Source of the DNA: a virus | Strand: one strand, 5' to 3' | Virus record (IMG/VR): IMGVR_UViG_3300030520_001134 | Location: 1 to 48,159 of that record | DNA length: 48,159 nt | Shown: positions 1-48,159 of the stretch, piece after piece | Position numbering within the stretch: position 1 is the stretch's first letter | Layout of the letters: each line of letters opens with the position of its first letter | Translations under genes and position numbers: made by a program | Notes under the pieces: model-generated | The model's database searches: none | What the model saw: only the letters and a program-made list of their open reading frames with translations | What the model was told of the DNA's origin: nothing

Positions 1-474
1 TCAGCGGCCGGGAGCGGCGTTCCCGCCACCGGCTTTTTGTAGCTGGGCGGGATGACCTTGCTGCAGTCCAGCGCAGCGAGGGTCGCCTGAATAGGCGGCG
101 TACTTGCACAGCCCGGCAACGCCAACAGCATTGAGCCGAGGATCAAGAGGCGCGGAAGCGCCCGGGGCGGCTTGGATCGCATGGGTGTTGTCCTGGTGGA
201 TCTGGGTGTCGGTGGCGGCGCGTTGCGCGCCGGCGGCGGCGATGGCGGCGGCGCCCTGGGTCGCGGCGGCCTGGCCGCTGGCGGTGACGAGCTGGTCCTG
301 GGCCACGGCGGCCGCCTGGGTCAGCTGGGCGTTCTGGGTCTGCAGGTGGCTGACATAGAGCCAGCCGGCCCCCACGACGCCGCAGATCGCGGCGCCGCCG
401 GCGAGCCACGGCCAGACCTTGGCGGCCGAGGACAGGACGCTGGCCAGCAGGTCGCCGGCAATGAGACCGGCCAT
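1..474 (-). CDS. Membrane-anchored spanin-like lysis protein (Rz-type), putative
   Basis: 157-residue protein with one hydrophobic segment at about residues 20-40 (PWLAGGAAICGVVGAGWLYV), followed by an Ala/Gln-rich stretch likely to form a coiled coil and a short Cys-containing tail. This is the build of an inner-membrane spanin (i-spanin), which spans the periplasm and destroys the outer membrane at lysis. The start at 472-474 is preceded by a strong AGGAGG ribosome binding site at 480-485; a longer upstream reading is possible but has no such site. The gene closes the lysis cassette after holin and endolysin. No overlapping outer-membrane spanin partner was found, and the family is inferred from shape and position only. 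Confidence 0.5.
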   Translation of the reverse strand: MAGLIAGDLLASVLSSAAKVWPWLAGGAAICGVVGAGWLYVSHLQTQNAQLTQAAAVAQDQLVTASGQAAATQGAAAIAAAGAQRAATDTQIHQDNTHAIQAAPGASAPLDPRLNAVGVAGLCKYAAYSGDPRCAGLQQGHPAQLQKAGGGNAAPGR

Positions 475-523
475 GGCCGCCTCCTTCAAAAGGGGTTGGA
501 ACGAGGCGGCCCGGGTTCTGCCG

Positions 524-796
524 CTAGGCCGGTTGGGCGGCAAGCTGCTGGGCGAGGGTTTCGTCGTCGCCGACGGGCGCCTTTTCGGCTTCAGCCGCTT
601 CAGCCGCGGCCGGCGCGGGCCCCAGCAGCTTGGCCAGGTCGGCCTCGGCGTCGGCCAGGTCGGCCTTCAGGCTGTTGATCTCGGCCTCGAGCGGCGCGGT
701 GGCCTTGGCGATCGCGGTCTCGACCGCCTGGGCATAGCCGGTCACCAGGGCTTTGACGCGGGCGCCGATGGCGCGAATTTCGGAAACGAAGTCCAT
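524..796 (-). CDS. Small helical protein of the lysis cassette, unknown function
   Basis: 90 residues starting MDFVSEIRAIG. A long amphipathic helix (about residues 5-55, with heptad-like Ala/Leu spacing) is followed by a Pro/Ala/Glu-rich tail. It has no membrane segment and no signal peptide. The start is preceded by AAGGA at a normal distance. It lies between the endolysin and the spanin-like gene on the same strand, so a role in lysis or its timing is possible. I do not recognise a family. Confidence 0.6.
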   Translation of the reverse strand: MDFVSEIRAIGARVKALVTGYAQAVETAIAKATAPLEAEINSLKADLADAEADLAKLLGPAPAAAEAAEAEKAPVGDDETLAQQLAAQPA

Positions 797-824
797 GGTC
801 GGGGTCCTTAATGGGCGGGGAGGA

Positions 825-1640
825 TCAGGCGGTCTTGGCGTGCTGGTGCTGGAACCATTCGAAGACCACGGTGGCGATCGCGAAGCTGGCCAGCAGCGTC
901 AGCAGCACCGGTTGCAGGTGGGCCGCGAACGGGACCTGGCCCGCGTACGGAGCGATGGCGTCGCTGACCTGTTTGACGCCGGCGCTGGCGCCCTGGATCG
1001 CCGGTAGAGCCGCCGCCGGCAGCGCCACGGCGGCGGTGGCCACCGAGGAGACGAACCGGCCGCTCTGATGCAGCGGGGTGACGACGTTGGGCGTGGGCGG
1101 GGTCTCGGCCAAGCGCGTGGTGCTCGATGGCGGCGGCTGGACGGGGGCGGCGGCCACGAGGGCCACGGCCGCTTCCACGTCCGGCGTATTCCAGAGGGCG
1201 ACCTCGGCCAGGCGGCGATTCATCAACCCGGGCACGTCGACCAGCTGGCCGGTCTGCGGATCGCGGGCCTTGTCGAACCGCTTCATCTGGTCGGGCACGG
1301 CCGCCAGGTCGCCGGCGTTCAGCACCTTCCAGATGGTCCAGCCCGGCAGGGCGCCGAGGTTGAACACGAAGCTGATCAGGGCGGCGTACTGGTGATCGCT
1401 GAGCGCCAGCAGGCGCTCCTCGAGCACGCAGGCCGCCAGCCGGTCGGCGGCGATGGCCAGATCCGCGTCCAGGTCGATCTTGGCCTGGCCCGGGGTGATC
1501 ACCAGCCCGGGCATGACCTCCGGGCCGGTGTGACCGACGCCATTGGTCCAGACCCCGGCGCTGTCACGGTAGGCCGTCAGCCTGCAGGCCTCGGCGCGCA
1601 TGACAAAGGCTTCGGCGATCGCCGGCACGGAACGGGGCAT
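825..1640 (-). CDS. Endolysin: T4-type lysozyme (GH24) with C-terminal membrane segment
   Basis: 271 residues. The first 150 or so match the GH24 muramidase fold. The catalytic triad is readable as Glu17, Asp26 and Thr31 in the stretch EACRLTAYRDSAGVWTNGVG, which is the E-8-D-5-T spacing of T4 lysozyme and RrrD. It would cut the glycan strand of peptidoglycan. Unlike the usual 150-180 residue enzymes, it continues through a Pro-rich linker (about 165-185) into a C-terminal hydrophobic part with a clear membrane segment near the end (LLTLLASFAIATVVFEW). No N-terminal SAR or signal sequence is evident. AAGGA lies 7 nt before the ATG. The holin gene lies immediately upstream. Confidence 0.88.
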   Translation of the reverse strand: MPRSVPAIAEAFVMRAEACRLTAYRDSAGVWTNGVGHTGPEVMPGLVITPGQAKIDLDADLAIAADRLAACVLEERLLALSDHQYAALISFVFNLGALPGWTIWKVLNAGDLAAVPDQMKRFDKARDPQTGQLVDVPGLMNRRLAEVALWNTPDVEAAVALVAAAPVQPPPSSTTRLAETPPTPNVVTPLHQSGRFVSSVATAAVALPAAALPAIQGASAGVKQVSDAIAPYAGQVPFAAHLQPVLLTLLASFAIATVVFEWFQHQHAKTA

Positions 1641-1685
1641 ATGGGATTCCTTGAAGTCTACGCGCGGCCGCCGGCGGCGCGGATC

Positions 1686-1961
1686 TCAGTCGGCGTTGTT
1701 GATCTTCTCGAAGGTCCGGCTGACGACCAGGACGCCGGCGAGGGAGGCCAGGAAGACCAGGCCGTCCATGTCGATCGCCGGGAACGGCGGCTTGTGGAAG
1801 ATGGCCATGGCCACCCAGTCGGCGATCGGCTTCAGCGCAAACTGCTCGATGACGACGAACAGCAGCACCCAGCCGATCCACGGCCGCCATCCCGACTGCA
1901 GGAGCGCTCCGGCCTGGGAGGCGGACAGCGGCGCGGTCGCGGTCGAGCTTGTGTCGGTCAT
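1686..1961 (-). CDS. Holin, 3-TM type similar to gene transfer agent holins
   Basis: 91 residues with hydrophobic segments around residues 29-47 (WIGWVLLFVVIEQFALKP), 50-56 and 66-82 (DGLVFLASLAGVLVVSR). The W-x-PW-x-GW opening followed by two or three membrane helices fits the GTA_holin_3TM group (Pfam PF11351), common in alphaproteobacterial phages and gene transfer agents. It would form inner-membrane holes that release or activate the endolysin encoded just downstream. GGAGGT sits 5 nt before the ATG. The position between tail appendage genes and the endolysin supports the call. Confidence 0.78.
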   Translation of the reverse strand: MTDTSSTATAPLSASQAGALLQSGWRPWIGWVLLFVVIEQFALKPIADWVAMAIFHKPPFPAIDMDGLVFLASLAGVLVVSRTFEKINNAD

Positions 1962-1977
1962 CGAGACCTCCGGTGGA

Positions 1978-4143
1978 TCAGTTGCCGGTCAGCGAATAGG
2001 TGAAGCCGTCCGCCCCGGTTCCGGCGAAGGTGAAACTGGAGCCGGAGTTTTTGGTGCAGGTCACCGCGTTAGCGGGCGTCGTGTTGTCGTTGGCGGCGCA
2101 GAAGACGCTCGTCGCCGACGTAAACGGTGCGCCGCCGGTCAAGGTGATCGTGGCGGTCCCCGAGGCCAGGGCGCCCGTCCCGTTCACCGTGTGACCGCCG
2201 CCTTGGTAGACGCCGGCGGCGGTGACCATGAGCGAGCCCGGAAGCTCGGCTTCCCAGGCATAGGCCAGCGAACCCGACCCGGTGCCGTTGGTGGACTGGA
2301 GATGCACCGCCTGGCCAGGCGCGATCACAATCGACGTTGTGCCGTTCGACGGGTTGATCAGCTGTGTGCCGTCGGTCTCGATGGTCACGGGGTAGATGCT
2401 GTAGTTGATGATCCACATGGGATCGCCGCGCCCGTCATGACCAGCTGTGCTGGTGATGGTCGGCAGGGCATAGAAGCAGCCCGGCCCGGGGAAGCCGACG
2501 TAGAACAGGCCGTTGTAGCCGCTGAGGCTGGTCGGGCTTCCGGCGCTGGTGGAGCAGGAGCCGCCCGGCCCGGTGACCGTGGCTTGGCCGAAGGGGGTGT
2601 TGAAGGCCCAGTGCGCACCCGCGCTGTAGAAGCTCATGCAGACGTCGTGCACGAGATTACTTCCACCGTGCGTGTAGTTCAGGTCAATGCAGGGGGCGCC
2701 CACGACGTTGTCGTAGGCGATGCCGAAGCCCTGGGCGCCGGGGATGACGCCCCTGTACTCGGGCGCGACGTTGATCGCCGAGGAGTTGTCGGCGTCATAG
2801 CAGGCATTGTTCGCCGAGCTGAGGAAGTGGTTGAAGGTCGAGCCGTTGCGCAGAACGATGCAGCCCTCCTGGCTGGCGGCCTGGAACCAGCTGTTCACCG
2901 TGTGCTCGGTGTAGATCGAGGTGTTGTTGGTCGCGCCGTTCTCCAGGTCCAGGGAACTCAGGTCGAGCTGGCTGACCAGGCCGGTGCCCTGGCCCACGGC
3001 GGCGATGCTCGGCTGCCCGTTCCAGGTCATCGTCAGCGCCGTCGAGGCGGTGGCCGTGATCGGTGGGCAGTTGGTCGATACGCCATACTGGCAAAAGCCG
3101 ATGGTGACCGTGCCGGCGCCGGTCGATCCGGAGACGGTCTGCACCACATATTTGAACCCAGTGGTGTAGCCAGACGCCGTCGTGGTGTTGTGCAGGACCT
3201 GGCCCACGAAGAGCTTGGTCAGATCGGCGACAGCGACGGCCGTCGAGCTGGCCGCCGGGGTGAGGGTTAGATTGACCGGCGTGGTGGTGCCGTTGGCCTG
3301 GATACGGCCGATGCCGGCGCCGACGCTGAGGATTGAGCCCGGCGTCGCGGTGAAAAGGTAGCCGTAGCCCCTGGCGGGCGCGGCGCCGGTGACGAACTCG
3401 TCGTCAAGGTGGAAGTTGCCCGGCTGATAGCCAGACAGCAGCTCGTCCGCTTCGTGGATCTCGCCGCTCGCGCCGGTGACCGTGACCTTGATCCGGTTAT
3501 GGGAGAACGAGGCCTGGGCCATGTTCTCGTCGACAATGGCGGCGTTGGTGAAGTTGATGAAATAGTTGTCGCTGATCTCGCCGCCGCCCATGCCCTGGCT
3601 ATTGGTCGCCCCGAAGTGGATGGCGTTGGTGAATCCGTTGAAGCCGCAGTGGTGGATATGGACGTTGGTCAGCCAGTTGGTGAAGGTGGCGGCGCCGGAG
3701 GAAAGTGGCGTGGTGTTGCCGCTGATGGCCTCGAAACCTGAGCCCTGGAAGACAGTCCCCAAGCCCGTGGTGATCCCGGCGTAGGAGCCGCCCGAACCGT
3801 AGGCGAACTGCCAATTGTCCATGATGGACGAGCCGGTCGCGAGGATCACCGGCGCCACGCATTCAAGGTCGATCTGCTGTCCAGGGACGATCGGGAGAGG
3901 TGAGGCCTGGGTGATCAGGGCGCTGGGCGCCTTGATGATCCACGACTGGCCCGGCGAGGTATTGGCCTGCTGAAAGCAGGCACGCACCGTTCCCGGCCCG
4001 CTGTCGGCAGCCGACGTGGCGATGCACGTGGCGGGTTGGGGGGTGGGCGACGCCGGCGCGAGCGCGGCCTCGGCCTGCCCGCGACAGCCAGCCAGGACCA
4101 GGGCAAGCGAAAACGCGCCCAGAAGGACGTTGCGAAGCTTCAT
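1978..4143 (-). CDS. Beta-helix tailspike-like protein with a lipoprotein signal peptide
   Basis: 721 residues. The N-terminus is a textbook lipoprotein signal: MKLR, a hydrophobic core, then the lipobox Leu-Ala-Gly-Cys with Cys20. The body (about 90-230 and 430-560) is rich in short Asn/Gly/Ser repeats such as GGGEISDNYFINFTNAAI, typical of right-handed parallel beta-helices (pectate lyase/tailspike fold). The last 75 residues resemble the beta-sandwich ends of many phage receptor-binding proteins. Its place between tail appendage genes and the holin suggests a virion tailspike, but such proteins do not normally carry lipoprotein signals. The alternative is a prophage-encoded outer-membrane lipoprotein that modifies the lysogen surface. 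Confidence 0.62.
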   Translation of the reverse strand: MKLRNVLLGAFSLALVLAGCRGQAEAALAPASPTPQPATCIATSAADSGPGTVRACFQQANTSPGQSWIIKAPSALITQASPLPIVPGQQIDLECVAPVILATGSSIMDNWQFAYGSGGSYAGITTGLGTVFQGSGFEAISGNTTPLSSGAATFTNWLTNVHIHHCGFNGFTNAIHFGATNSQGMGGGEISDNYFINFTNAAIVDENMAQASFSHNRIKVTVTGASGEIHEADELLSGYQPGNFHLDDEFVTGAAPARGYGYLFTATPGSILSVGAGIGRIQANGTTTPVNLTLTPAASSTAVAVADLTKLFVGQVLHNTTTASGYTTGFKYVVQTVSGSTGAGTVTIGFCQYGVSTNCPPITATASTALTMTWNGQPSIAAVGQGTGLVSQLDLSSLDLENGATNNTSIYTEHTVNSWFQAASQEGCIVLRNGSTFNHFLSSANNACYDADNSSAINVAPEYRGVIPGAQGFGIAYDNVVGAPCIDLNYTHGGSNLVHDVCMSFYSAGAHWAFNTPFGQATVTGPGGSCSTSAGSPTSLSGYNGLFYVGFPGPGCFYALPTITSTAGHDGRGDPMWIINYSIYPVTIETDGTQLINPSNGTTSIVIAPGQAVHLQSTNGTGSGSLAYAWEAELPGSLMVTAAGVYQGGGHTVNGTGALASGTATITLTGGAPFTSATSVFCAANDNTTPANAVTCTKNSGSSFTFAGTGADGFTYSLTGN

Positions 4144-4184
4144 GAGGATGTCCTTGGGGTCAGGCGCGCCAGGCGCGCCGGGCG

Positions 4185-5504
4185 TCAGTCTTCGAAGGCT
4201 GTTTCAAACGCGGTCCCGGCCAGGGGGGCGGGGGCATAGACCTGCAGGCGGCCGGAGAAGGTGGTGCTCTGCCAGACATCGCCGCGGGAGCCTGCGCCGC
4301 CCGGGCCCGGGCCCAGGGGGAAGACCGACGCGTTGGTGGGCGCCGCGCCATTCGCCGCGGTCCCGTCATCGCGAACGACGGCCAGCAGGGCGCCGGTGGG
4401 GTTGTGAATCTCGACATTGGCCCGCCCCGGGTTGGCGGGGATCAGGGCGATGCGAACATAGCCGGCGTAGGGGCCGGTCGTGAAAGCCGATCCCACCACG
4501 GGAATGTTCGGCGCCCCCTGGCTCCAGTCCGTCCCTGTCCCGCCGGCGATCGGCGCGACGACGACGGCGGTGTCGGTCCGCGCCGGCTTGGTCGACGCCG
4601 GCTTGACCGTTAGGCTGGCGCCGCTGGCGCGGTCCATCACCCCCATGGCGTTGAGGATCTTGACGATGCCGGCGACGCTGGAGGCCGCCAGGGCGACGGC
4701 GACAGATCCGGCGGTCAGGGCGGTGGCGCGGACCCGGACATTGGTGGCGTCGGCGATATCGTATTGGAAGACGCCGGCGGCGGTGATGGCGATCGGGTTG
4801 ACGTTGGCGGTGGCGCCGATCAGCGACCCGGCCCGGGCGACCCAGGAGACACCGTTGTCATAGCTGGCGTCGACTTCGAGCTGGCCGGTGAAAGCCGGCG
4901 TCCCCTCGACGGTTAGGGTCAGCGACGACTGGCCGTTGACCGCCAGGGCCACGAACGAATTGGCCGTGGCCGCGCCGGTCTGGAGCGACGAGCCGGACTG
5001 CCCGGCCGACGCCGCCGTATTGATGTCCGGAACGGTGATGACCCCGGTGGCCCGGGTGTCCGGGTCGCTGGCCATGGTGACCGGCACCGAAGCGGCCCGG
5101 GTGGCCTGGCCGTGGGCCAGCGCCGTGACAATCGCCGCGAGGTCGGTGTTGGCGATCGTCTGTAGGGCGGAAGTCGCCAGGCCGGCGTCCTCCGAAGCCA
5201 AGGTGGCCAGATAGCCCTCGATGGCGGTCAGGAGGGCTTCCATGGCCGCCTGGTTGGCGGCGGTAGCCAAGGCCGCCTGGGCTCCGGCGAGAGTCTCGAG
5301 GTGGCCCTGCATGGCGTCGAGGACCGAAATGGCGGCCTCGGCGTCGGCATGGGTGGCGAGCTGATCCAGCGCGGCGATCAGGGCCGCGCGCTGGGTCGTA
5401 TCCTCGACAAGGTAGGACGTCAGCGAGCCGTCGCCATTCTCCTGAACCCTCAGGTTCTGCGTGGCGCCGCCGCCGTCGCGGACGGCAAGATTGGTGTCGG
5501 TCAT
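4185..5504 (-). CDS. Tail appendage (fibre or spike) protein, putative
   Basis: 439 residues starting MTDTNLAVRDGGGATQNLRV, an opening I associate with fibre-like proteins of alphaproteobacterial phages. Residues 40-130 are helical with repeating Ala/Leu (possible trimeric coiled coil). The remainder is beta-rich and Thr/Ala/Val-rich, as in trimeric fibres. It lies between the collagen-like gene and the beta-helix spike in the region where myoviruses keep host-recognition genes. No enzymatic motif was seen. Function rests on context and composition. Confidence 0.6.
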   Translation of the reverse strand: MTDTNLAVRDGGGATQNLRVQENGDGSLTSYLVEDTTQRAALIAALDQLATHADAEAAISVLDAMQGHLETLAGAQAALATAANQAAMEALLTAIEGYLATLASEDAGLATSALQTIANTDLAAIVTALAHGQATRAASVPVTMASDPDTRATGVITVPDINTAASAGQSGSSLQTGAATANSFVALAVNGQSSLTLTVEGTPAFTGQLEVDASYDNGVSWVARAGSLIGATANVNPIAITAAGVFQYDIADATNVRVRATALTAGSVAVALAASSVAGIVKILNAMGVMDRASGASLTVKPASTKPARTDTAVVVAPIAGGTGTDWSQGAPNIPVVGSAFTTGPYAGYVRIALIPANPGRANVEIHNPTGALLAVVRDDGTAANGAAPTNASVFPLGPGPGGAGSRGDVWQSTTFSGRLQVYAPAPLAGTAFETAFED

Positions 5505-5509
5505 CGCCG

Positions 5510-5752
5510 TCAGACTCCGAGGCCCAGCAGGCCGCTTTGATTGGGGTTAGAGAAGTCGAGCCGGCCACTCTGCTGGGCCGAGATCAGCTGCCAGAGCGCG
5601 ACGATGGCGTCCTGGACGTTGGTCGCGCCCAGCTGGGTGATGGCGTCGTCGTAGCTGACGTCGGTCGCCGCGCCCGGGCCGGCCGGGCCAGGGGGACCTT
5701 GCGGACCCTCGCTGGTGACGGTGACGGTGTCCTGGCCGACTTGGACGGTCAT
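5510..5752 (-). CDS. Small tail protein with a short collagen-like segment
   Basis: 80 residues. After a short beta-like N-terminus there is a Gly-X-Y run (GPQGPPGPAGPG, about residues 16-27), then a segment (YDDAITQLGATNVQDAIVAL) of the type that often follows collagen repeats in phage fibres and may help trimerise. It is probably a linker or connector between baseplate and fibre. It overlaps the next upstream gene by 4 nt (ATGA), which indicates translational coupling. Confidence 0.65.
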   Translation of the reverse strand: MTVQVGQDTVTVTSEGPQGPPGPAGPGAATDVSYDDAITQLGATNVQDAIVALWQLISAQQSGRLDFSNPNQSGLLGLGV

Positions 5753-6126
5753 GAGGGCGCCCCCGAGACGATTTCGGTCCGCGAGCTGGCGGGGATGGAG
5801 AGAACGAGCCAGCGGTCCACGTCGCCGGCGGGATCGAAGATCCGCAGGGCAAAGTCGTAGTCGCCGGCGATCCAGTCGGCCGTGGCCCCGCGCGCGACGT
5901 TGATCGTCAGGTTCGCGCCGTCGATGAACAGTGTTGCGTCGTCGGTCGTGAGCACGATCACGGCGGGGCTGGCCACATTGGCCTGGGTCAGGGTCAGCTC
6001 GGCCGACAGACCGGTCAGGTCATCGGGGGTCGGGAAATTGCCCTTGCCGATGGAGAAGCTGAAGGTCTGGGCCCAGCCGGAGCCGATCGCGACCAGCAGC
6101 GGCCGGGTGAGATAACCGATCGCCAT
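5749..6126 (-). CDS. Tail or baseplate-associated beta-sandwich protein, putative
   Basis: 125 residues, mostly alternating hydrophobic residues consistent with a beta-sandwich (ELTLTQANVASPAVIVLTT; DYDFALRIFDPAGDVDRWLVL). The pattern recalls the N-terminal domain of baseplate upper proteins that carry receptor-binding proteins, but I cannot name a family with certainty. It is coupled by overlap to the collagen-like gene and lies between two other appendage genes. Confidence 0.55.
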   Translation of the reverse strand: MAIGYLTRPLLVAIGSGWAQTFSFSIGKGNFPTPDDLTGLSAELTLTQANVASPAVIVLTTDDATLFIDGANLTINVARGATADWIAGDYDFALRIFDPAGDVDRWLVLSIPASSRTEIVSGAPS

Positions 6127-6132
6127 GGCGGC

Positions 6133-6720
6133 CTACTTCACGGCGCGGAAGACGAAGTTCCACTTGGCCGGATTGAGGTCGGCATTGCCGCCGCCGCCGC
6201 TGATCGCGACGGTGATGCTGGTGGCGGCCGAGAAGTTGTAGGTGATGTCCGCGGCGTCCTTGACCAGGGCCGCGCCATTGCCCGGCGGCCCGGCCTGGCC
6301 GGTATAGGTGGTGGCCGGCAGCTCGATCTCCGCCCCGATCGCGTAGCCCGTAGGGGCGTCGACGGCGATGCAGATGGCGGACACCGAGCAGCTGAACGGC
6401 TTCACGCCCAGGCCGTGGGGCCAGACGACCGAGGTTCCGGTGATGGCCATCGGCGCGCTGGTCACCCTGACGGGCGCCGAGGCCGCGATCAGGGCCTGGA
6501 TGGCCAACAGCAGCTGGTTGTAGGCGTCGTAGACGGGGTCAATGCCGGCGGCGAGGATCACCGACATGATCTCTTCCTGAACCCGGTTAAGGAAGTCGCG
6601 GCCGACCTTGGTGGGCCCGGGGGCGCCGTCGGCGGTGCGGCCGAAATAGCCCGGCGTGCCGCTGGGCGCGTCGGGCGCCGGCATGGCGGCCAGCTGCGTG
6701 CCGTTGGCGATACGGTCCAT
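6133..6720 (-). CDS. Tail fibre-like protein downstream of gp48, putative
   Basis: 195 residues. The N-terminal part (MDRIANG... PGPTKVGRDFLNRVQEEIM...) resembles the opening domain of phage tail fibres that attach to Mu-type baseplates. The middle is helical (about 50-80) and the C-terminal half is beta-rich and ends hydrophobic. It follows the gp48-like gene after 3 nt, the place of the fibre gene in Mu-like phages. It is short for a fibre, so it may be only an adaptor. Confidence 0.55.
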   Translation of the reverse strand: MDRIANGTQLAAMPAPDAPSGTPGYFGRTADGAPGPTKVGRDFLNRVQEEIMSVILAAGIDPVYDAYNQLLLAIQALIAASAPVRVTSAPMAITGTSVVWPHGLGVKPFSCSVSAICIAVDAPTGYAIGAEIELPATTYTGQAGPPGNGAALVKDAADITYNFSAATSITVAISGGGGNADLNPAKWNFVFRAVK

Positions 6721-6723
6721 GCG

Positions 6724-7284
6724 TCAGGTCCAATTCCACTGGATGGTGGTTTGAGCCGGCTTCAGCCGCTCGAACTCGCACTGCAGGACCGCCGAATCCG
6801 TCGAGACCAGGTCGACGGGGTCTTCAGGGAAGGACTGGTCGGCGGTGAAGAAGACGGCGCCTGACGCCGGCACGTTGACCTGCCAGGTGTTGGCCAGGGT
6901 GTCGGAGCCGGTGAACTCGGTGATGCTGATCAGGAAGCCCAGCTGGGCGGCGTAGGCCTCGAAGAAGGGGACCGACTGGCCGGCCGCGTTGGCGAACCGG
7001 GCCACCACCTGGTTCTGCCGCTGCTGGATCGTCGGGGCGACGCCGGCGCAGGGATCGGGCAGACCCAGGGCCTGCTCCCACTCCGGCAGCATGCCGACGG
7101 CGGTCTGCGGGAAACAGTCCTGCAGGGTGAAGATGGCGGCGGCGTCCAGGCGCTGGAAGCTGGCCACGAACCCCGCGAAGGTGTTCGAAATCCCCGAGCC
7201 CGGAAATTTCGGCCAGATGCGGCCGCGGGGCAGCAGCTTCAGGAAGGCGGCCAGGTAGTCGGCGAGGCTGTAGGCTTGGGCCAT
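6724..7284 (-). CDS. Baseplate protein, Mu gp48 / YmfQ (DUF2313) family
   Basis: 186 residues with the family signature near the N-terminus: LLPRGRIWPKFPGSGISNTFAGFVASFQ. The central part (LPEWEQALGLPDPC...IQQRQNQVVARF) is also typical of DUF2313. The protein closes the wedge of the contractile baseplate and connects fibres to it. It follows the gp47-like gene by 3 nt and precedes a fibre-like gene, the same order as in Mu. Family length is about 180-200 residues. Confidence 0.88.
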   Translation of the reverse strand: MAQAYSLADYLAAFLKLLPRGRIWPKFPGSGISNTFAGFVASFQRLDAAAIFTLQDCFPQTAVGMLPEWEQALGLPDPCAGVAPTIQQRQNQVVARFANAAGQSVPFFEAYAAQLGFLISITEFTGSDTLANTWQVNVPASGAVFFTADQSFPEDPVDLVSTDSAVLQCEFERLKPAQTTIQWNWT

Positions 7285-7287
7285 GGG

Positions 7288-8460
7288 TCAGGCCGGGGTG
7301 ATCACGCCCAGGGTGGGCAGATAGCCGGCGCTGGAGGCGATGTTGCCGTCGCTGCCCGGGGTGACCGCGCCATGCGAGCAGCTGACCACGGTGATGACGA
7401 AGCCGGCGGTGCCGGCCACGCCGGCGATCGCCGTCTCGATGGCCGAGAGGTTGATCAGGCCGCTGGTGACGTCGCCGGGCAGGTAGACGCCCCCCGGGGA
7501 GCCCAGGGAGAACAGCACCGCCTCGATCGCCGTCTCGACGGCCGCGAGGGTGTCGCTGCTCCAGGCCGCCGCGCCGACGATGGTCATGGCGATGGCGTTG
7601 GCGCCGGGCGCCTCGGCATAGACCAGGGCGGTGACCGGCCGCAGGGGATAGAGGTAGTTGGCCACCGTCAGCTGGTCGCCGGTGGCGGCCGACGCGCGGG
7701 TCTCCGCCGTGGCGACCCCGCCGGTCCCTTGCGGGAAGCCGCCAAAGGCCGCCTCGACATCGTCCATCATGAAATAGACCACGACGGTTCCGGCGCCGTT
7801 GGCCAGGGGCGCGCACCAGGCGCGGGTGACGCCAGGCGCGTCTTCCGCCCACTCCACATAGTCGTCGGCCGCGCCGCCCTGGGGCGGTTGGGCGTAGACC
7901 TTAAGGTAGCGGGACTTGAAGGCGGCCTCGGTCTCAACGTCCGCGCCGACAGCCGTCAGAGCGCCAGCGACACCGGTGGACTGCACAAAGGCGTTCGGCG
8001 CGGCCAGCGTCATCAGCGCGCCGGCCTGGGTGTTGCCGGCCGAGCCGGCCACGACCGCCTGAACGGGCACGGTGATGGTCCCGGCCGCGCCGATCGTGGT
8101 CGACGCCGTCGTGACGAACAGGGCCCCGTCCGATCGGACGATGCTGACATTGGCGGCGATCGTGACCGCGGCGGTCGCCGTGAAGCTGACCGCGAACGCC
8201 GCCTGGGTCGCCGCCTTGACGAAGACGCCCTTCAGCGCCCCCCACATGACCGCGAATTCGCCGGTCGCCGTGGCGGGGTTGCCCTGCAGGGCGATCCAGT
8301 CGAGGTAGCCGTAGAGGCCGTTCAGGCCGGCGGCGATGACCTTGCCGATGATGCCGAGGTTGGAAAACCGCAGCAGTGGATCCGCGCCAGGCTGGGCGGC
8401 CGAGATATCGCCGGCGACCTGCTGGCGCAGTTGGGTGAGGGTGGGCCGGGAAAAAGGCAA
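7288..8460 (-). CDS. Baseplate J-like protein, Mu gp47 family
   Basis: 390 residues. Recognisable pieces are the N-terminal PTLTQLRQQVAGDISAAQPG, a central GSAGNTQAG loop followed by an APNAFVQST segment, and ETEAAFKSRYLKVYAQPPQGG, which is the conserved ExxxxxRxRY-like block of baseplate J/gp47 wedge proteins. It forms the wedges of the contractile baseplate. It sits between gp46- and gp48-like genes with 1-3 nt gaps. Confidence 0.92.
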   Translation of the reverse strand: MPFSRPTLTQLRQQVAGDISAAQPGADPLLRFSNLGIIGKVIAAGLNGLYGYLDWIALQGNPATATGEFAVMWGALKGVFVKAATQAAFAVSFTATAAVTIAANVSIVRSDGALFVTTASTTIGAAGTITVPVQAVVAGSAGNTQAGALMTLAAPNAFVQSTGVAGALTAVGADVETEAAFKSRYLKVYAQPPQGGAADDYVEWAEDAPGVTRAWCAPLANGAGTVVVYFMMDDVEAAFGGFPQGTGGVATAETRASAATGDQLTVANYLYPLRPVTALVYAEAPGANAIAMTIVGAAAWSSDTLAAVETAIEAVLFSLGSPGGVYLPGDVTSGLINLSAIETAIAGVAGTAGFVITVVSCSHGAVTPGSDGNIASSAGYLPTLGVITPA

Positions 8461-8461
8461 C

Positions 8462-8914
8462 TCAACTCACCCCCGCCCAGACCCAGCCAAAGTTCAAAAT
8501 CGTCGGGGCCGCGCCCGGCTGATAAAGGGTGACCGTCAGGCCCAGCAGCCCGGCAAACCCGGGGACGAAGGCGGCGGTGATGTCGATCTGGCTGCAGACG
8601 CCGTCATCGAGCATCCACTGCAGGGCCTCGGTGGCGTAGTCCTTGGCCAGGACCGGAACCTTGGCGAGGATCTTCTCCCGGCCGAGCAGCCAGAGCCGCG
8701 AGCCGATCGGATAGGTCTCGCCCTCGTCGCCCCACCAGCCGCGCGGATCTCCGGTCCCATCCGGGATGACGTCGTCCGGCTCGGCCGTCCGATCGGTGAA
8801 GAGGCTGATCAGGACAGCAGATTCGAGATCGCCGCCACTCTGCAGGTCAGGCGGCAGCAGCACCCAGTCGCCAACCGCGTTGGCGCTGTCCCAAACCGTG
8901 GTGATGTCGGGCAT
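8462..8914 (-). CDS. Baseplate wedge protein, Mu gp46 family
   Basis: 150 residues. DLESAVLISLFTDRTAEPDD near residue 28, followed by GWWGDEG, GSRLWLL and the block YATEALQWMLDDGV, are the landmarks of phage GP46 proteins. These are small gp25-like components that start the wedge and touch the sheath. Length and position between gp45- and gp47-like genes agree. Confidence 0.92.
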   Translation of the reverse strand: MPDITTVWDSANAVGDWVLLPPDLQSGGDLESAVLISLFTDRTAEPDDVIPDGTGDPRGWWGDEGETYPIGSRLWLLGREKILAKVPVLAKDYATEALQWMLDDGVCSQIDITAAFVPGFAGLLGLTVTLYQPGAAPTILNFGWVWAGVS

Positions 8915-8929
8915 TGGGCCTCGGCGGCG

Positions 8930-9493
8930 CTAGGTGGCGTTCACTTTCGCCGAGCCGGAGATGATCTTCCCGGTCGAGGTATTGACCGTGTCCCCGACGC
9001 GCGCGACCGCCGCGCCCCCTGTTCCGCCGAGGTTGACCGTCGGTGCGTTGACGGTCACCGGGCCGGTCGAGGTGATGGTGACGCTCGAGGCGTTCTGAAT
9101 CGCGACGCGCAGGCCGGCCGCGTCGGTGACCAGGCCGCCGGCGGTGAGCTTCACATAGGCCCCGCGCACGTCGTAGAGGGCGCTGTCGCCAGGGCCGAGG
9201 CCGCGCAGCCGAGAGGCCTGGTGGTTATGGCCGATGATGGCGGCGCGGTTGCGGTCGCCGCCGAGGAAGATCAAGGCGCAGTCCGCGCCCGCCGGCGGAA
9301 CCGAGGCATGGCCGAACAGGCCCATGACCGGAACCAGGTCTGCCAGGTACAGCGGGCCGCTGGCCCCTTGCGGGCCCAGGTCCACCTGGGCGCTCATGAT
9401 CACGCCGGCGTCGTCGGTGAGGGTAATGCGGCCTCGGCCGAGCATGTTGGCGATGCGCCGGTGCGCGGCCTCGATGGCGGAGGAGTCGCTCAT
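8930..9493 (-). CDS. Baseplate spike protein, gpV / Mu gp45 family
   Basis: 187 residues. The N-terminal region RRIANMLGRGRITLTDDAG with the following GPLYLADLVPVMGLFGHASVPPAGADCALIFLGGDRN forms the OB-fold of gpV/gp45 spike proteins. The C-terminal part with repeating Val/Thr/Asn is the expected triple beta-helix needle. It forms the membrane-piercing tip of the contractile tail. It overlaps the hub gene by 4 nt. Confidence 0.9.
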   Translation of the reverse strand: MSDSSAIEAAHRRIANMLGRGRITLTDDAGVIMSAQVDLGPQGASGPLYLADLVPVMGLFGHASVPPAGADCALIFLGGDRNRAAIIGHNHQASRLRGLGPGDSALYDVRGAYVKLTAGGLVTDAAGLRVAIQNASSVTITSTGPVTVNAPTVNLGGTGGAAVARVGDTVNTSTGKIISGSAKVNAT

Positions 9494-10560
9494 TTCGGCG
9501 GCGCCGGCGGTGGCGTGAGGTCGGGATCGACCGGCTGCAGCAGCAGAGGCTCGGGTGTGAAGGCCTGGAAGGGCATCAGGGAAAGCTCTGCCCGTGTGCC
9601 ATTCTGGTCCTTGCTATGGCTGATCGTCCCCAAGGTCCAATTCGACCCTGTCGGCACCTTGGCGCTTGGAAGCGTGAGGGGCACGAGGGTGTTAGGCGTC
9701 CAGAGCGTGCCGCTGGAGTCACGCCAGGAATCGACGGTGCAGGCCACCTGGCGCGAACGCCCGTAGCGCCGCGAGGCTTCCCAGTTTGCCCGGGGCTGCG
9801 CCAGGCCAAGGCCGCCGGCGCCGCCTTCAGCGATCAGGTACTTGGCCCGGTGGCGAGGCACGTTAGGGTCCTTGGACGCGGCGACCTGGTTGCCGCCCTG
9901 CCCCGCGTCGGTCCAGACATCGAGCGCCTGCAGGAAGACGTCGTATTCGCTGAAGCGGTCGTTCATCGTGTAGGTGGCGTGAGCCGCCTGGACGTTGACG
10001 CCCTCGGTGCAGCCGCTTGCCGCCTGGGTGTTCATGCCGTTGGCGAGGATGAGGCTGCCGTCGACATCCTCGTAGCAGAGGAAGGCGGCCCATCGGCAGA
10101 TCCGCTCGATGATCGACCAGGCGCTCTCGCCGATCATCAGGTTGAACTGAGGAACGACCGGCGGCGTGCCGAAGCATTTGACGGTGATGCCGTAGGGCTT
10201 GGCCAGCTCCTGGGCGATCTGCAGCAGGTTCAGGCCGCTGAACTGTCCCGTCGGCCGTTCGGCCGAGCAGTCCACCAGGTCCTGGCATTTGCCCCGGCCG
10301 GTGATGCGGATTTCGTGGTTCGAACCCTCGTAGCCTGGCTCGACGGTGTCGACATAGCCTGTGAGCACCAGGTCGGAATCGAGATGGACTGTGCAGGGAT
10401 CGCCGGCGTGGACGATGATCGCGTCGGCCTGCCCCGGGTAGAGGTCGGTAAAGCCGATATTGAAGGTGGGCGGGCAGATCTCGATGCCCCGCGTCACATT
10501 GGTGACCGTCCATCCGGAAACGGCCGAGCCGCCGACCGTCAGCGTCAGATCGTCCGTCAT
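9490..10560 (-). CDS. Baseplate hub protein, Mu gp44 (gpP) / late-control-D-like
   Basis: 356 residues. The first 60 (LTLTVGGSAVSGWTVTNVTR, then SFDxx-like hub strands) and the middle block YGITVKCFGTPPVVPQFNLM with SAWSIIERICRWAAFLCYEDVDGSLIL match the gpP/gpD hub fold that caps the tail tube. The hub carries the gp45 spike, encoded next. It overlaps the upstream gpN-like gene by 4 nt. Confidence 0.88.
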   Translation of the reverse strand: MTDDLTLTVGGSAVSGWTVTNVTRGIEICPPTFNIGFTDLYPGQADAIIVHAGDPCTVHLDSDLVLTGYVDTVEPGYEGSNHEIRITGRGKCQDLVDCSAERPTGQFSGLNLLQIAQELAKPYGITVKCFGTPPVVPQFNLMIGESAWSIIERICRWAAFLCYEDVDGSLILANGMNTQAASGCTEGVNVQAAHATYTMNDRFSEYDVFLQALDVWTDAGQGGNQVAASKDPNVPRHRAKYLIAEGGAGGLGLAQPRANWEASRRYGRSRQVACTVDSWRDSSGTLWTPNTLVPLTLPSAKVPTGSNWTLGTISHSKDQNGTRAELSLMPFQAFTPEPLLLQPVDPDLTPPPAPPK

Positions 10561-11909
10561 GCGGCGAGCGCCTGGAAGTCGGTGGGCATGAACAGCGGAT
10601 GGATCGGGACCGCCTCGATCTCGAGCTCCGGCGCGCGGGACGCGTCGCGGTAGAGGCGTTGGGCCAGGACCAGGGACGGCATGGGCTCAGGGCTGGCGAC
10701 ATCGACGGTGGCGGACAGGTCCGCGCCCCGCGCGGTCAGATCCTGGATGATGGCGACCCGAACACCGCGCAGGGCGTTGAAGGTGGCGTCGTCGCCGGCG
10801 TCGCCGGCGAGGGTGATTTCATCGTCGAGGGCGTCGGTGACTTCACCGAGGATGGTGACCGCGTCATCGCTGGACGACGGCTGATAGGTCGCCGCGGCCC
10901 GACAGAGGGCCGCCAGGGCCGCTCGCCGGAAGATGGCGCTCACTACGCCGCCGATGGCCGACAAGGCCGCCACGCCGGTCGGCTGCCCCGTGGCGAGCGC
11001 AATAAGCAGGCGAATGGCGTCGGCGGGGTCGGCCGCGCAGGCCAGCAGGGCAGCAAGAGCGGCCTGGGCCGCCGTGGCCAGGTCGCCGAAGCTGTTGCTG
11101 GAAGCCCCCAGGCCGAGGTTGCCGGCGACGGCCAGCACCTGGTCGATGGCGTCCAGCAGCGCGCCCTGGGCATTGGCGGCGATGATGATCAGCTCGTCGA
11201 CCGTGGTCGCCCCGGAATAGATCGAGACGATGGTGACGCCGAGGCCGCCCTGGTTGCCGCCGTTGAAGAAGCGGCCGAAGGGACCGATCAGCTGGCTGGC
11301 CAGGTTGACGATGCCGGTGGCGTCCCGCGCCGCCAGCTGCAGCTGCTGGGTCCAACTGCCGGTAGCCGTCGCGGCCAGGTTGGTCTGCGGGGGGCCGCCG
11401 GCGAGCATGGGGCCGCCGTCGTTGTCGGCGTCGCCGCCGGCGCTGGTGTCGAGCGCGGTGGCCGCCGTGGCGACGAGGGGCTGGGTCGCGCTGGCCTGGA
11501 ACGGGAAGACCTTCTCGCCAGCCTCCAGGAAGGTGAGCTCGATGGCCAGGCTGCCGAGGGTGTCGAAGCTCTCGTCGATGCTGCAGCTGAGGCAGCTGAC
11601 GTTCAGGGTCCCCAGGGTGGGGTGCACGAGCGTGCCCGGACCCTTGGTCTCGGCCGCGTCGATCAGCTGCAGCTGCTGGTTCAGCACCGCGCCGCCGCCG
11701 TAGATCAGCGAATCCGTCACCAGGAAGCCGGTGATCGAGATCTCGCGGCCCTTGCGCCCCAGGTCCTCGACCCAGATCACATCGCGGAACGGGTATTCGT
11801 GCACGGCGGTGCGCCGGCCAAACACCTTGCGGCTCGAGGTCACCGCGAACGGCACGCCACGAAAGGACGCCGGCCGCAGGGCCGCGACGAAGATTGCCGG
11901 ATCTATCAT
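10557..11909 (-). CDS. DNA circularisation N-terminal domain / Mu gpN (gp43) baseplate-tail protein
   Basis: 450 residues. The opening LRPASFRGVPFAVTSSRKVFGRRTAVHEYPFRDVIWVEDLGRK is the hallmark of the DNA_circ_N family, first named in phage Mu gpN and P22-like gp64 relatives. In contractile phages this protein is thought to sit at the tail tube-baseplate junction. The rest is Ala-rich and helical. It follows the tape measure gene by 12 nt and is coupled to the hub gene. Confidence 0.88.
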   Translation of the reverse strand: MIDPAIFVAALRPASFRGVPFAVTSSRKVFGRRTAVHEYPFRDVIWVEDLGRKGREISITGFLVTDSLIYGGGAVLNQQLQLIDAAETKGPGTLVHPTLGTLNVSCLSCSIDESFDTLGSLAIELTFLEAGEKVFPFQASATQPLVATAATALDTSAGGDADNDGGPMLAGGPPQTNLAATATGSWTQQLQLAARDATGIVNLASQLIGPFGRFFNGGNQGGLGVTIVSIYSGATTVDELIIIAANAQGALLDAIDQVLAVAGNLGLGASSNSFGDLATAAQAALAALLACAADPADAIRLLIALATGQPTGVAALSAIGGVVSAIFRRAALAALCRAAATYQPSSSDDAVTILGEVTDALDDEITLAGDAGDDATFNALRGVRVAIIQDLTARGADLSATVDVASPEPMPSLVLAQRLYRDASRAPELEIEAVPIHPLFMPTDFQALAA

Positions 11910-11921
11910 GGTGATAGGCGC

Positions 11922-13541
11922 CTAGGCGGCGATCGAATGCATGCTGTGTTCGACCCGGGCCCGGGCGGTGACCCCGCCGGTGCTCTTGGTCTTCACGACG
12001 GCGGCATGGCCATCGTGCTTGACGGTGACGTCGACTTTGACGCCGCCGGCGGGCGTCTGCATCTGCATGAACTGGTCAAGCAGGCCGCCCCCGCGACGGA
12101 GGTCTCCGGCCGCGCCGGCGCCAGGCCGCATGTATCGGTTGACGTAGGCGTCCATCGCCTGCTGCGCCGTCTGGGCGCCATGGAGCGCGGAGCCCGCGCC
12201 GCGCTCGGTATGATCCCACTCCCAGCGCATGAACCGCAGCTGTTCGTCTTGGGTCGACCGAGCCAAGGAGTGGCCGTAGAGTTTGGCGAAATCCGCCTGC
12301 CGCTTCTTGAGCCACTGGCCGAGGCCGGCGGCGCTCGAATAGGGATTCTTGGCGTTGGGGTCCAAGCCGTTGCTTTCGGCCCACATGCCCGCCGTGATGC
12401 CGGCCGCCTGCGCCGGCGTGAATCCGGACTGGCGCAGGTAGCCCATGATGGATTTGGCGTTGTCGCGCTTCGCGCCGGTGGCGCCGGTGAACCGCGAATA
12501 GGCGTCCGCCGCCCCCTTGGCCACGCCGCCAGCAGTATTCGCGACGCCAGCCGCGATACCCTTGAGCTTGTTCACGCCGCCGGCGATCAGGCCGACTATG
12601 CCGTTCCACAGGGCAGAGACTGCGCCCAGGATGCTGGCGTCTGACGTAATGTCCCACAGCCATTTTGTAACATCGAGGGTGCCGGCGCCGAAGTCGACCG
12701 CCATGCCCTTCATGTTCGCCTTAAGCTTGTTGATTGCCAGATTGTATCGGTTGGCTTTGTCGACCTGCGCGTCCGTGAGAGCCCACTTTTTCTGATCCTT
12801 CAGGTTCTGCTTCAGCGCCGCGCTTCCGCCGCGCAGGACCGGGAGCATCCCCTCCACGCCGAACTGGCGCGCGATCATCCGCTGGACTTCGGGGTTGCCG
12901 TTGAACCGCTTGATGGTGTCGGCGATCTGCAGCATGCCGTCGCTGACATCGACCGCGCCGGTGGACGTTCGCTTCATGGTGATCCCGAGGCGGCGCATGA
13001 ACATCAGCGCCGACTGGTTCCGACCCATCGTGGCGTCCTGCATCGTGTCGCCCAGCTGCTGCATGCTGGAATCGACGGTCTTGGCGTCGACGCCCATCAG
13101 GCTGGCCGCCCCCCGCCAGGACTGCACCTGCTGGGTGCTCTCGCCGAGGTCGAGGGAGGTCTGCTTCAGCTGAAAGCCGAACTTGGCGACCTTCATCTCC
13201 AGCATGCCGATCCCCACGATGGCGCCGACTGCCGCCAGGCCGAGGCCGCCCAGGGCTGCGCCGGCGACGCCGATCGTCTCGATGGCGCCGACAGCCTCCC
13301 CTGCCTCCGGGATGAACTTGGAGGCCATCTTGCCCATGGACATGGCGGCCTTGCCGACCTTGCCCATGGCCTTGACCGCTGGGTTGTCGCCAAATTCCTT
13401 CTTCAGGCCGGACCAGGACTTGCCCAGGTCCGAGACGGGCTTGACGATGGTGCTGAAGCGCCGATTGACCGAGCGAACGCCGGCGGCGGTCTTGTCCAGG
13501 GCCGTGATCGGAATCACGAAGCTGGCCGCGAACGCCCCCAT
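11922..13541 (-). CDS. Tail tape measure protein with internal tail-lysozyme domain
   Basis: 539 residues. Residues 1-330 are Lys/Ala/Gly-rich with long helices and two strongly hydrophobic stretches (about 80-115 and 285-310), as expected for a tape measure protein. From about 365 to 480 there is a separate globular domain (IMGYLRQSGFTPAQAAGITA, a probable catalytic Glu in MWAESNGLDP, then GLGQW and DEQLRFMRWEW), the signature of phage tail lysozymes (Phage_lysozyme2). It would set tail length and open peptidoglycan during DNA entry. The length predicts a fairly short contractile tail, if the usual residue-per-length rule holds. Confidence 0.88.
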   Translation of the reverse strand: MGAFAASFVIPITALDKTAAGVRSVNRRFSTIVKPVSDLGKSWSGLKKEFGDNPAVKAMGKVGKAAMSMGKMASKFIPEAGEAVGAIETIGVAGAALGGLGLAAVGAIVGIGMLEMKVAKFGFQLKQTSLDLGESTQQVQSWRGAASLMGVDAKTVDSSMQQLGDTMQDATMGRNQSALMFMRRLGITMKRTSTGAVDVSDGMLQIADTIKRFNGNPEVQRMIARQFGVEGMLPVLRGGSAALKQNLKDQKKWALTDAQVDKANRYNLAINKLKANMKGMAVDFGAGTLDVTKWLWDITSDASILGAVSALWNGIVGLIAGGVNKLKGIAAGVANTAGGVAKGAADAYSRFTGATGAKRDNAKSIMGYLRQSGFTPAQAAGITAGMWAESNGLDPNAKNPYSSAAGLGQWLKKRQADFAKLYGHSLARSTQDEQLRFMRWEWDHTERGAGSALHGAQTAQQAMDAYVNRYMRPGAGAAGDLRRGGGLLDQFMQMQTPAGGVKVDVTVKHDGHAAVVKTKSTGGVTARARVEHSMHSIAA

Positions 13542-13556
13542 GGCTATCTCCCAGGC

Positions 13557-13718
13557 TCAAGTCTTCGCGCGGGCCTTGATCAGCGCCAGCGCGGCGTCAT
13601 GCCAGAAATTCAGTTTTGACCAGGTCATCCGGTCCATCTCACGGGGCGACGCCCACCCCCAGAAGGCGGCCAGTACGATCAGGCGACCTTGCCAGTCGGC
13701 TGGGCGTCTTGCGTAAAA
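13557..13718 (-). CDS. -1 frameshift extension of the tail assembly chaperone (GpE-like)
   Basis: Reading the minus strand one base back from the chaperone frame gives an open frame of about 53 codons, ending TGA at 13557-13559. It starts inside the 3' end of the chaperone gene near a TCTTTT run. The peptide contains FYARRPADWQGRL, AFWGWASPREMD and MTWSKLNFWHDAAL. The last two blocks have the W-x-P-x-E-x-D-x-(M/L) and L-x-FW pattern of the second half of frameshifted tail chaperones between tube and tape measure genes. The only in-frame ATGs lie within the last 25 codons, so independent translation of the whole block is unlikely. Confidence 0.72.
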   Translation of the reverse strand, partial: FYARRPADWQGRLIVLAAFWGWASPREMDRMTWSKLNFWHDAALALIKARAKT

Positions 13719-14269
13719 GACCCGACAAAGACCGAGGCTCGGTTGAAGTCGCGGGCGGCCATCTTGCGGATGACATCCGGCAGGACGCCGGCGCTGCGGG
13801 CCAGCAGCTCGATCGTGCTGGTGAAATCGGACATCAGCTCGACCGCCTCGATCTGGCCCGACACGGGCTCTCGGAAGGTCAGCGACGTGTAGGTCTGGGG
13901 ACCAAACACGATCGGCTTGTGCAGGGGGAGCGCCAGGTTTTCGGGGAGCGCGTCAAGCTGCTCCTGAGTCAGGGGCTTGGCCTTCTCCCGGCTGAATAGG
14001 CCGAGGAAGGCGTCGGCCTTCTTGTAGTCCCGGGCCGCCAATCGCGCGGTGACCGCCTCTGGGACGCCGGCGACCTCGGCGAGGAGCGTGATCGTCCCCT
14101 TATGGTTCGGCAGGCTGGCGATCGCTTCGATCTCGCCGGCAAGCGGTTCGCGGAAGGTGAGCGACGAATGCGTCACGCCGTCGAACTCGATCGGCGCGCG
14201 CAGGGTCAACTGAAGTTCGTCGGGAACAGCGACGGGCTCTTCCGGAGCGGCGGGGGCGCTGAGGCTCAT
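13679..14269 (-). CDS. Tail assembly chaperone, Mu gp41-like (Phage_TAC_7), internally duplicated
   Basis: 196 residues made of two copies of the same unit. Copy 1 is at about residues 21-92 and copy 2 at about 111-185. Both contain SLTFREP(L/V)(A/S)G(E/Q)IEA, then an xxLLAxxAGVxxxVxxxxAARD(Y/F)(K/N)xAxxFxGxF block. One unit corresponds to the normal ~80-100 residue gp41 chaperone family of Mu-like phages. It would bind the tape measure during tail assembly. It lies between tube and tape measure genes, and its 3' end carries the frameshift into the extension. Confidence 0.8.
   Translation of the reverse strand: MSLSAPAAPEEPVAVPDELQLTLRAPIEFDGVTHSSLTFREPLAGEIEAIASLPNHKGTITLLAEVAGVPEAVTARLAARDYKKADAFLGLFSREKAKPLTQEQLDALPENLALPLHKPIVFGPQTYTSLTFREPVSGQIEAVELMSDFTSTIELLARSAGVLPDVIRKMAARDFNRASVFVGSFTQDAQPTGKVA
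13713..13723 (-). other. Candidate -1 slippage site for the tail chaperone
   Basis: On the minus strand the zero frame reads GGG-TCT-TTT-ACG. The TTT codon can re-pair perfectly with TTT after a one-base backward slip; the TCT codon cannot, so this is not a classical X-XXY-YYZ heptamer. It is the only short homopolymer near the end of the chaperone frame, and it lies where the extension frame must be entered to keep the conserved block intact. The exact shift point is inferred. Confidence 0.45.
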
Positions 14270-14281
14270 GGTCTGTCCTTG

Positions 14282-14659
14282 CTAGAGGCCGTCGGAGACG
14301 TCGGCGCCTTCGAACTGGATCTCGAAGGTCGCTTCCTCGCTCTCGACCTCGACCGGTTCGCCGACGCGCCACATGTTTGTGCCAACGACGATCTTGCCGT
14401 TGGCGAGCTGGCAGACGATCGAGGAGGCTGTCTTGCCGGACAGCGCGCTGATCGACACGCTGCCGTCGTCGCGCAGCTTCATCTTGATCATGCCGGCGGC
14501 CGGCTTGGCCTTGGCCCCGTGGACGCCATCAGAGCCCAGCAGCGTCTCGACGCTGAAGTCAGAGACCCGATAGGTGAATTCCCCCACCAGCAGGTAGGAC
14601 TGGCCGTCGATCGTGACCGACGCCTGGCCGGCGATATAGTTAGGCGCAATGGCCGGCAT
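14282..14659 (-). CDS. Tail tube protein, Mu gpM family
   Basis: 125 residues. GQASVTIDGQSYLLVGEFTY at the start, GSDGVHGAKAKPAAGMIKMKL in the middle and LANGKIVVGTNMWRVGEP near the end are the landmarks of the Mu-type tail tube family (Pfam Tail_tube, PF10618). It polymerises to form the inner tube around the tape measure. It is encoded directly after the sheath gene, as in Mu. Confidence 0.92.
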   Translation of the reverse strand: MPAIAPNYIAGQASVTIDGQSYLLVGEFTYRVSDFSVETLLGSDGVHGAKAKPAAGMIKMKLRDDGSVSISALSGKTASSIVCQLANGKIVVGTNMWRVGEPVEVESEEATFEIQFEGADVSDGL

Positions 14660-14704
14660 GTCGCGGCGCTCCTCTAAGAGATCGGGATTTTTGGGGAGCG
14701 GCCG

Positions 14705-16195
14705 CTACTGCAGGCGGAACTGGCAGAGGGTCGCGAACTGATCGAGGATGCCGATCAGGATCGGCGTGAAGAGCACGTCGACGCGGTCCGGATTGGTCGG
14801 GTTGATCTGCACCACGAGCGCGGCCGCGAAGACGTCCGGCTGTTGGGCGAAGCCCTGCATGCAGTTGAAGCGGTAGCGGCCGATGATGGCCGCCTTGATC
14901 GAGGACGGGGTGGCGACGTTCGCGCCTGGCGCATACTTCACGCCGTCGGCCGCCAGCTTGACGGAGCCGTATTGGGCCACGACGAAGGCCTGAAGATCCC
15001 GCAGATTGAACATCAGCGAGAACAGGGTCTCGACCTTGAGGTAGCTGTTGTCCGGCTGCCCCTGGCTGTTCAGCTGGTAGGTGCTGATCAGGCTTTCGAT
15101 GAAGACCTGGCCGGACACGACGGTGAAGGTCGAGACGCCGTCAAACAGCAGGCTGTTGCGGATCTGCGGCAGGAACCTGGACTGCAGCGGCGGGGCCAGG
15201 ACGCCCTGGACCGCCAGGCCGGCCATGCCGGCGATCGGCGCGGTGTAGTCGTTGGCAAGGGCCGCGGCCGTGGCGCCCGCGACGGCGGCGCCCCAGACGT
15301 AGCTGAGCGACGGGCTGTCGAAGAAACCCATGTAGGTGGAGTGCGGGTCGTTCAGCGCCACGCCGAAGGTGGTCAGGGCGCTGGCCGTGCCCCGGATGGC
15401 GCCGAAGACGTGGCCGTAGATCTGGCTGTTCCAGGACCAGCGGCCCGAAACGTCGTTCATGAAGGCGGTCAGGGCCGCGACGGAGGTATTGTCCGTGTAC
15501 GGGGTGACGATGAAGTCGAAGGACTGGTCCACCAGGTTGGCCAGGCCCGTGGTCAGGGTCGGCACGCCCGAGCCGCCGGTGGCGGCGAAGGTCAGGGTGA
15601 AGACCAGGCCGGCGGGCAGGACTTCGCCGGCGGACGCGCCCTTGTAGTTGAGGCGCACGTCGAGGTCGTTTCCGGCCAGGCCAACGTTTTTCACCGGCAG
15701 CACCAGGCCGCCGGCGGTTGAGGTGGCGGTTACCGGCAGGTTCGGGTTGGCCGAGATGGCCGCGGCCACGGCGGTGGCGACCTGGGTCGCGGTCATGCCG
15801 ACGGTCACGGGGACGGCCACCAGGTTGCCGGCGATGTAGAGGCTGACGGTCCCGGCCGCGGTCGCCGTTCCGGAAAACAGGCACTGGGCCGCGGCGTTCG
15901 CGCCGGACGGGTCCGCCAGGGGCAGGTACCAGACCTCGCCGAACGGATTGTTGGCCAGGTAGGCCGCGGCCGCGATGGCCAGCATCGAGCCCGCGCCGCC
16001 CTGGGCGATGGCGTCGCCAGCGCCGAAGCACTGCAGCGGCACGTTGGGGCTCGCCTTCCCGGCCGAGGTGATCTGGCCGATGATCAGGGCGCGCTGAGGG
16101 CTGCCGGCGGTGTTCGCCCGCGCGTTGTTGACCTCGGCGAAGAAGCCGGGGATCCGCAGGTTCTGCGGGATCTGTGCGAAGGGGATCGTGGCCAT
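14705..16195 (-). CDS. Contractile tail sheath protein, Mu gpL family
   Basis: 496 residues, the usual sheath length. MATIPFAQIPQNLRIPGFFA and the following SPQRALIIGQ are the N-terminal sheath signature. QIYGHVFGAIRGTASALTTF and the C-terminal NPDRVDVLFTPILIGILDQFATLCQFRLQ belong to the conserved core and tube-binding end of gpL-like sheaths. Its presence makes the virion a contractile myovirus. Confidence 0.94.
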   Translation of the reverse strand: MATIPFAQIPQNLRIPGFFAEVNNARANTAGSPQRALIIGQITSAGKASPNVPLQCFGAGDAIAQGGAGSMLAIAAAAYLANNPFGEVWYLPLADPSGANAAAQCLFSGTATAAGTVSLYIAGNLVAVPVTVGMTATQVATAVAAAISANPNLPVTATSTAGGLVLPVKNVGLAGNDLDVRLNYKGASAGEVLPAGLVFTLTFAATGGSGVPTLTTGLANLVDQSFDFIVTPYTDNTSVAALTAFMNDVSGRWSWNSQIYGHVFGAIRGTASALTTFGVALNDPHSTYMGFFDSPSLSYVWGAAVAGATAAALANDYTAPIAGMAGLAVQGVLAPPLQSRFLPQIRNSLLFDGVSTFTVVSGQVFIESLISTYQLNSQGQPDNSYLKVETLFSLMFNLRDLQAFVVAQYGSVKLAADGVKYAPGANVATPSSIKAAIIGRYRFNCMQGFAQQPDVFAAALVVQINPTNPDRVDVLFTPILIGILDQFATLCQFRLQ

Positions 16196-16209
16196 GGGCG
16201 CGCGCTCCC

Positions 16210-16491
16210 CTAGGCCACGACTTCAGCGCCGCCGGCGGACGCCGGAGCGGACTTGTCGGGCTTGACGATCGGGGCGGCGGGGGCGGCTTGCGGCGCAGCC
16301 TCGGCCGGGGCCAGGTCCGCCTCCTCGCTCGGAAGCGGCGAGCCGTCTTCCTGGCACTGGACCACGTCGCCGTGGTTCAGCAGCTGGGCGAAACCGATGT
16401 CGTTGTCGTCGACCAGGGTGCCGATGCTCGGGTCGAGCAGCTGCTTGGTCCGATAGTCGCGGACATGGCGAGGGGCAGGCTTGACCCACAT
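16210..16491 (-). CDS. DUF2635 small tail protein, Mu gp38-like
   Basis: 93 residues. The first 45 (MWVKPAPRHVRDYRTKQLLD... DDNDIGFAQLLNHGDVV) match the DUF2635/gp38 pattern of a start V-K-P-A, an R-D-x-x-T and a final (L)xxGDV. The rest is a disordered Pro/Ala tail longer than in Mu. It lies directly before the sheath gene, as gp38 does in Mu. Its molecular role is not established. Confidence 0.78.
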   Translation of the reverse strand: MWVKPAPRHVRDYRTKQLLDPSIGTLVDDNDIGFAQLLNHGDVVQCQEDGSPLPSEEADLAPAEAAPQAAPAAPIVKPDKSAPASAGGAEVVA

Positions 16492-16538
16492 GGCGGGCTC
16501 CTTGGGGAGATCAGGTTTTGGGAGGGGCCAGGCCGCCG

Positions 16539-17090
16539 TCAGGCGGTGCTGGTGAGGCCGAGCGCGGGGCGCTGGTCCTGAAGGTCAAAGCCGGCGATTT
16601 CGACTTCCGGCGTGCCGTAGAAGTCGTCGGGGCCCTGGAAGTATTCGATGGCCAGGTCGATGACGATTTCGCCGACCTGCTGGGCGCCTTCGGCGGTGGC
16701 GCCGAGGGTGGTGCGGATCGACGGGAATTGCTGGATGAACGGGGTGTTCGTGTCGGGATCGACGAAGACGTCGGCGTTGATGACCGCCCGCTCGATCTGG
16801 CGCTGAAGCCGCCAGAGCATGTTTTCAGCGTGCTCGCCGCCCTGGTCGGACGGCTGGCCCATGGCGCTGACGCGCCCGGTGATCCGGATCGTGGTGACAA
16901 CGGTGAAGGACGGCGGCCCGCGTCCGGAGGACTGCTTATCCTCGTGGACGGCCTGGACCAGGATGAGGGGAAAGTCGGTGAGCCGGGTGGACCAGTCGCC
17001 CGGGGTGTAGACCTTGTCGCCGGCGTCGGTGCGCGCCAGGCGCAGCGCCTTGACGGTCATCTTCACCAGGCGCGCCGAGGTGACGGTCAT
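16539..17090 (-). CDS. Tail terminator-like protein, Mu gp37 (DUF1834)-like
   Basis: 183 residues. FPLILVQAVHEDKQSSGRGP in the first half and GEIVIDLAIEYFQGPDDFY near the end have the layout of small alpha/beta tail terminators (lambda gpU and Mu gp37 class), which cap the tail tube and join it to the head. The position between a head-completion gene and gp38/sheath genes supports this. The start overlaps the previous stop (ATGA). The exact family is moderately certain. Confidence 0.65.
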   Translation of the reverse strand: MTVTSARLVKMTVKALRLARTDAGDKVYTPGDWSTRLTDFPLILVQAVHEDKQSSGRGPPSFTVVTTIRITGRVSAMGQPSDQGGEHAENMLWRLQRQIERAVINADVFVDPDTNTPFIQQFPSIRTTLGATAEGAQQVGEIVIDLAIEYFQGPDDFYGTPEVEIAGFDLQDQRPALGLTSTA

Positions 17091-17464
17091 GTGGCCGCCG
17101 GCGGCGTGTAGCCAGGCTGGTGGCTTTTGTGCTCGAGCAGGTTCAGCAGCACCCCGCCGTGGCTGTCATAGGTGACCGCCCGGACCACATAGGTTTGGTT
17201 TTCGCTGGGAATGAAGACCTGGTCGTTGGGCGCCGCCTCGGCGGGAAAATCGCTCGCGCGGCAGCCGAGAACCGGCTTGGTCGTGAAGATATCCGAGCTC
17301 GGATCATTGAGCTCGATCGGCACGACGCCGTTGTCGAACACCCCGTTGATCAGAAAGGGACGCCCTGTGACGGGCATGTAGGTCGGCGTACCGCTGCCGT
17401 CCGGGGCCTGCTGGCCAAAGACGGCGACGCACGGACCCACCACAAGGGCGTCCCAGTCGATCAT
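17087..17464 (-). CDS. Head-tail joining protein, lambda gpFII-like
   Basis: 125 residues. The protein is beta-rich. It opens MIDWDALVVGPCVAVFGQ, has a central GVFDNGVVPIELNDPSSDIFTTKPVLGCRASDFP and ends with a Tyr-Val-Val-Arg-Ala strand. This is the layout of lambda gpFII-type connectors (Phage_attach), including the typical xxRASDxP phrase. It would finish the head and provide the tail attachment site. It sits between the FI-like gene and the tail terminator. Confidence 0.7.
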   Translation of the reverse strand: MIDWDALVVGPCVAVFGQQAPDGSGTPTYMPVTGRPFLINGVFDNGVVPIELNDPSSDIFTTKPVLGCRASDFPAEAAPNDQVFIPSENQTYVVRAVTYDSHGGVLLNLLEHKSHQPGYTPPAAT

Positions 17465-17470
17465 GGGAGT

Positions 17471-17809
17471 TTAGGTGGGCTCGCGCAGGAAGGGCGGGCC
17501 GCCGGCGCGCAGACGCGGGGCGCCGCTCTCGGGGTCCTTCAGGAAGCCATGAGCGATCAGCTCCCTGGCCTCGGCGTGCGGAAGCAGGACGCTCGCGCCA
17601 CCCCGCTTGTGCTCGGGCTTGACGTAGCGCTTCACCGCGCCGTCGCCCTCCATCCCGCCGCCGACCTGAATGGACCGGCCGCGGGCGACTTCATAATAGC
17701 CGTGGCCCTTGGGGGCCGGCGTCTCTACCTCCGCCGGCGGAGCGGGCGGCGGCGTCTTGGCGGTATCAGCCACGACCTTGGGATCGGGCGCGGTTTGGGT
17801 GTCGGCCAT
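17471..17809 (-). CDS. Head completion or packaging accessory protein, putative (FI position)
   Basis: 112 residues from the ATG at 17807-17809, which has GGAG nine bases upstream; an ATG at 17830 would add seven residues but includes the ribosome site. The first third is Pro/Ala-rich and probably disordered. The rest contains a Gly-rich, basic segment and a short helix (LLPHAEARELIAHGFLKDP). It occupies the slot of lambda gpFI between capsid and FII genes. I see no family signature beyond position. Confidence 0.6.
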   Translation of the reverse strand: MADTQTAPDPKVVADTAKTPPPAPPAEVETPAPKGHGYYEVARGRSIQVGGGMEGDGAVKRYVKPEHKRGGASVLLPHAEARELIAHGFLKDPESGAPRLRAGGPPFLREPT

Positions 17810-17882
17810 GCGACATGTCTCCTCAAGCACGCCGGCGTCGCCGGCGCGCGGGTTTCAGGGTTTGGGTGGGTCGGCCGGTGGC

Positions 17883-18938
17883 CTAGCGGACCTTGATCGC
17901 GATGCAGGCGTTCACCCGGCTGGGGATCACCAGCGGGGCGGATTGCATCATGATGAAGCGCTGGGCCGGATCGTCCTGGATCCAGGTCTTGGGCGCGTAG
18001 GGCATGGGCTCGTAGTTGAACTTCGGATCCATGATCAGGCCGAAGGCGCGGGTGCCCATCATGTCGGGGCCGCACATGACGATCCAGCCGTCGGGAATCA
18101 TCGGCTGTTCGTAGTCGTCGGCGTCGACGAACCAGTCGTTGTAGAGCCAGAGGCGGTACATACCCCAGTCGCCCATATAGGCGCCGCCCCGGGCGATCTG
18201 AGGACCGGCCTGGATGCGGTTGCCGAAGTCCGCCAGCTTGGGGACGTTGATGGCGCCCTGGACGTTGACGCCGTTCTTGAACAGCTCCCAGGCGGTGTTG
18301 GTGAAGACGATGTCGGCGCACTGGGCGCCGGAGATCTGCAACACCAGGGCCTGGGCCTGGGTGATGGTCTTTTCGGGGACCGGGTCGAGGCCTGCAGCGG
18401 TGAGGTTGCCGGCATAGCCCCAGACGCCCGTGCCGCTCAGGGCGATAGTCAGGCGGCTGTCGCGGCCGAAGTCCACCAGGGTGGCCGGGAAGCCCTCGCC
18501 CTGGATCAGGCAGGTGCCGGTCTGCAGGACACTGGCGGCCATCCACTCGAGGCGGCGGTCGATCATGTCGACCTGGTCCTCCATCTCGAACTGCAGGTTG
18601 GCCATCTCGCGTTCGCCGGCGGACATCTCACCGCCGATGCGCTCGCCGATCATGCGTCGGACCGGCTTGCGCAGATCCGGCGCCCGCTTGTCCTTGATGT
18701 AGGCGGGCTTGAACTTGTCGGTCTGGATCCGGCGCTGCTCGACCAGGCGGCCTTCAACCAGAGGCGAGCAGAACGGCGCCAGGCGCCGCTTGCCGACATC
18801 GACATCGATCGCGACTTCCTCGGTGTCCGCCGTGACGATGCCGGGGAAGAAACGCGTCAGCAGAAACTGCTGCGCGACCTTCAGATTGGGCACCACCTGC
18901 ACGAGCTTGGCGGTGTCATAGGAAATCGAATCCACCAT
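17883..18938 (-). CDS. Major capsid protein, lambda gpE family
   Basis: 351 residues, matching lambda gpE (about 341). Landmarks are QFLLTRFFPGIVTADTEEVAIDVD and RRLAPFCSPLVEGRLVEQRR in the N-terminal arm, a central helix MANLQFEMEDQVDMIDRRLE, and the C-terminal APKTWIQDDPAQRFIMMQSAPLVIPSRVNACI. It forms the HK97-fold icosahedral shell. The mRNA has a strong hairpin just upstream (separate entry) and an AAAAAGGA ribosome site. Confidence 0.95.
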   Translation of the reverse strand: MVDSISYDTAKLVQVVPNLKVAQQFLLTRFFPGIVTADTEEVAIDVDVGKRRLAPFCSPLVEGRLVEQRRIQTDKFKPAYIKDKRAPDLRKPVRRMIGERIGGEMSAGEREMANLQFEMEDQVDMIDRRLEWMAASVLQTGTCLIQGEGFPATLVDFGRDSRLTIALSGTGVWGYAGNLTAAGLDPVPEKTITQAQALVLQISGAQCADIVFTNTAWELFKNGVNVQGAINVPKLADFGNRIQAGPQIARGGAYMGDWGMYRLWLYNDWFVDADDYEQPMIPDGWIVMCGPDMMGTRAFGLIMDPKFNYEPMPYAPKTWIQDDPAQRFIMMQSAPLVIPSRVNACIAIKVR

Positions 18939-18964
18939 GGCGGACGGTCCTTTTTGGGCAAAAG

Positions 18965-18994
18965 GATCCCGCCCGCAAAAGCGGGTTCGGGATC
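18965..18994 (-). terminator. Strong hairpin between decoration and capsid genes (partial terminator or mRNA stabiliser)
   Basis: In the minus-strand transcript a 7-bp outer stem (GATCCCG/CGGGATC) and a 5-bp inner stem (CCCGC/GCGGG) are separated by a two-base bulge, with a four-base loop. CTTTTG follows directly. This looks like an intrinsic terminator with a short U-run. Since it lies inside the head operon 26 nt before the capsid gene, partial termination or 5'-end protection of capsid mRNA are both possible. Confidence 0.6.
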
Positions 18995-19015
18995 AGCTCT
19001 TCGGTTTGGGGAGGG

Positions 19016-19699
19016 CTAGATGTTCGACGGATCGGCCGCGGAGACCGGATTCTTGACGATCAGGCTGAAGGCCCGCATCGCCGCGCGCAGCGTGGCGAGG
19101 GTCCAGCTCGGGTCGTAGATCAACGAGCGGGCGTTAAACGCACCCTGGATATAAGCCCCGGCGGTGATCACCCCGCCCGACGCGTCGGCGTAGTCGACCA
19201 GGACGGCAGAGGGGATCTGCGAGCCGTCGGACGCGGTGGCCACCGAGATCTTGTATTGGCCGGTGGCGTCATAGGAGTTGAGGGTGAAGCTATCGCCCGC
19301 GACGAAGGCCACGCCGCCGGCGGTCAGCGTCAGGTTCAGGCCCTGCTGGGCATAGGCGACGCCGGTCGTCAGGTCCGGCAGGACGTTGCCCTCCGGATCG
19401 ACCACGCCGAAGTCGGTCGCGGTCTTGGCGGTGAGCACATAGGCGCCTTCCATGGAGCCCGCGCCCCGCGTGAGGCCGGAGATGACGCCATTCCCGGTGT
19501 TACCGACGGTGGCCACCGCCTCGATCGCCTGGGGCGAGAGCGCGCCGAGCACGGTCCCCCGCTGCAGCGTCCCGGTGTTGAGCAGGATCGGCTGGGTCAC
19601 AAGCGGCGGAGCCTGGCCGGCGATCAGCTGATCGGGGATATAGGCGTCATGGACGACGCCCGGGGCGAAGGGGTTATCCCCATAGATGTTCGTGGTCAT
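19016..19699 (-). CDS. Head decoration protein, lambda gpD-like family
   Basis: 227 residues, longer than lambda gpD (110). LITGxxP-type opening LIAGQAPPLVTQPILLNTGTLQRGTVLG, then YVLTAKTATDFGVVDPEGN and a GAYIQGAFNARSLIYDPSW C-terminal block are typical of the larger HDPD (PF02924) proteins in proteobacterial phages. It would trimerise on the capsid surface and stabilise the expanded head. It is encoded directly before the capsid gene, as in lambda. Confidence 0.88.
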   Translation of the reverse strand: MTTNIYGDNPFAPGVVHDAYIPDQLIAGQAPPLVTQPILLNTGTLQRGTVLGALSPQAIEAVATVGNTGNGVISGLTRGAGSMEGAYVLTAKTATDFGVVDPEGNVLPDLTTGVAYAQQGLNLTLTAGGVAFVAGDSFTLNSYDATGQYKISVATASDGSQIPSAVLVDYADASGGVITAGAYIQGAFNARSLIYDPSWTLATLRAAMRAFSLIVKNPVSAADPSNI

Positions 19700-19742
19700 G
19701 AGCGCGAAACCTTAGAAGTTGTTGGGATGGTGGGCGGCGCGC

Positions 19743-20378
19743 CTAGCGCGTGGGCTCGGCCGTCGGCCTGGCCTTCGCCACGGCCGCGGCCATCTGGGCG
19801 GCGAAGTCGCCCTTTCCGCCGGTGGACGCACCCGAACCCGGGTTGGGGGTTTCGACCTGGTCCATGCGGTCCGCCAGGCGGCTGCGGCCGGTGGGCGCCG
19901 GTGCGGCGGCGCCGCCGGCGGCCGGCAGGGTGGCGAGGGTTTCGATGACCTCGGCGCTGGAGGCGCGGCCGCGGGACAGAAGCGAGGCGGCAGAGGCGAC
20001 CCGCCCGGCCGAGACCGGGTGGCTGAAGACCTTCACCCAGCGGGCCCGCTCGGCCTTACGGCCCTTGGACATGTCCGTGGTGTCGTCTTCCTCGTCGCAC
20101 TCTTCGTCGTCGCCATCCTTTTTGTCGGCCTTCTTGCCGTCCTTGGGAGGCTTGTCGTCCTCATTGGCGCCGGCGCCATCGCCATCTTCCTCGGCGCGGC
20201 GGGCGTCTTCCTTCTCGCGGCGATCATCTTCCTCCGCGCGCTGCTTGTCCTCTTCGGCCCGGCGAGCGTCGCGGTCCTTCTTTTCCTGGTCGTCTTCCTC
20301 GGCGCGCGAGATGTTCGCCGACGGCAGGCCCAGCAGGTGCGCAAACGGGTTCACCCGCGCGGCGTTGTTCTTAGCCAT
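19743..20378 (-). CDS. Acidic coiled-coil protein, candidate capsid scaffold
   Basis: 211 residues. Residues 25-70 are almost purely charged helix (repeats of RRAEED, EEDDR), followed by an Asp/Glu/Lys-rich disordered part (70-105), a helical segment (110-150) and a Pro/Gly-rich tail. The place after the head protease and before decoration and capsid proteins is where lambda encodes its scaffold (Nu3) and P2 its scaffold domain. Charge and predicted coiled coil fit a scaffold later removed by the protease. There is no sequence family I can name. Confidence 0.6.
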   Translation of the reverse strand: MAKNNAARVNPFAHLLGLPSANISRAEEDDQEKKDRDARRAEEDKQRAEEDDRREKEDARRAEEDGDGAGANEDDKPPKDGKKADKKDGDDEECDEEDDTTDMSKGRKAERARWVKVFSHPVSAGRVASAASLLSRGRASSAEVIETLATLPAAGGAAAPAPTGRSRLADRMDQVETPNPGSGASTGGKGDFAAQMAAAVAKARPTAEPTR

Positions 20379-20394
20379 GGTGGTTTCCTTGAGA

Positions 20395-21276
20395 TCAGGT
20401 CAGCTGGGCGACGAAGGCCCGGAAGGCGGCGTCGGCCGGCATGACGGCGTCGGCGAAGCCGATGGAGACACCGGCCTGCCCCATGAAGGTGCCGGCCTCG
20501 GTGGCGGTGACGGCCTCGAGGGCCATGCCCCGATTGCGGGCGACGGTCTGGTCGAACAGGGCGCCCATCTCATCGATGTCGCGCTGCATGTCGGCGAAGG
20601 CGGAATCGGACAGCGGGAGCTCCGCATGGCCGTTGGCCTTCTTGGCGCCCTTGGTGACGAAGGTGACCTTGATGCCGGCCTTGGTCAGGGCGTCCGACCA
20701 GTCCACGTGCATGCAGATCACGCCGACGGATCCCACGCCGCCGGTGCGGGGCACGGTGATGTAGTCGGCGGCGCTGGCGATGGCGTAGGCGGCCGAATAG
20801 GCGGACTCATCGCAGATCGCCCAGATGGGCTTGGTCCCTCGGACGGAATGGATGGTGTCGACCAGGTCGAAACAGCCGGCCACCTCGCCGCCTCCGGAAT
20901 CGACCATCAGGGCGATGCCCTTGACCTCGTCGTCGGTGGCGGCCGTCAGGATGGCCTGGCGCAGGCCGTCGTAACCGGTCATGCCGCTGAAGGGCCGCAG
21001 CGAACCCAGTTTCTGCACAAGGGTCCCGGTTACGCCGATCAGCGCCACCGGGCCCGCCAGGTCATAGCCAGGGTCGGCGCTGCTGCGCCGCTGGCTGGCG
21101 AAGACGACGTCGTCGTCATCGTCCCAGGCCATGGGGGCGACCAGGCCGCCGTCCATCTGGACCATGGAGCGGACGCCCAGCCGATCGGCCAGGGCGTACA
21201 TGGCGATCTCCGCCTTGCGCGGATGGATCGCCAGCGGGGTGTTGAACAGGCGCTGGGCGAGATGCGGGAGGTTCAT
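20395..21276 (-). CDS. Head maturation protease, S49 (ClpP/SppA-like), lambda gpC-type
   Basis: 293 residues from the ATG at 21274-21276. It has the S49 fold: VALIGVTGTLVQKLG, then VKGIALMVDSGGGEVAGCFDLVDTI with the oxyanion GGG, the nucleophile Ser in ICDESAYSAAYAIASAADYI, and the general-base Lys region near the PRTGGVGSVGVICMHVDWSDAL block. It would process the scaffold and portal during head maturation. It lies between portal and scaffold-like genes as in lambda. The upstream stop of the portal gene overlaps its ribosome site region. Confidence 0.9.
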   Translation of the reverse strand: MNLPHLAQRLFNTPLAIHPRKAEIAMYALADRLGVRSMVQMDGGLVAPMAWDDDDDVVFASQRRSSADPGYDLAGPVALIGVTGTLVQKLGSLRPFSGMTGYDGLRQAILTAATDDEVKGIALMVDSGGGEVAGCFDLVDTIHSVRGTKPIWAICDESAYSAAYAIASAADYITVPRTGGVGSVGVICMHVDWSDALTKAGIKVTFVTKGAKKANGHAELPLSDSAFADMQRDIDEMGALFDQTVARNRGMALEAVTATEAGTFMGQAGVSIGFADAVMPADAAFRAFVAQLT

Positions 21277-21280
21277 CGCG

Positions 21281-22933
21281 CTAGACCGCCTTTGGATCGT
21301 CGATGGTCTTTTGGGCCGGCTCGCCGTTCGGGTTGAGGCCCGCCCAGGTCGGCACCGGAATGCCGGCGTCGGTGAACCGCTTGATGTCGTGAACCCGGGC
21401 TTCCACCATCTCGTCCGGATCCTCGCCCTGCTCGATGCAGACGCGGTCAAAGCTGGTGACGGCGGCGTCCATGCCGAGGACCGCGCCCTTCACTTCGTTG
21501 ACCGGGTCGATCCAGCCGCGGCCAGGGCCGACCCAGACGGCATGGCCATAGGCGGCGCGGCATTCGGCGTACTCAGGCGCGCCGGGCGGAAGCGGCAGCT
21601 CGCCGTATTCCATCGCCTCTTCCAGGAGCGCGCCAAGGATCGGCTGCGGGAAGCCGGCGGCGTAGTCGTCGCGCCGGCGGGCCATGGTCTTCCAGAATTC
21701 CAGCATCGCCCCGCGGGCGGAGCTGTAGTTGACGTCCGACCAGTCGTTGCTGACCTGCTGGGCCGAGAGGCCGGCGGCCGAGGCGACGTTGCGCAGCACG
21801 GCCTTTTCGAAGTCGGCGAAGTTGCCGGACGGCCTGGTTGCCGCCACCTGGCCGATGGTTTCCCCAGGGGCCAACATGGTCATGTTGGGGCCGCTGGGCA
21901 GCTTGAGGCGCTTGCCCTCGTGGAAGTCCTGGCGAAGGTTCTGGTAGGCCGAGAGCCTGCCGTCCTCGTCGCTCAGCGCCTCGTCCACCAGGTCCTTGTC
22001 GAACGGGGACTCGATGAAGGCGGCGAAGATGGCGTTGACGATCGCCGCGTCGAGCTCGGCCCCGTCGTAGCGGATCAGCATCTTCAGGCGCTGCAGGACC
22101 GGGGTCAGGACCCCGGCGCCGCCGCGGTGCTGGCCGGCGCGGTCGTGGTCGAAATCATGGACCACGATGGGCCGGCCGTCGGGGGTTTCCCGCAGCACCC
22201 GGTCCCATTTGACGCTGTCGCCGGCGCTCCACCAGTCGCCCTGGTGGGCCCGGCGGATGTGGTAGGCCAGCGCGGCGCCCCAGTCGTCGACCTCGACGCC
22301 GCCCCTGAGGGTATGGCTGTCATACCGCATCTGCGGGTTCGACAGCCGATCGGGGTCGATCATCTGCAGGGCGGTGGCGTAGCGCGCCCGGCCGAAGCCC
22401 ATGCGCCCCGGCAGCCACTGCAGGATGCCCAGGGCGTCGCCGTCGACGATCTTGTGGCGGAAGCCCAGCCGCATCATCTGCGGCACCAGCATGGCCCGCT
22501 GGGTGTCGCAGTAGCGGCCCGGGTCCTTGGACCAGGTCCGGTAGACCGCCTCGCCGGCGGTGCGGTAGGCGTAGGCCCATTCGAGGTTGAAGCCCGGGTT
22601 GCCGGTATAGGCCTGCAGCGCCTTCCAATCGGGCTTCAGCAGCGGCCGGTAGTTGGCCCCGATGGCGTTATCCAGAATCCGGGTAATCGCTCCGGAGCCC
22701 CAGCCATCGTTGCGCACCACGTCGCGGACGCGGCTGACGATGGTGTCGCGGTAGGGATTGAGCTCCCCGTCCGGAGACCAGAGATAGGGCTGCCAGTCGC
22801 CCATATGGTCGCCGTAGAAGTTGGCGGCGTCATAAGGGATGCGGGAGTTGTTGCCGGCCAGGCCCTTGGGCTTCGGCCGAGCCATCGGCTGGCCGTTCGG
22901 CCCGAGGATCCTGACCCCTTCGCCATCCGCCAT
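21281..22933 (-). CDS. Portal protein, lambda gpB family
   Basis: 550 residues. Landmarks of lambda-type portals (PF05136) are YRDTIVSRVRDVVRNDGWGSGAITRILDNAIG in the N-terminal third, DPGRYCDTQRAMLVPQMMR, SAAGLSAQQVSNDWSDVNYSSARGAMLEFWKTM in the crown-wing region, and EVKGAVLGMDAAVTSFDRVCIEQGEDPDE near the end. Twelve copies form the DNA entry vertex. Its start overlaps the stop of the gpW-like gene (TAATG). Confidence 0.95.
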   Translation of the reverse strand: MADGEGVRILGPNGQPMARPKPKGLAGNNSRIPYDAANFYGDHMGDWQPYLWSPDGELNPYRDTIVSRVRDVVRNDGWGSGAITRILDNAIGANYRPLLKPDWKALQAYTGNPGFNLEWAYAYRTAGEAVYRTWSKDPGRYCDTQRAMLVPQMMRLGFRHKIVDGDALGILQWLPGRMGFGRARYATALQMIDPDRLSNPQMRYDSHTLRGGVEVDDWGAALAYHIRRAHQGDWWSAGDSVKWDRVLRETPDGRPIVVHDFDHDRAGQHRGGAGVLTPVLQRLKMLIRYDGAELDAAIVNAIFAAFIESPFDKDLVDEALSDEDGRLSAYQNLRQDFHEGKRLKLPSGPNMTMLAPGETIGQVAATRPSGNFADFEKAVLRNVASAAGLSAQQVSNDWSDVNYSSARGAMLEFWKTMARRRDDYAAGFPQPILGALLEEAMEYGELPLPPGAPEYAECRAAYGHAVWVGPGRGWIDPVNEVKGAVLGMDAAVTSFDRVCIEQGEDPDEMVEARVHDIKRFTDAGIPVPTWAGLNPNGEPAQKTIDDPKAV

Positions 22934-23205
22934 TAGAGGCGGAACCGGACGGAGGAGCGGGGGCGGTCAATGATGCCGAGCTGCGCCTGCAGCAGGCGGA
23001 TCAGCTGGGTCAGGTCGCCGATGTTGGTGCGGTCATAGGTGACCGACTTGGCGCCGTCGTTCTGGGTGTAGCTGTAGCTGACACCCTTCGCGCCCGTGGA
23101 AATCGCGATGTAGGCGCTCTGAGCGGCCGCGAGGTCCGCTTGCAGCTGCGTGGTCGGCCGGCCGGCGAGAATGCTGGTGGCGGGGTTGAAGCGGCCGTAG
23201 CGCAT
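22933..23205 (-). CDS. Head-tail connector, gpW-like
   Basis: 90 residues from the ATG at 23203-23205. The middle has LQADLAAAQSAYIAISTGAKGVSYSYTQ followed by KSVTYDRTNIGDLTQLIRLLQAQLG, the pattern of lambda gpW (about 68 residues): an Ala-rich helix, a beta hairpin with a Tyr-Tyr strand, and a second helix. It lies between large terminase and portal, where gpW is found in lambda, and is translationally coupled to the portal gene. Confidence 0.82.
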   Translation of the reverse strand: MRYGRFNPATSILAGRPTTQLQADLAAAQSAYIAISTGAKGVSYSYTQNDGAKSVTYDRTNIGDLTQLIRLLQAQLGIIDRPRSSVRFRL

Positions 23206-23216
23206 GCGGTGTGGCC

Positions 23217-25262
23217 TTACTTGGGGAGCAGGCTCCCCAGAGATCGTTTGGCGGCTGCGGCCCGGGGAGCGCTGGACGCGCCCGGCCCCACGACGGTCGC
23301 GGGAGCGGCCGCCGGCGGTGCGGCGGCGTCGCCGAGGCTGGAGCCGGAATCGACGGCGGAGGCGGTGGCCGGGATGATTTCCGCCGGCGTGAGCCGTGCG
23401 CCGACGTCGTCGGCGCGGCGGTTGAGCTTCAGCCCGAAGTGGAACAGGCCGCACAGGGCGCCAAAGGCGTAGACCCGGCAGTCCAGGGCCTCGTTCGCCC
23501 GGCCGGGCAGTTGCTCCCAGATGCGGTAACGGCGTCCGGCGCTGACCTTCACGACCGATCGCTCGGCGGTCATCTGGCCGAAATAGTTCAGGTCCCGATC
23601 GGCCGGGTAATGCATGTAGCCCGGGCCTGGCGCGTCCAGGTGCATCCGCGAGCGGATCGAGTCCTTGGCGGCATTCACGCCCAGGATTACCGGCCGGAAG
23701 CTGGCCTTGGTGCGGCGGGTGGGCTTCTTGATCGGCCAGACGGGGGAACGCTGGCCGCCCTGGGCGGATTCGCCCTTGATGCCCCATATCCGTCGGCCGA
23801 GCCGTTCCTTGCAGAAGGCGTAGGACATCTGGGTATGGGCGCCGCCGGTGTCGACACAGGCGGCCATGATCTCGAAGCCGCGCCCATCGGCGCGCCGCCA
23901 GATCCGTTTCAGGTGTTTGTCGAGCTCGGCCCAGACGGCCGGCTCGCCGGGATCACCTTCCAGGATCGTGTAGTCGACCGACCAGGATTCCTCGTTGCGG
24001 CCCCAGCCGACCACCTCGACCTCGATCCGGTCGAGCTGGACGTCGACGCCGGCGCTGAGCACCGCGACGCCGTCGGGGACCTCGGCGTTCCAGACCTCGC
24101 ATCGGGCGAGCAGCCTGGCCTCGTTGAGGGCCTGTTCGCCCCGATCCTCATAGGCTTCGCCCAGGACCAGGTTGATGAAGGTTTTCCGCTTCAGCGGATC
24201 GTCCTTCACCTCGAGCCATTCCTTCACCAGCAGGCGCCAGGTGGCGTTGGGAAAGAGGCTGTAAAGGGTGTTGATCGCGAACCCGGCGTGGCCGGCGAAG
24301 GGCTTGCCCGCGATCCAGCCGCCGCCATTGGCCTCGGCGGTCTCGATCATTTCCTCTTTATCGGCTTCGTCGATGACGCAGCCGCTGATGGAGCAGACGT
24401 AGTGGACGGTGTCCGGCAGCCCGACGCCGTTTTCGTCCTTGTCCCACTTGATGCCGTGGGGGGTGTGCGGGCCGCCCCAGTCGAGGACCTGAAGGCCGTC
24501 GCAATGGGGGCAGCGGACGTGGAAGCGACGCTGGTCGCTCTCCTCGTAGCTGTCGTCGATCCGGCTGAGCCCCTTGATCGTCGGGGTCGAGCCGATGACG
24601 ATCTTGCGGTTCCAGAAGGTCTCGGACCGCTTCTTGCCGAGAGCGATCTGGTCGCCCTCGACCCCTGCCCCGCTGATCGGATAGCCGTCGACTTCGTCGA
24701 ACAGGATGATGCGGGCGGTGATCCGGCGAAAGCCGCCGGGGCTGTTCGCGCCGACCAGGCGCACCGAGGCGCCGTTGCGGAACAGTTTCTTGAGGATCGT
24801 ATTGCCGCTGTCGCGGGCCCGTGCGTCGCCGGCGATCGCCGCCAGGACCGGGGTGTCGCGCAGCATCGGCGCGAGCTCGGTCGAGGAATAGTCCTCGGCG
24901 TCCTCGACCCGGGGCTGCACCGCCAGGATCGCGGCGGGATCCTGGTGGATGTAGTAGCCGACCACATGGTCGAGGATCTTGGTGTAGCCGATCCGGGCGG
25001 ACTTCCGGACCGTGACCGTGGTCACGGACGGATCCGTGATCGCGTCCATGATCCCGCGCTGATAGGCGAAGGCGCGGAAGCGGCCGGTCTGGGCGCTCGT
25101 CTCCTTGGAGAGGACCGCGTAGCGCTCGGCCCACTGACTCAAGGTGAGCTTGGGCGGGGGCTTCAGGTTTTCGCGCCGGGCCTTGGCCAGCGCCACCTGC
25201 AGCGCGGCTATGCCGACGGCGTAGTGGTCAGCCTCCGCCAGGCGCAGAGTATGCGCCGTCAC
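23217..25262 (-). CDS. terL: Terminase large subunit, GpA family
   Basis: 681 residues. The ATPase domain has the degenerate Walker A typical of GpA (VRKSARIGYTKILDHVVGYY) and Walker B IILFDEVDGYP. A zinc-ribbon-like part holds CPHCDGLQ and a later C-x(4)-GC. The nuclease domain begins at GVDVQLDRIEVEVVGWG with its catalytic Asp. It cuts and pumps phage DNA into the prohead. GTG start; it overlaps the small-subunit gene by 35 nt. Confidence 0.95.
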   Translation of the reverse strand: MTAHTLRLAEADHYAVGIAALQVALAKARRENLKPPPKLTLSQWAERYAVLSKETSAQTGRFRAFAYQRGIMDAITDPSVTTVTVRKSARIGYTKILDHVVGYYIHQDPAAILAVQPRVEDAEDYSSTELAPMLRDTPVLAAIAGDARARDSGNTILKKLFRNGASVRLVGANSPGGFRRITARIILFDEVDGYPISGAGVEGDQIALGKKRSETFWNRKIVIGSTPTIKGLSRIDDSYEESDQRRFHVRCPHCDGLQVLDWGGPHTPHGIKWDKDENGVGLPDTVHYVCSISGCVIDEADKEEMIETAEANGGGWIAGKPFAGHAGFAINTLYSLFPNATWRLLVKEWLEVKDDPLKRKTFINLVLGEAYEDRGEQALNEARLLARCEVWNAEVPDGVAVLSAGVDVQLDRIEVEVVGWGRNEESWSVDYTILEGDPGEPAVWAELDKHLKRIWRRADGRGFEIMAACVDTGGAHTQMSYAFCKERLGRRIWGIKGESAQGGQRSPVWPIKKPTRRTKASFRPVILGVNAAKDSIRSRMHLDAPGPGYMHYPADRDLNYFGQMTAERSVVKVSAGRRYRIWEQLPGRANEALDCRVYAFGALCGLFHFGLKLNRRADDVGARLTPAEIIPATASAVDSGSSLGDAAAPPAAAPATVVGPGASSAPRAAAAKRSLGSLLPK

Positions 25263-25830
25263 CCGTCAGCTCCTCGAGGGCCTCGACGACCAGGCCCATC
25301 AGCACGTCCTGGACTTCGGCGACGGTCTTCAGCCGGTGCAGCCTGGGAGATTGTTCGGCGGCCAGCGCCAGCAGGCGCGTCCGCACCCGGGCGTACTCAT
25401 CACCGACCAGCTGGGCGACCTCGGCGACCGGCACCAGCTCGCCGGCCAGGCGCTCGTATTCGAGCCGCCGCTGTTGGGCGAGGTAGTGTTCCTTGACCCG
25501 CTGCGAGTGGGCCAGCGATGGGGTTTCCCCCTCCGCCAGGTCCTCCGGATCAACCTCCGCCGGCGGCCGCTGCGCCCGCTTGAGCGCACCCCCGTGGGAT
25601 TGCGGCTCCAGCGCGATGTCCGCAGGCTCAGTGCGGACAGTCCGCACCTGGTCCGCAGCCTTGTCCGCAGCCTCGCGATTAGACTTTCGCCAAGCCGATC
25701 CTACTAGCGCCTGGTCAAGCGATCCGTCTGAAAATGCTGTGAGAAAACCGCCCTGGATGGCCCGGCGAACGAGCTTGTCATTGCACGCTTCGCGGCGCGC
25801 AAATTCCCGGATCGAAATCCCTTCCGGCAA
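25228..25830 (-). CDS. Terminase small subunit / DNA-packaging protein, Nu1-like
   Basis: 200 residues starting TTG (AAAGGTG lies nine bases upstream; no better in-frame start). The first 45 residues (ISIREFARREACNDKLVRRAIQGGFL) form a MerR-like winged helix as in Nu1. A linker follows, then a helical C-terminal part (SQRVKEHYLAQQRRLEYERLAGELVPVAEV) which in this family binds the large subunit. It would recognise the packaging site. It overlaps terL in another frame. Confidence 0.78.
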   Translation of the reverse strand: MPEGISIREFARREACNDKLVRRAIQGGFLTAFSDGSLDQALVGSAWRKSNREAADKAADQVRTVRTEPADIALEPQSHGGALKRAQRPPAEVDPEDLAEGETPSLAHSQRVKEHYLAQQRRLEYERLAGELVPVAEVAQLVGDEYARVRTRLLALAAEQSPRLHRLKTVAEVQDVLMGLVVEALEELTGDGAYSAPGGG

Positions 25831-25935
25831 GTGCGGACACCTTTTCCGACCCTGACCCTAGAGAAGGACCGCCGCGCGAAATGTCCCCCGGCGCTGGATG
25901 GTCAGGAGGGACCCATCTTTTTGCCAGGGCCCAGG

Positions 25936-26619
25936 CTAGCGGGCGGTGGCCATCGCCTGGCGCATCGCGCTTTGGAAGGCAGCGGGCCAGGCGCGCTTCA
26001 CCGTGCTGTCAGCGCGTTCGTAGTAGTGGAAGCGATGGGTGACTTGGGATGGACGCGTGAACTGGATCAACAAGATCAAACGACCTTGGGATGGTGTGTA
26101 GGCGGTGCCGCGTGGAACACCTTTGGTCTTGACCTTACCGGCTTTGGTGACGCCGACGCGCTGCCAGACACCGCCGATCATTCCGTTCTTGGTCTTCACC
26201 TGACCGATGAAGATGTCCTTGCGGCCGGCCAATGCCTGCAGCTTGGCTTTCGGGATGTTGCCGTATTGGTTGGTGGGGAGATCGCGGGGGGTGAGGATGG
26301 CGGTGTTCGCGCCGCCCTTGCCGGTGATCTGGCGGCCGCCGTTGATCATCGGGGCCAGGTACTTGGCCTGGATGTCCTTGATGAAGACCAACGCTTCCAG
26401 GTCGGTCTTGCGGGCCTTCTTCATGCCGAAGGCGTTGAGGGTGAACGGCGTCGGCCGGTCGACGTCGGCGGCCAGTTGGCGCTTCTCGCCGACGATGACG
26501 GCGGCGGCGACGGTGTTCAGGGCCGTGGCGGCCGCGAAGGGCAGCTGTTCGCGCTGCAGGTAGGTCAGGTCCCTCTCAAGCTTCTTTAGCGCCGGCTTGA
26601 GGTCGATCTTGTATTCCAC
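25936..26619 (-). CDS. Minor tail protein Z-like, putative
   Basis: 227 residues, GTG start. The opening LPFAAATALNTVAAAVIVGEKRQLA followed by TPFTLNAFGMKKARKTDLEALVFI and a basic C-terminal part resembles prophage minor tail protein Z (gpZ, PF06763), in which an N-terminal helix with AAAxALN and a central beta domain are seen. In lambda, gpZ lies with the tail genes; here it is just upstream of the terminase genes, so the functional transfer is uncertain. The stop of the preceding small gene is 2 nt before the start. Confidence 0.5.
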   Translation of the reverse strand: MEYKIDLKPALKKLERDLTYLQREQLPFAAATALNTVAAAVIVGEKRQLAADVDRPTPFTLNAFGMKKARKTDLEALVFIKDIQAKYLAPMINGGRQITGKGGANTAILTPRDLPTNQYGNIPKAKLQALAGRKDIFIGQVKTKNGMIGGVWQRVGVTKAGKVKTKGVPRGTAYTPSQGRLILLIQFTRPSQVTHRFHYYERADSTVKRAWPAAFQSAMRQAMATAR

Positions 26620-26621
26620 CG

Positions 26622-26816
26622 TCAGGCGGCGCGGTTGATCCGGATGCCCTTGGTGGCGTGATATCGGTAGGTCCGGCCGTTGGCCGTCACCTCGGCGAGG
26701 ATCCGGCGATCGAACGACCCGGGCTTGCGGCGCGTGTAGTCCACCAGCTTGCCTTCATCGGTCATGCGTTGATGCGAGCGCGCCTGGCGCCGGCGAAGGG
26801 TTCTCAGGGCGCTCAT
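26622..26816 (-). CDS. Small basic protein, unknown
   Basis: 64 residues, strongly basic N-terminus (LRTLRRRQARSHQR) and a beta-like C-terminal part (RRILAEVTANGRTYRYHATKGIRI). Starts on ATG overlapping the previous stop (ATGA). It belongs to the run of small genes between the tyrosine recombinase and the terminase. No family recognised; the charge would allow nucleic-acid binding. Confidence 0.6.
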   Translation of the reverse strand: MSALRTLRRRQARSHQRMTDEGKLVDYTRRKPGSFDRRILAEVTANGRTYRYHATKGIRINRAA

Positions 26817-27010
26817 GATTTGCTCCGGGGGTATCGCGCCACAATGTCGGCCTGGTGCAGGCCGGTCAGGCCGTCCAGGACGGCGGCGTGGGCCAGGACG
26901 ATGGCGTTGTGGGCGTCGGTGTAGCGAGGGTGCGGCGGCAGCGCCTCGATGCGGTGCAGCATGCTGTCCAGGTCGTTGGCCAGCACCGTGGCCTCGCGGA
27001 AATGGTCCAT
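26813..27010 (-). CDS. Small helical protein, unknown
   Basis: 65 residues, two predicted amphipathic helices: ATVLANDLDSMLHRIEAL and YTDAHNAIVLAHAAVLDGLTGLH, joined by a Pro-His-Pro turn. Size and two-helix build recall small phage sponge or regulatory proteins, but I see no diagnostic residues. Start overlaps the end of the upstream gene region closely (2-nt gap) and its stop overlaps the next ATG. Confidence 0.6.
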   Translation of the reverse strand: MDHFREATVLANDLDSMLHRIEALPPHPRYTDAHNAIVLAHAAVLDGLTGLHQADIVARYPRSKS

Positions 27011-27012
27011 GC

Positions 27013-27276
27013 TCAGCTGTCCGCGACGGATTGAACCGCCTTGGCCGGCGCGAGCTGGCCGCGGTGGGCTTTCAGCAGCTCGAGGTGTTCGGTTTTCGCG
27101 CCTTCCCGGGCCTTCGCGGCCTCGGATTGGGCGCGGAGACGACGATAGAACTGGCGGCCGGAGACTGCCGGCCTGGGCGTGGCTTTGAACAACTCCCCGA
27201 GGAAGCTGCCCCTGGCGGCCAGGCGCTCGGCCTGGCGGACGGCGCCGCCGTGGAGCAAACCTTCACTTAGGCTCAT
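27013..27276 (-). CDS. Small basic helical protein, unknown
   Basis: 87 residues from the ATG at 27274-27276, which has GGAAG at a suitable distance. An earlier in-frame ATG would overlap the DUF3164 gene. The product is rich in Arg/Ala/Lys with one long helix (QFYRRLRAQSEAAKAREGAKTEHLELLKAHR, written here only as a region at about residues 42-72). No family recognised. Confidence 0.55.
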   Translation of the reverse strand: MSLSEGLLHGGAVRQAERLAARGSFLGELFKATPRPAVSGRQFYRRLRAQSEAAKAREGAKTEHLELLKAHRGQLAPAKAVQSVADS

Positions 27277-27302
27277 GGGGTCACTTCCGGATTTTGAGGA
27301 GG

Positions 27303-27953
27303 TCAGACCGTCGCCATGGCGAGGGACATGCAGCGCCATTTGTCGGTGGGCTTGGCGCGGAAGTAGAAGCGCTGGTAGCGGCAGGAGGATTCGACCTCGA
27401 TCGAGTCCTTCAGCGCCTTCATGGCAGCCTGCCAGCGGGCGTCCTGGATATCGAGCCGGAGCAGGCCGATCAGCTTACCGCGCTGAACATCGCCTTCGTT
27501 ATCGGTGCGGAAGGCGTCCTTGATGATGGCGCGGATCTCGGGCCCGCTGCTGGCGGACCACTCCTCGAGACATTCGTCGACGCCAGCCTTGGCCGCCGCC
27601 AGTTCAGGGCCGAATTTGATCCGGTCGGCGACCTGGACCTTGATCTGCCGGGTGCTGTCGAAGGTCGACAGCGTCAGGTTGCCCTTCTCGCCGCCGATCG
27701 TCACCTCGTACTGGGAGGCGAGCAGATCGATGAAGGCGTCGATATCGTCGAAGGTCTTGGCCTTCAGCGCGGCCATGGCCGCCGAGAGCGCCTCGGCCGC
27801 GGCGAACAGATCTCGCACCAGCTGGTCTTCCAGCTTCTTCGAGGGCTTGACCACCTCGATCGGCACGAGCCGGCCCTTGCCGTCGCGCATGTGCTCGTTG
27901 CCGTGCACCAGCTCGACGCCGGGGCGCGGCCTCTCGACTTCGGTATCGGTCAT
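27303..27953 (-). CDS. DUF3164 family protein
   Basis: 216 residues. The start MTDTEVERPRPGVELVHGNE, the phrase DGKGRLVPIEVVKPSKKLED, the block FIDLLASQYEVTIGGEKGNL, and the ending LDIQDARWQAAMKALKDSI make this a clear DUF3164 protein. The family is best known from the early region of Mu-like transposable phages, downstream of the transposase genes. Its biochemical role is not known. Here it lies in an operon headed by a tyrosine recombinase instead. ATG overlaps the upstream stop (TGATG). Confidence 0.9.
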   Translation of the reverse strand: MTDTEVERPRPGVELVHGNEHMRDGKGRLVPIEVVKPSKKLEDQLVRDLFAAAEALSAAMAALKAKTFDDIDAFIDLLASQYEVTIGGEKGNLTLSTFDSTRQIKVQVADRIKFGPELAAAKAGVDECLEEWSASSGPEIRAIIKDAFRTDNEGDVQRGKLIGLLRLDIQDARWQAAMKALKDSIEVESSCRYQRFYFRAKPTDKWRCMSLAMATV

Positions 27954-28228
27954 CAGTCTCTCCGGACCATGACGATCGTCTTCGTCCTGCGGCGAATGAA
28001 CCCTGGCGCTGGCGCGGGCTCGGCCGGCGCTGGCTTCCAGGTCCGCATCGGCGGCTGATGATCGGGCACGGGCGCCAGGCGCGCGGCCAGCCGGCGCAGG
28101 CGCCACACCAGGTCATTGCGCTCGACGAAGAAGGCCTCGGGATCGATCCGCTTGATCGACAGCCGGTTCAGTTCGCTGGCGATCTCATCGATGAGCTCAG
28201 CATCGTTCTTCACCGGCGCGGCCGTCAC
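27953..28228 (-). CDS. Small conserved-type phage protein, unknown
   Basis: 91 residues, GTG start overlapping the integrase stop (GTGA). The N-terminal half is helical (LIDEIASELNRLSIKRIDPE, then ERNDLVWRLRRLAARL); the C-terminal half is Pro-rich and basic. It lies between the recombinase and DUF3164 genes and is coupled to both. No function can be assigned. Confidence 0.6.
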   Translation of the reverse strand: MTAAPVKNDAELIDEIASELNRLSIKRIDPEAFFVERNDLVWRLRRLAARLAPVPDHQPPMRTWKPAPAEPAPAPGFIRRRTKTIVMVRRD

Positions 28229-29232
28229 AGGCCGACCTTGGAGGCGGCGTTGCGGGTGAACAGCTCGGCGTCGCGGATGTAGCCCATGACGGTGTCCGTT
28301 TTGACGTGGCCGCTCTGGCGCATGATCAGATCGATCTCGGCGCCATTGGCCGCCGCCTGGGTGATGAAGCCGGACCGCAAACTGTGGCCGGCGAAAACCT
28401 CGGGGTCCAAGCCCGCGCGCTCGGCCGAGCGCTTGACCACGTCGGCGACGACGGCCGGCGATATCGCCCGCGCGGCGATCCGCTGATGCCGGTCGACCGG
28501 CCGAAATACCGGGCCCGACGAAATCCCCGCGTGCTCGAGCCAGGTCTTCAGCGCGGCGATCGCGCAGAGCTTGGTCTTGCCGTGGGGAATGGCCACCGTG
28601 CGGCCGCGCCCGCTTTGGTCAGTCTTTGAGCGCGGCAGAAGGATCTCCGCGCCGCCGGCGACGAACCGCAATCGGGCGCCGCCGCTCAGGGATTTACGGT
28701 CCTCGAGCATCAGGCCCGAGATCTCGCTACGCCGGAATGCGCCGGCGAATGTCACCAGGATCAGCGCCCGATCGCGCAGCCCCGCCGTCGTGGCGGGCAT
28801 GCGCTGCAAAACCTTGCGCAGATCTGCGACGATCATTGCGCGCTTCTTGTTCGGCGGCCGGCCGCGCATGTGGCGGATGCCCGCCCAGACGTCGCGAAGG
28901 ATCGCGCTGTCCGGCTCGGCCAGGTCCTCGGCCAGGTGCTTCCAGCGGATCGCCGCCAGGCGCTGGCTCAAGGTCGCGACCGTCAGTCGGTCGGCATAGG
29001 CGGCCAGATAGGCCGCAACCGTCCTCGGGTCGGCAGGCAACTCCGCAAGACGTGCTTGCGCACACCAATTGACGAAGTGCCGCCAACCCGATTCGTAGGC
29101 TCGCCGCGTGGACGCCGCCAAGGCGGCGTCAGCGTATTCGGCCACCGCGGCGGCGAGCCGCTGGACCTCGTCACCGGTGGCCGCTGGAGCGAGGTCGCGC
29201 GCCGGCGAGATCGTAATCTCTGTGCCGGGCAT
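28225..29232 (-). CDS. Tyrosine recombinase (phage integrase / XerC-D type)
   Basis: 335 residues from the ATG at 29230-29232 (MPGTEITISP). Residues 25-110 form the SAM-like core-binding domain (STRRAYESGWRHFVNWC). The catalytic domain holds Arg167 or Arg168 in FAGAFRRSEIS, Lys203 in RSKTDQ, His283 and Arg286 in GHSLRSGF, His309 in SGHVKTD, and the nucleophile Tyr318 in VMGYIR; all six catalytic positions are present. It lies in the genome centre, co-directional with DUF3164 and structural genes, far from the att site marked by the serine recombinase. It may resolve multimers, invert DNA or be an older integrase. Confidence 0.9.
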   Translation of the reverse strand: MPGTEITISPARDLAPAATGDEVQRLAAAVAEYADAALAASTRRAYESGWRHFVNWCAQARLAELPADPRTVAAYLAAYADRLTVATLSQRLAAIRWKHLAEDLAEPDSAILRDVWAGIRHMRGRPPNKKRAMIVADLRKVLQRMPATTAGLRDRALILVTFAGAFRRSEISGLMLEDRKSLSGGARLRFVAGGAEILLPRSKTDQSGRGRTVAIPHGKTKLCAIAALKTWLEHAGISSGPVFRPVDRHQRIAARAISPAVVADVVKRSAERAGLDPEVFAGHSLRSGFITQAAANGAEIDLIMRQSGHVKTDTVMGYIRDAELFTRNAASKVGL

Positions 29233-29412
29233 TGATGTTCCAAGGTTTGCAGCAGGCCGGGCTTGATACCGGCTAGCGGGTCTTCCGAGGACGGGCGCAC
29301 TACACACGCGCTTCGCCGATCCTTGCGGAAGGACTACATGCGTGGCGCTACCAGTATCCCGCGCTGCTGTTTCGTGCCGGTCCGTCCCGGCCGCTGCTGC
29401 AAGATTGACCGG

Positions 29413-29604
29413 CTATGTGCGCCGGATAATTACGATGTCGTCTTCGCGTGCGCCCTGCAGGGCGCGTTGGTTGCGCATCTCTAGTTCTGTCTGGCAGTCG
29501 CGGCAGCGCCTGGCCGACGGGGAGATACGCACGCGCTTCGGATCGATCTGATCGTCACAGTCGACGCACCGCCTACCAAATTTTGGCGCTACCACGCGAC
29601 CCAT
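29413..29604 (-). CDS. Small DksA/TraR-type zinc finger protein
   Basis: 63 residues from the ATG at 29602-29604 (GAGG ten bases before). It contains two Cys pairs, CVDC and CRDC, separated by 17 residues with the ISPSARRC phrase, as in the C4 zinc finger of DksA/TraR proteins. The coiled-coil arm of full DksA is missing, as in phage TraR-like mini proteins (about 60-75 residues). Such proteins bind in the RNA polymerase secondary channel and shift promoter choice. It is 180 nt upstream of the recombinase gene. Confidence 0.75.
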   Translation of the reverse strand: MGRVVAPKFGRRCVDCDDQIDPKRVRISPSARRCRDCQTELEMRNQRALQGAREDDIVIIRRT

Positions 29605-29706
29605 GCTGATCCTCACGGCTTGCAAGCAAGATCGGCGTAAATGCCTGTGTTCAAACACCAAACCGGCTGGTGATGGTCGACCGGATGAGCCCGAAATCTG
29701 GCTTTC

Positions 29707-29738
29707 TGGCCCATGATAATGGATATTATCGCGGGCCA
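29707..29738. promoter_or_regulatory. 32-bp imperfect palindrome between divergent genes, putative operator
   Basis: Outer arms TGGCCC (29707-29712) and GGGCCA (29733-29738) and inner arms GATAAT (29715-29720) and ATTATC (29725-29730) are perfect inverted repeats around GGAT; only the two pairs between them mismatch. It lies in the 154-nt space between the leftward zinc-finger gene and the rightward frameshifted gene. The inner GATAAT could also act as a -10 element. No U-run follows on either strand, so a terminator is less likely. Confidence 0.5.
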
Positions 29739-29758
29739 GTCGGTGCTAAATACGGGGT

Positions 29759-30080
29759 GTGAAGCACGCCACCTTTTTCTACGTCCTTCAGGGCAAAGCC
29801 GCGGTCGCGACCGATGATATCGGCGCCTTTGGGCGTATGATGGAGAACTTCGCCGGCCGGCGAGTCGCCCAAACCGAGCTTCCCGGCGGCGTCAGAGTCT
29901 CAACCGTGTTTCTCGGCGTGGACCACAATTTTTTCGGGGGGGGGGCGTCCCCTGCTGTTCGAAACAATGATCTTCGGCGGCGAGCGCGACGGTGAACAGG
30001 ATCGGTACACGACCTGGGCTGAAGCCGAACTCGGCCATATGGAAACGGTCGAATCTCTCGAAACCGCTGAAGCCAGCTAG
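29759..30080 (+). pseudogene. Conserved phage hypothetical gene interrupted at a G10 tract
   Basis: Starts GTG at 29759 (in-frame stop TAA at 29747) and reads MKHATFFYVLQGKAAVATDD... VSTVFLGVDHNFFGGG. As sequenced, the frame leaves the conserved path at T6-C-G10 (29929-29945) and ends near 29995 with a basic, unrelated tail. Removing one G restores RPLLFETMIFGGERDGEQDRY, then TTWAEAELGHMETVE, to a stop at 30078-30080. The repaired 106-residue product matches a family I know from many phages (VFLGxDHxFGGGxPLLFETMxFGG). The cause is an assembly or sequencing error, phase variation, or slippage. The repaired stop interlocks with the convergent stop of the next gene (CTAG). Confidence 0.75.
29936..29945 (+). 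repeat. Homopolymer of ten G inside a coding region
   Basis: Ten consecutive G preceded by T6-C. It is the exact point at which the reading frame of the surrounding gene is lost; nine (or twelve) G would restore it. Confidence 0.9.
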
Positions 30081-30343
30081 CCGCCGGCGCGCTCGTCCAG
30101 GCCGATGGCCAGCGGGCGTTCGTCGAGCAGCTTCTGCTTGGCCGGGAAGCGCCAGCGGAACAGGTCCGCGATGATATTGCCGGCGTCGTAGGCCGGAATC
30201 CGCACCGAAATCTGCACGCCGTTCTCGTCGCGGCCGTGCAGCACCATGGCGCCGTCATCCGCGCCCGCGAGCGAGACGTAGGGCACGACCTGGTCGGCGG
30301 GCGCCAACCCGGGCGCGGTATAGGCGGCGATGGTGCAGGTCAT
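30077..30343 (-). CDS. Small beta-rich protein, unknown
   Basis: 88 residues beginning MTCTIAAYTAPGLAPADQVVPYVSLAG, with alternating strands and a GRDENGVQISVRIPAYDAGNI segment, ending in a short helix. It looks like a compact globular protein; no motif recognised. It is the last gene of the short leftward series 30740-30077 and converges with the frameshifted gene. Confidence 0.6.
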   Translation of the reverse strand: MTCTIAAYTAPGLAPADQVVPYVSLAGADDGAMVLHGRDENGVQISVRIPAYDAGNIIADLFRWRFPAKQKLLDERPLAIGLDERAGG

Positions 30344-30363
30344 GTGGCCTCGACCGGCTCAGG

Positions 30364-30570
30364 CTACGCCGGCGCATTGCGCCGGTTGGCCTCGGCGTCT
30401 CGCAGGCGCGCAAGCCGCAAAAGGCCTCCCGCTTCGGTATATCGGACGTGCGTGCCGGCCTCGACGATGCGGTTCACCGCCGCGCGCTGCGCGAGGGTCA
30501 TCGAGAGGATCGCCGTCACGTCCTCGCGCTCGATGTCTTCGGCCGTCCAGATCCGGCGCGCTTCGCTCAA
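30364..30570 (-). CDS. Small helical protein, unknown (TTG start)
   Basis: 68 residues if translation begins at the TTG that overlaps the upstream stop (TTGA). The product begins SEARRIWTAEDIEREDVTAI and continues with MTLAQRAAVNRIVEAG and a basic Leu/Arg-rich helix. Overlapping starts of this type occur repeatedly in this genome, which supports the choice. A start at the internal ATG would give 45 residues. No family recognised. Confidence 0.5.
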   Translation of the reverse strand: MSEARRIWTAEDIEREDVTAILSMTLAQRAAVNRIVEAGTHVRYTEAGGLLRLARLRDAEANRRNAPA

Positions 30571-30740
30571 GCGAGGGCGCCGCGCGGACCTGGCCGCGGA
30601 AGGATCGACGTCGCCGCCTGGGCGGCGCGCTGGGCCGGGGAGACATTGGTGGCCGTGTCCGACACGTCGCGAAGGCGCAACGCATCGGCCTTGGCCTGCA
30701 GCTGGTGCAGCACCTGGGGCGTCATGGGATGTCCGGGCAT
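30567..30740 (-). CDS. Very small protein, unknown
   Basis: 57 residues from the ATG at 30738-30740, or 52 from the ATG at 30723-30725. It contains MTPQVLHQLQAKADALRLRD and SPAQRAAQAATSIL helices. The first ATG lies directly at the T-run of the upstream terminator, so the second start, or transcription that reads through, is more likely. It is coupled to the next gene by TTGA. Coding is supported only by codon use and context. Confidence 0.42.
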   Translation of the reverse strand: MPGHPMTPQVLHQLQAKADALRLRDVSDTATNVSPAQRAAQAATSILPRPGPRGALA

Positions 30741-30741
30741 G

Positions 30742-30771
30742 AAAAAGCCCCGCGCGGTGTCCGCCGGGGCT
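30742..30771 (-). terminator. Rho-independent terminator
   Basis: Minus-strand stem AGCCCC/GGGGCT with further G-C pairs inside (GCGG/CCGC) followed by TTTTT (forward AAAAA at 30742-30746). It lies about 100 nt after the end of the 30868-31416 gene and would separate that gene from the next leftward set. Confidence 0.75.
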
Positions 30772-30867
30772 GTTGGAGGGCCGCGCTCGTGCGCACCTCT
30801 CCGTCGTTAAACACCACCTACCGATTCCTAAATAAAACCGCAAGCGGGAATTTCTTACTGGACGCCG

Positions 30868-31416
30868 TCAGGCGTCCAGCCGCTTGGCGAAATGCCGGAT
30901 CAGTAGGTCCAGCGCCAGGCGCAGCGCCGTCTCAAGTTGTTCGGTGTCCCGCTGCGCCTCAAGGATTTCGCGCGGCCTCAGCCCCCGTCCACAGATCATG
31001 TCGCAGGCCAAGATCATGCCGGTGTGCCAGCTAAGCGCCGCCTGGGCGCCGGCCAGCTGGGCCTTGGCGTCGGCGATCCATACGGCGGCCTCGAAATCAT
31101 CCTTAGGGATCACGGCCCGGCCGCCTCCGCGGACTTCCTGGATGTCGAGGCAGGAGCGCAGCGAGGCGGCGCCCGAAATCAGCGATGTTCGGTAGAGCGC
31201 CCCATAGCGCCGGCCGGCGGCGGCTTGCGGCCGGGTGACACGGCCCTTGGCCTGCAGGAAATCCAGCCCGTCGTCCCGGCCGGCCTGGCGCGGCCTGCCC
31301 TGGACGGCCCGGGGCGCGGCGACCTTGGCGTTGTCATTGCCGGGCGCCAGGGCCTCGGTGCGGCGCGCGGCGGCGCGCTTTTTCCAATCGCGGCGACGTT
31401 GGGCGTTACTGGCCAC
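30868..31416 (-). CDS. DUF6456-like helical protein, putative
   Basis: 182 residues. The N-terminus is basic and disordered (QRRRDWKKRAAARR). LQAKGRVTRPQAAAGRRYGALYR is followed by three helices and the ending RGLRPREILEAQRDTEQLETALRLALDLLIRHFAKR. The 'GRL-T-x-x-Q-x-x-AGxRYxxxYR' start and 'LRLALDxLxxHF' end resemble DUF6456/DUF1376-adjacent alphaproteobacterial proteins, some of which look like DNA-binding regulators. Assignment is tentative. A good terminator lies downstream. Confidence 0.55.
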   Translation of the reverse strand: MASNAQRRRDWKKRAAARRTEALAPGNDNAKVAAPRAVQGRPRQAGRDDGLDFLQAKGRVTRPQAAAGRRYGALYRTSLISGAASLRSCLDIQEVRGGGRAVIPKDDFEAAVWIADAKAQLAGAQAALSWHTGMILACDMICGRGLRPREILEAQRDTEQLETALRLALDLLIRHFAKRLDA

Positions 31417-31847
31417 TGGCGCGGACCTCCAAGCGGAAAGGTTGAATTTTTAGTGCTGAGCCACGCGAGCAACCTCGACCATGCGACCGTTGGACGCAAG
31501 GCTACGGCTCCGCTTTTCGTGTAGGCGCCCCGGCGCCGACTCTCCGCCGCCCCGCTGGCGCCGCAATCTGCCTCGATATCGACGCCCCACGGTCCGGAGC
31601 CCACGCCCCCAGTTCGATCCCGGCGGAGCCGGATCGGACGGACGCCCCCCGTCCCGATAGCCACGCAGATGCGGGGCGCGCAGCCTCGGTCAAGGACGCG
31701 CACTTGCGCGCCCCCGTCAGGGGGTTGCCTTGAGGGAGGCGAGCACCACGCTAGGCTGGTGGGCTAGGGAGGGGAAAATGTATCGGGCGCAGCCCGATTC
31801 CGCATACTTGACCTCTTCGATAAATCTGGACCTGGGGAATCTCTTGG
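31417..31847. other. 431-nt space without a convincing gene
   Basis: No frame here has phage-like codon use with a ribosome site. It contains a CCCCC-GTCA-GGGGG hairpin at 31711-31724 and the terminator-like hairpin at 31775-31798 after the winged-helix gene. Promoter sequences for the leftward gene at 31416 should lie in the lower part, but I see no clear -35/-10 pair. Confidence 0.6.
31775..31798 (-). terminator. Putative intrinsic terminator after the winged-helix gene
   Basis: Minus-strand stem ATCGGGC/GCCCGAT (7 bp) around a 3-nt loop, followed by ACATTTTCC. The U-run is short and offset by three bases, so efficiency is uncertain. It lies 50 nt beyond the stop of the 31848-32546 gene. 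Confidence 0.55.
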
Positions 31848-32546
31848 CTAACTGGAATCGCCCTTATCTCGCTCGGCGACCAGGCGATCGGCCCTAGCCT
31901 GGGCCCGGGCGATCGCCGGGCTGGCCGCCTCCTGGTCGCGCTTGGCGGCCTCGCGGGCGTCGGCCTCCATCCGGGCGACGTGGGCGTCCCGCTCCGCCAC
32001 GCGGCACAGCTCGTCCGCCGCCCGTGACCCCGGCCGATCGGCCAGGCCGGCCAGCTGCAGCAGCTTTTCCGGCAGGTTGATGCGGTAGGCGTTGTTGGCC
32101 TGCTCGACGTGGATCACGCCGTCCGGATCGACGAACTTCCGGAACCGCCGCATCCGCTCCAGGATGCCCAGGCGCTCCAGCCGCCTGAAGGCGCCGGCGA
32201 TCGTATCCGTCGCCCGGCCGGTCTCCTCGCGGATCTGCAGATAGGTGCACTCCAGGCGCCCGCTCTTCCAGTCCATGAAGGTGAACATCATCTTGTCCAG
32301 GATGTGCAGGTCGGCCGGGCTGAGGTCGCCCCACCGCTCGCTCTTCCCGCGCCGGTCCAGGGCCTTCAGCCAGACCCGGTAGGCGGCCAGCTTCACCCGC
32401 TTCAGGAACTTGACCGTCCGCGGCTGATAGAAGGCCGCCCCGTCTTCATAGGGCTTGCTGCCCACCAGCACCTGCTGGAACGTCCGGCCGTCGATCTTGG
32501 GCGGCCAGAGGTGCGTCTCGAGGGCGATCAGGGACACGTCACTCAT
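31848..32546 (-). CDS. Winged-helix protein, possible replication initiator
   Basis: 232 residues. Residues 50-140 contain a winged helix: LSPADLHILDKMMFTFMDW, then CTYLQIREETGRATDTIAGA with recognition helix FRRLERLGILERMRRF, and a wing with a FVDPDGV turn. The C-terminus (180-232) is an Ala/Arg/Glu-rich helix. Plasmid RepA-like and phage O-like initiators share this layout, and the position downstream of the Cro-like operon matches lambda O. ATGA overlap couples it to the gene upstream. A transcription factor is the alternative. Confidence 0.6.
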   Translation of the reverse strand: MSDVSLIALETHLWPPKIDGRTFQQVLVGSKPYEDGAAFYQPRTVKFLKRVKLAAYRVWLKALDRRGKSERWGDLSPADLHILDKMMFTFMDWKSGRLECTYLQIREETGRATDTIAGAFRRLERLGILERMRRFRKFVDPDGVIHVEQANNAYRINLPEKLLQLAGLADRPGSRAADELCRVAERDAHVARMEADAREAAKRDQEAASPAIARAQARADRLVAERDKGDSS

Positions 32547-32776
32547 GACGCCCCTCCCCGCCCGCCAGAACCCGCCAATTCGCCCACCGGGCGATCAGGC
32601 TTGGCCACCATACCCAAATTGGGGATGACGGCGCCCTTCATGGAGGCCGCCGTCATCTCGTTCATAAATTCGGCCAGGCGTGAGCGCGCGCGCCGGCAGC
32701 ACTCGGCGACGGACACAGGTCCGCCGAAGGCGCTGATCAGCTCGCGGGCCAGCCGAGCATATCGCTTGCTGTCCAC
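32543..32776 (-). CDS. Small regulator-like protein, unknown
   Basis: 77 residues, GTG start with GGAG eight bases before. The first 45 residues are helical (RYARLARELISAFGGPVSVA, then RRARSRLAEFMNEM). The C-terminal part is Gly/Pro-rich and disordered. It is coupled to the winged-helix gene by an ATGA overlap, suggesting joint function. No family recognised. Confidence 0.58.
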   Translation of the reverse strand: MDSKRYARLARELISAFGGPVSVAECCRRARSRLAEFMNEMTAASMKGAVIPNLGMVAKPDRPVGELAGSGGRGGAS

Positions 32777-33436
32777 CGGATGATCTCCGTTGGGTTCCGG
32801 CTGACCGGCAAAGCCCGAGCGCCCGCTCTGACCGGGTCAGAACGTTGCGGGGCGTGCCTTCGCCGGCGCGCAAGACTCCAGGGCCGGCGCGAGCAGTCGC
32901 GTCGGCTGGGGGCGTGCGTCCGGCAAAAAGCTACCCGCACGCTCGCTCAGGGCGAGCGCGGGGGATCAGCGCCTTTGGCCGGAACCATTGATGAGGGGTG
33001 CTTCAGACCAAGCGCCGGCGACCGGCTGGAGCGGCCGCGCGAGCCTGGGGGCGCGGGCGGCGAACGCCGGGTCGGCCGGTGGGCCGGGGTGGTTGAAGCG
33101 GTCGTCTGTCTGGGATCAGGGGCCCTTGCGCTTGCGCGCCCGCGCCCTGGGCGCCAGCAGCCGCCGGCGCGCGCGGATCCAGTTCAGGGGGGCGGAGCCG
33201 ACCCTGAAGGGGCGAATCATGAACGGGTTAACGGATGGTTCGCAGGTGAGAGAAACGCGGGTCCAGGGAGGGGCGCGCGTTGTGCCCATCAGCTATGTCG
33301 ACCAAGGCCGACCGGGGGGGGCGGAACGAACATCGCCCCGCCCGCGCCTGCTCGGGAGGGCGCGCGGACGGGGCGGCTCCGCGCGCAGTGGCGGCCGCAC
33401 GCGAAGAGGAATGAGAGGGTGAGCGCGGCGACTAGG
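32777..33436. other. 660-nt space with weak coding signal, regulatory region
   Basis: Large gap in an otherwise dense genome. It holds the palindrome at 32827-32841 and a candidate small plus-strand ORF 33219-33422 (start ATG with AAGGGGCG upstream, product beginning MNGLTDGSQVRETRVQGGAR) that turns into Arg/Gly-rich sequence after a G8 tract at about 33313-33320 and is therefore doubtful. The rest is G+C-rich with stops in most frames. It may contain a promoter for the replication genes, an origin or an antitermination site; I cannot point to one. Confidence 0.45.
32827..32841. promoter_or_regulatory. 15-bp perfect palindrome upstream of the replication-type genes
   Basis: TCTGACC-G-GGTCAGA, perfect 7-bp arms around one base, 50 nt before the GTG start of the 32543-32776 gene. 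The sequence differs from the immunity operators, so a different protein would bind it. Chance cannot be excluded. Confidence 0.35.
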
Positions 33437-34042
33437 CTAGCCATCGTTGCCCACCCCCCAGCTCTTCATGAGCAGGTCGAAGTGGGCGCGCTCCTGCGCC
33501 CGACCGGTGGCCTGGTCGTACCAGGTGATGCACTCCCCCACGATCGCGCGGATCCGCGCCTCTTCAGCGTCGGTGAATGCGGGTGGGACCCACAGGTCGT
33601 CGATGTCGTCGCCGTCCGCCGGCAAGCACCGATCCAGGAACGTCTCCTGGTCGCCGTGGGTGGTTCTTGCGGCCTGCGGAAAGGAACGCTTGGCGGAGGC
33701 AATCTCCTCGTCGGAATGCCGAAACGGATCAGAGAGCACGTCACGGGCGCGTTGCTCGCGGACGATGGTGGCGAGGACGACCTCCGGCGCTCGCCCGCGA
33801 GAGAGCGGGTCACGCGGGACGCCGTAGCCCGCGTCGCCAGGCAGGGCCATCTCAGGCGCCGAACCGGGGAACCGCTTGCGTCGGAGCAACTCGGCCCTCA
33901 CCCGGCCCCGGTACTTGCGATCGCCGAGAAACCGCTGCACGCGCCAGACCAAGGGCTGGCGCGCGACCTCCCAGGCCACGACCGCGACGGCGGCGGCGCC
34001 CACGACCTCGATCCCGGTCACGACCCATTCGGGCGCCATCAT
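33437..34042 (-). CDS. Membrane-anchored protein with C-terminal A...YD..G motif (paralog C)
   Basis: 201 residues. An N-terminal membrane segment (VVTGIEVVGAAAVAVVAWEV, about 7-26) is followed by a basic juxtamembrane stretch and a soluble domain of about 130 residues. The last 45 residues carry the motif shared with the two next upstream genes: an Ala-Glu helix start, ECITWYDQATG, and a Leu fifteen residues after the Tyr. It is the longest of the three. Function unknown. It lies at the end of the operon that starts with the Cro-like gene. Confidence 0.65.
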   Translation of the reverse strand: MMAPEWVVTGIEVVGAAAVAVVAWEVARQPLVWRVQRFLGDRKYRGRVRAELLRRKRFPGSAPEMALPGDAGYGVPRDPLSRGRAPEVVLATIVREQRARDVLSDPFRHSDEEIASAKRSFPQAARTTHGDQETFLDRCLPADGDDIDDLWVPPAFTDAEEARIRAIVGECITWYDQATGRAQERAHFDLLMKSWGVGNDG

Positions 34043-34051
34043 GATCGCGCC

Positions 34052-34327
34052 TCACCCGTCATGGAGCGGCCTGCGGCCATCGGGATCCAGGGCGGCGAGA
34101 TCGCCCTGGTGGCGGCGGGCGTAATGGCCGGCGCCGGTGTCGTAGATACTGAGTCCGCGGTCGCAGATGCGCCGAACCTCTTGGCGCTGGGCCTCGTTCA
34201 ACCCCCCGAGGAGCACCTGACGCCGCAACCGGTTGACGCCGGCCAAGACAAAGGCCGAGCCCACAACCGCCAGGCACTGCAGGCCGGCGGCGATCAGGAT
34301 CAGGACGTAGGGCGGGGGCAGCGTCAT
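34052..34327 (-). CDS. Small membrane protein with A...YD..G motif (paralog B)
   Basis: 91 residues. A membrane segment (VLILIAAGLQCLAVVGSAFVLAG, about 8-30) is followed by an Arg-rich stretch (NRLRRQ) and the motif LNEAQRQEVRRI...LSIYDTGAG. Start overlaps the stop of paralog A (ATGA). Positive-inside charge places the motif in the cytoplasm. No database family comes to mind. Confidence 0.65.
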   Translation of the reverse strand: MTLPPPYVLILIAAGLQCLAVVGSAFVLAGVNRLRRQVLLGGLNEAQRQEVRRICDRGLSIYDTGAGHYARRHQGDLAALDPDGRRPLHDG

Positions 34328-34608
34328 GGCTGGCCGCCCCCGTATAAGCGCACCAACAGCCGCATTAGCTCCGCGAGGTCGGCGACAAGAGAGTCCAGCT
34401 TGGCCCGGCGCTTAAGACCCTCGGATCGATCGTAGTGGCCGATATGTCGGTCGATCATCCCCTGCAGCGCCCCGATCTGTGCAGGGTTCAGCGCTTTCGG
34501 CTCCGGCCGGCCGCGCGCGATCCAGACCAGCCGGGTCACGATCGCCTGGACGATACTGGCGCCCAGGACGGCCAGACAGACGGCGGCGACGTCGCGCAGG
34601 AAGCCCAT
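34324..34608 (-). CDS. Small membrane protein with A...YD..G motif (paralog A)
   Basis: 94 residues from the ATG at 34606-34608, which overlaps the stop of the Cro-like gene (TGATG). Membrane segment about 7-27 (VAAVCLAVLGASIVQAIVTRL), then a basic stretch and LNPAQIGALQGMIDRHIGHY followed by D-x3-G, with a final amphipathic helix. It shares Ala, Tyr-Asp, Gly and the terminal Leu with B and C at the same spacing, without gaps. Probably cytoplasmic C-terminus. Function unknown. Confidence 0.65.
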   Translation of the reverse strand: MGFLRDVAAVCLAVLGASIVQAIVTRLVWIARGRPEPKALNPAQIGALQGMIDRHIGHYDRSEGLKRRAKLDSLVADLAELMRLLVRLYGGGQP

Positions 34609-34889
34609 CACAGGGTGGCCCGCGCTTCGGTCAGGGCGCGCGGCTCGGCCGCCGGCGGCCGCCGGCGGCGCAGGGCCGCCTGCAGCAGCTCTAGCTCTTC
34701 GCCGTGGAGCAGCTCGGTGGCGGGGACCTGGCCGTCGGACCATTGTTCGATACGGAGCGCGAGCTTGAGCGGCATCGGCGCACGGCCACTCTCAAGCCGG
34801 CTGAAGTAACCCGTGGACGCGAGACCTAGTTCAGCCGAGGCGCGCGCCTGGCTCAATCCCCGACTCTTCCTGTACCGAAGCAGGCTCAT
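34608..34889 (-). CDS. XRE-family regulator, Cro-like
   Basis: 93 residues: a helix-turn-helix of the Cro/C1 type in the first 60 (SLLRYRKSRGLSQARASAEL, LASTGYFSRLESGR), then a short basic tail with no dimerisation or peptidase domain. It is the first gene of the leftward early operon. The ATG begins eight bases after the -10 box, so its mRNA would have almost no leader. Its promoter contains the perfect operator O1. Small size, position and direction correspond to lambda cro. Confidence 0.82.
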   Translation of the reverse strand: MSLLRYRKSRGLSQARASAELGLASTGYFSRLESGRAPMPLKLALRIEQWSDGQVPATELLHGEELELLQAALRRRRPPAAEPRALTEARATL

Positions 34890-34897
34890 GGAGGCGC

Positions 34898-34926
34898 ATA
34901 GTTTGGATAATCCAAACTCGTGTCAA
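34898..34926 (-). promoter_or_regulatory. Leftward early promoter (PR-like)
   Basis: On the minus strand: -35 TTGACA (forward TGTCAA, 34921-34926), a 17-bp spacer, and -10 AACTAT (forward ATAGTT, 34898-34903). The spacer and part of the -10 are covered by operator O1, so a bound repressor would exclude RNA polymerase. The predicted start point falls on or next to the ATG of the Cro-like gene. Confidence 0.75.
34901..34917. promoter_or_regulatory. Operator O1 (perfect palindrome)
   Basis: GTTTGGA-TAA-TCCAAAC, perfect 7-bp arms; one further base pair on each side (A/T) also fits. Centre at 34909. It matches O3 at 36175-36191 in all arm positions. Confidence 0.85.
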
Positions 34927-34935
34927 GGCGCCAGG

Positions 34936-34952
34936 TTGAGAATTCGCCAAAC
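34936..34952. promoter_or_regulatory. Operator Om (half-site quality)
   Basis: TTGAGAA-TTC-GCCAAAC: the right arm agrees at six of seven positions, the left arm at three. It was found because its centre (34944) lies almost midway between O1 and O2. It would be a weak middle site, like lambda OR2. Confidence 0.45.
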
Positions 34953-34968
34953 GACCGACTCCAATAGA

Positions 34969-34985
34969 GTTCGGATAATCTGAAC
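34969..34985. promoter_or_regulatory. Operator O2 overlapping the rightward regulator promoter
   Basis: GTTCGGA-TAA-TCTGAAC. Its arms match each other at six of seven positions and the O1 arms at six and five of seven. It covers the GATAAT -10 element and ends at the base before the GTG start of the rightward regulator, so binding should block that gene's own transcription. Confidence 0.75.
34974..34979 (+). promoter_or_regulatory. -10 element of the rightward regulator promoter (PRM-like)
   Basis: GATAAT ends six bases before the GTG start, so transcription should begin at or near the start codon and give a leaderless message, as lambda PRM does. The -35 region 17 bp upstream (ACGACC) is poor, which is typical of promoters that need activation. 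Confidence 0.6.
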
Positions 34986-35309
34986 GTGAGCGAATCCGAT
35001 GACTCAGATTGGTACCTGCGGGAGTGGATGGCCCACTTCGGCAAGAAACAGGCAGGCCTTGTTAATGAGCTCGGCTGGGATAAAGCCCGCGCGAGCTTTA
35101 TCTGGAACAGCAAGCAGTCCTACCGGCGCGAAGTAGTTAACGAAATATCTACATGGCTGGGCGTCCGCCCATTTGAATTGCTGATGCCGCCGGCCGATGC
35201 CCTCGCGCTGCGCCGCCTTCGACAGGCTGCTGTCGAGATCGCCGAAGCCACCACCCCTTACGATGCGCACGACCAGCCGGCGCCCCGAAAGCGCGCCAGG
35301 TCAGGGTAG
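34986..35309 (+). CDS. HTH regulator, candidate lysogenic repressor (CI-like role)
   Basis: 107 residues, GTG start. Residues 10-65 form a lambda-repressor-like HTH: REWMAHFGKKQAGLVNELGW, then SFIWNSKQSYRREVVNEIST, and WLGVRPFELLMPP closing the fold. A helical tail follows. There is no S24 autocleavage domain. Its orientation towards the second operator cluster, its weak leaderless promoter and the lipoprotein gene directly behind it correspond to lambda cI-rex. Which of the two regulators actually maintains lysogeny is inferred from this topology. Confidence 0.72.
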   Translation: MSESDDSDWYLREWMAHFGKKQAGLVNELGWDKARASFIWNSKQSYRREVVNEISTWLGVRPFELLMPPADALALRRLRQAAVEIAEATTPYDAHDQPAPRKRARSG

Positions 35310-35313
35310 CGAG

Positions 35314-36141
35314 ATGAGCCGAAGGACACAGCCGATGATCTTAGCCAGGTGGCTAGCCGGCGCGGGCGCGATGCTGCTTTTGGGCAGTTGCTCAGGCGGC
35401 GACAAAGGCGACGGCGATAAATCCTCGCAGGGTGACCCGAAGATGATCGCCTGCACCAACAACCACCCCTGGGTTTACACCAGGATGGCAGACGCGATGC
35501 AGGACGGCGCGGTCCTTCGCGCCTGCACGCCAGTGTCGTCAGGCGACCCCGGCGCCGATCCTGACAACGCGAAGGATGAGGCTCCCGTCACATTCTGTGT
35601 TCAGCACAACCCCGACGGCCGCGCTCAAATTCGCTTCCTCGCCGCCGAAGGCACCGTGTTCTTGTGTGACGAACAGTATGGGTGCCAGGTCGAATTAAGG
35701 ATCGACGACAACCGGCCATTTACCGATGTCGCGTTCTCCACGGATCCCAGCAACACGGAGCTGAAGTCGATCAATGTGGGGAACATCATTGAGGAGCTCG
35801 TAGGGTCAAAACGTATCGTCGTGCGCGCGAGGACGGCGGACAGGACCGCGACCTCGTCTCTGGTGACGAGCAACCTAAATTTCTCGAAACTTGGACTGGC
35901 GTCCTCGGCCGGCGCCGGCCGCAGAGTGGACGGCCTCCTGGGCATTACCGATTGCGATAATCCAGATCGTCCGGACGTCGGGGCGCCCCTAGATAAGGCG
36001 TCGCTCGCGCAAGGTGACCCATCCCTCTCAGGCGCAACGCCGCCGGCCGCGGCGTTCACTCCCGCTCCTGCGGTCGCCCCGTCGATCGCACCGTCCGACG
36101 CCGCCTCTGCTGCCTCGGAGGCCGCGCCGCCAAACATGTAG
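35314..36141 (+). CDS. Prophage lipoprotein in the rex position, unknown function
   Basis: 275 residues. Signal peptide with basic start, hydrophobic core and lipobox Leu-Gly-Ser-Cys (Cys26). The mature part has several Cys (positions in CTNN, ACTP, CVQH, CDEQYGC), a compact beta-like domain (about 85-200) and a Pro/Ala-rich tail. Its start is 4 nt after the regulator stop, so both should be transcribed together in the lysogen. A lysogen-expressed envelope lipoprotein suggests superinfection exclusion or surface change, an inference from position. The stop codon touches operator O4. Confidence 0.7.
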   Translation: MSRRTQPMILARWLAGAGAMLLLGSCSGGDKGDGDKSSQGDPKMIACTNNHPWVYTRMADAMQDGAVLRACTPVSSGDPGADPDNAKDEAPVTFCVQHNPDGRAQIRFLAAEGTVFLCDEQYGCQVELRIDDNRPFTDVAFSTDPSNTELKSINVGNIIEELVGSKRIVVRARTADRTATSSLVTSNLNFSKLGLASSAGAGRRVDGLLGITDCDNPDRPDVGAPLDKASLAQGDPSLSGATPPAAAFTPAPAVAPSIAPSDAASAASEAAPPNM

Positions 36142-36157
36142 TTTGGTTTTTCCAAGC
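36141..36157. promoter_or_regulatory. Operator O4 upstream of the rightward early promoter
   Basis: GTTTGGT-TTT-TCCAAGC, one mismatch per arm to the consensus. Its centre (36149) is 34 bp from the centre of O3, the same spacing as in the other cluster. Confidence 0.65.
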
Positions 36158-36164
36158 GTTCAAC

Positions 36165-36193
36165 TTGACAGAGTGTTTGGAATATCCAAACAT
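36165..36193 (+). promoter_or_regulatory. Rightward early promoter (PL-like)
   Basis: -35 TTGACA at 36165-36170 (consensus), 17-bp spacer, -10 AAACAT at 36188-36193 (moderate). The spacer is occupied by operator O3. A leader of about 90 nt precedes the first gene of the plus-strand operon; it is C/G-rich and could hold an antitermination site, but none is recognisable. Confidence 0.7.
36175..36191. promoter_or_regulatory. Operator O3 (perfect palindrome)
   Basis: GTTTGGA-ATA-TCCAAAC; arms identical to O1, and one more base pair (T/A) fits on each side. It lies between -35 and -10 of the rightward early promoter, an ideal position for repression. Confidence 0.85.
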
Positions 36194-36290
36194 ACCCCTG
36201 CCCACCCGGGCCGGGGCTGACTGCTTTCCGCAGGATCACCTCAACGACTAACCCTGCCTCGGGTGAGCGTCCTCTGACCAGGAGCGCCCG

Positions 36291-36569
36291 ATGGCCCGCG
36301 ACACCGCTTCCCAAGATTCCAGCCTCGACGTGCTGAACGGCACGGCCCAGACCCAGCTGAAGACCATCGTCGAGCGCATCGAGCGCCTGGAGGAGGACAA
36401 GGCGGCCGTGACGGCCGACCTGAAGGAGGTCTACCTCGAAGCCAAGGGCAACGGCTTTGACGCGAAGATCCTGCGCAAGGTGATTCGCCTGCGCAAGATG
36501 GACAAGGCCAAGCGCCAGGAAGAAGACGCCCTCCTGGACCTGTACCTCGCCGCGATCGGCGGCCTGTGA
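36291..36569 (+). CDS. GapR-like nucleoid protein (DUF2312)
   Basis: 92 residues. After a short tail it reads LNGTAQTQLKTIVERIERLE, then DLKEVYLEAKGNGFDAKILR and RLRKMDKAKRQEEDALLDLY, matching Caulobacter GapR (about 89 residues) over the whole length. Cellular GapR clamps overtwisted DNA ahead of replication and transcription forks and stimulates topoisomerases. A phage copy as first gene of the early operon may assist phage replication or reshape the host nucleoid. AGGAGC lies 5 nt before the ATG. Confidence 0.92.
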   Translation: MARDTASQDSSLDVLNGTAQTQLKTIVERIERLEEDKAAVTADLKEVYLEAKGNGFDAKILRKVIRLRKMDKAKRQEEDALLDLYLAAIGGL

Positions 36570-36853
36570 TGGACGATGCCCAAATAGCAATGGACGAGGA
36601 TATCGGCCGCGTAGCTGCGAGCGCTGCGGGGCAGGCTTTCCGGGCCATCAACATGGAGCGTCGAAACCGTCGTGCGGCGGCGGCGCATGAACGCTTCAAC
36701 GCCCGGGTCGCGGCTGAATGTGCCCGACACGTCGCCCGGATAAAGGCGATTACCGCTCAGAGGGACGCGGCCCTGGAAGCGGCGCGCTCCGCCAGCCATG
36801 AAGCCGAGCACACGTTTTTCAAGAAGCAGCTGGGCGAGCAACCCAGCCGATGA
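36569..36853 (+). CDS. Small charged helical protein, unknown
   Basis: 94 residues from the ATG at 36569 (overlapping the previous stop, TGATG). Nearly all helix, rich in Ala, Arg and Glu (RVAASAAGQAFRAINMERRN; ITAQRDAALEAARSASHEAE), so a coiled coil is likely. It ends four bases into the next gene. No family recognised. Confidence 0.6.
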   Translation: MDDAQIAMDEDIGRVAASAAGQAFRAINMERRNRRAAAAHERFNARVAAECARHVARIKAITAQRDAALEAARSASHEAEHTFFKKQLGEQPSR

Positions 36854-37338
36854 CCCGTTTCCTCACCAACGCGGACCTCGACGCCATCGGCGCCGTGCGC
36901 TGGCGCAAGATCGAGGCGGAGATCGCCGTCGAGATCGCCAGCGCCTGGAACGCCGGCAAGGACGCGATCCCGATCGCGGCGGACCTGGCGCTGACGGTGG
37001 GCCAGGTCACCGTCGTCCTGGGCTTTCTGAGCAACGCCGGCGTGCGACTGCGCGCCCCCGCCCACATCCCCTTCAACCTCAGGAGCGCTGCCCATGCAGA
37101 TCGTTATCGACCGGCCCCCGCCGTCGCGGGGCCCGCCTCCGGACCCGCCGCCTGGCGCGGCCACGGACAAACGAAGAGAGCCGCCGGCGCGGGAACGCCG
37201 ACGGCCCTGGGAATTCAGCAAACGCGACTGTGCGAGGCCGGGGGCGGCCCGTGCGCAGAACACTCCAGCGGGAGTCCTCGGTGTCAACCGGATTTCTGCC
37301 GTGGCTGCGCCTGCAACCGAAATCCGCCGATCGGGTGA
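36850..37338 (+). CDS. Small HTH-like protein with doubtful C-terminal half
   Basis: 162 residues as an open frame; ATGA overlap with the previous gene. Residues 1-75 look like a compact helical domain (RWRKIEAEIAVEIASAWNAG, then DLALTVGQVTVVLGFLSNAG, with a helix-turn-helix feel). Beyond residue 80 the sequence becomes low-complexity and Cys/Pro-rich. A second frame from the ATG at 37094, with AGGAGC upstream, stays open to 37549, and both cannot be fully real. Either the first gene has lost its stop or the second is spurious. Confidence 0.5.
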   Translation: MTRFLTNADLDAIGAVRWRKIEAEIAVEIASAWNAGKDAIPIAADLALTVGQVTVVLGFLSNAGVRLRAPAHIPFNLRSAAHADRYRPAPAVAGPASGPAAWRGHGQTKRAAGAGTPTALGIQQTRLCEAGGGPCAEHSSGSPRCQPDFCRGCACNRNPPIG

Positions 37339-37406
37339 TGACCGTCTTCGCCCTGTCGGCGCTGGCGGCCACCGTGATCGCCAACCTGATGGGGGTGTTC
37401 AAGTGA
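37281..37406 (+). CDS. Tiny membrane peptide, unknown
   Basis: 41 residues, GTG start with GGGAG six bases before. One membrane segment (VMTVFALSALAATVIANLMGVF) after a short basic N-terminus. Its stop overlaps the next start (GTGA), which supports translation. It overlaps the end of the preceding open frame. Confidence 0.5.
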   Translation: MSTGFLPWLRLQPKSADRVMTVFALSALAATVIANLMGVFK

Positions 37407-37549
37407 GCAAACGATTGGGCGCCTTCGAGGAGATGCCCCGGCGGCGGCTCAACTATCATCGCTTGTCCGGCCTTGGCCTGATGCTGGCCTCGGCCGTTCT
37501 GGTGATCGCCGCCATCTGCGTCGGCCTCCACCACTGGTGGCCCCGTTGA
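37403..37549 (+). CDS. Tiny membrane peptide, unknown
   Basis: 48 residues, GTG start overlapping the previous TGA. A basic N-terminus (FEEMPRRRLNYHR) is followed by one membrane segment (GLMLASAVLVIAAICVGLHHW). With its neighbour it makes a pair of single-pass peptides, perhaps a two-component membrane factor. No family recognised. Confidence 0.52.
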   Translation: MSKRLGAFEEMPRRRLNYHRLSGLGLMLASAVLVIAAICVGLHHWWPR

Positions 37550-37857
37550 CCGGCGCCGCGCCCCGGGCGGCCGCCCTCACCTTCCTCGGCGACGTGCTCG
37601 ATCTGGACGAGCTGGGGCGGCTGGTGGCTGAGCGAAGGCTTCGCCTCCAGGCGACCCTGGGCGAAACAGCGACAGGGCACGTCAACGGCGATCCGGACGC
37701 CCTGGTGGCCGAGCTGCTTCGCCTGGCCCGGATCGGCATGGGCGTCGGCAGGGTCGCCGTCGACCAGCCCAAACGCCGGGTCGGCGGCGTGGTCGACGAA
37801 GCCACCGCCGACGCCGCCGCCTGGCTCAAGCTCATCAAACTCACGTTTCAAGCCTGA
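37537..37857 (+). CDS. Small helical protein, MazG-like size, unknown
   Basis: 106 residues from GTG at 37537; a TTG at 37546 overlapping the previous stop (TTGA) is an equally likely start. The sequence is helical and acidic (LTFLGDVLDLDELGRLVAER; GDPDALVAELLRLARIGMGV). Helix spacing recalls MazG/phosphoribosyl-ATP pyrophosphohydrolase-like all-alpha proteins, but the ExxE catalytic signature is not evident, so no enzyme is claimed. Confidence 0.55.
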   Translation: MAPLTGAAPRAAALTFLGDVLDLDELGRLVAERRLRLQATLGETATGHVNGDPDALVAELLRLARIGMGVGRVAVDQPKRRVGGVVDEATADAAAWLKLIKLTFQA

Positions 37858-37889
37858 CCCTGCTTCCTCAGCCACCGAAAGACCTGGAC

Positions 37890-38282
37890 ATGAACTCACA
37901 CGCCCCGATCGCGGAACACACCAGCCGCCCCGTCGACCTCTATGTCGGCGTCGCCTTCGAGCTGGTGACCGCTGGGCAGGTGCGCAACGCCGGCCTGCGC
38001 CTGATCTCCCATGTGGACTTCGACAAGGGCGGCTTCGAATGGCGCTATCAGAGCCCCATCGCGCCCGAGCTGGAAGTGATTCACGGCCGCGCGACCCGGG
38101 CCGAGCGGCCCAAGACCCGCGCCCTCCTGGAAGGCGTCGAGGTTCCCTGGCAGGACTGGGACGCAATCGCCGAGGCGGTGAACGCCCTGCGCGCGCGGAT
38201 CCGGATCGCCTCGAGCGAACAGGCCCGCGTCATCGCCGGCGAGATCTCGCGCGCCTTCGCCGAACAGGAGGCTGCACGGTGA
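37890..38282 (+). CDS. Phage early protein, unknown
   Basis: 130 residues: a mixed alpha/beta first half (VDLYVGVAFELVTAGQVRNA; LISHVDFDKGGFEWRYQSP) and a helical second half (WDAIAEAVNALRARI). No motif recognised. Stop overlaps the next GTG start. The 32-nt gap before it is one of the larger ones in this operon. Confidence 0.62.
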   Translation: MNSHAPIAEHTSRPVDLYVGVAFELVTAGQVRNAGLRLISHVDFDKGGFEWRYQSPIAPELEVIHGRATRAERPKTRALLEGVEVPWQDWDAIAEAVNALRARIRIASSEQARVIAGEISRAFAEQEAAR

Positions 38283-38677
38283 CCCTGGCCCTTCGCTGCA
38301 TGGATCCGTTCGCGGACAATGACGACGTCGATCAGGCCTGCCGCTTCTGCGGCTGCACCGATCGTCGCGCCTGCGTCATCGATGGCGTGCCCTGCCACTG
38401 GGTGGCATGGCAGGTCTGCTCCAACACTGACTGTGTCGAGAAGGCGCGTCCGCGCATCGGGGACCGCGCCGATCGCGCGCTGACGCCTCCCCGCGCCGAG
38501 GCCGCGGTCACGCTACCGCTCGATCAGCTGGAGGCCCTGATCCACGTCGCCAAGGGCGGCTTGGCCATCTTCGATCTTCCGTTCAACCCGCCGCCCCGCC
38601 GGGTGAAACGGAGCGCCCAGGCCGCCCTTCGCGCGCTCCTGGCCGCCCAGGAATCCCAAAGGATGGCAGGCGCATGA
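38279..38677 (+). CDS. Cys-rich (zinc-binding) phage protein
   Basis: 132 residues, GTG start (GTGA overlap). Residues 21-54 contain six Cys and one His: CRFCGC, RRAC, GVPCHWV, QVCSNTDC. This spacing is familiar from a short family in proteobacterial phages (CxxCGCT...C...CxW...LCSxC). The C-terminal half is helical with a basic segment (RRVKRSAQAALRALL). Metal binding is likely; the role is unknown. Confidence 0.68.
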   Translation: MTLALRCMDPFADNDDVDQACRFCGCTDRRACVIDGVPCHWVAWQVCSNTDCVEKARPRIGDRADRALTPPRAEAAVTLPLDQLEALIHVAKGGLAIFDLPFNPPPRRVKRSAQAALRALLAAQESQRMAGA

Positions 38678-39207
38678 GCCGCACCGGCCGACCCGACTTC
38701 GACGCCATGGTCAAGATCAGCTCCGTCCCGGCGGACGAGCCGCTGTTCATCCTGCGCGCCCAGGACCCTGCGGCGGCCGAGACCGTTCGCGCCTGGTGCA
38801 CGATCGCCAAGGTGCACGGCGTGCCCAGCGCCGTGCTCGAGCAGGCGTTGGCCCAGGCCGACGCCATGGACCTGTGGCAGACCAAGAAGACGCCCCGCGC
38901 CGATCACCTGAACGAGCACGAGCGCAAGCAGCTGGAATACGAACATGATCGCCGGGCCTGGAACGCCAGCGAACCGACCCCGAGCATACAGACCGCCATG
39001 GCCGAACGCCGAGGCTTCGCCCGCTGCCAGCCGGTGATCCGCCAGCTGGTGACCGCGCTGAAGGGCGCAATGCTGTCGGTGGAATGGCGGATCGGTCTGC
39101 ACGACCAGCCCGACGATCCATTCGAGGAAGAGAACGCGGCGCTCCGCAGCTTCCGCGACCTCATCGCCAAACCGGCGCTTCAGGCGGCGGAGGACTTGCA
39201 TGACTAG
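38674..39207 (+). CDS. Phage early protein, unknown
   Basis: 177 residues, ATGA overlap at the start. N-terminal alpha/beta part with DEPLFILRAQDPAAAETVRA, then charged helices (DHLNEHERKQLEYEHDRRAW) and a C-terminal helix pair. I know similar proteins from other phages only as hypothetical. It overlaps the next gene by 8 nt. Confidence 0.65.
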   Translation: MSRTGRPDFDAMVKISSVPADEPLFILRAQDPAAAETVRAWCTIAKVHGVPSAVLEQALAQADAMDLWQTKKTPRADHLNEHERKQLEYEHDRRAWNASEPTPSIQTAMAERRGFARCQPVIRQLVTALKGAMLSVEWRIGLHDQPDDPFEEENAALRSFRDLIAKPALQAAEDLHD

Positions 39208-39487
39208 GGCCTCCGAACCTTCCCCTGCGTTCGCTGCCGACCTCCGCGAATTTCTGCAGTCCGCCGAGGCCCAGGAAGTTCTCGGGCTGATGAACTTTCA
39301 GACCTGTCCCCTAGCGGACGTCTTTCGCGCGGTCGGCGTGGCGATCCCCCGCAAGGTCGAAAGTGAGCAGGCCCACGTCCTGGCATGGTTACTAGGCCTG
39401 GCGGCGGAGCATGGGGCGGCCTGGCATGATGCCAGTGCAAAACAGATTGAGGACCTGGTTGCGTTGGCGAGGACCGCCCGTGGCTGA
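39200..39487 (+). CDS. Phage early protein, unknown
   Basis: 95 residues, helical (AADLREFLQSAEAQEVLGLM; AHVLAWLLGLAAEHGAAWHD). It overlaps both neighbours by 8 nt. The close coupling to the HerA-like ATPase gene downstream suggests a partner, but no motif was seen. Confidence 0.6.
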   Translation: MTRASEPSPAFAADLREFLQSAEAQEVLGLMNFQTCPLADVFRAVGVAIPRKVESEQAHVLAWLLGLAAEHGAAWHDASAKQIEDLVALARTARG

Positions 39488-41189
39488 TCCCCCCATCCCC
39501 GCCGCCGCCCTGGAAAACCATATCGCCTTTCTGGGCAAGACCGGCAGCGGCAAGTCCAATGCGGCGAAGACAGTGGTGGAGCGGCTGCTCGATGTCGAGG
39601 AGCGGGTCTGTATCATCGACCCGACCGGGACATGGTACGGCCTGCGCCTGACCCGGGCGCGTAAGCCCTCGCCCTACAAGGTCACCATCTTCGGCGGCCT
39701 GCATGGGGACCTGGCCATCGGCGGCGCCCATGGCGCGGCGATCGCCGAGGTGGTGGCGACGTCGTCGACCTCGGCGATCATCGACACGCGCTCGATGACA
39801 GTGCGCGACCGCACCCGCTTCTTCGCCGATTTCGCCGAGACCCTGCTGCGCACCAATCGCGGCATCCTGACCCTCGTCATCGATGAGGCCCAGCTTTTCG
39901 CGCCCAAGGGCAAGATCGCCGACCCCAGCGCCGGCCTGATGCTGGCCGCCACCAACAACCTGCTCGGCCTCGGCCGGGGCGTCGGCCTGCGGATCATCCT
40001 GCTCAGCCAGCGGCCGGCCAAGGTGCACAACGACTGCCTCGGCTCTGTCGAGACCCTGGTCGCCATGCGGATGCTGCTGCCCCACGATCGGGTGGCCGTG
40101 ATGGAATGGGTCAAGGAACAAGCAGATCCGGACCAGGCGCGCGAGATCCTCGCCTCGCTGCCCCTGCTGCCCACGGGAGACGCCTGGATCTGGTCGCCGG
40201 GCCTCGATCTGCTGGAGCGCCGGCATTTCCCCCTGGCCCGCACCTTTGACAGCGGCCGCCCCGTCCCGGCGGGCGAGAGCGGCCCGCAGCTGGCGCCCCT
40301 CGACATCCGCGCGATCACCGCCCGCCTGGACCAGGTCGCCGCCGACGTCGTCGCCAACGACCCCAAGGCCCTGAGAGCCGAGATCGCGCGCCTGAAGGCC
40401 GCGCCGCCGGCGGCCGCCGCCAAGCCGATCGACGCCTCGGCCGAGCAGATCGCCGTGGCGGAGGAGCGGGGGTTCAACCGGGGAGTCGAACATGGGAAGC
40501 TTTTGGAATGGCGCCGCTGGTCGACGCTGGCTTCGGAGCGCATCGATGCGGCGCTCGCGGGGCTTATGGCGTCGTTCGAAGAAGATCGCCGTCAAGCCGA
40601 AGACGCCGCGCCGCCACCGGCGTTCAAGTCCAGGCCTAAAAAGGCCGACGCCCTTCACCCCGCTATGCCGTCGCCCGTGGTCGACAAAGCTGGTGACGCC
40701 GGCGCGGGGGCCGTGGCGCCCAGCCTGACGCCCTCGCAACTCCACCTCCTGAAATCGCTCGCCTGGTGGAGTGCGATGGGCCATGGCCGGCCGACGCGGA
40801 CCCAGGTCGCGGCGATCGCCGGCTGGACCCCGAAGGGTAGCAACCTGCGCGGCCGCCTGGCCGAGCTCTCGGCCGCCGGTCTGATCGAGTATCCCCAGAC
40901 TGGGCTTGTCAGCCTGACCGATGCGGGACGCGCCATCGCCCCCGCGCTAGATCGATCGCTCAAGCTCCGCGAGGCGATCTCGGCCGCGCTTACCCCGTCG
41001 CAGCGGACGCTGTTTGAAACCCTGCTGGTCATGGACTGGTCGGTCCCCCGCGACGAGCTCGCCGCCGCTGTCGGCTGGGAGCCGAAGGGCAGCAATCTGC
41101 GGGGACGCCTGGCCGAGCTGAGCGCCCTGGAGATCGTCACCTATCCGAGCACCGGCCTCGTGCGGCTTCAGGATTGGGCGAAGGGCTGA
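39480..41189 (+). CDS. HerA/FtsK-superfamily ATPase with duplicated C-terminal winged helix
   Basis: 569 residues, GTG start. Walker A GKTGSGKS at 19-26, Walker B LTLVIDEAQLF at about 143-153, and a RIILLSQRPAK sensor segment define a HerA-type (DUF87) ring ATPase, usually a DNA translocase. A linker and coiled region (about 290-410) follow. Residues 417-485 and 505-569 are two copies of one winged helix, both with GW-x-PKGSNLRGRLAEL and YPxTGLVxL. It could translocate DNA in replication, recombination or segregation; packaging is unlikely, since a GpA terminase is present. Start overlaps the upstream gene. Confidence 0.82.
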   Translation: MADPPIPAAALENHIAFLGKTGSGKSNAAKTVVERLLDVEERVCIIDPTGTWYGLRLTRARKPSPYKVTIFGGLHGDLAIGGAHGAAIAEVVATSSTSAIIDTRSMTVRDRTRFFADFAETLLRTNRGILTLVIDEAQLFAPKGKIADPSAGLMLAATNNLLGLGRGVGLRIILLSQRPAKVHNDCLGSVETLVAMRMLLPHDRVAVMEWVKEQADPDQAREILASLPLLPTGDAWIWSPGLDLLERRHFPLARTFDSGRPVPAGESGPQLAPLDIRAITARLDQVAADVVANDPKALRAEIARLKAAPPAAAAKPIDASAEQIAVAEERGFNRGVEHGKLLEWRRWSTLASERIDAALAGLMASFEEDRRQAEDAAPPPAFKSRPKKADALHPAMPSPVVDKAGDAGAGAVAPSLTPSQLHLLKSLAWWSAMGHGRPTRTQVAAIAGWTPKGSNLRGRLAELSAAGLIEYPQTGLVSLTDAGRAIAPALDRSLKLREAISAALTPSQRTLFETLLVMDWSVPRDELAAAVGWEPKGSNLRGRLAELSALEIVTYPSTGLVRLQDWAKG

Positions 41190-41477
41190 TGGAAACCCAC
41201 CTCGCCCGCCCGCACAAGACCGCGCTCGAGCTGCTACCGCGCATGCTCGCCGACGCTAGCCACTGGCTTTCCTACGAGATGAGGGCGCTGCCGGGCCGGG
41301 GCATCTACCGCGAGCACGTCGCCGCGCTCTGCATGGCCTTCGTCGCCGTCGCTTCGCGGGCGATGGCTGTGCCCCTGGGCGTGCCGGCGACCGCAAATTG
41401 GCTGCGACAGATCGCCGATCATCTTGAGCGCCATGGGGCGACCGACCTGGAGACCTTGATCAAGCGGGAGCCGGCCG

Positions 41478-41485
<8 letters not shown>
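41189..41485 (+). CDS. Small protein downstream of the HerA-like ATPase, unknown
   Basis: 98 residues from the ATG overlapping the ATPase stop (TGATG). Helical: ALELLPRMLADASHWLSYEM, REHVAALCMAFVAVASRAMA, NWLRQIADHLERHG. It overlaps the DUF5131 gene by 8 nt. No family recognised. Confidence 0.6.
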
Positions 41486-42584
<1,099 letters not shown>

Positions 42585-42635
42585 GCCCTTTGCCACTCTT
42601 CCCGAAAATCGACCCTTTCCACTCAGGAGGCTAAC

Positions 42636-43454
42636 TTGACTGACCACTTTGCGAAGATCCGCGACTGGAAGCTGCTGTCCGGATCGCACGAGTTCCCCGG
42701 CGCCGACGGGGGCACCTGCATCAACGAAGCGGCGATCGTCGCGGCTGGTTTCGAATATCGCGCGATCGCGCGAGCTTCGGACTGCCCGCCCTGCTTCTCC
42801 GTTCCATGCTCGGCCTACGCGATCACCCTCAACGACGCGATGGACGATGACGTGCGGCAGGAGCTGCTCATGCCGTTCGTGCTGCGCCTGGCTGGCTCCG
42901 CTGACCCGGAGGTCGAGCGCGAGCGGCTGGAGTTCATCGCCGTCCAGAACGTTCGCCGGACCTTCCCGCTGGTCTACCGATACATGTCGAAAACGTTCAG
43001 CGACGCGGCACAGCTTGAGGCAATTGCTCGGCGCGCCGAGGACGTGAAAACCTTCGAAGAAGCCTGCGAGATCGCAGCCGCGGGCAGTCGGGCTGGGGCT
43101 TGGGCTGGGGCTTGGGCTGGGGCTGGGGCTGGGGCTGGGGCTTGGGCTGGGGCTTGGGCTGGGGCTTGGGCTGGGGCTGGGGCTGGGGCTGGGGCGTGGG
43201 CTGGGGCTTGGGCTGGGGCTTGGGCTGGGGCTTGGGCTTGGGCTGGGGCTGGGGCTGGGGCTGGGGCTTGGGCTGGGGCTTGGGCTGGGGCGCCGAGAGC
43301 GCTGAAACTACAAATCTGGCGTGAGTGCGCCGCCATCCTGGATGAAGCCCTGAAGATCGGGCGCCAGGCCGACACACTCGATCTTGATCTTGTGGTCGAG
43401 CGTTTAGAACGCGCTCGCGCCGGAAGACCGGCGCTCGCGCTACAGAGGTCCTGA
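42636..43454 (+). CDS. Phage protein with a 33-unit Ala-Gly/Ala-Trp repeat, Imm-5-like family candidate
   Basis: 272 residues, TTG start with a perfect AGGAGG five bases upstream. Residues 1-150 form a globular domain (IRDWKLLSGSHEFPGADGGT, CINEAAIVAAGFEYR, DDVRQELLMPFVLRLAGSAD). Residues 153-218 are purely Ala-Gly and Ala-Trp dipeptides, encoded by GGGGCT/TGGGCT hexamers. Residues 219-272 are helical. From memory, related phage proteins have a degenerate Ala-rich segment at this point, so the repeat seems to be a recent expansion. Function unknown. Confidence 0.78.
   Translation: MTDHFAKIRDWKLLSGSHEFPGADGGTCINEAAIVAAGFEYRAIARASDCPPCFSVPCSAYAITLNDAMDDDVRQELLMPFVLRLAGSADPEVERERLEFIAVQNVRRTFPLVYRYMSKTFSDAAQLEAIARRAEDVKTFEEACEIAAAGSRAGAWAGAWAGAGAGAGAWAGAWAGAWAGAGAGAGAWAGAWAGAWAGAWAWAGAGAGAGAWAGAWAGAPRALKLQIWRECAAILDEALKIGRQADTLDLDLVVERLERARAGRPALALQRS
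43092..43289 (+). repeat. Hexanucleotide microsatellite (G/T)GGGCT, 33 units, in frame
   Basis: 198 bp of GCT alternating with GGG or TGG and a single silent GCG. Higher-order pattern of the variable codon: GWGW, then GGGGWGWGW, then GGGGWGWGWGWW, then GGGGWGWG, so a 54-bp block has itself been copied. All changes keep the frame. Runs of GGGG separated by CT occur four in a row three times. Confidence 0.97.
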
Positions 43455-43456
43455 CC

Positions 43457-43723
43457 ATGGACCGGCGCACCGGCTTTTATCGAGGCAGGCGGTTCCCGTC
43501 ACAGCGTGCAGTCGAGGCGCCCCCGGGCCTCGAGCCGTCGCTGCACGAGGATGGCCTGCTCCAATCGGTGCGCCGGGCCGGCCGGGACGGATGCAAGCTC
43601 GGCGACGGCATCAGCGTCAGCACCGCCATCCGCCTCGAACTTCGCGGGCTGGTGACGATCACACGCGGCGAGACCCAGCGTGTCGTCGCCAGGGGCCCGC
43701 TCACAGAAGGATTGAACCGATGA
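43457..43723 (+). CDS. Small phage protein, possible HTH, unknown
   Basis: 88 residues. Basic N-terminus, then LHEDGLLQSVRRAGRDGCKL, and SVSTAIRLELRGLVTITRGE, which resembles the end of a winged helix with a wing strand. It overlaps the next gene by 4 nt (ATGA). No family assigned. Confidence 0.58.
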   Translation: MDRRTGFYRGRRFPSQRAVEAPPGLEPSLHEDGLLQSVRRAGRDGCKLGDGISVSTAIRLELRGLVTITRGETQRVVARGPLTEGLNR

Positions 43724-45303
43724 AGACCTCGACGACTGCCGTGGCCCATGATCACGAGCGCGACTATGGCGCGCTCCTGGACGCCGCCCGACGATCCTTC
43801 GAGCGCGTCACGGAGGGCGAGACGCGCCTCTTCCTCACCGATGCGAAAGACCTCTTCGCGACCTACCTCTCGAACATCCCGCTGGCCGAGCGTCAGGTTC
43901 ACAATTGCTCGGCCTGCAGGCGCTTCGTCGACACCTATGGCGGCGTGGTGGTGATCGCCGAGGACGGCCTGACGTGGCCCGTCATGTGGGACCCCGAGGG
44001 CGTCCCGGACTTCTACGCCGACGCCTTCCGCGCGCTTCAGAAGGCGGTGAAGCGCGCCCGCGTGATCTCGACCTTCCTGACCAAGGCGGCCACCTGGGGC
44101 CAGCCCCAGACGGGCGAGTGGGTCCACTTGGCCGTCACGCCCCCCACGGTGCTGGTCTACCGGGAGGGCGCCTTGAGCGCCGGACAGGCGATGGCCGCGT
44201 CCAGGGAGAGCTGCAAGACCGTCCTGCGGGCCCTCGGGGATTTCAAGGCCCCGATGCTCGATCAGGCCCTTCGGCTCTTCGAGGGCGAGCACCTCGCCAG
44301 GAGCGAGAAGTTCGTCGGCCCGACCCGCTGGCTCCGCGACCTGCAGGACCGCCCGAAGGGCCGCGCGGGCGAGAACCTGGTCTGGCGCGCTATCGGCTCG
44401 GCCCCCGAGGGCTATTGCCACCCGCGCTCGTCCGTCATCGGCCCGCTGCTGGAAGACATCGAGGCCGGGATGGCGTTCGAGGACGTGAAGCGCCGGTTCG
44501 ACGCCAAGCTGGGCCCGCTGCAATACCAGCGCCCCCAGGCCGCCCCGACCGCCGGGAATCTGAAGGCCGCCGAGGACCTGTTCGAGAGGCTCGGCCTCGC
44601 GCCGGCGCTGGAGCGCCGCTTCGCCCGGTTCGACGAGCTCGAGCTCCTCTGGCGTCCAGAGGTTTCGGAGGCGTCGAAGGGGAAGGGGGTGTTCGGCCAC
44701 ATCACCCCGAAGGACATGGAGCCCGGCCCCGCGATGTCAGTCCCGGCCGCCCGGATGACGTGGGACAAGTTCTCCCGCATCGTCCTGCCGAACGCCCGCG
44801 ACCTTCGCCTCATGGTCCCCGCGCGCGGGGCCTTCATCGCCCTCACGTCGGCGGCTCACGCCAGCGCGCCGGCGATCTTGAAGTGGGACGATGCGCATCA
44901 CTCGGGCGAGCGCAACCCGGTCGCGTGGTATGTCTACCCCGGCGGGAGCGGGGCGGATCAGTGGGGCCTTAAGGCCGCCTGGACGCGCGTGACCGGCGCC
45001 ACCCTCTTCCCGAACCAGTGGGGTCCGAAGCCGCAATCCTTCCTGGCGGACGGCGTGATCCTGGTCCTCGAGGGCGCTGTCGACTCCCACACGAGCAGCG
45101 GCAACGCGCTCTTCCCGGAATGCCTGAAGGCCGAGCTCCACGGGGTTCGGGCCGTCGTCGAGGCCTACTCGAAGCGGGCGACCTTGAGCGCCAGGGAGCC
45201 CGGCGCCTGCGGCTATGACCTCCGCCGCGGCCATGCGTCCTGCCGTCTCAGCGCGCTGGTCAAGGGCGTCTGGGATGAATACCAGATCGATCGCTGGGAC
45301 TGA
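43720..45303 (+). CDS. Large conserved-looking phage protein, unknown (527 aa)
   Basis: 527 residues. Helical N-terminus with LFLTDAKDLFATYLSNIPLA, then a Cys pair in a zinc-like loop (HNCSACRRFVDTYGGVVVI), WDPEGVPDFY, and a long alpha/beta body with RGAFIALTSAAHASAPAILKWD and a GVWDEYQIDRW end. I recall similar proteins, with the same NCxxCRxFVxxYGG phrase, in actinobacterial and proteobacterial phages, always hypothetical. It is the second-largest product of the early operon. No catalytic motif seen. Start overlaps the upstream stop (ATGA). Confidence 0.75.
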   Translation: MKTSTTAVAHDHERDYGALLDAARRSFERVTEGETRLFLTDAKDLFATYLSNIPLAERQVHNCSACRRFVDTYGGVVVIAEDGLTWPVMWDPEGVPDFYADAFRALQKAVKRARVISTFLTKAATWGQPQTGEWVHLAVTPPTVLVYREGALSAGQAMAASRESCKTVLRALGDFKAPMLDQALRLFEGEHLARSEKFVGPTRWLRDLQDRPKGRAGENLVWRAIGSAPEGYCHPRSSVIGPLLEDIEAGMAFEDVKRRFDAKLGPLQYQRPQAAPTAGNLKAAEDLFERLGLAPALERRFARFDELELLWRPEVSEASKGKGVFGHITPKDMEPGPAMSVPAARMTWDKFSRIVLPNARDLRLMVPARGAFIALTSAAHASAPAILKWDDAHHSGERNPVAWYVYPGGSGADQWGLKAAWTRVTGATLFPNQWGPKPQSFLADGVILVLEGAVDSHTSSGNALFPECLKAELHGVRAVVEAYSKRATLSAREPGACGYDLRRGHASCRLSALVKGVWDEYQIDRWD

Positions 45304-45307
45304 CCCG

Positions 45308-45673
45308 GTGGCCTGCGAAGAAGACGCCATTGCAGCCGGCCTCGCCTTCATCGACGGTCTGGACCGGACCGAGCGCACGGCCTTCCTGGGCCTCTTCGCT
45401 GGCGCGCGCTTTCCTTGGACAAGCTTCAACGGCGGTAAGCCGACCACGGGCAAAGCCGAGTGCGAATGGGTCGATGACTGGCGTGACTTCTATGGCGTTC
45501 GGCTTGTCGCCGCCGGCCTCTTCCACTTCAGCGAAGACGGGCCGCGCCATGCGCCCCGTCTGGCCCCACCCTCGACGATCTCGACCATCGACTGCGGCCC
45601 GACCGAGCTCGGCTACGTCGTGCGCGAAGCCTGGTGGACGCGTTGGCGCGCCAAGGCGGAGGATGCGGAGTGA
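45308..45673 (+). CDS. Phage early protein, unknown
   Basis: 121 residues, GTG start 5 nt after the previous stop. Aromatic-rich (RFPWTSFNGGKPTTGKAECE, WVDDWRDFYGVRLVAAGLFH), ending in LGYVVREAWWTRWRAKA. It looks globular alpha/beta with no recognisable motif. Stop overlaps the next GTG. Confidence 0.6.
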   Translation: MACEEDAIAAGLAFIDGLDRTERTAFLGLFAGARFPWTSFNGGKPTTGKAECEWVDDWRDFYGVRLVAAGLFHFSEDGPRHAPRLAPPSTISTIDCGPTELGYVVREAWWTRWRAKAEDAE

Positions 45674-46014
45674 CCCGCGCGCGCCTTCAGCCCTTGGAAG
45701 ACCTGAAGGTCATCGACTTTCGCCGGTCGATGTGGGGTCACGCGCTGCATGGGCACACCTTTACGGCGGAGCCGGCGCCGACGTGCATCCAGCGCATCAC
45801 CGACCGGCTGACCAAGACGCGCCGCTACAGCGTGATGGTGCACGTCACCCCGGCGCCCAAGGTTGGCCAGGTGATCCTCTATCGTGCCGGCGACGGTCAT
45901 GATCGTACGGCGACGATCACCGCCGTCGATGCCTGCATGGACCCGTGCGACATGTTCACTTTGCACCTGGTGGTGCGGGACACAAACGCCGCCATCCTCT
46001 TGGACGGCCGATGA
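45670..46014 (+). CDS. Phage early protein, beta-rich, unknown
   Basis: 114 residues, GTG start (GTGA). Second half reads RYSVMVHVTPAPKVGQVILY, TATITAVDACMDPCDMFTLH, LVVRDTNAAIL, an all-beta pattern. Two Cys in a CMDPC loop might bind metal. No family assigned. Confidence 0.6.
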   Translation: MTRARLQPLEDLKVIDFRRSMWGHALHGHTFTAEPAPTCIQRITDRLTKTRRYSVMVHVTPAPKVGQVILYRAGDGHDRTATITAVDACMDPCDMFTLHLVVRDTNAAILLDGR

Positions 46015-46220
46015 GCAGCCGCCGCGCACAAGGTCCCACCTCGATCGCCGAGGCGGCTCACGCGTCGGCCGGGGCGGCTGTGCACGCGGCGGTGCTCGAT
46101 CCCGCCCTCCTCGAGCTGGCGCGGGCGATCGGGCGGCAGATGGCCAGGACGGAACTTGCCAGGATTGGCGCCCAAGGCCAGCTTGAGGCGACTCACGGGG
46201 AGCGGGAGGAGCTCAATTGA
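46011..46220 (+). CDS. Small helical protein, unknown
   Basis: 69 residues, ATGA overlap. Ala-rich helices (SIAEAAHASAGAAVHAAVLD; LLELARAIGRQMARTELARI). No motif. Coupled to the next gene by TTGA. Confidence 0.55.
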   Translation: MSSRRAQGPTSIAEAAHASAGAAVHAAVLDPALLELARAIGRQMARTELARIGAQGQLEATHGEREELN

Positions 46221-46579
46221 CGCGACTGCGCACCTATAACCGCCGGCGCACGAGGAAGGAACGCCAGCGCGTTGCCCACACCCGTGCGGTTGCTCGTGTC
46301 GTGAAGCGCTGGCGTGACTATCAGCGCTATCTGGAGATCAGGCGCGTCGGCTTGATGGCAGCGCTCTACGGCCGGCAGCTGCTGGGCGCGAAATGGGAGC
46401 GACCGATCCGAGATTGGATCGACCCGGTCGCCGTGGACGAGGCCTTCGACGCCGCCGGGGCGATGGTAACCGCCGACCCGGATAGCGGTCCTTACGTGCT
46501 TCGAGTGATGGAGATGCTGAAGCTCGCGACGTCCGGCCCGGACTTCCGTCCCGCCGCCGCGCCGACGGCTGATCAGTAG
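46217..46579 (+). CDS. Small basic protein before the integrase, excisionase-position candidate
   Basis: 120 residues, TTG start overlapping the previous stop. Very basic N-terminal 50 residues (RLRTYNRRRTRKERQRVAHT, VVKRWRDYQRYLEIRR), then a mixed helical part. It lies 2 nt before the serine recombinase. Serine integrases need a recombination directionality factor, and a small basic neighbour could be one, but nothing in the sequence shows this. Confidence 0.55.
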   Translation: MTRLRTYNRRRTRKERQRVAHTRAVARVVKRWRDYQRYLEIRRVGLMAALYGRQLLGAKWERPIRDWIDPVAVDEAFDAAGAMVTADPDSGPYVLRVMEMLKLATSGPDFRPAAAPTADQ

Positions 46580-46581
46580 CC

Positions 46582-48159
46582 ATGCGCGTCGCCCTCTATG
46601 CCCGTTTTAGCGATTCCGAGCTGCAGAATGAACGCTCGGCCGACGACCAGCTCGAGGCTCTGCGCCAGGTTGTCAAAGCCCGCGGCTGGACCGAGACGCG
46701 GGCCTATGCCGACCACGGCATTTCCGGCGCGGCGCTGGCCAACCGGCCCGCGGTGCAGTCGCTTTTGCGCGACGCGGCCGCCGGCGGCTTTGATTGCGTG
46801 CTGGCGGAGGACCTGGACCGGCTGAGCCGCGACCAGGAGGGCACGGCCCATCTGTTCAAACACCTGACCTTCGCCGGCGTCCTGCTGGAGACCCTCGGCC
46901 AGGGACGGATTTCCGTCATGCATGTGGGCCTGGCCGGGACCATGAACCAGCTCTTCCTGGAGCAGCTGGCGGCAAAGACCCGGCGTGGCCTGGTCGCCAA
47001 GGTCAAGGCCGGCTTCTCCGGCGGCGGCCACACCTTCGGCTACGCCATCGTTGCCAAGGGGGTCTATGCGGTCGACCCGGACCAGGCGCGGGTCGTGCGC
47101 AGGATCTTTACCGACTACGACCTCGGCGCGTCCCCCCGGGCGATCGCCGCCAGGCTGAACGCTGAAGGCGTTCCGGGGCCCAGCGGACGCCAGTGGAGCG
47201 CATCGACGATCAACGGCGATCGCCGCGCCGGCGACGGAGTCCTGCACCAGGAGCTTTACGTCGGAACCCGGGTGTTCAACCGCCGGCGTTTCCGCAAGCA
47301 TCCGGAGACCGGCCGACGCTCAAGCGTGCTGAACCCCACCGAGTCCTGGATCCGCATGCCGACGCCGGACCTGCGGATCATCGACCAGGATCTCTGGGCC
47401 CGGGTGCAGGCCCGCAAGAGCGCCCTGGGCGCCGCGCCGGCGCAACGCGCCAGGCGGCCGACGCGGCTGCTGTCCGGACTGCTGGTCTGCGCCCTCTGCC
47501 ATGGGCCCATGACGGTGCAGGGCAAGCGGTACGCCTGCTCGACCAGGCGCGAGAAGGGAACCTGCACGAACGCCAGCTATGCCGGCTGCACGGCCGTGGA
47601 AACCCGGGTGATCGTCGGCTTGCGAGACAACCTGCTTCACCCGGACGTGGTCGCCGAGGCGATCCGGACGTTCCAGGCGGAAATGCAGGCGGCCACGCGA
47701 TCGGCGATCACCGATCGGGCCAAGATCGAGGAGGAGCTGCAGGGACTGCAGCGCCGCCTCGACCGAGCGTCCGACGCCTATCAGCGCGGCCTGTTCGAGC
47801 TCGATGAGCTCGAGGCGCAGATCTCGCCGCTGAAGGCCCGGCGGGCGGCGCTCCGCGACCAGCTGGCCATGGCGGACGCGCCGCCGGTATATCGTATCCA
47901 TCCCCACGCCGCGGAGATGTATCGGTCTATCGTTGAGAACCTCGCCGGGGCCCTGGAGAAGGATTCCTCACAGGACATGCGCAATGCGCTACGCGGGCTA
48001 ATCAGCCGCGTCATCTTCACACCGGGCGAGGCGCGCGGTGCGTTCGATCTAAGCGTCCAAGGACGCATCTCGGGGCTGCTGAGTAATTCAACAGCCCCGG
48101 ATGTAGTGTCAATGATGGGTGCGGGGACAGGATTTGAACCTGTGACCTTCAGGTTATGA
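46582..48159 (+). CDS. Large serine recombinase (phage integrase)
   Basis: 525 residues. The catalytic domain (1-145) has the nucleophile Ser10 in YARFSDSE and the arginines of DLDRLSRDQ (80, 83). The recombinase domain (about 150-260) begins HTFGYAIVAKG. A zinc ribbon has Cys303, 306, 319 and 328. A coiled coil at about 372-425 suits the synaptic arm of large serine integrases. It would integrate and excise the prophage. The last 13 residues (GAGTGFEPVTFRL) and the stop are encoded by the antisense of the tRNA half at the window edge, so integrase and att site are physically fused. Last gene of the early operon. Confidence 0.95.
   Translation: MRVALYARFSDSELQNERSADDQLEALRQVVKARGWTETRAYADHGISGAALANRPAVQSLLRDAAAGGFDCVLAEDLDRLSRDQEGTAHLFKHLTFAGVLLETLGQGRISVMHVGLAGTMNQLFLEQLAAKTRRGLVAKVKAGFSGGGHTFGYAIVAKGVYAVDPDQARVVRRIFTDYDLGASPRAIAARLNAEGVPGPSGRQWSASTINGDRRAGDGVLHQELYVGTRVFNRRRFRKHPETGRRSSVLNPTESWIRMPTPDLRIIDQDLWARVQARKSALGAAPAQRARRPTRLLSGLLVCALCHGPMTVQGKRYACSTRREKGTCTNASYAGCTAVETRVIVGLRDNLLHPDVVAEAIRTFQAEMQAATRSAITDRAKIEEELQGLQRRLDRASDAYQRGLFELDELEAQISPLKARRAALRDQLAMADAPPVYRIHPHAAEMYRSIVENLAGALEKDSSQDMRNALRGLISRVIFTPGEARGAFDLSVQGRISGLLSNSTAPDVVSMMGAGTGFEPVTFRL
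48116..48159 (-). tRNA. 3' half of an initiator tRNA(fMet) (CAU) gene, cut by the window edge
   Basis: Reading the minus strand from 48159: TCATAA (anticodon CAT), CCTGA (anticodon stem), AGGTC (variable loop), ACAGG-TTCAAAT-CCTGT (perfect T stem-loop), CCCCGCA (acceptor strand), then C and CCA. Anticodon-loop context and acceptor CCCCGCA match alphaproteobacterial initiator tRNA. The 5' half would lie to the right of the window. The base after the acceptor strand is C where A is usual, which may mark the end of the shared core. Confidence 0.85.
48119..48159. other. Prophage attachment half-site inside tRNA(fMet)
   Basis: The serine recombinase frame runs into the tRNA 3' half, the classic signature of an attP located at the end of an integrase gene and fused to a tRNA on integration. 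The phage restores the tRNA 3' end. The core repeat should recur at the far, left end of the prophage, outside this window; no copy is seen near position 1. Confidence 0.72.

Follow-up and report, generated by a model that had tools for sequence, protein, structure and literature searches.

We analyzed a 48,159-nucleotide stretch of DNA (hereafter the window), an IMG/VR virus record of a contractile-tailed, probably temperate phage that has genes for terminase, portal, major head, sheath, tape measure, and baseplate. Near its right end lies a gene encoding a 272 amino acid protein, in which a long array of hexamers separates a conserved N-terminal domain from a C-terminal helix (Table 1). The adjoining upstream gene, of the DUF5131 family, also matched the PADLOC candidate defence proteins PDC-M41B and PDC-M30B. 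The record carries two types of integrase, tyrosine and serine, on opposite strands. A promoter scan, for which 0.4 hits were expected, found none.

Table 1. Features at and around the array gene (positions are those of the window).
Feature	Position	Strand	Evidence
Tyrosine integrase	28225-29307	-	Profile match
Upstream neighbour, DUF5131 (PF07505)	41478-42584	+	Profile matches
Shine-Dalgarno sequence AGGAGG, 5 bases before the TTG start	42625-42630	+	Sequence reading
Gene, 272 aa, TTG start: N-terminal domain, array, and C-terminal helix	42636-43454	+	Open frame, homologs
Conserved N-terminal domain and leading helices (GGTCINEAAIVAAG...DCPPCFS...LND)	42636-43091	+	Alignment A4, 32 sequences
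Array: hexamers GCT(G/T)GG x33, one GCGTGG, encoding (Ala-Gly/Ala-Trp)33	43092-43289	+	TRF, unit count
C-terminal helix region (IWRECAAILDEALKIGRQ...), common to phage and chromosomal homologs	43290-43451	+	Homologs, structure model
Downstream neighbour, phrog_1735	43591-45303	+	PHROGs profile match
Serine recombinase/integrase at the contig end	46582-48159	+	Profile matches

As assembled, the array is composed of exactly 33 hexamers (21 GCTGGG, 11 GCTTGG, and one GCGTGG), whose in-frame translation gives Ala-Gly 21 times and Ala-Trp 12 times, and a single open frame spans the array and both of its flanks; this confirms the preliminary description of 33 such units in 198 bp inside a phage gene. 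TRF reported the array at 43090-43291 with a score of 313, compared with a top score of 74 among the remaining five TRF rows of the window. The preliminary description also proposed a superimposed 54-bp period and 11 to 12 evenly placed Trp residues. The period is exact in units 1-23, where units 10-23 repeat units 1-14 (a repeated string of 14 units was found in 32 of 5,000 shuffles), and is lost afterwards. As a property of the entire array it was ruled out by lag matches and unit-order shuffles: over the full length, 16 of 24 units agree at a lag of 9, fewer in proportion than the 23 of 31 at the best lag, 2, and the best-lag score was equalled in 5,234 of 20,000 unit-order shuffles. The Trp residues number 12, and their spacing is uneven (units 2, 4, 9, 11, 13, 18, 20, 22, 24, 25, 30, and 32). 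The longest exact internal repeat measures 58 bp, a length that longer assembly k-mers would cover. Alanine is encoded by GCT at 32 of 33 positions in the array vs. 6 of 33 in the rest of the gene. A continuous G-quadruplex-type run of 209 bp (43082-43290) covers the array and is the longest of three such runs on the + strand, the strand scanned; the GGGGCT unit resembles that of the known GGGGCC repeat, and the run may add to the instability of the array.

Profile searches of the encoded protein against Pfam (E 1), NCBIfam (E 0.1), and PADLOC (E 0.01) returned no family, and PHROGs gave no significant match, the only row being phrog_167 (E 0.029) over residues 146-201, mostly array. Imm5_like (PF21805) had no Pfam match to this protein at E 1, nor any in the records of 14 relatives, where the search controls were equally silent. 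In the N-terminal domain, His18, Cys28, Glu31, and Cys53 are invariant across the 32 sequences of alignment A4, and Cys50 is nearly so, which suggests a possible metal site. At one chromosomal locus (L044, positions 2191-4714; loci are designated here by L numbers) the Methylobacterium homolog is preceded by a DUF1007 gene and a NicO nickel/cobalt transporter gene, neighbours that, together with the conserved Cys and His residues, may hint at a metal-related role.

We use the name family 1 for proteins that combine a GGTCINEAA...DCPPCFS N-terminal domain with a C-terminal helix around a middle segment, an arrangement that the window protein shares. A search with the N-terminal domain identified 18 loci in viral contigs, and a profile search 23, partly the same; in bacterial genomes there were 148 relatives, of which 80 were kept, mostly from Methylobacterium and Methylorubrum, with a few from Microvirga, Acidisoma, Phenylobacterium, Hyphomonas, and others. 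Searched with the L002 domain as query, 11 plasmid records contained a match. A class-wide genome search matched 4 of 385 genomes, of which two gave weak matches and another was the genome that L019 comes from. Among named phages the family was found in a single gut phage record (L120, MT835534.1), in which a protein at about 2980-3469 has a diverged family 1 N-terminal domain followed by AAYAAADAARA repeats that the end of the record truncates; this protein is a possible bridge to other groups. No near-identical relative was found, matches having 51-72% identity over the matched part, and the identity of its N-terminal domain to those of phage homologs is about 46-66%. Apart from overlapping antisense frames, only three other family 1 loci (L003, L004, and L006) share a gene with the window, one each. 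At four family 1 loci (L008, L047, L085, and L101) pairs of copies lie close together.

Family 1 homologs align at both protein ends and differ in the middle. Where the window protein has AGAW, the phage homologs have AAYSAAAYA (L001), AVAYAAAYAD (L002), LALDLDLA (L003), VAVEAAVEVE (L004), LDLDLAVARARA (L006), AARAASAAWD (L009), AARAADAAR (L010), or ADAADAAY (L107), with repeat units that include AAYA, LALDLD, VAVEAA, and AARAASAAWD, and many of these arrays are built of DNA units other than GGGGCT (GCC-TAC, GCG-NNT, GCC-CTC-GAC-CTC). A strong array (TRF score of at least 100) is present in 11 of 19 phage members, the window included, and is weak or absent in the other eight (L005, L007, L008, L013, L016, L017, L101, and L105). 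The 76 complete chromosomal frames, mostly from Methylobacterium, include one strong array (L081), and five further frames are cut by contig ends. The middle segment of chromosomal homologs is rich in alanine (median fraction 0.375, range 0.07-0.49, 74 frames), and in two complete Microvirga homologs of 172 and 178 amino acids (L096 and L098) the N-terminal domain runs straight into the C-terminal helix without it. An Ala-rich segment thus often occupies the site in homologs, as the alignment proposed in the preliminary description was meant to reveal. The polypeptide had been called very unusual, which applies to its Gly/Trp flavour, not encountered elsewhere in family 1, and fails for the Ala-rich repeat as such, which is common. 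Since different repeats stand at one spot in many relatives, the site looks fast-changing within a conserved protein. In PHROGs, L107 matched phrog_21347 (1.8e-5) over its array, and phrog_3416 matched L001, L107, and L010 (0.058-0.61).

The model of the Methylobacterium homolog L044 is all-alpha, with a mean pLDDT of 88.7 and about 98 across the middle. In the model of the window protein the ends are well predicted, and the array, with a pLDDT of about 42-62, takes the form of helices at the position of the L044 middle. This low pLDDT speaks against a helical array, as does the fact that Ala-Gly repeats are poor helix formers; we still regard the segment as probably helical. Foldseek found no match of the chromosomal model in the PDB at E ≤0.001, and a match in BFVD to a viral protein (A0A067XQQ9, E 4.5e-4). 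A known fold was also sought with VIA-align and rejected: the best Z scores of the chromosomal model, 8.6 with a designed protein and 8.3 with a copper storage protein of Streptomyces, are at chance level for helical bundles. Profile searches of PDB sequences returned no row for family 1 and two insignificant rows for the second family described below.

A 21-base exact pattern taken from the window array matched seven viral stretches, and in two of them (L114 and L118) it lies inside a protein of another type, which we name family 2 (N-terminal domain YWENGKGCAVGC...LEDTIFEGLPN, C-terminal helix KLLELL). In a third (L113), an array at the contig start runs into a family 2-type C-terminal helix, the N-terminal domain lying off the contig. 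The remaining four (L115, L116, L117, and L119) have other or unclear contexts; for similar hexamer arrays at 1822-2103 of L117 and at about 3200-3330 of L115, the surrounding frames are not clearly homologous to family 1 or family 2. The search for family 2 identified 181 relatives, of which 80 were kept. Among the family 2 loci (L121-L136 and L157-L232), the members tried received no Pfam or NCBIfam name; phrog_3416 matched 2 of 12 members (best 6e-11). Most family 2 members seen have a variable alanine-rich tail, with a mean alanine fraction of 0.46 in 72 tails, and the plan of N-terminal domain, Ala-rich middle, and C-terminal helix is common to both families. The Ala-Gly/Ala-Trp peptide of the window is itself found in four family 2 members. 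AGAW/ARAW arrays are made from GCT and NGG codons in L113, L114, and L118/L121, and in L162, GCA-GGG and GCA-TGG units encode the peptide, which there also contains some Thr and Arg. One peptide is thus encoded by GCT hexamers in L121 and by GCA hexamers in L162, which indicates that it recurs from different DNA.

We rejected a shared ancestry of the two families as a finding. An earlier comparison that included the tails had given a probability of 43% (E 0.00024); with clean N-terminal domain profiles, hhalign scored 10.7, inside the range of 30 shuffled controls (8.5-17.5), and at the level of sequence the two domains are thus not detectably related. Family 2 has no fixed partner gene within 1.5 kb among its 12 largest shared clusters, which are copies of family 2 itself, antisense frames thereof, or neighbours in the L127-L133 phages; by analogy, this would be the pattern of cargo genes. 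Isolated Xanthomonas phages with arrays of this kind encode distant family 2 relatives (32% identity, E 6e-4), and in three of six Xanthomonas records this gene lies immediately downstream of one annotated as virulence-associated E family.

Family 2 also provides pairs that differ in their arrays. The array of L131 and that of L133 differ by 129 bp (43 codons), in frame, between two direct array repeats, while the sequences are otherwise identical at the array edges (93/93), in the C-terminal part (66/66), and downstream (810/811, one difference); the pair is less alike in the N-terminal domain (401/429) and upstream (747/844), and hence is not isogenic. Together with the 6-bp unit and reading frame of the window array, this difference upholds the earlier claim that changes in hexamer number keep the frame. 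L189 and L198 have N-terminal domains that are 96% identical in DNA and Ala-rich arrays that are dissimilar, and L205 and L228 contain tandem copies carrying different arrays. Array change can be slow too, as indicated by the Xanthomonas phages: the proteins of Xaf18 and KPhi1 are identical, two isolates from Mexico and Serbia have identical arrays, and the BsXeu269p/3 protein differs by an added alanine and two substitutions in the array and by one further substitution near the C-terminus. In three family 2 pairs, pN/pS was 0.00, 0.15, and 0.10 in the N-terminal domain and 1.16, 0.85, and 0.71 in the array, with the reservations that the first pair rests on 3 and 4 changes and that poorly aligned repeats inflate the array values; array values near 1 are compatible with relaxed constraint and with useful variation alike.

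Amid these differences, and with residue patterns that vary widely, frame and alanine content are held. Of 19 family 1 and 13 family 2 members, 27 genes gave a TRF row, and every one of these, in both families, has a best period divisible by 3 (for L105 the row falls beyond the middle segment). Tails of at least 60 amino acids were present in 72 of 99 family 2 frames, representing 66 distinct N-terminal domains at 97% and loci of 27-67% GC, and one tail with an N was left out of the frame test. In all 71 remaining tails the Ala-richest sense frame is the coding frame (median alanine 0.47 vs. 0.02 in the other sense frames), and this bias showed no significant correlation with GC (Spearman 0.16, P 0.19). 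Alanine is low in some tails, e.g., 0.11 in L187, and spans 0.11-0.51 in the 12 tails from loci below 40% GC. In family 1 the coding frame is the Ala-richest in 18 of 19 members and in 11 of 11 strong arrays, the exception being L016, which has no array. An antisense frame often equals the coding frame in alanine content, a by-product of GCC/GGC symmetry. The combined bias in frame and alanine argues for selection on the peptide and falls short of proof, since an Ala-rich ancestral segment could seed such arrays.

Contig ends add a further observation: among 91 contigs of family 2, 25 stop at a distance of 300-600 bp downstream of the motif, about in the array, vs. 0-2 in each other 150-bp bin up to 1500 bp on either side. 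These ends fit repetitive and population-mixed arrays alike, and failure to assemble repeats may explain them. Array borders were set as fixed offsets in the TRF, residue-pattern, alanine-frame, pN/pS, G-run, and chromosomal-frame counts, and the sets include some phages more than once, through duplicate contigs (among them L127-L129, L164/L165, L174/L175, and L123/L179), so that counts are not wholly independent. The in-frame 129-bp difference, the alanine-frame bias, and the contig stops together suggest that arrays change by slippage or recombination and stay Ala-rich.

Considering all of this, we lean towards the reading that the window array represents the present form of a middle segment that is hypervariable, Ala-rich, and probably helical, in an accessory protein of the phage. 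Its short units, each a whole number of codons long, would expand, contract, and recombine through slipped strands or repeat recombination, and because steps are whole codons, the length and the partner residues of alanine (here Gly and Trp) would drift with the frame kept and the protein not lost. Selection would retain the N-terminal domain and the C-terminal helix and would hold the segment Ala-rich, perhaps so that it still packs in the position that a conserved, helical, Ala-rich part occupies in Methylobacterium homologs. The variation itself may be useful, most likely by altering the surface presented to a host or competitor protein that itself varies. A role against such a target is our guess, which agrees with arrays that vary, with tandem copies, and with the absence of a fixed partner. 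The evidence for change over time comes from family 2, with its seemingly unrelated N-terminal domain, and we infer that the same process also acts in the window phage.

The main rival to a variable target is a neutral spacer, a permissive segment that only links two conserved parts and in which microsatellites are tolerated as long as the frame is kept. The array pN/pS near 1, the two Microvirga proteins without the segment, and the great diversity of residue patterns all fit such a spacer. A neutral array, however, would not be expected to be Ala-richest in the coding frame of every family 2 tail tested, to keep its alanine at loci of low GC, or to have a high-alanine counterpart in the chromosomal homologs. 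Arrays seeded by an already Ala-rich ancestor would weaken this objection, and we regard a mere spacer as rather unlikely. The array may also have been acquired by recombination from a family 2-type gene with the same hexamer instead of growing in place, given the AGAW/ARAW arrays of GCT and NGG codons in that family and alanine codons that set the window array apart from the rest of its gene. Codon uniformity would arise equally from one expanding seed, however, and the GCA-based array of L162 suggests that separate origins are possible, which makes acquisition improbable in our judgment.

Two further alternatives concern the DNA. Common short reads are shorter than a 198-bp array, the window is a virus record from IMG/VR, and family 2 contigs often stop in arrays, so the unit number, or the array itself, might have been made by short-read metagenome assembly. 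The two flanks, however, share a single frame and align with the two conserved ends of homologous proteins, no exact internal repeat exceeds 58 bp, and named isolate genomes carry arrays of the same kind; an artefact is accordingly very improbable. The DNA or RNA might instead matter more than the peptide, GGGGCT G-quadruplexes affecting replication or expression, as the long continuous G-run of the window would allow. At least 8 G-runs are found in only 6 of 72 family 2 arrays, which rules out G-quadruplexes as the purpose across the family, many family 1 arrays use other units, and the frame and alanine bias sits at the protein level, leaving this explanation with hardly any credibility for the window array.

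Overall, the preliminary interpretation of the array is partly supported, and a hypervariable Ala-rich segment in an accessory protein is the reading we carry forward. More tentatively, and with considerable doubt, phage accessory proteins with unrelated N-terminal domains may have converged on one plan, in which a conserved N-terminal domain, a slippage-driven Ala-rich helical array with reshuffled length and partner residues, and a C-terminal helix would form a template-free generator of diversity against a variable host or competitor target.

Several known systems resemble this arrangement in part. As in the contingency loci of Neisseria and Haemophilus (simple-sequence-repeat phase variation), the window array is a short tandem repeat inside a gene, of 6-bp units, in which slippage would be expected. 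Contingency loci mostly switch genes on and off by frame-shifting units, whereas units that are multiples of 3 would alter the sequence and length of the protein. Diversity-generating retroelements direct targeted hypervariation to one segment of a phage protein; the likeness lies in that single hypervariable segment, and the units found here point instead to slippage or recombination. In-frame modules that diversify proteins are described for the intragenic tandem repeats of Legionella (PMC2639597) and the PARCEL repeats of mycoplasmas, the latter an amphipathic domain often found in membrane proteins (PMC2996958). Whereas PARCEL has a defined domain, the arrays studied here have no fixed motif beyond their alanine richness, and family 2 has no fixed neighbour within 1.5 kb. 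According to the available part of a survey of low-complexity regions in prokaryote and phage proteins, alanine is the most enriched residue in those of phages, as in our arrays, and Trp, Tyr, Phe, and Arg are under-represented, unlike our arrays, which use Trp, Tyr, and Arg (PMC6821194). That part describes no hypervariable family of this type, and the longest phage region it reports, BFK20 gp39, is Gln/Pro-rich and looks unrelated (PMC6821194).

In-frame repeats that vary proteins are thus already known, and what appears to be new are phage families with a constant alanine bias and no fixed motif, of which we found no description in the open-licence literature. Because the arrays coincide with contig ends, such genes are probably under-reported. 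If the arrays are kept for their variability, phages would have a simple means of varying one protein segment that needs no dedicated phage enzyme, and it would operate in two or more families with N-terminal domains that are not detectably related. If alanine richness alone matters, the arrays would be natural experiments on rebuilding a protein segment from a microsatellite with the protein surviving.

Follow-up and report, generated by a model that had tools for sequence, protein, structure and literature searches.

An intact serine integrase at the right end of an integrated phage

The window, a stretch of viral DNA of 48,159 nucleotides, ends on the right exactly at the stop codon of an integrase gene, and many sister viral records likewise terminate precisely at the integrase stop. 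The gene encodes an intact large serine integrase of 525 amino acids (Table 1). Its serine recombinase identity, proposed in the initial annotation, is borne out by a domain search of the window, which returned Resolvase, Recombinase and zinc-ribbon matches (PF00239, PF07508 and PF13408) and the PHROG 'integrase' family (phrog_95). With its catalytic Ser10, accompanied by Arg8, and a coiled-coil, the protein has all the elements of a large serine integrase. Residues S10, R8, D79 and R83 and four cysteines are invariant in an alignment with its relatives. An AlphaFold2 model has a mean pLDDT of 83, falling below 50 across residues 497–522, a C-terminal tail that is disordered in the model. Other genes in the window encode a portal, a head–tail adaptor, a sheath, a DNA-circularisation protein and a tail lysozyme; the window is an integrated tailed phage, visible up to its own right end. 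The right arm also holds genes for a DUF5131 protein (PF07505) and a HerA/TrwB-like ATPase.

Table 1. Positions of the integrase gene, its attachment-site elements and two right-arm genes in the window
Feature	Position	Strand	Basis
HerA/TrwB-like ATPase gene	39411..41189		
DUF5131 gene	41478..42584		PF07505
Large serine integrase, intact	46582..48159	+	PF00239, PF07508, PF13408; phrog_95; AlphaFold2
Left attP half-site (P arm), predicted, within the integrase gene	48095..48115	+	Analogy with dyads of relatives
3′ half of initiator tRNA(fMet), truncated at the record end	48116..48159	-	Sequence; complete gene in relatives
Phage-borne part of the shared core: antisense CCA, discriminator C73, acceptor 3′ strand 72–66	48116..48126	+	Block TGGKTGCGGGR common to attP, attB, attL and attR in relatives
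Putative crossover dinucleotide, tRNA positions 66/65	48126..48127	+	attP dyad geometry
Host-derived ORF end: antisense tRNA-fMet T-arm, variable region and anticodon arm; codes TGFEPVTFRL, then TGA	48127..48159	+	Antisense of tRNA-Met(CAT) in relatives; missing from un-integrated relatives

The integrase gene closes on the antisense of an initiator tRNA

The integrase gene finishes with 44 bases (TGGGTGCGGGGACAGGATTTGAACCTGTGACCTTCAGGTTATGA) complementary to tRNA-fMet, position 76 through the anticodon; GFEPVTFRL is thus read against the 3′ half of the tRNA, and the integrase stop codon overlaps the anticodon. The record breaks off inside the tRNA, and ARAGORN accordingly reports none in the window. 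In relatives whose sequence runs further, the same program reports an entire tRNA-Met(CAT) gene that covers the integrase C-terminus on the other strand. Together with the sequence of the window, this confirms the earlier proposal that the C-terminus is antisense to initiator tRNA(fMet); the relatives also bear out a second one, that the tRNA stays intact upon integration. The initial annotation had also held that tRNA targeting is unusual for a serine integrase, in agreement with a review of mycobacteriophages in which the tyrosine-integrase genomes exclusively use attB sites overlapping tRNA genes (PMC9262239).

Protein searches recovered relatives, mostly 35–57% identical, from alphaproteobacterial plasmids, species genomes and viral contigs; the viral contigs gave none when searched with the window integrase alone and yielded them once alignments were used. 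A tRNA lies antisense to the gene end in 128 of 186 non-redundant integrases (<90% identity): tRNA-fMet in 66, elongator tRNA-Met in 51, a third CAT tRNA in 6, a single Ser(GCT), a single Gly(TCC) and the rest without assignment. The frame that yields GFEPxTxxL is used in 116 of the 128 (a bias of 116:11:1), a count that leans towards this class since the genome scan patterns included GFEPxTFRL; different patterns served for the viral scans. The integrase family of which the window is a member is large and chiefly alphaproteobacterial, and in every integrated relative the integrase and tRNA genes converge. A literature search, with subscription journals poorly covered, found no description of serine integrases in tRNA-Met genes and none of an integrase tail coded by the target tRNA, although such elements may appear, without remark, in island databases (PMC12884075); searching the literature for the C-terminal motifs of these integrases also returned nothing.

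Attachment sites in relatives and in the window

The anatomy of attP, attB, attL and attR can be read directly in relatives, which carry a complete tRNA at attR and a short direct repeat at the other end. Their attP and attB share about 11–12 bp, comprising the CCA end, the discriminator and the acceptor 3′ strand. attP is an inverted repeat, imperfect and lying within the 3′ end of the integrase gene; it surrounds the common block, for example TTAGGGTATCGA-TGGGTGCGGGGACGCGATGTGG-TCGATACCCTAA in one relative (L117), and dyads such as GGTTGCG-GGGGCT-CGCAACC and TTGCG-GGAGGG-CGCAA have a 6-bp spacer between their TGCG and CGCA arms. A second class of the same integrases has the common block TGGTTGCGGGR only, followed by divergence; the elongator-Met version of the block is TGGTAGCGGR. 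Given an attL repeat of about 11–12 bp in relatives, crossover probably occurs near tRNA positions 66/65, the spacer centre of the attP dyads. An early model with crossover at the anticodon and tandem copies was dropped on reading the junctions.

In an uncultured Rhodobacteraceae genome (G037), attL runs from the native host terminator through TGGTTGCGGGA into phage GGGCGCAACC, and attR reads integrase, CAAGTGGTTGCGGGA, then GTAGGATTTG, that is, integrase, CAAG, TGGTTGCGGGA and tRNA. A paralogous tRNA gene (attB) in the same genome is unoccupied: it shares the left flank but has no integrase. Pairs of attL and attR on one contig also occur in Devosia riboflavina (36.7 kb apart), on plasmids of Methylosinus C49 (51.7 kb), Azospirillum brasilense (46.4 kb) and Haematobacter (74 kb), and in an alphaproteobacterial metagenome-assembled genome (G031). 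A Maritalea element (G033) has clear attL and attR sites and was left out as lead example because its integrase contains an in-frame stop.

In the window, a single putative attP half-site is visible. By analogy with the attP dyads of relatives such as L117, L113, L075, L077 and L003, the left half-site would lie around TAGTGTCA, and its inverted partner, for example TGACACTA, is expected beyond the record in attL, which is predicted to consist of host flank and TGGGTGCGGGG followed by a phage arm bearing that partner. A second copy of the half tRNA, sought across the window, was absent (longest shared word, 12 bases), as expected because the displaced repeat of relatives is about 11–12 bp and here falls outside the record. 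The attL sequences of relatives are identical only over about TGGTTGCGGGR, which contradicts the proposal that the shared core is the whole 3′ half to the anticodon and means that the host supplies the last 9–10 or so residues and the stop. The earlier view that the site dictates the protein end survives in this form, with the host rather than the shared core providing it. Likewise, the last 13 residues, all attributed to the tRNA complement in the initial annotation, appear host-read only from about T516/G517, a boundary drawn from relatives; sequence up to about 48126 (G515) would be the phage's own copy.

At some loci the att core (GCAAGTAAAGATGGTTGCGGGG.. with ..ACTTGC) occurs two or three times in succession, at intervals of about 50 bp, in the attL regions of W04, G032 and W06 (L174, L181, L206 and L208) and at two integrase ends (L010 and L034). 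Some of these cores are read through inside the integrase gene, and the arrays resemble scars or landing strips of repeated integration. The attP core of Microcystis phage Mae-JY30 (L003, PP438422), TGGTAGCGGAGG, matches alphaproteobacterial elongator tRNA-Met, so this phage may really infect an alphaproteobacterium present in the Microcystis culture.

Integration exchanges the integrase tail

That integration swaps a phage-coded integrase C-terminal tail for one coded by the host tRNA is well supported. The core of about 11–12 bp lies inside the integrase 3′ end, and integration therefore replaces whatever the phage encodes beyond it. Both states of the tail are found among relatives. The free-form genome record of Rhizobium phage RR1-A has an integrase ending in GERFEQSPQIILGRFVA; a prophage (L450) whose integrase is 87% identical, computed without the last 40 residues, ends in GEGLEPPTRGL. 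Where one record holds prophages in tandem, bringing together the two arms that belong to a single phage yields the tail EVRLTLSPQIILGRFAA, close to that of RR1-A, with DNA differences mostly at synonymous sites. The tail IILGRF[AV]A is conserved between RR1-A and another phage, with mostly synonymous changes. Un-integrated phages lack the half tRNA, and the integrase of the free phage has a different C-terminus.

For the window, we propose that attP sits inside the 3′ end of the serine integrase gene and that attB is the 3′ end of the host initiator tRNA. With the exchange placed at the foot of the acceptor stem, the tRNA would survive whole, since CCA, the discriminator and the acceptor 3′ strand come with the phage. 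The phage-coded tail would move to attL, and the integrase gene would then be closed by the host tRNA read backwards, giving GFEPVTFRL and a stop over the anticodon.

Free tails often resemble degrons

An Ala-Ala ending is roughly four times as common in un-integrated tails as in other ORFs of the same records (13/48 versus 61/953, or 6.4%; P = 7e-6), and 22 of the 48 tails end in Ala, against 17.9% of those 953 ORFs; these P values count related integrases (<90% identity) as independent and come from a partly post hoc search, and kinship weakens them. Fresh and reconstituted tails, seen after the idea had formed, end in Ala-Ala in 5 of 14 cases (P = 0.0013, subject to the same kinship). None of 128 integrated tails ends in Ala. 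Two different reading frames lead to the Ala-Ala-type ending, which the remaining frames of the tail DNA never produce (0/49). About half of all free tails lack a degron-like end, and among those reconstituted from bacterial elements only 2 of 8 end in Ala-Ala. A narrower hydrophobic-Ala pattern, chosen after the first set, was not upheld in the fresh set (1/6), and the degron argument rests on the plain A and AA endings.

The Ala-Ala free tails resemble ssrA-type degrons, from which instability of the free integrase may be inferred, and the statistics argue for a tag in part of the free forms of relatives; there, the swap would seem to remove a "destroy me" tag. With a frequent ssrA-like (..AA) free tail, the integrase of a circular or lytic phage would turn over fast, whereas that of a prophage would be stable; excision would bring the degron back and limit re-integration. 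Serine integrases need a directionality factor for excision, and a stable prophage integrase would therefore be safe. On the tail sequences, we regard this degron mechanism as evenly balanced between true and false. The explanation as a whole, with attP in the integrase end, attB in the tRNA, the tail swap and, less firmly, a degron role, is very probable.

Alternative explanations

A neutral swap, in which attP merely overlaps the gene end as in compact phages and the tail is dispensable, has nearly an even chance of being right. Here, Ala-rich ends would stem from GC-rich DNA and shared ancestry; the modelled disorder of the tail, the many free tails that are not degron-like and the low yield of Ala-Ala from bacterial elements all fit. 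It sits less easily with the excess of Ala-Ala over same-record ORFs and its absence from other frames of the same DNA, with the conservation of IILGRF[AV]A despite mostly synonymous change, and with the strong bias for one tRNA frame. We consider it improbable that the arrangement is chiefly antisense regulation, with a strong tRNA transcript reading into the convergent integrase and silencing it in the prophage while the tail is incidental. Convergence is universal among integrated relatives, and inspection by eye shows hairpins at some integrase 3′ ends where the tRNA transcript might stop, but this layout is expected of any element that enters a tRNA 3′ end with its integrase there, and the tail bias is left unexplained.

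Classical tRNA-restoring integration, with crossover in the anticodon loop, a phage carrying the whole 3′ half and the same integrase end in both states, is very unlikely and already contradicted for relatives. Several loci do show a GFEPxTFRL integrase with non-tRNA DNA after TGAG and a second full tRNA 9–58 kb on. That second tRNA, however, has no integrase in front of it, which points to a different element having gone into the anticodon loop afterwards; moreover, attL of the serine-integrase elements holds only about 11–12 bp of tRNA, and un-integrated phages lack the half tRNA. Least probable, by a little, is that integration rewrites the tRNA, with a phage discriminator C73 replacing the usual A73 and altering the initiator tRNA. 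The window and its clade do carry TGGGTGCGGGG in attP and attR, but C73 is native to 12 of the 289 alphaproteobacterial genomes, almost none of which has an integrase at that place, and the G031 attL is C73 on the host side too; these native genomes and this attL effectively refute an A73-to-C73 change. C73 in the window's clade reflects native-C73 hosts and hints at such a host for the window.

The elements inserted after TGAG in the anticodon loop of the same tRNA-fMet genes, beside the serine-integrase element, are 9–58 kb long (L098, L102, L132, L138 and L154–L161; genomes G034, G042 and G046). A conserved type of about 17 kb recurs among them, and they are probably tyrosine-integrase elements. 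Initiator tRNA genes with C73 (L459–L473) include one genome with C73 at all four copies found.

Comparison with known systems

The window integrase shares its domain order and catalytic serine, and its relatives also their short core and imperfectly palindromic attP, with serine integrases of the phiC31 and Bxb1 type. Known large serine integrases mostly target protein genes; beside them, it is unusual to aim at a tRNA and to keep attP within the coding end of the integrase itself. The recombinase of RR1-A (JF974314), 35% identical to that of the window, belongs to the same family and carries the un-integrated tail and an attP dyad; its core TGGTAGCGGGAGAG points to elongator tRNA-Met, whereas the window points to fMet. 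The IntM enzyme of Mesorhizobium integrative and conjugative elements also targets a tRNA-Met in Alphaproteobacteria but, unlike the window's integrase, is a tyrosine recombinase (PMC5882170, PMC9973854).

Integration-dependent immunity offers another parallel. In BPs-like mycobacteriophages both the repressor and the integrase are described as bearing ssrA-like tags, of which the repressor's is lost on integration (PMC9262239). There as here, a protein gene houses attP and a tRNA gene attB, and integration changes a C-terminus; loss of the ssrA-like tag is experimental in BPs (PMC9262239, PMC4557955) and inferred here. The BPs gene is a repressor, its enzyme a tyrosine integrase and its new end a truncation (PMC9262239, PMC4557955); here, attP is inside the serine integrase gene, not a repressor gene, and the new end is a tail of about ten residues read antisense from a tRNA. 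tRNA-dependent lysogeny (PMC10865867) shares a short core inside a tRNA gene, but uses a tyrosine integrase and destroys the tRNA, which a phage tRNA replaces. Here, the tRNA is restored in place: relatives have a complete tRNA at attR, and the window holds no tRNA gene.

Implications

Serine integrases are widely used as genome-engineering tools, and a large family aimed at a conserved, essential tRNA end would offer many enzymes with a predictable attB across Alphaproteobacteria. A tail switched by recombination itself would be a self-limiting control on the integrase, convergent with the mycobacteriophage repressor switch and built on a different enzyme, and the idea is testable with simple reporters. 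Somewhat short of an even bet is the broader possibility that widespread alphaproteobacterial phages and islands use the antisense of tRNA-Met as a spare coding exon that exchanges a degron tail for a stable one, such that integrase lifetime would become a repressor-independent read-out of integration.
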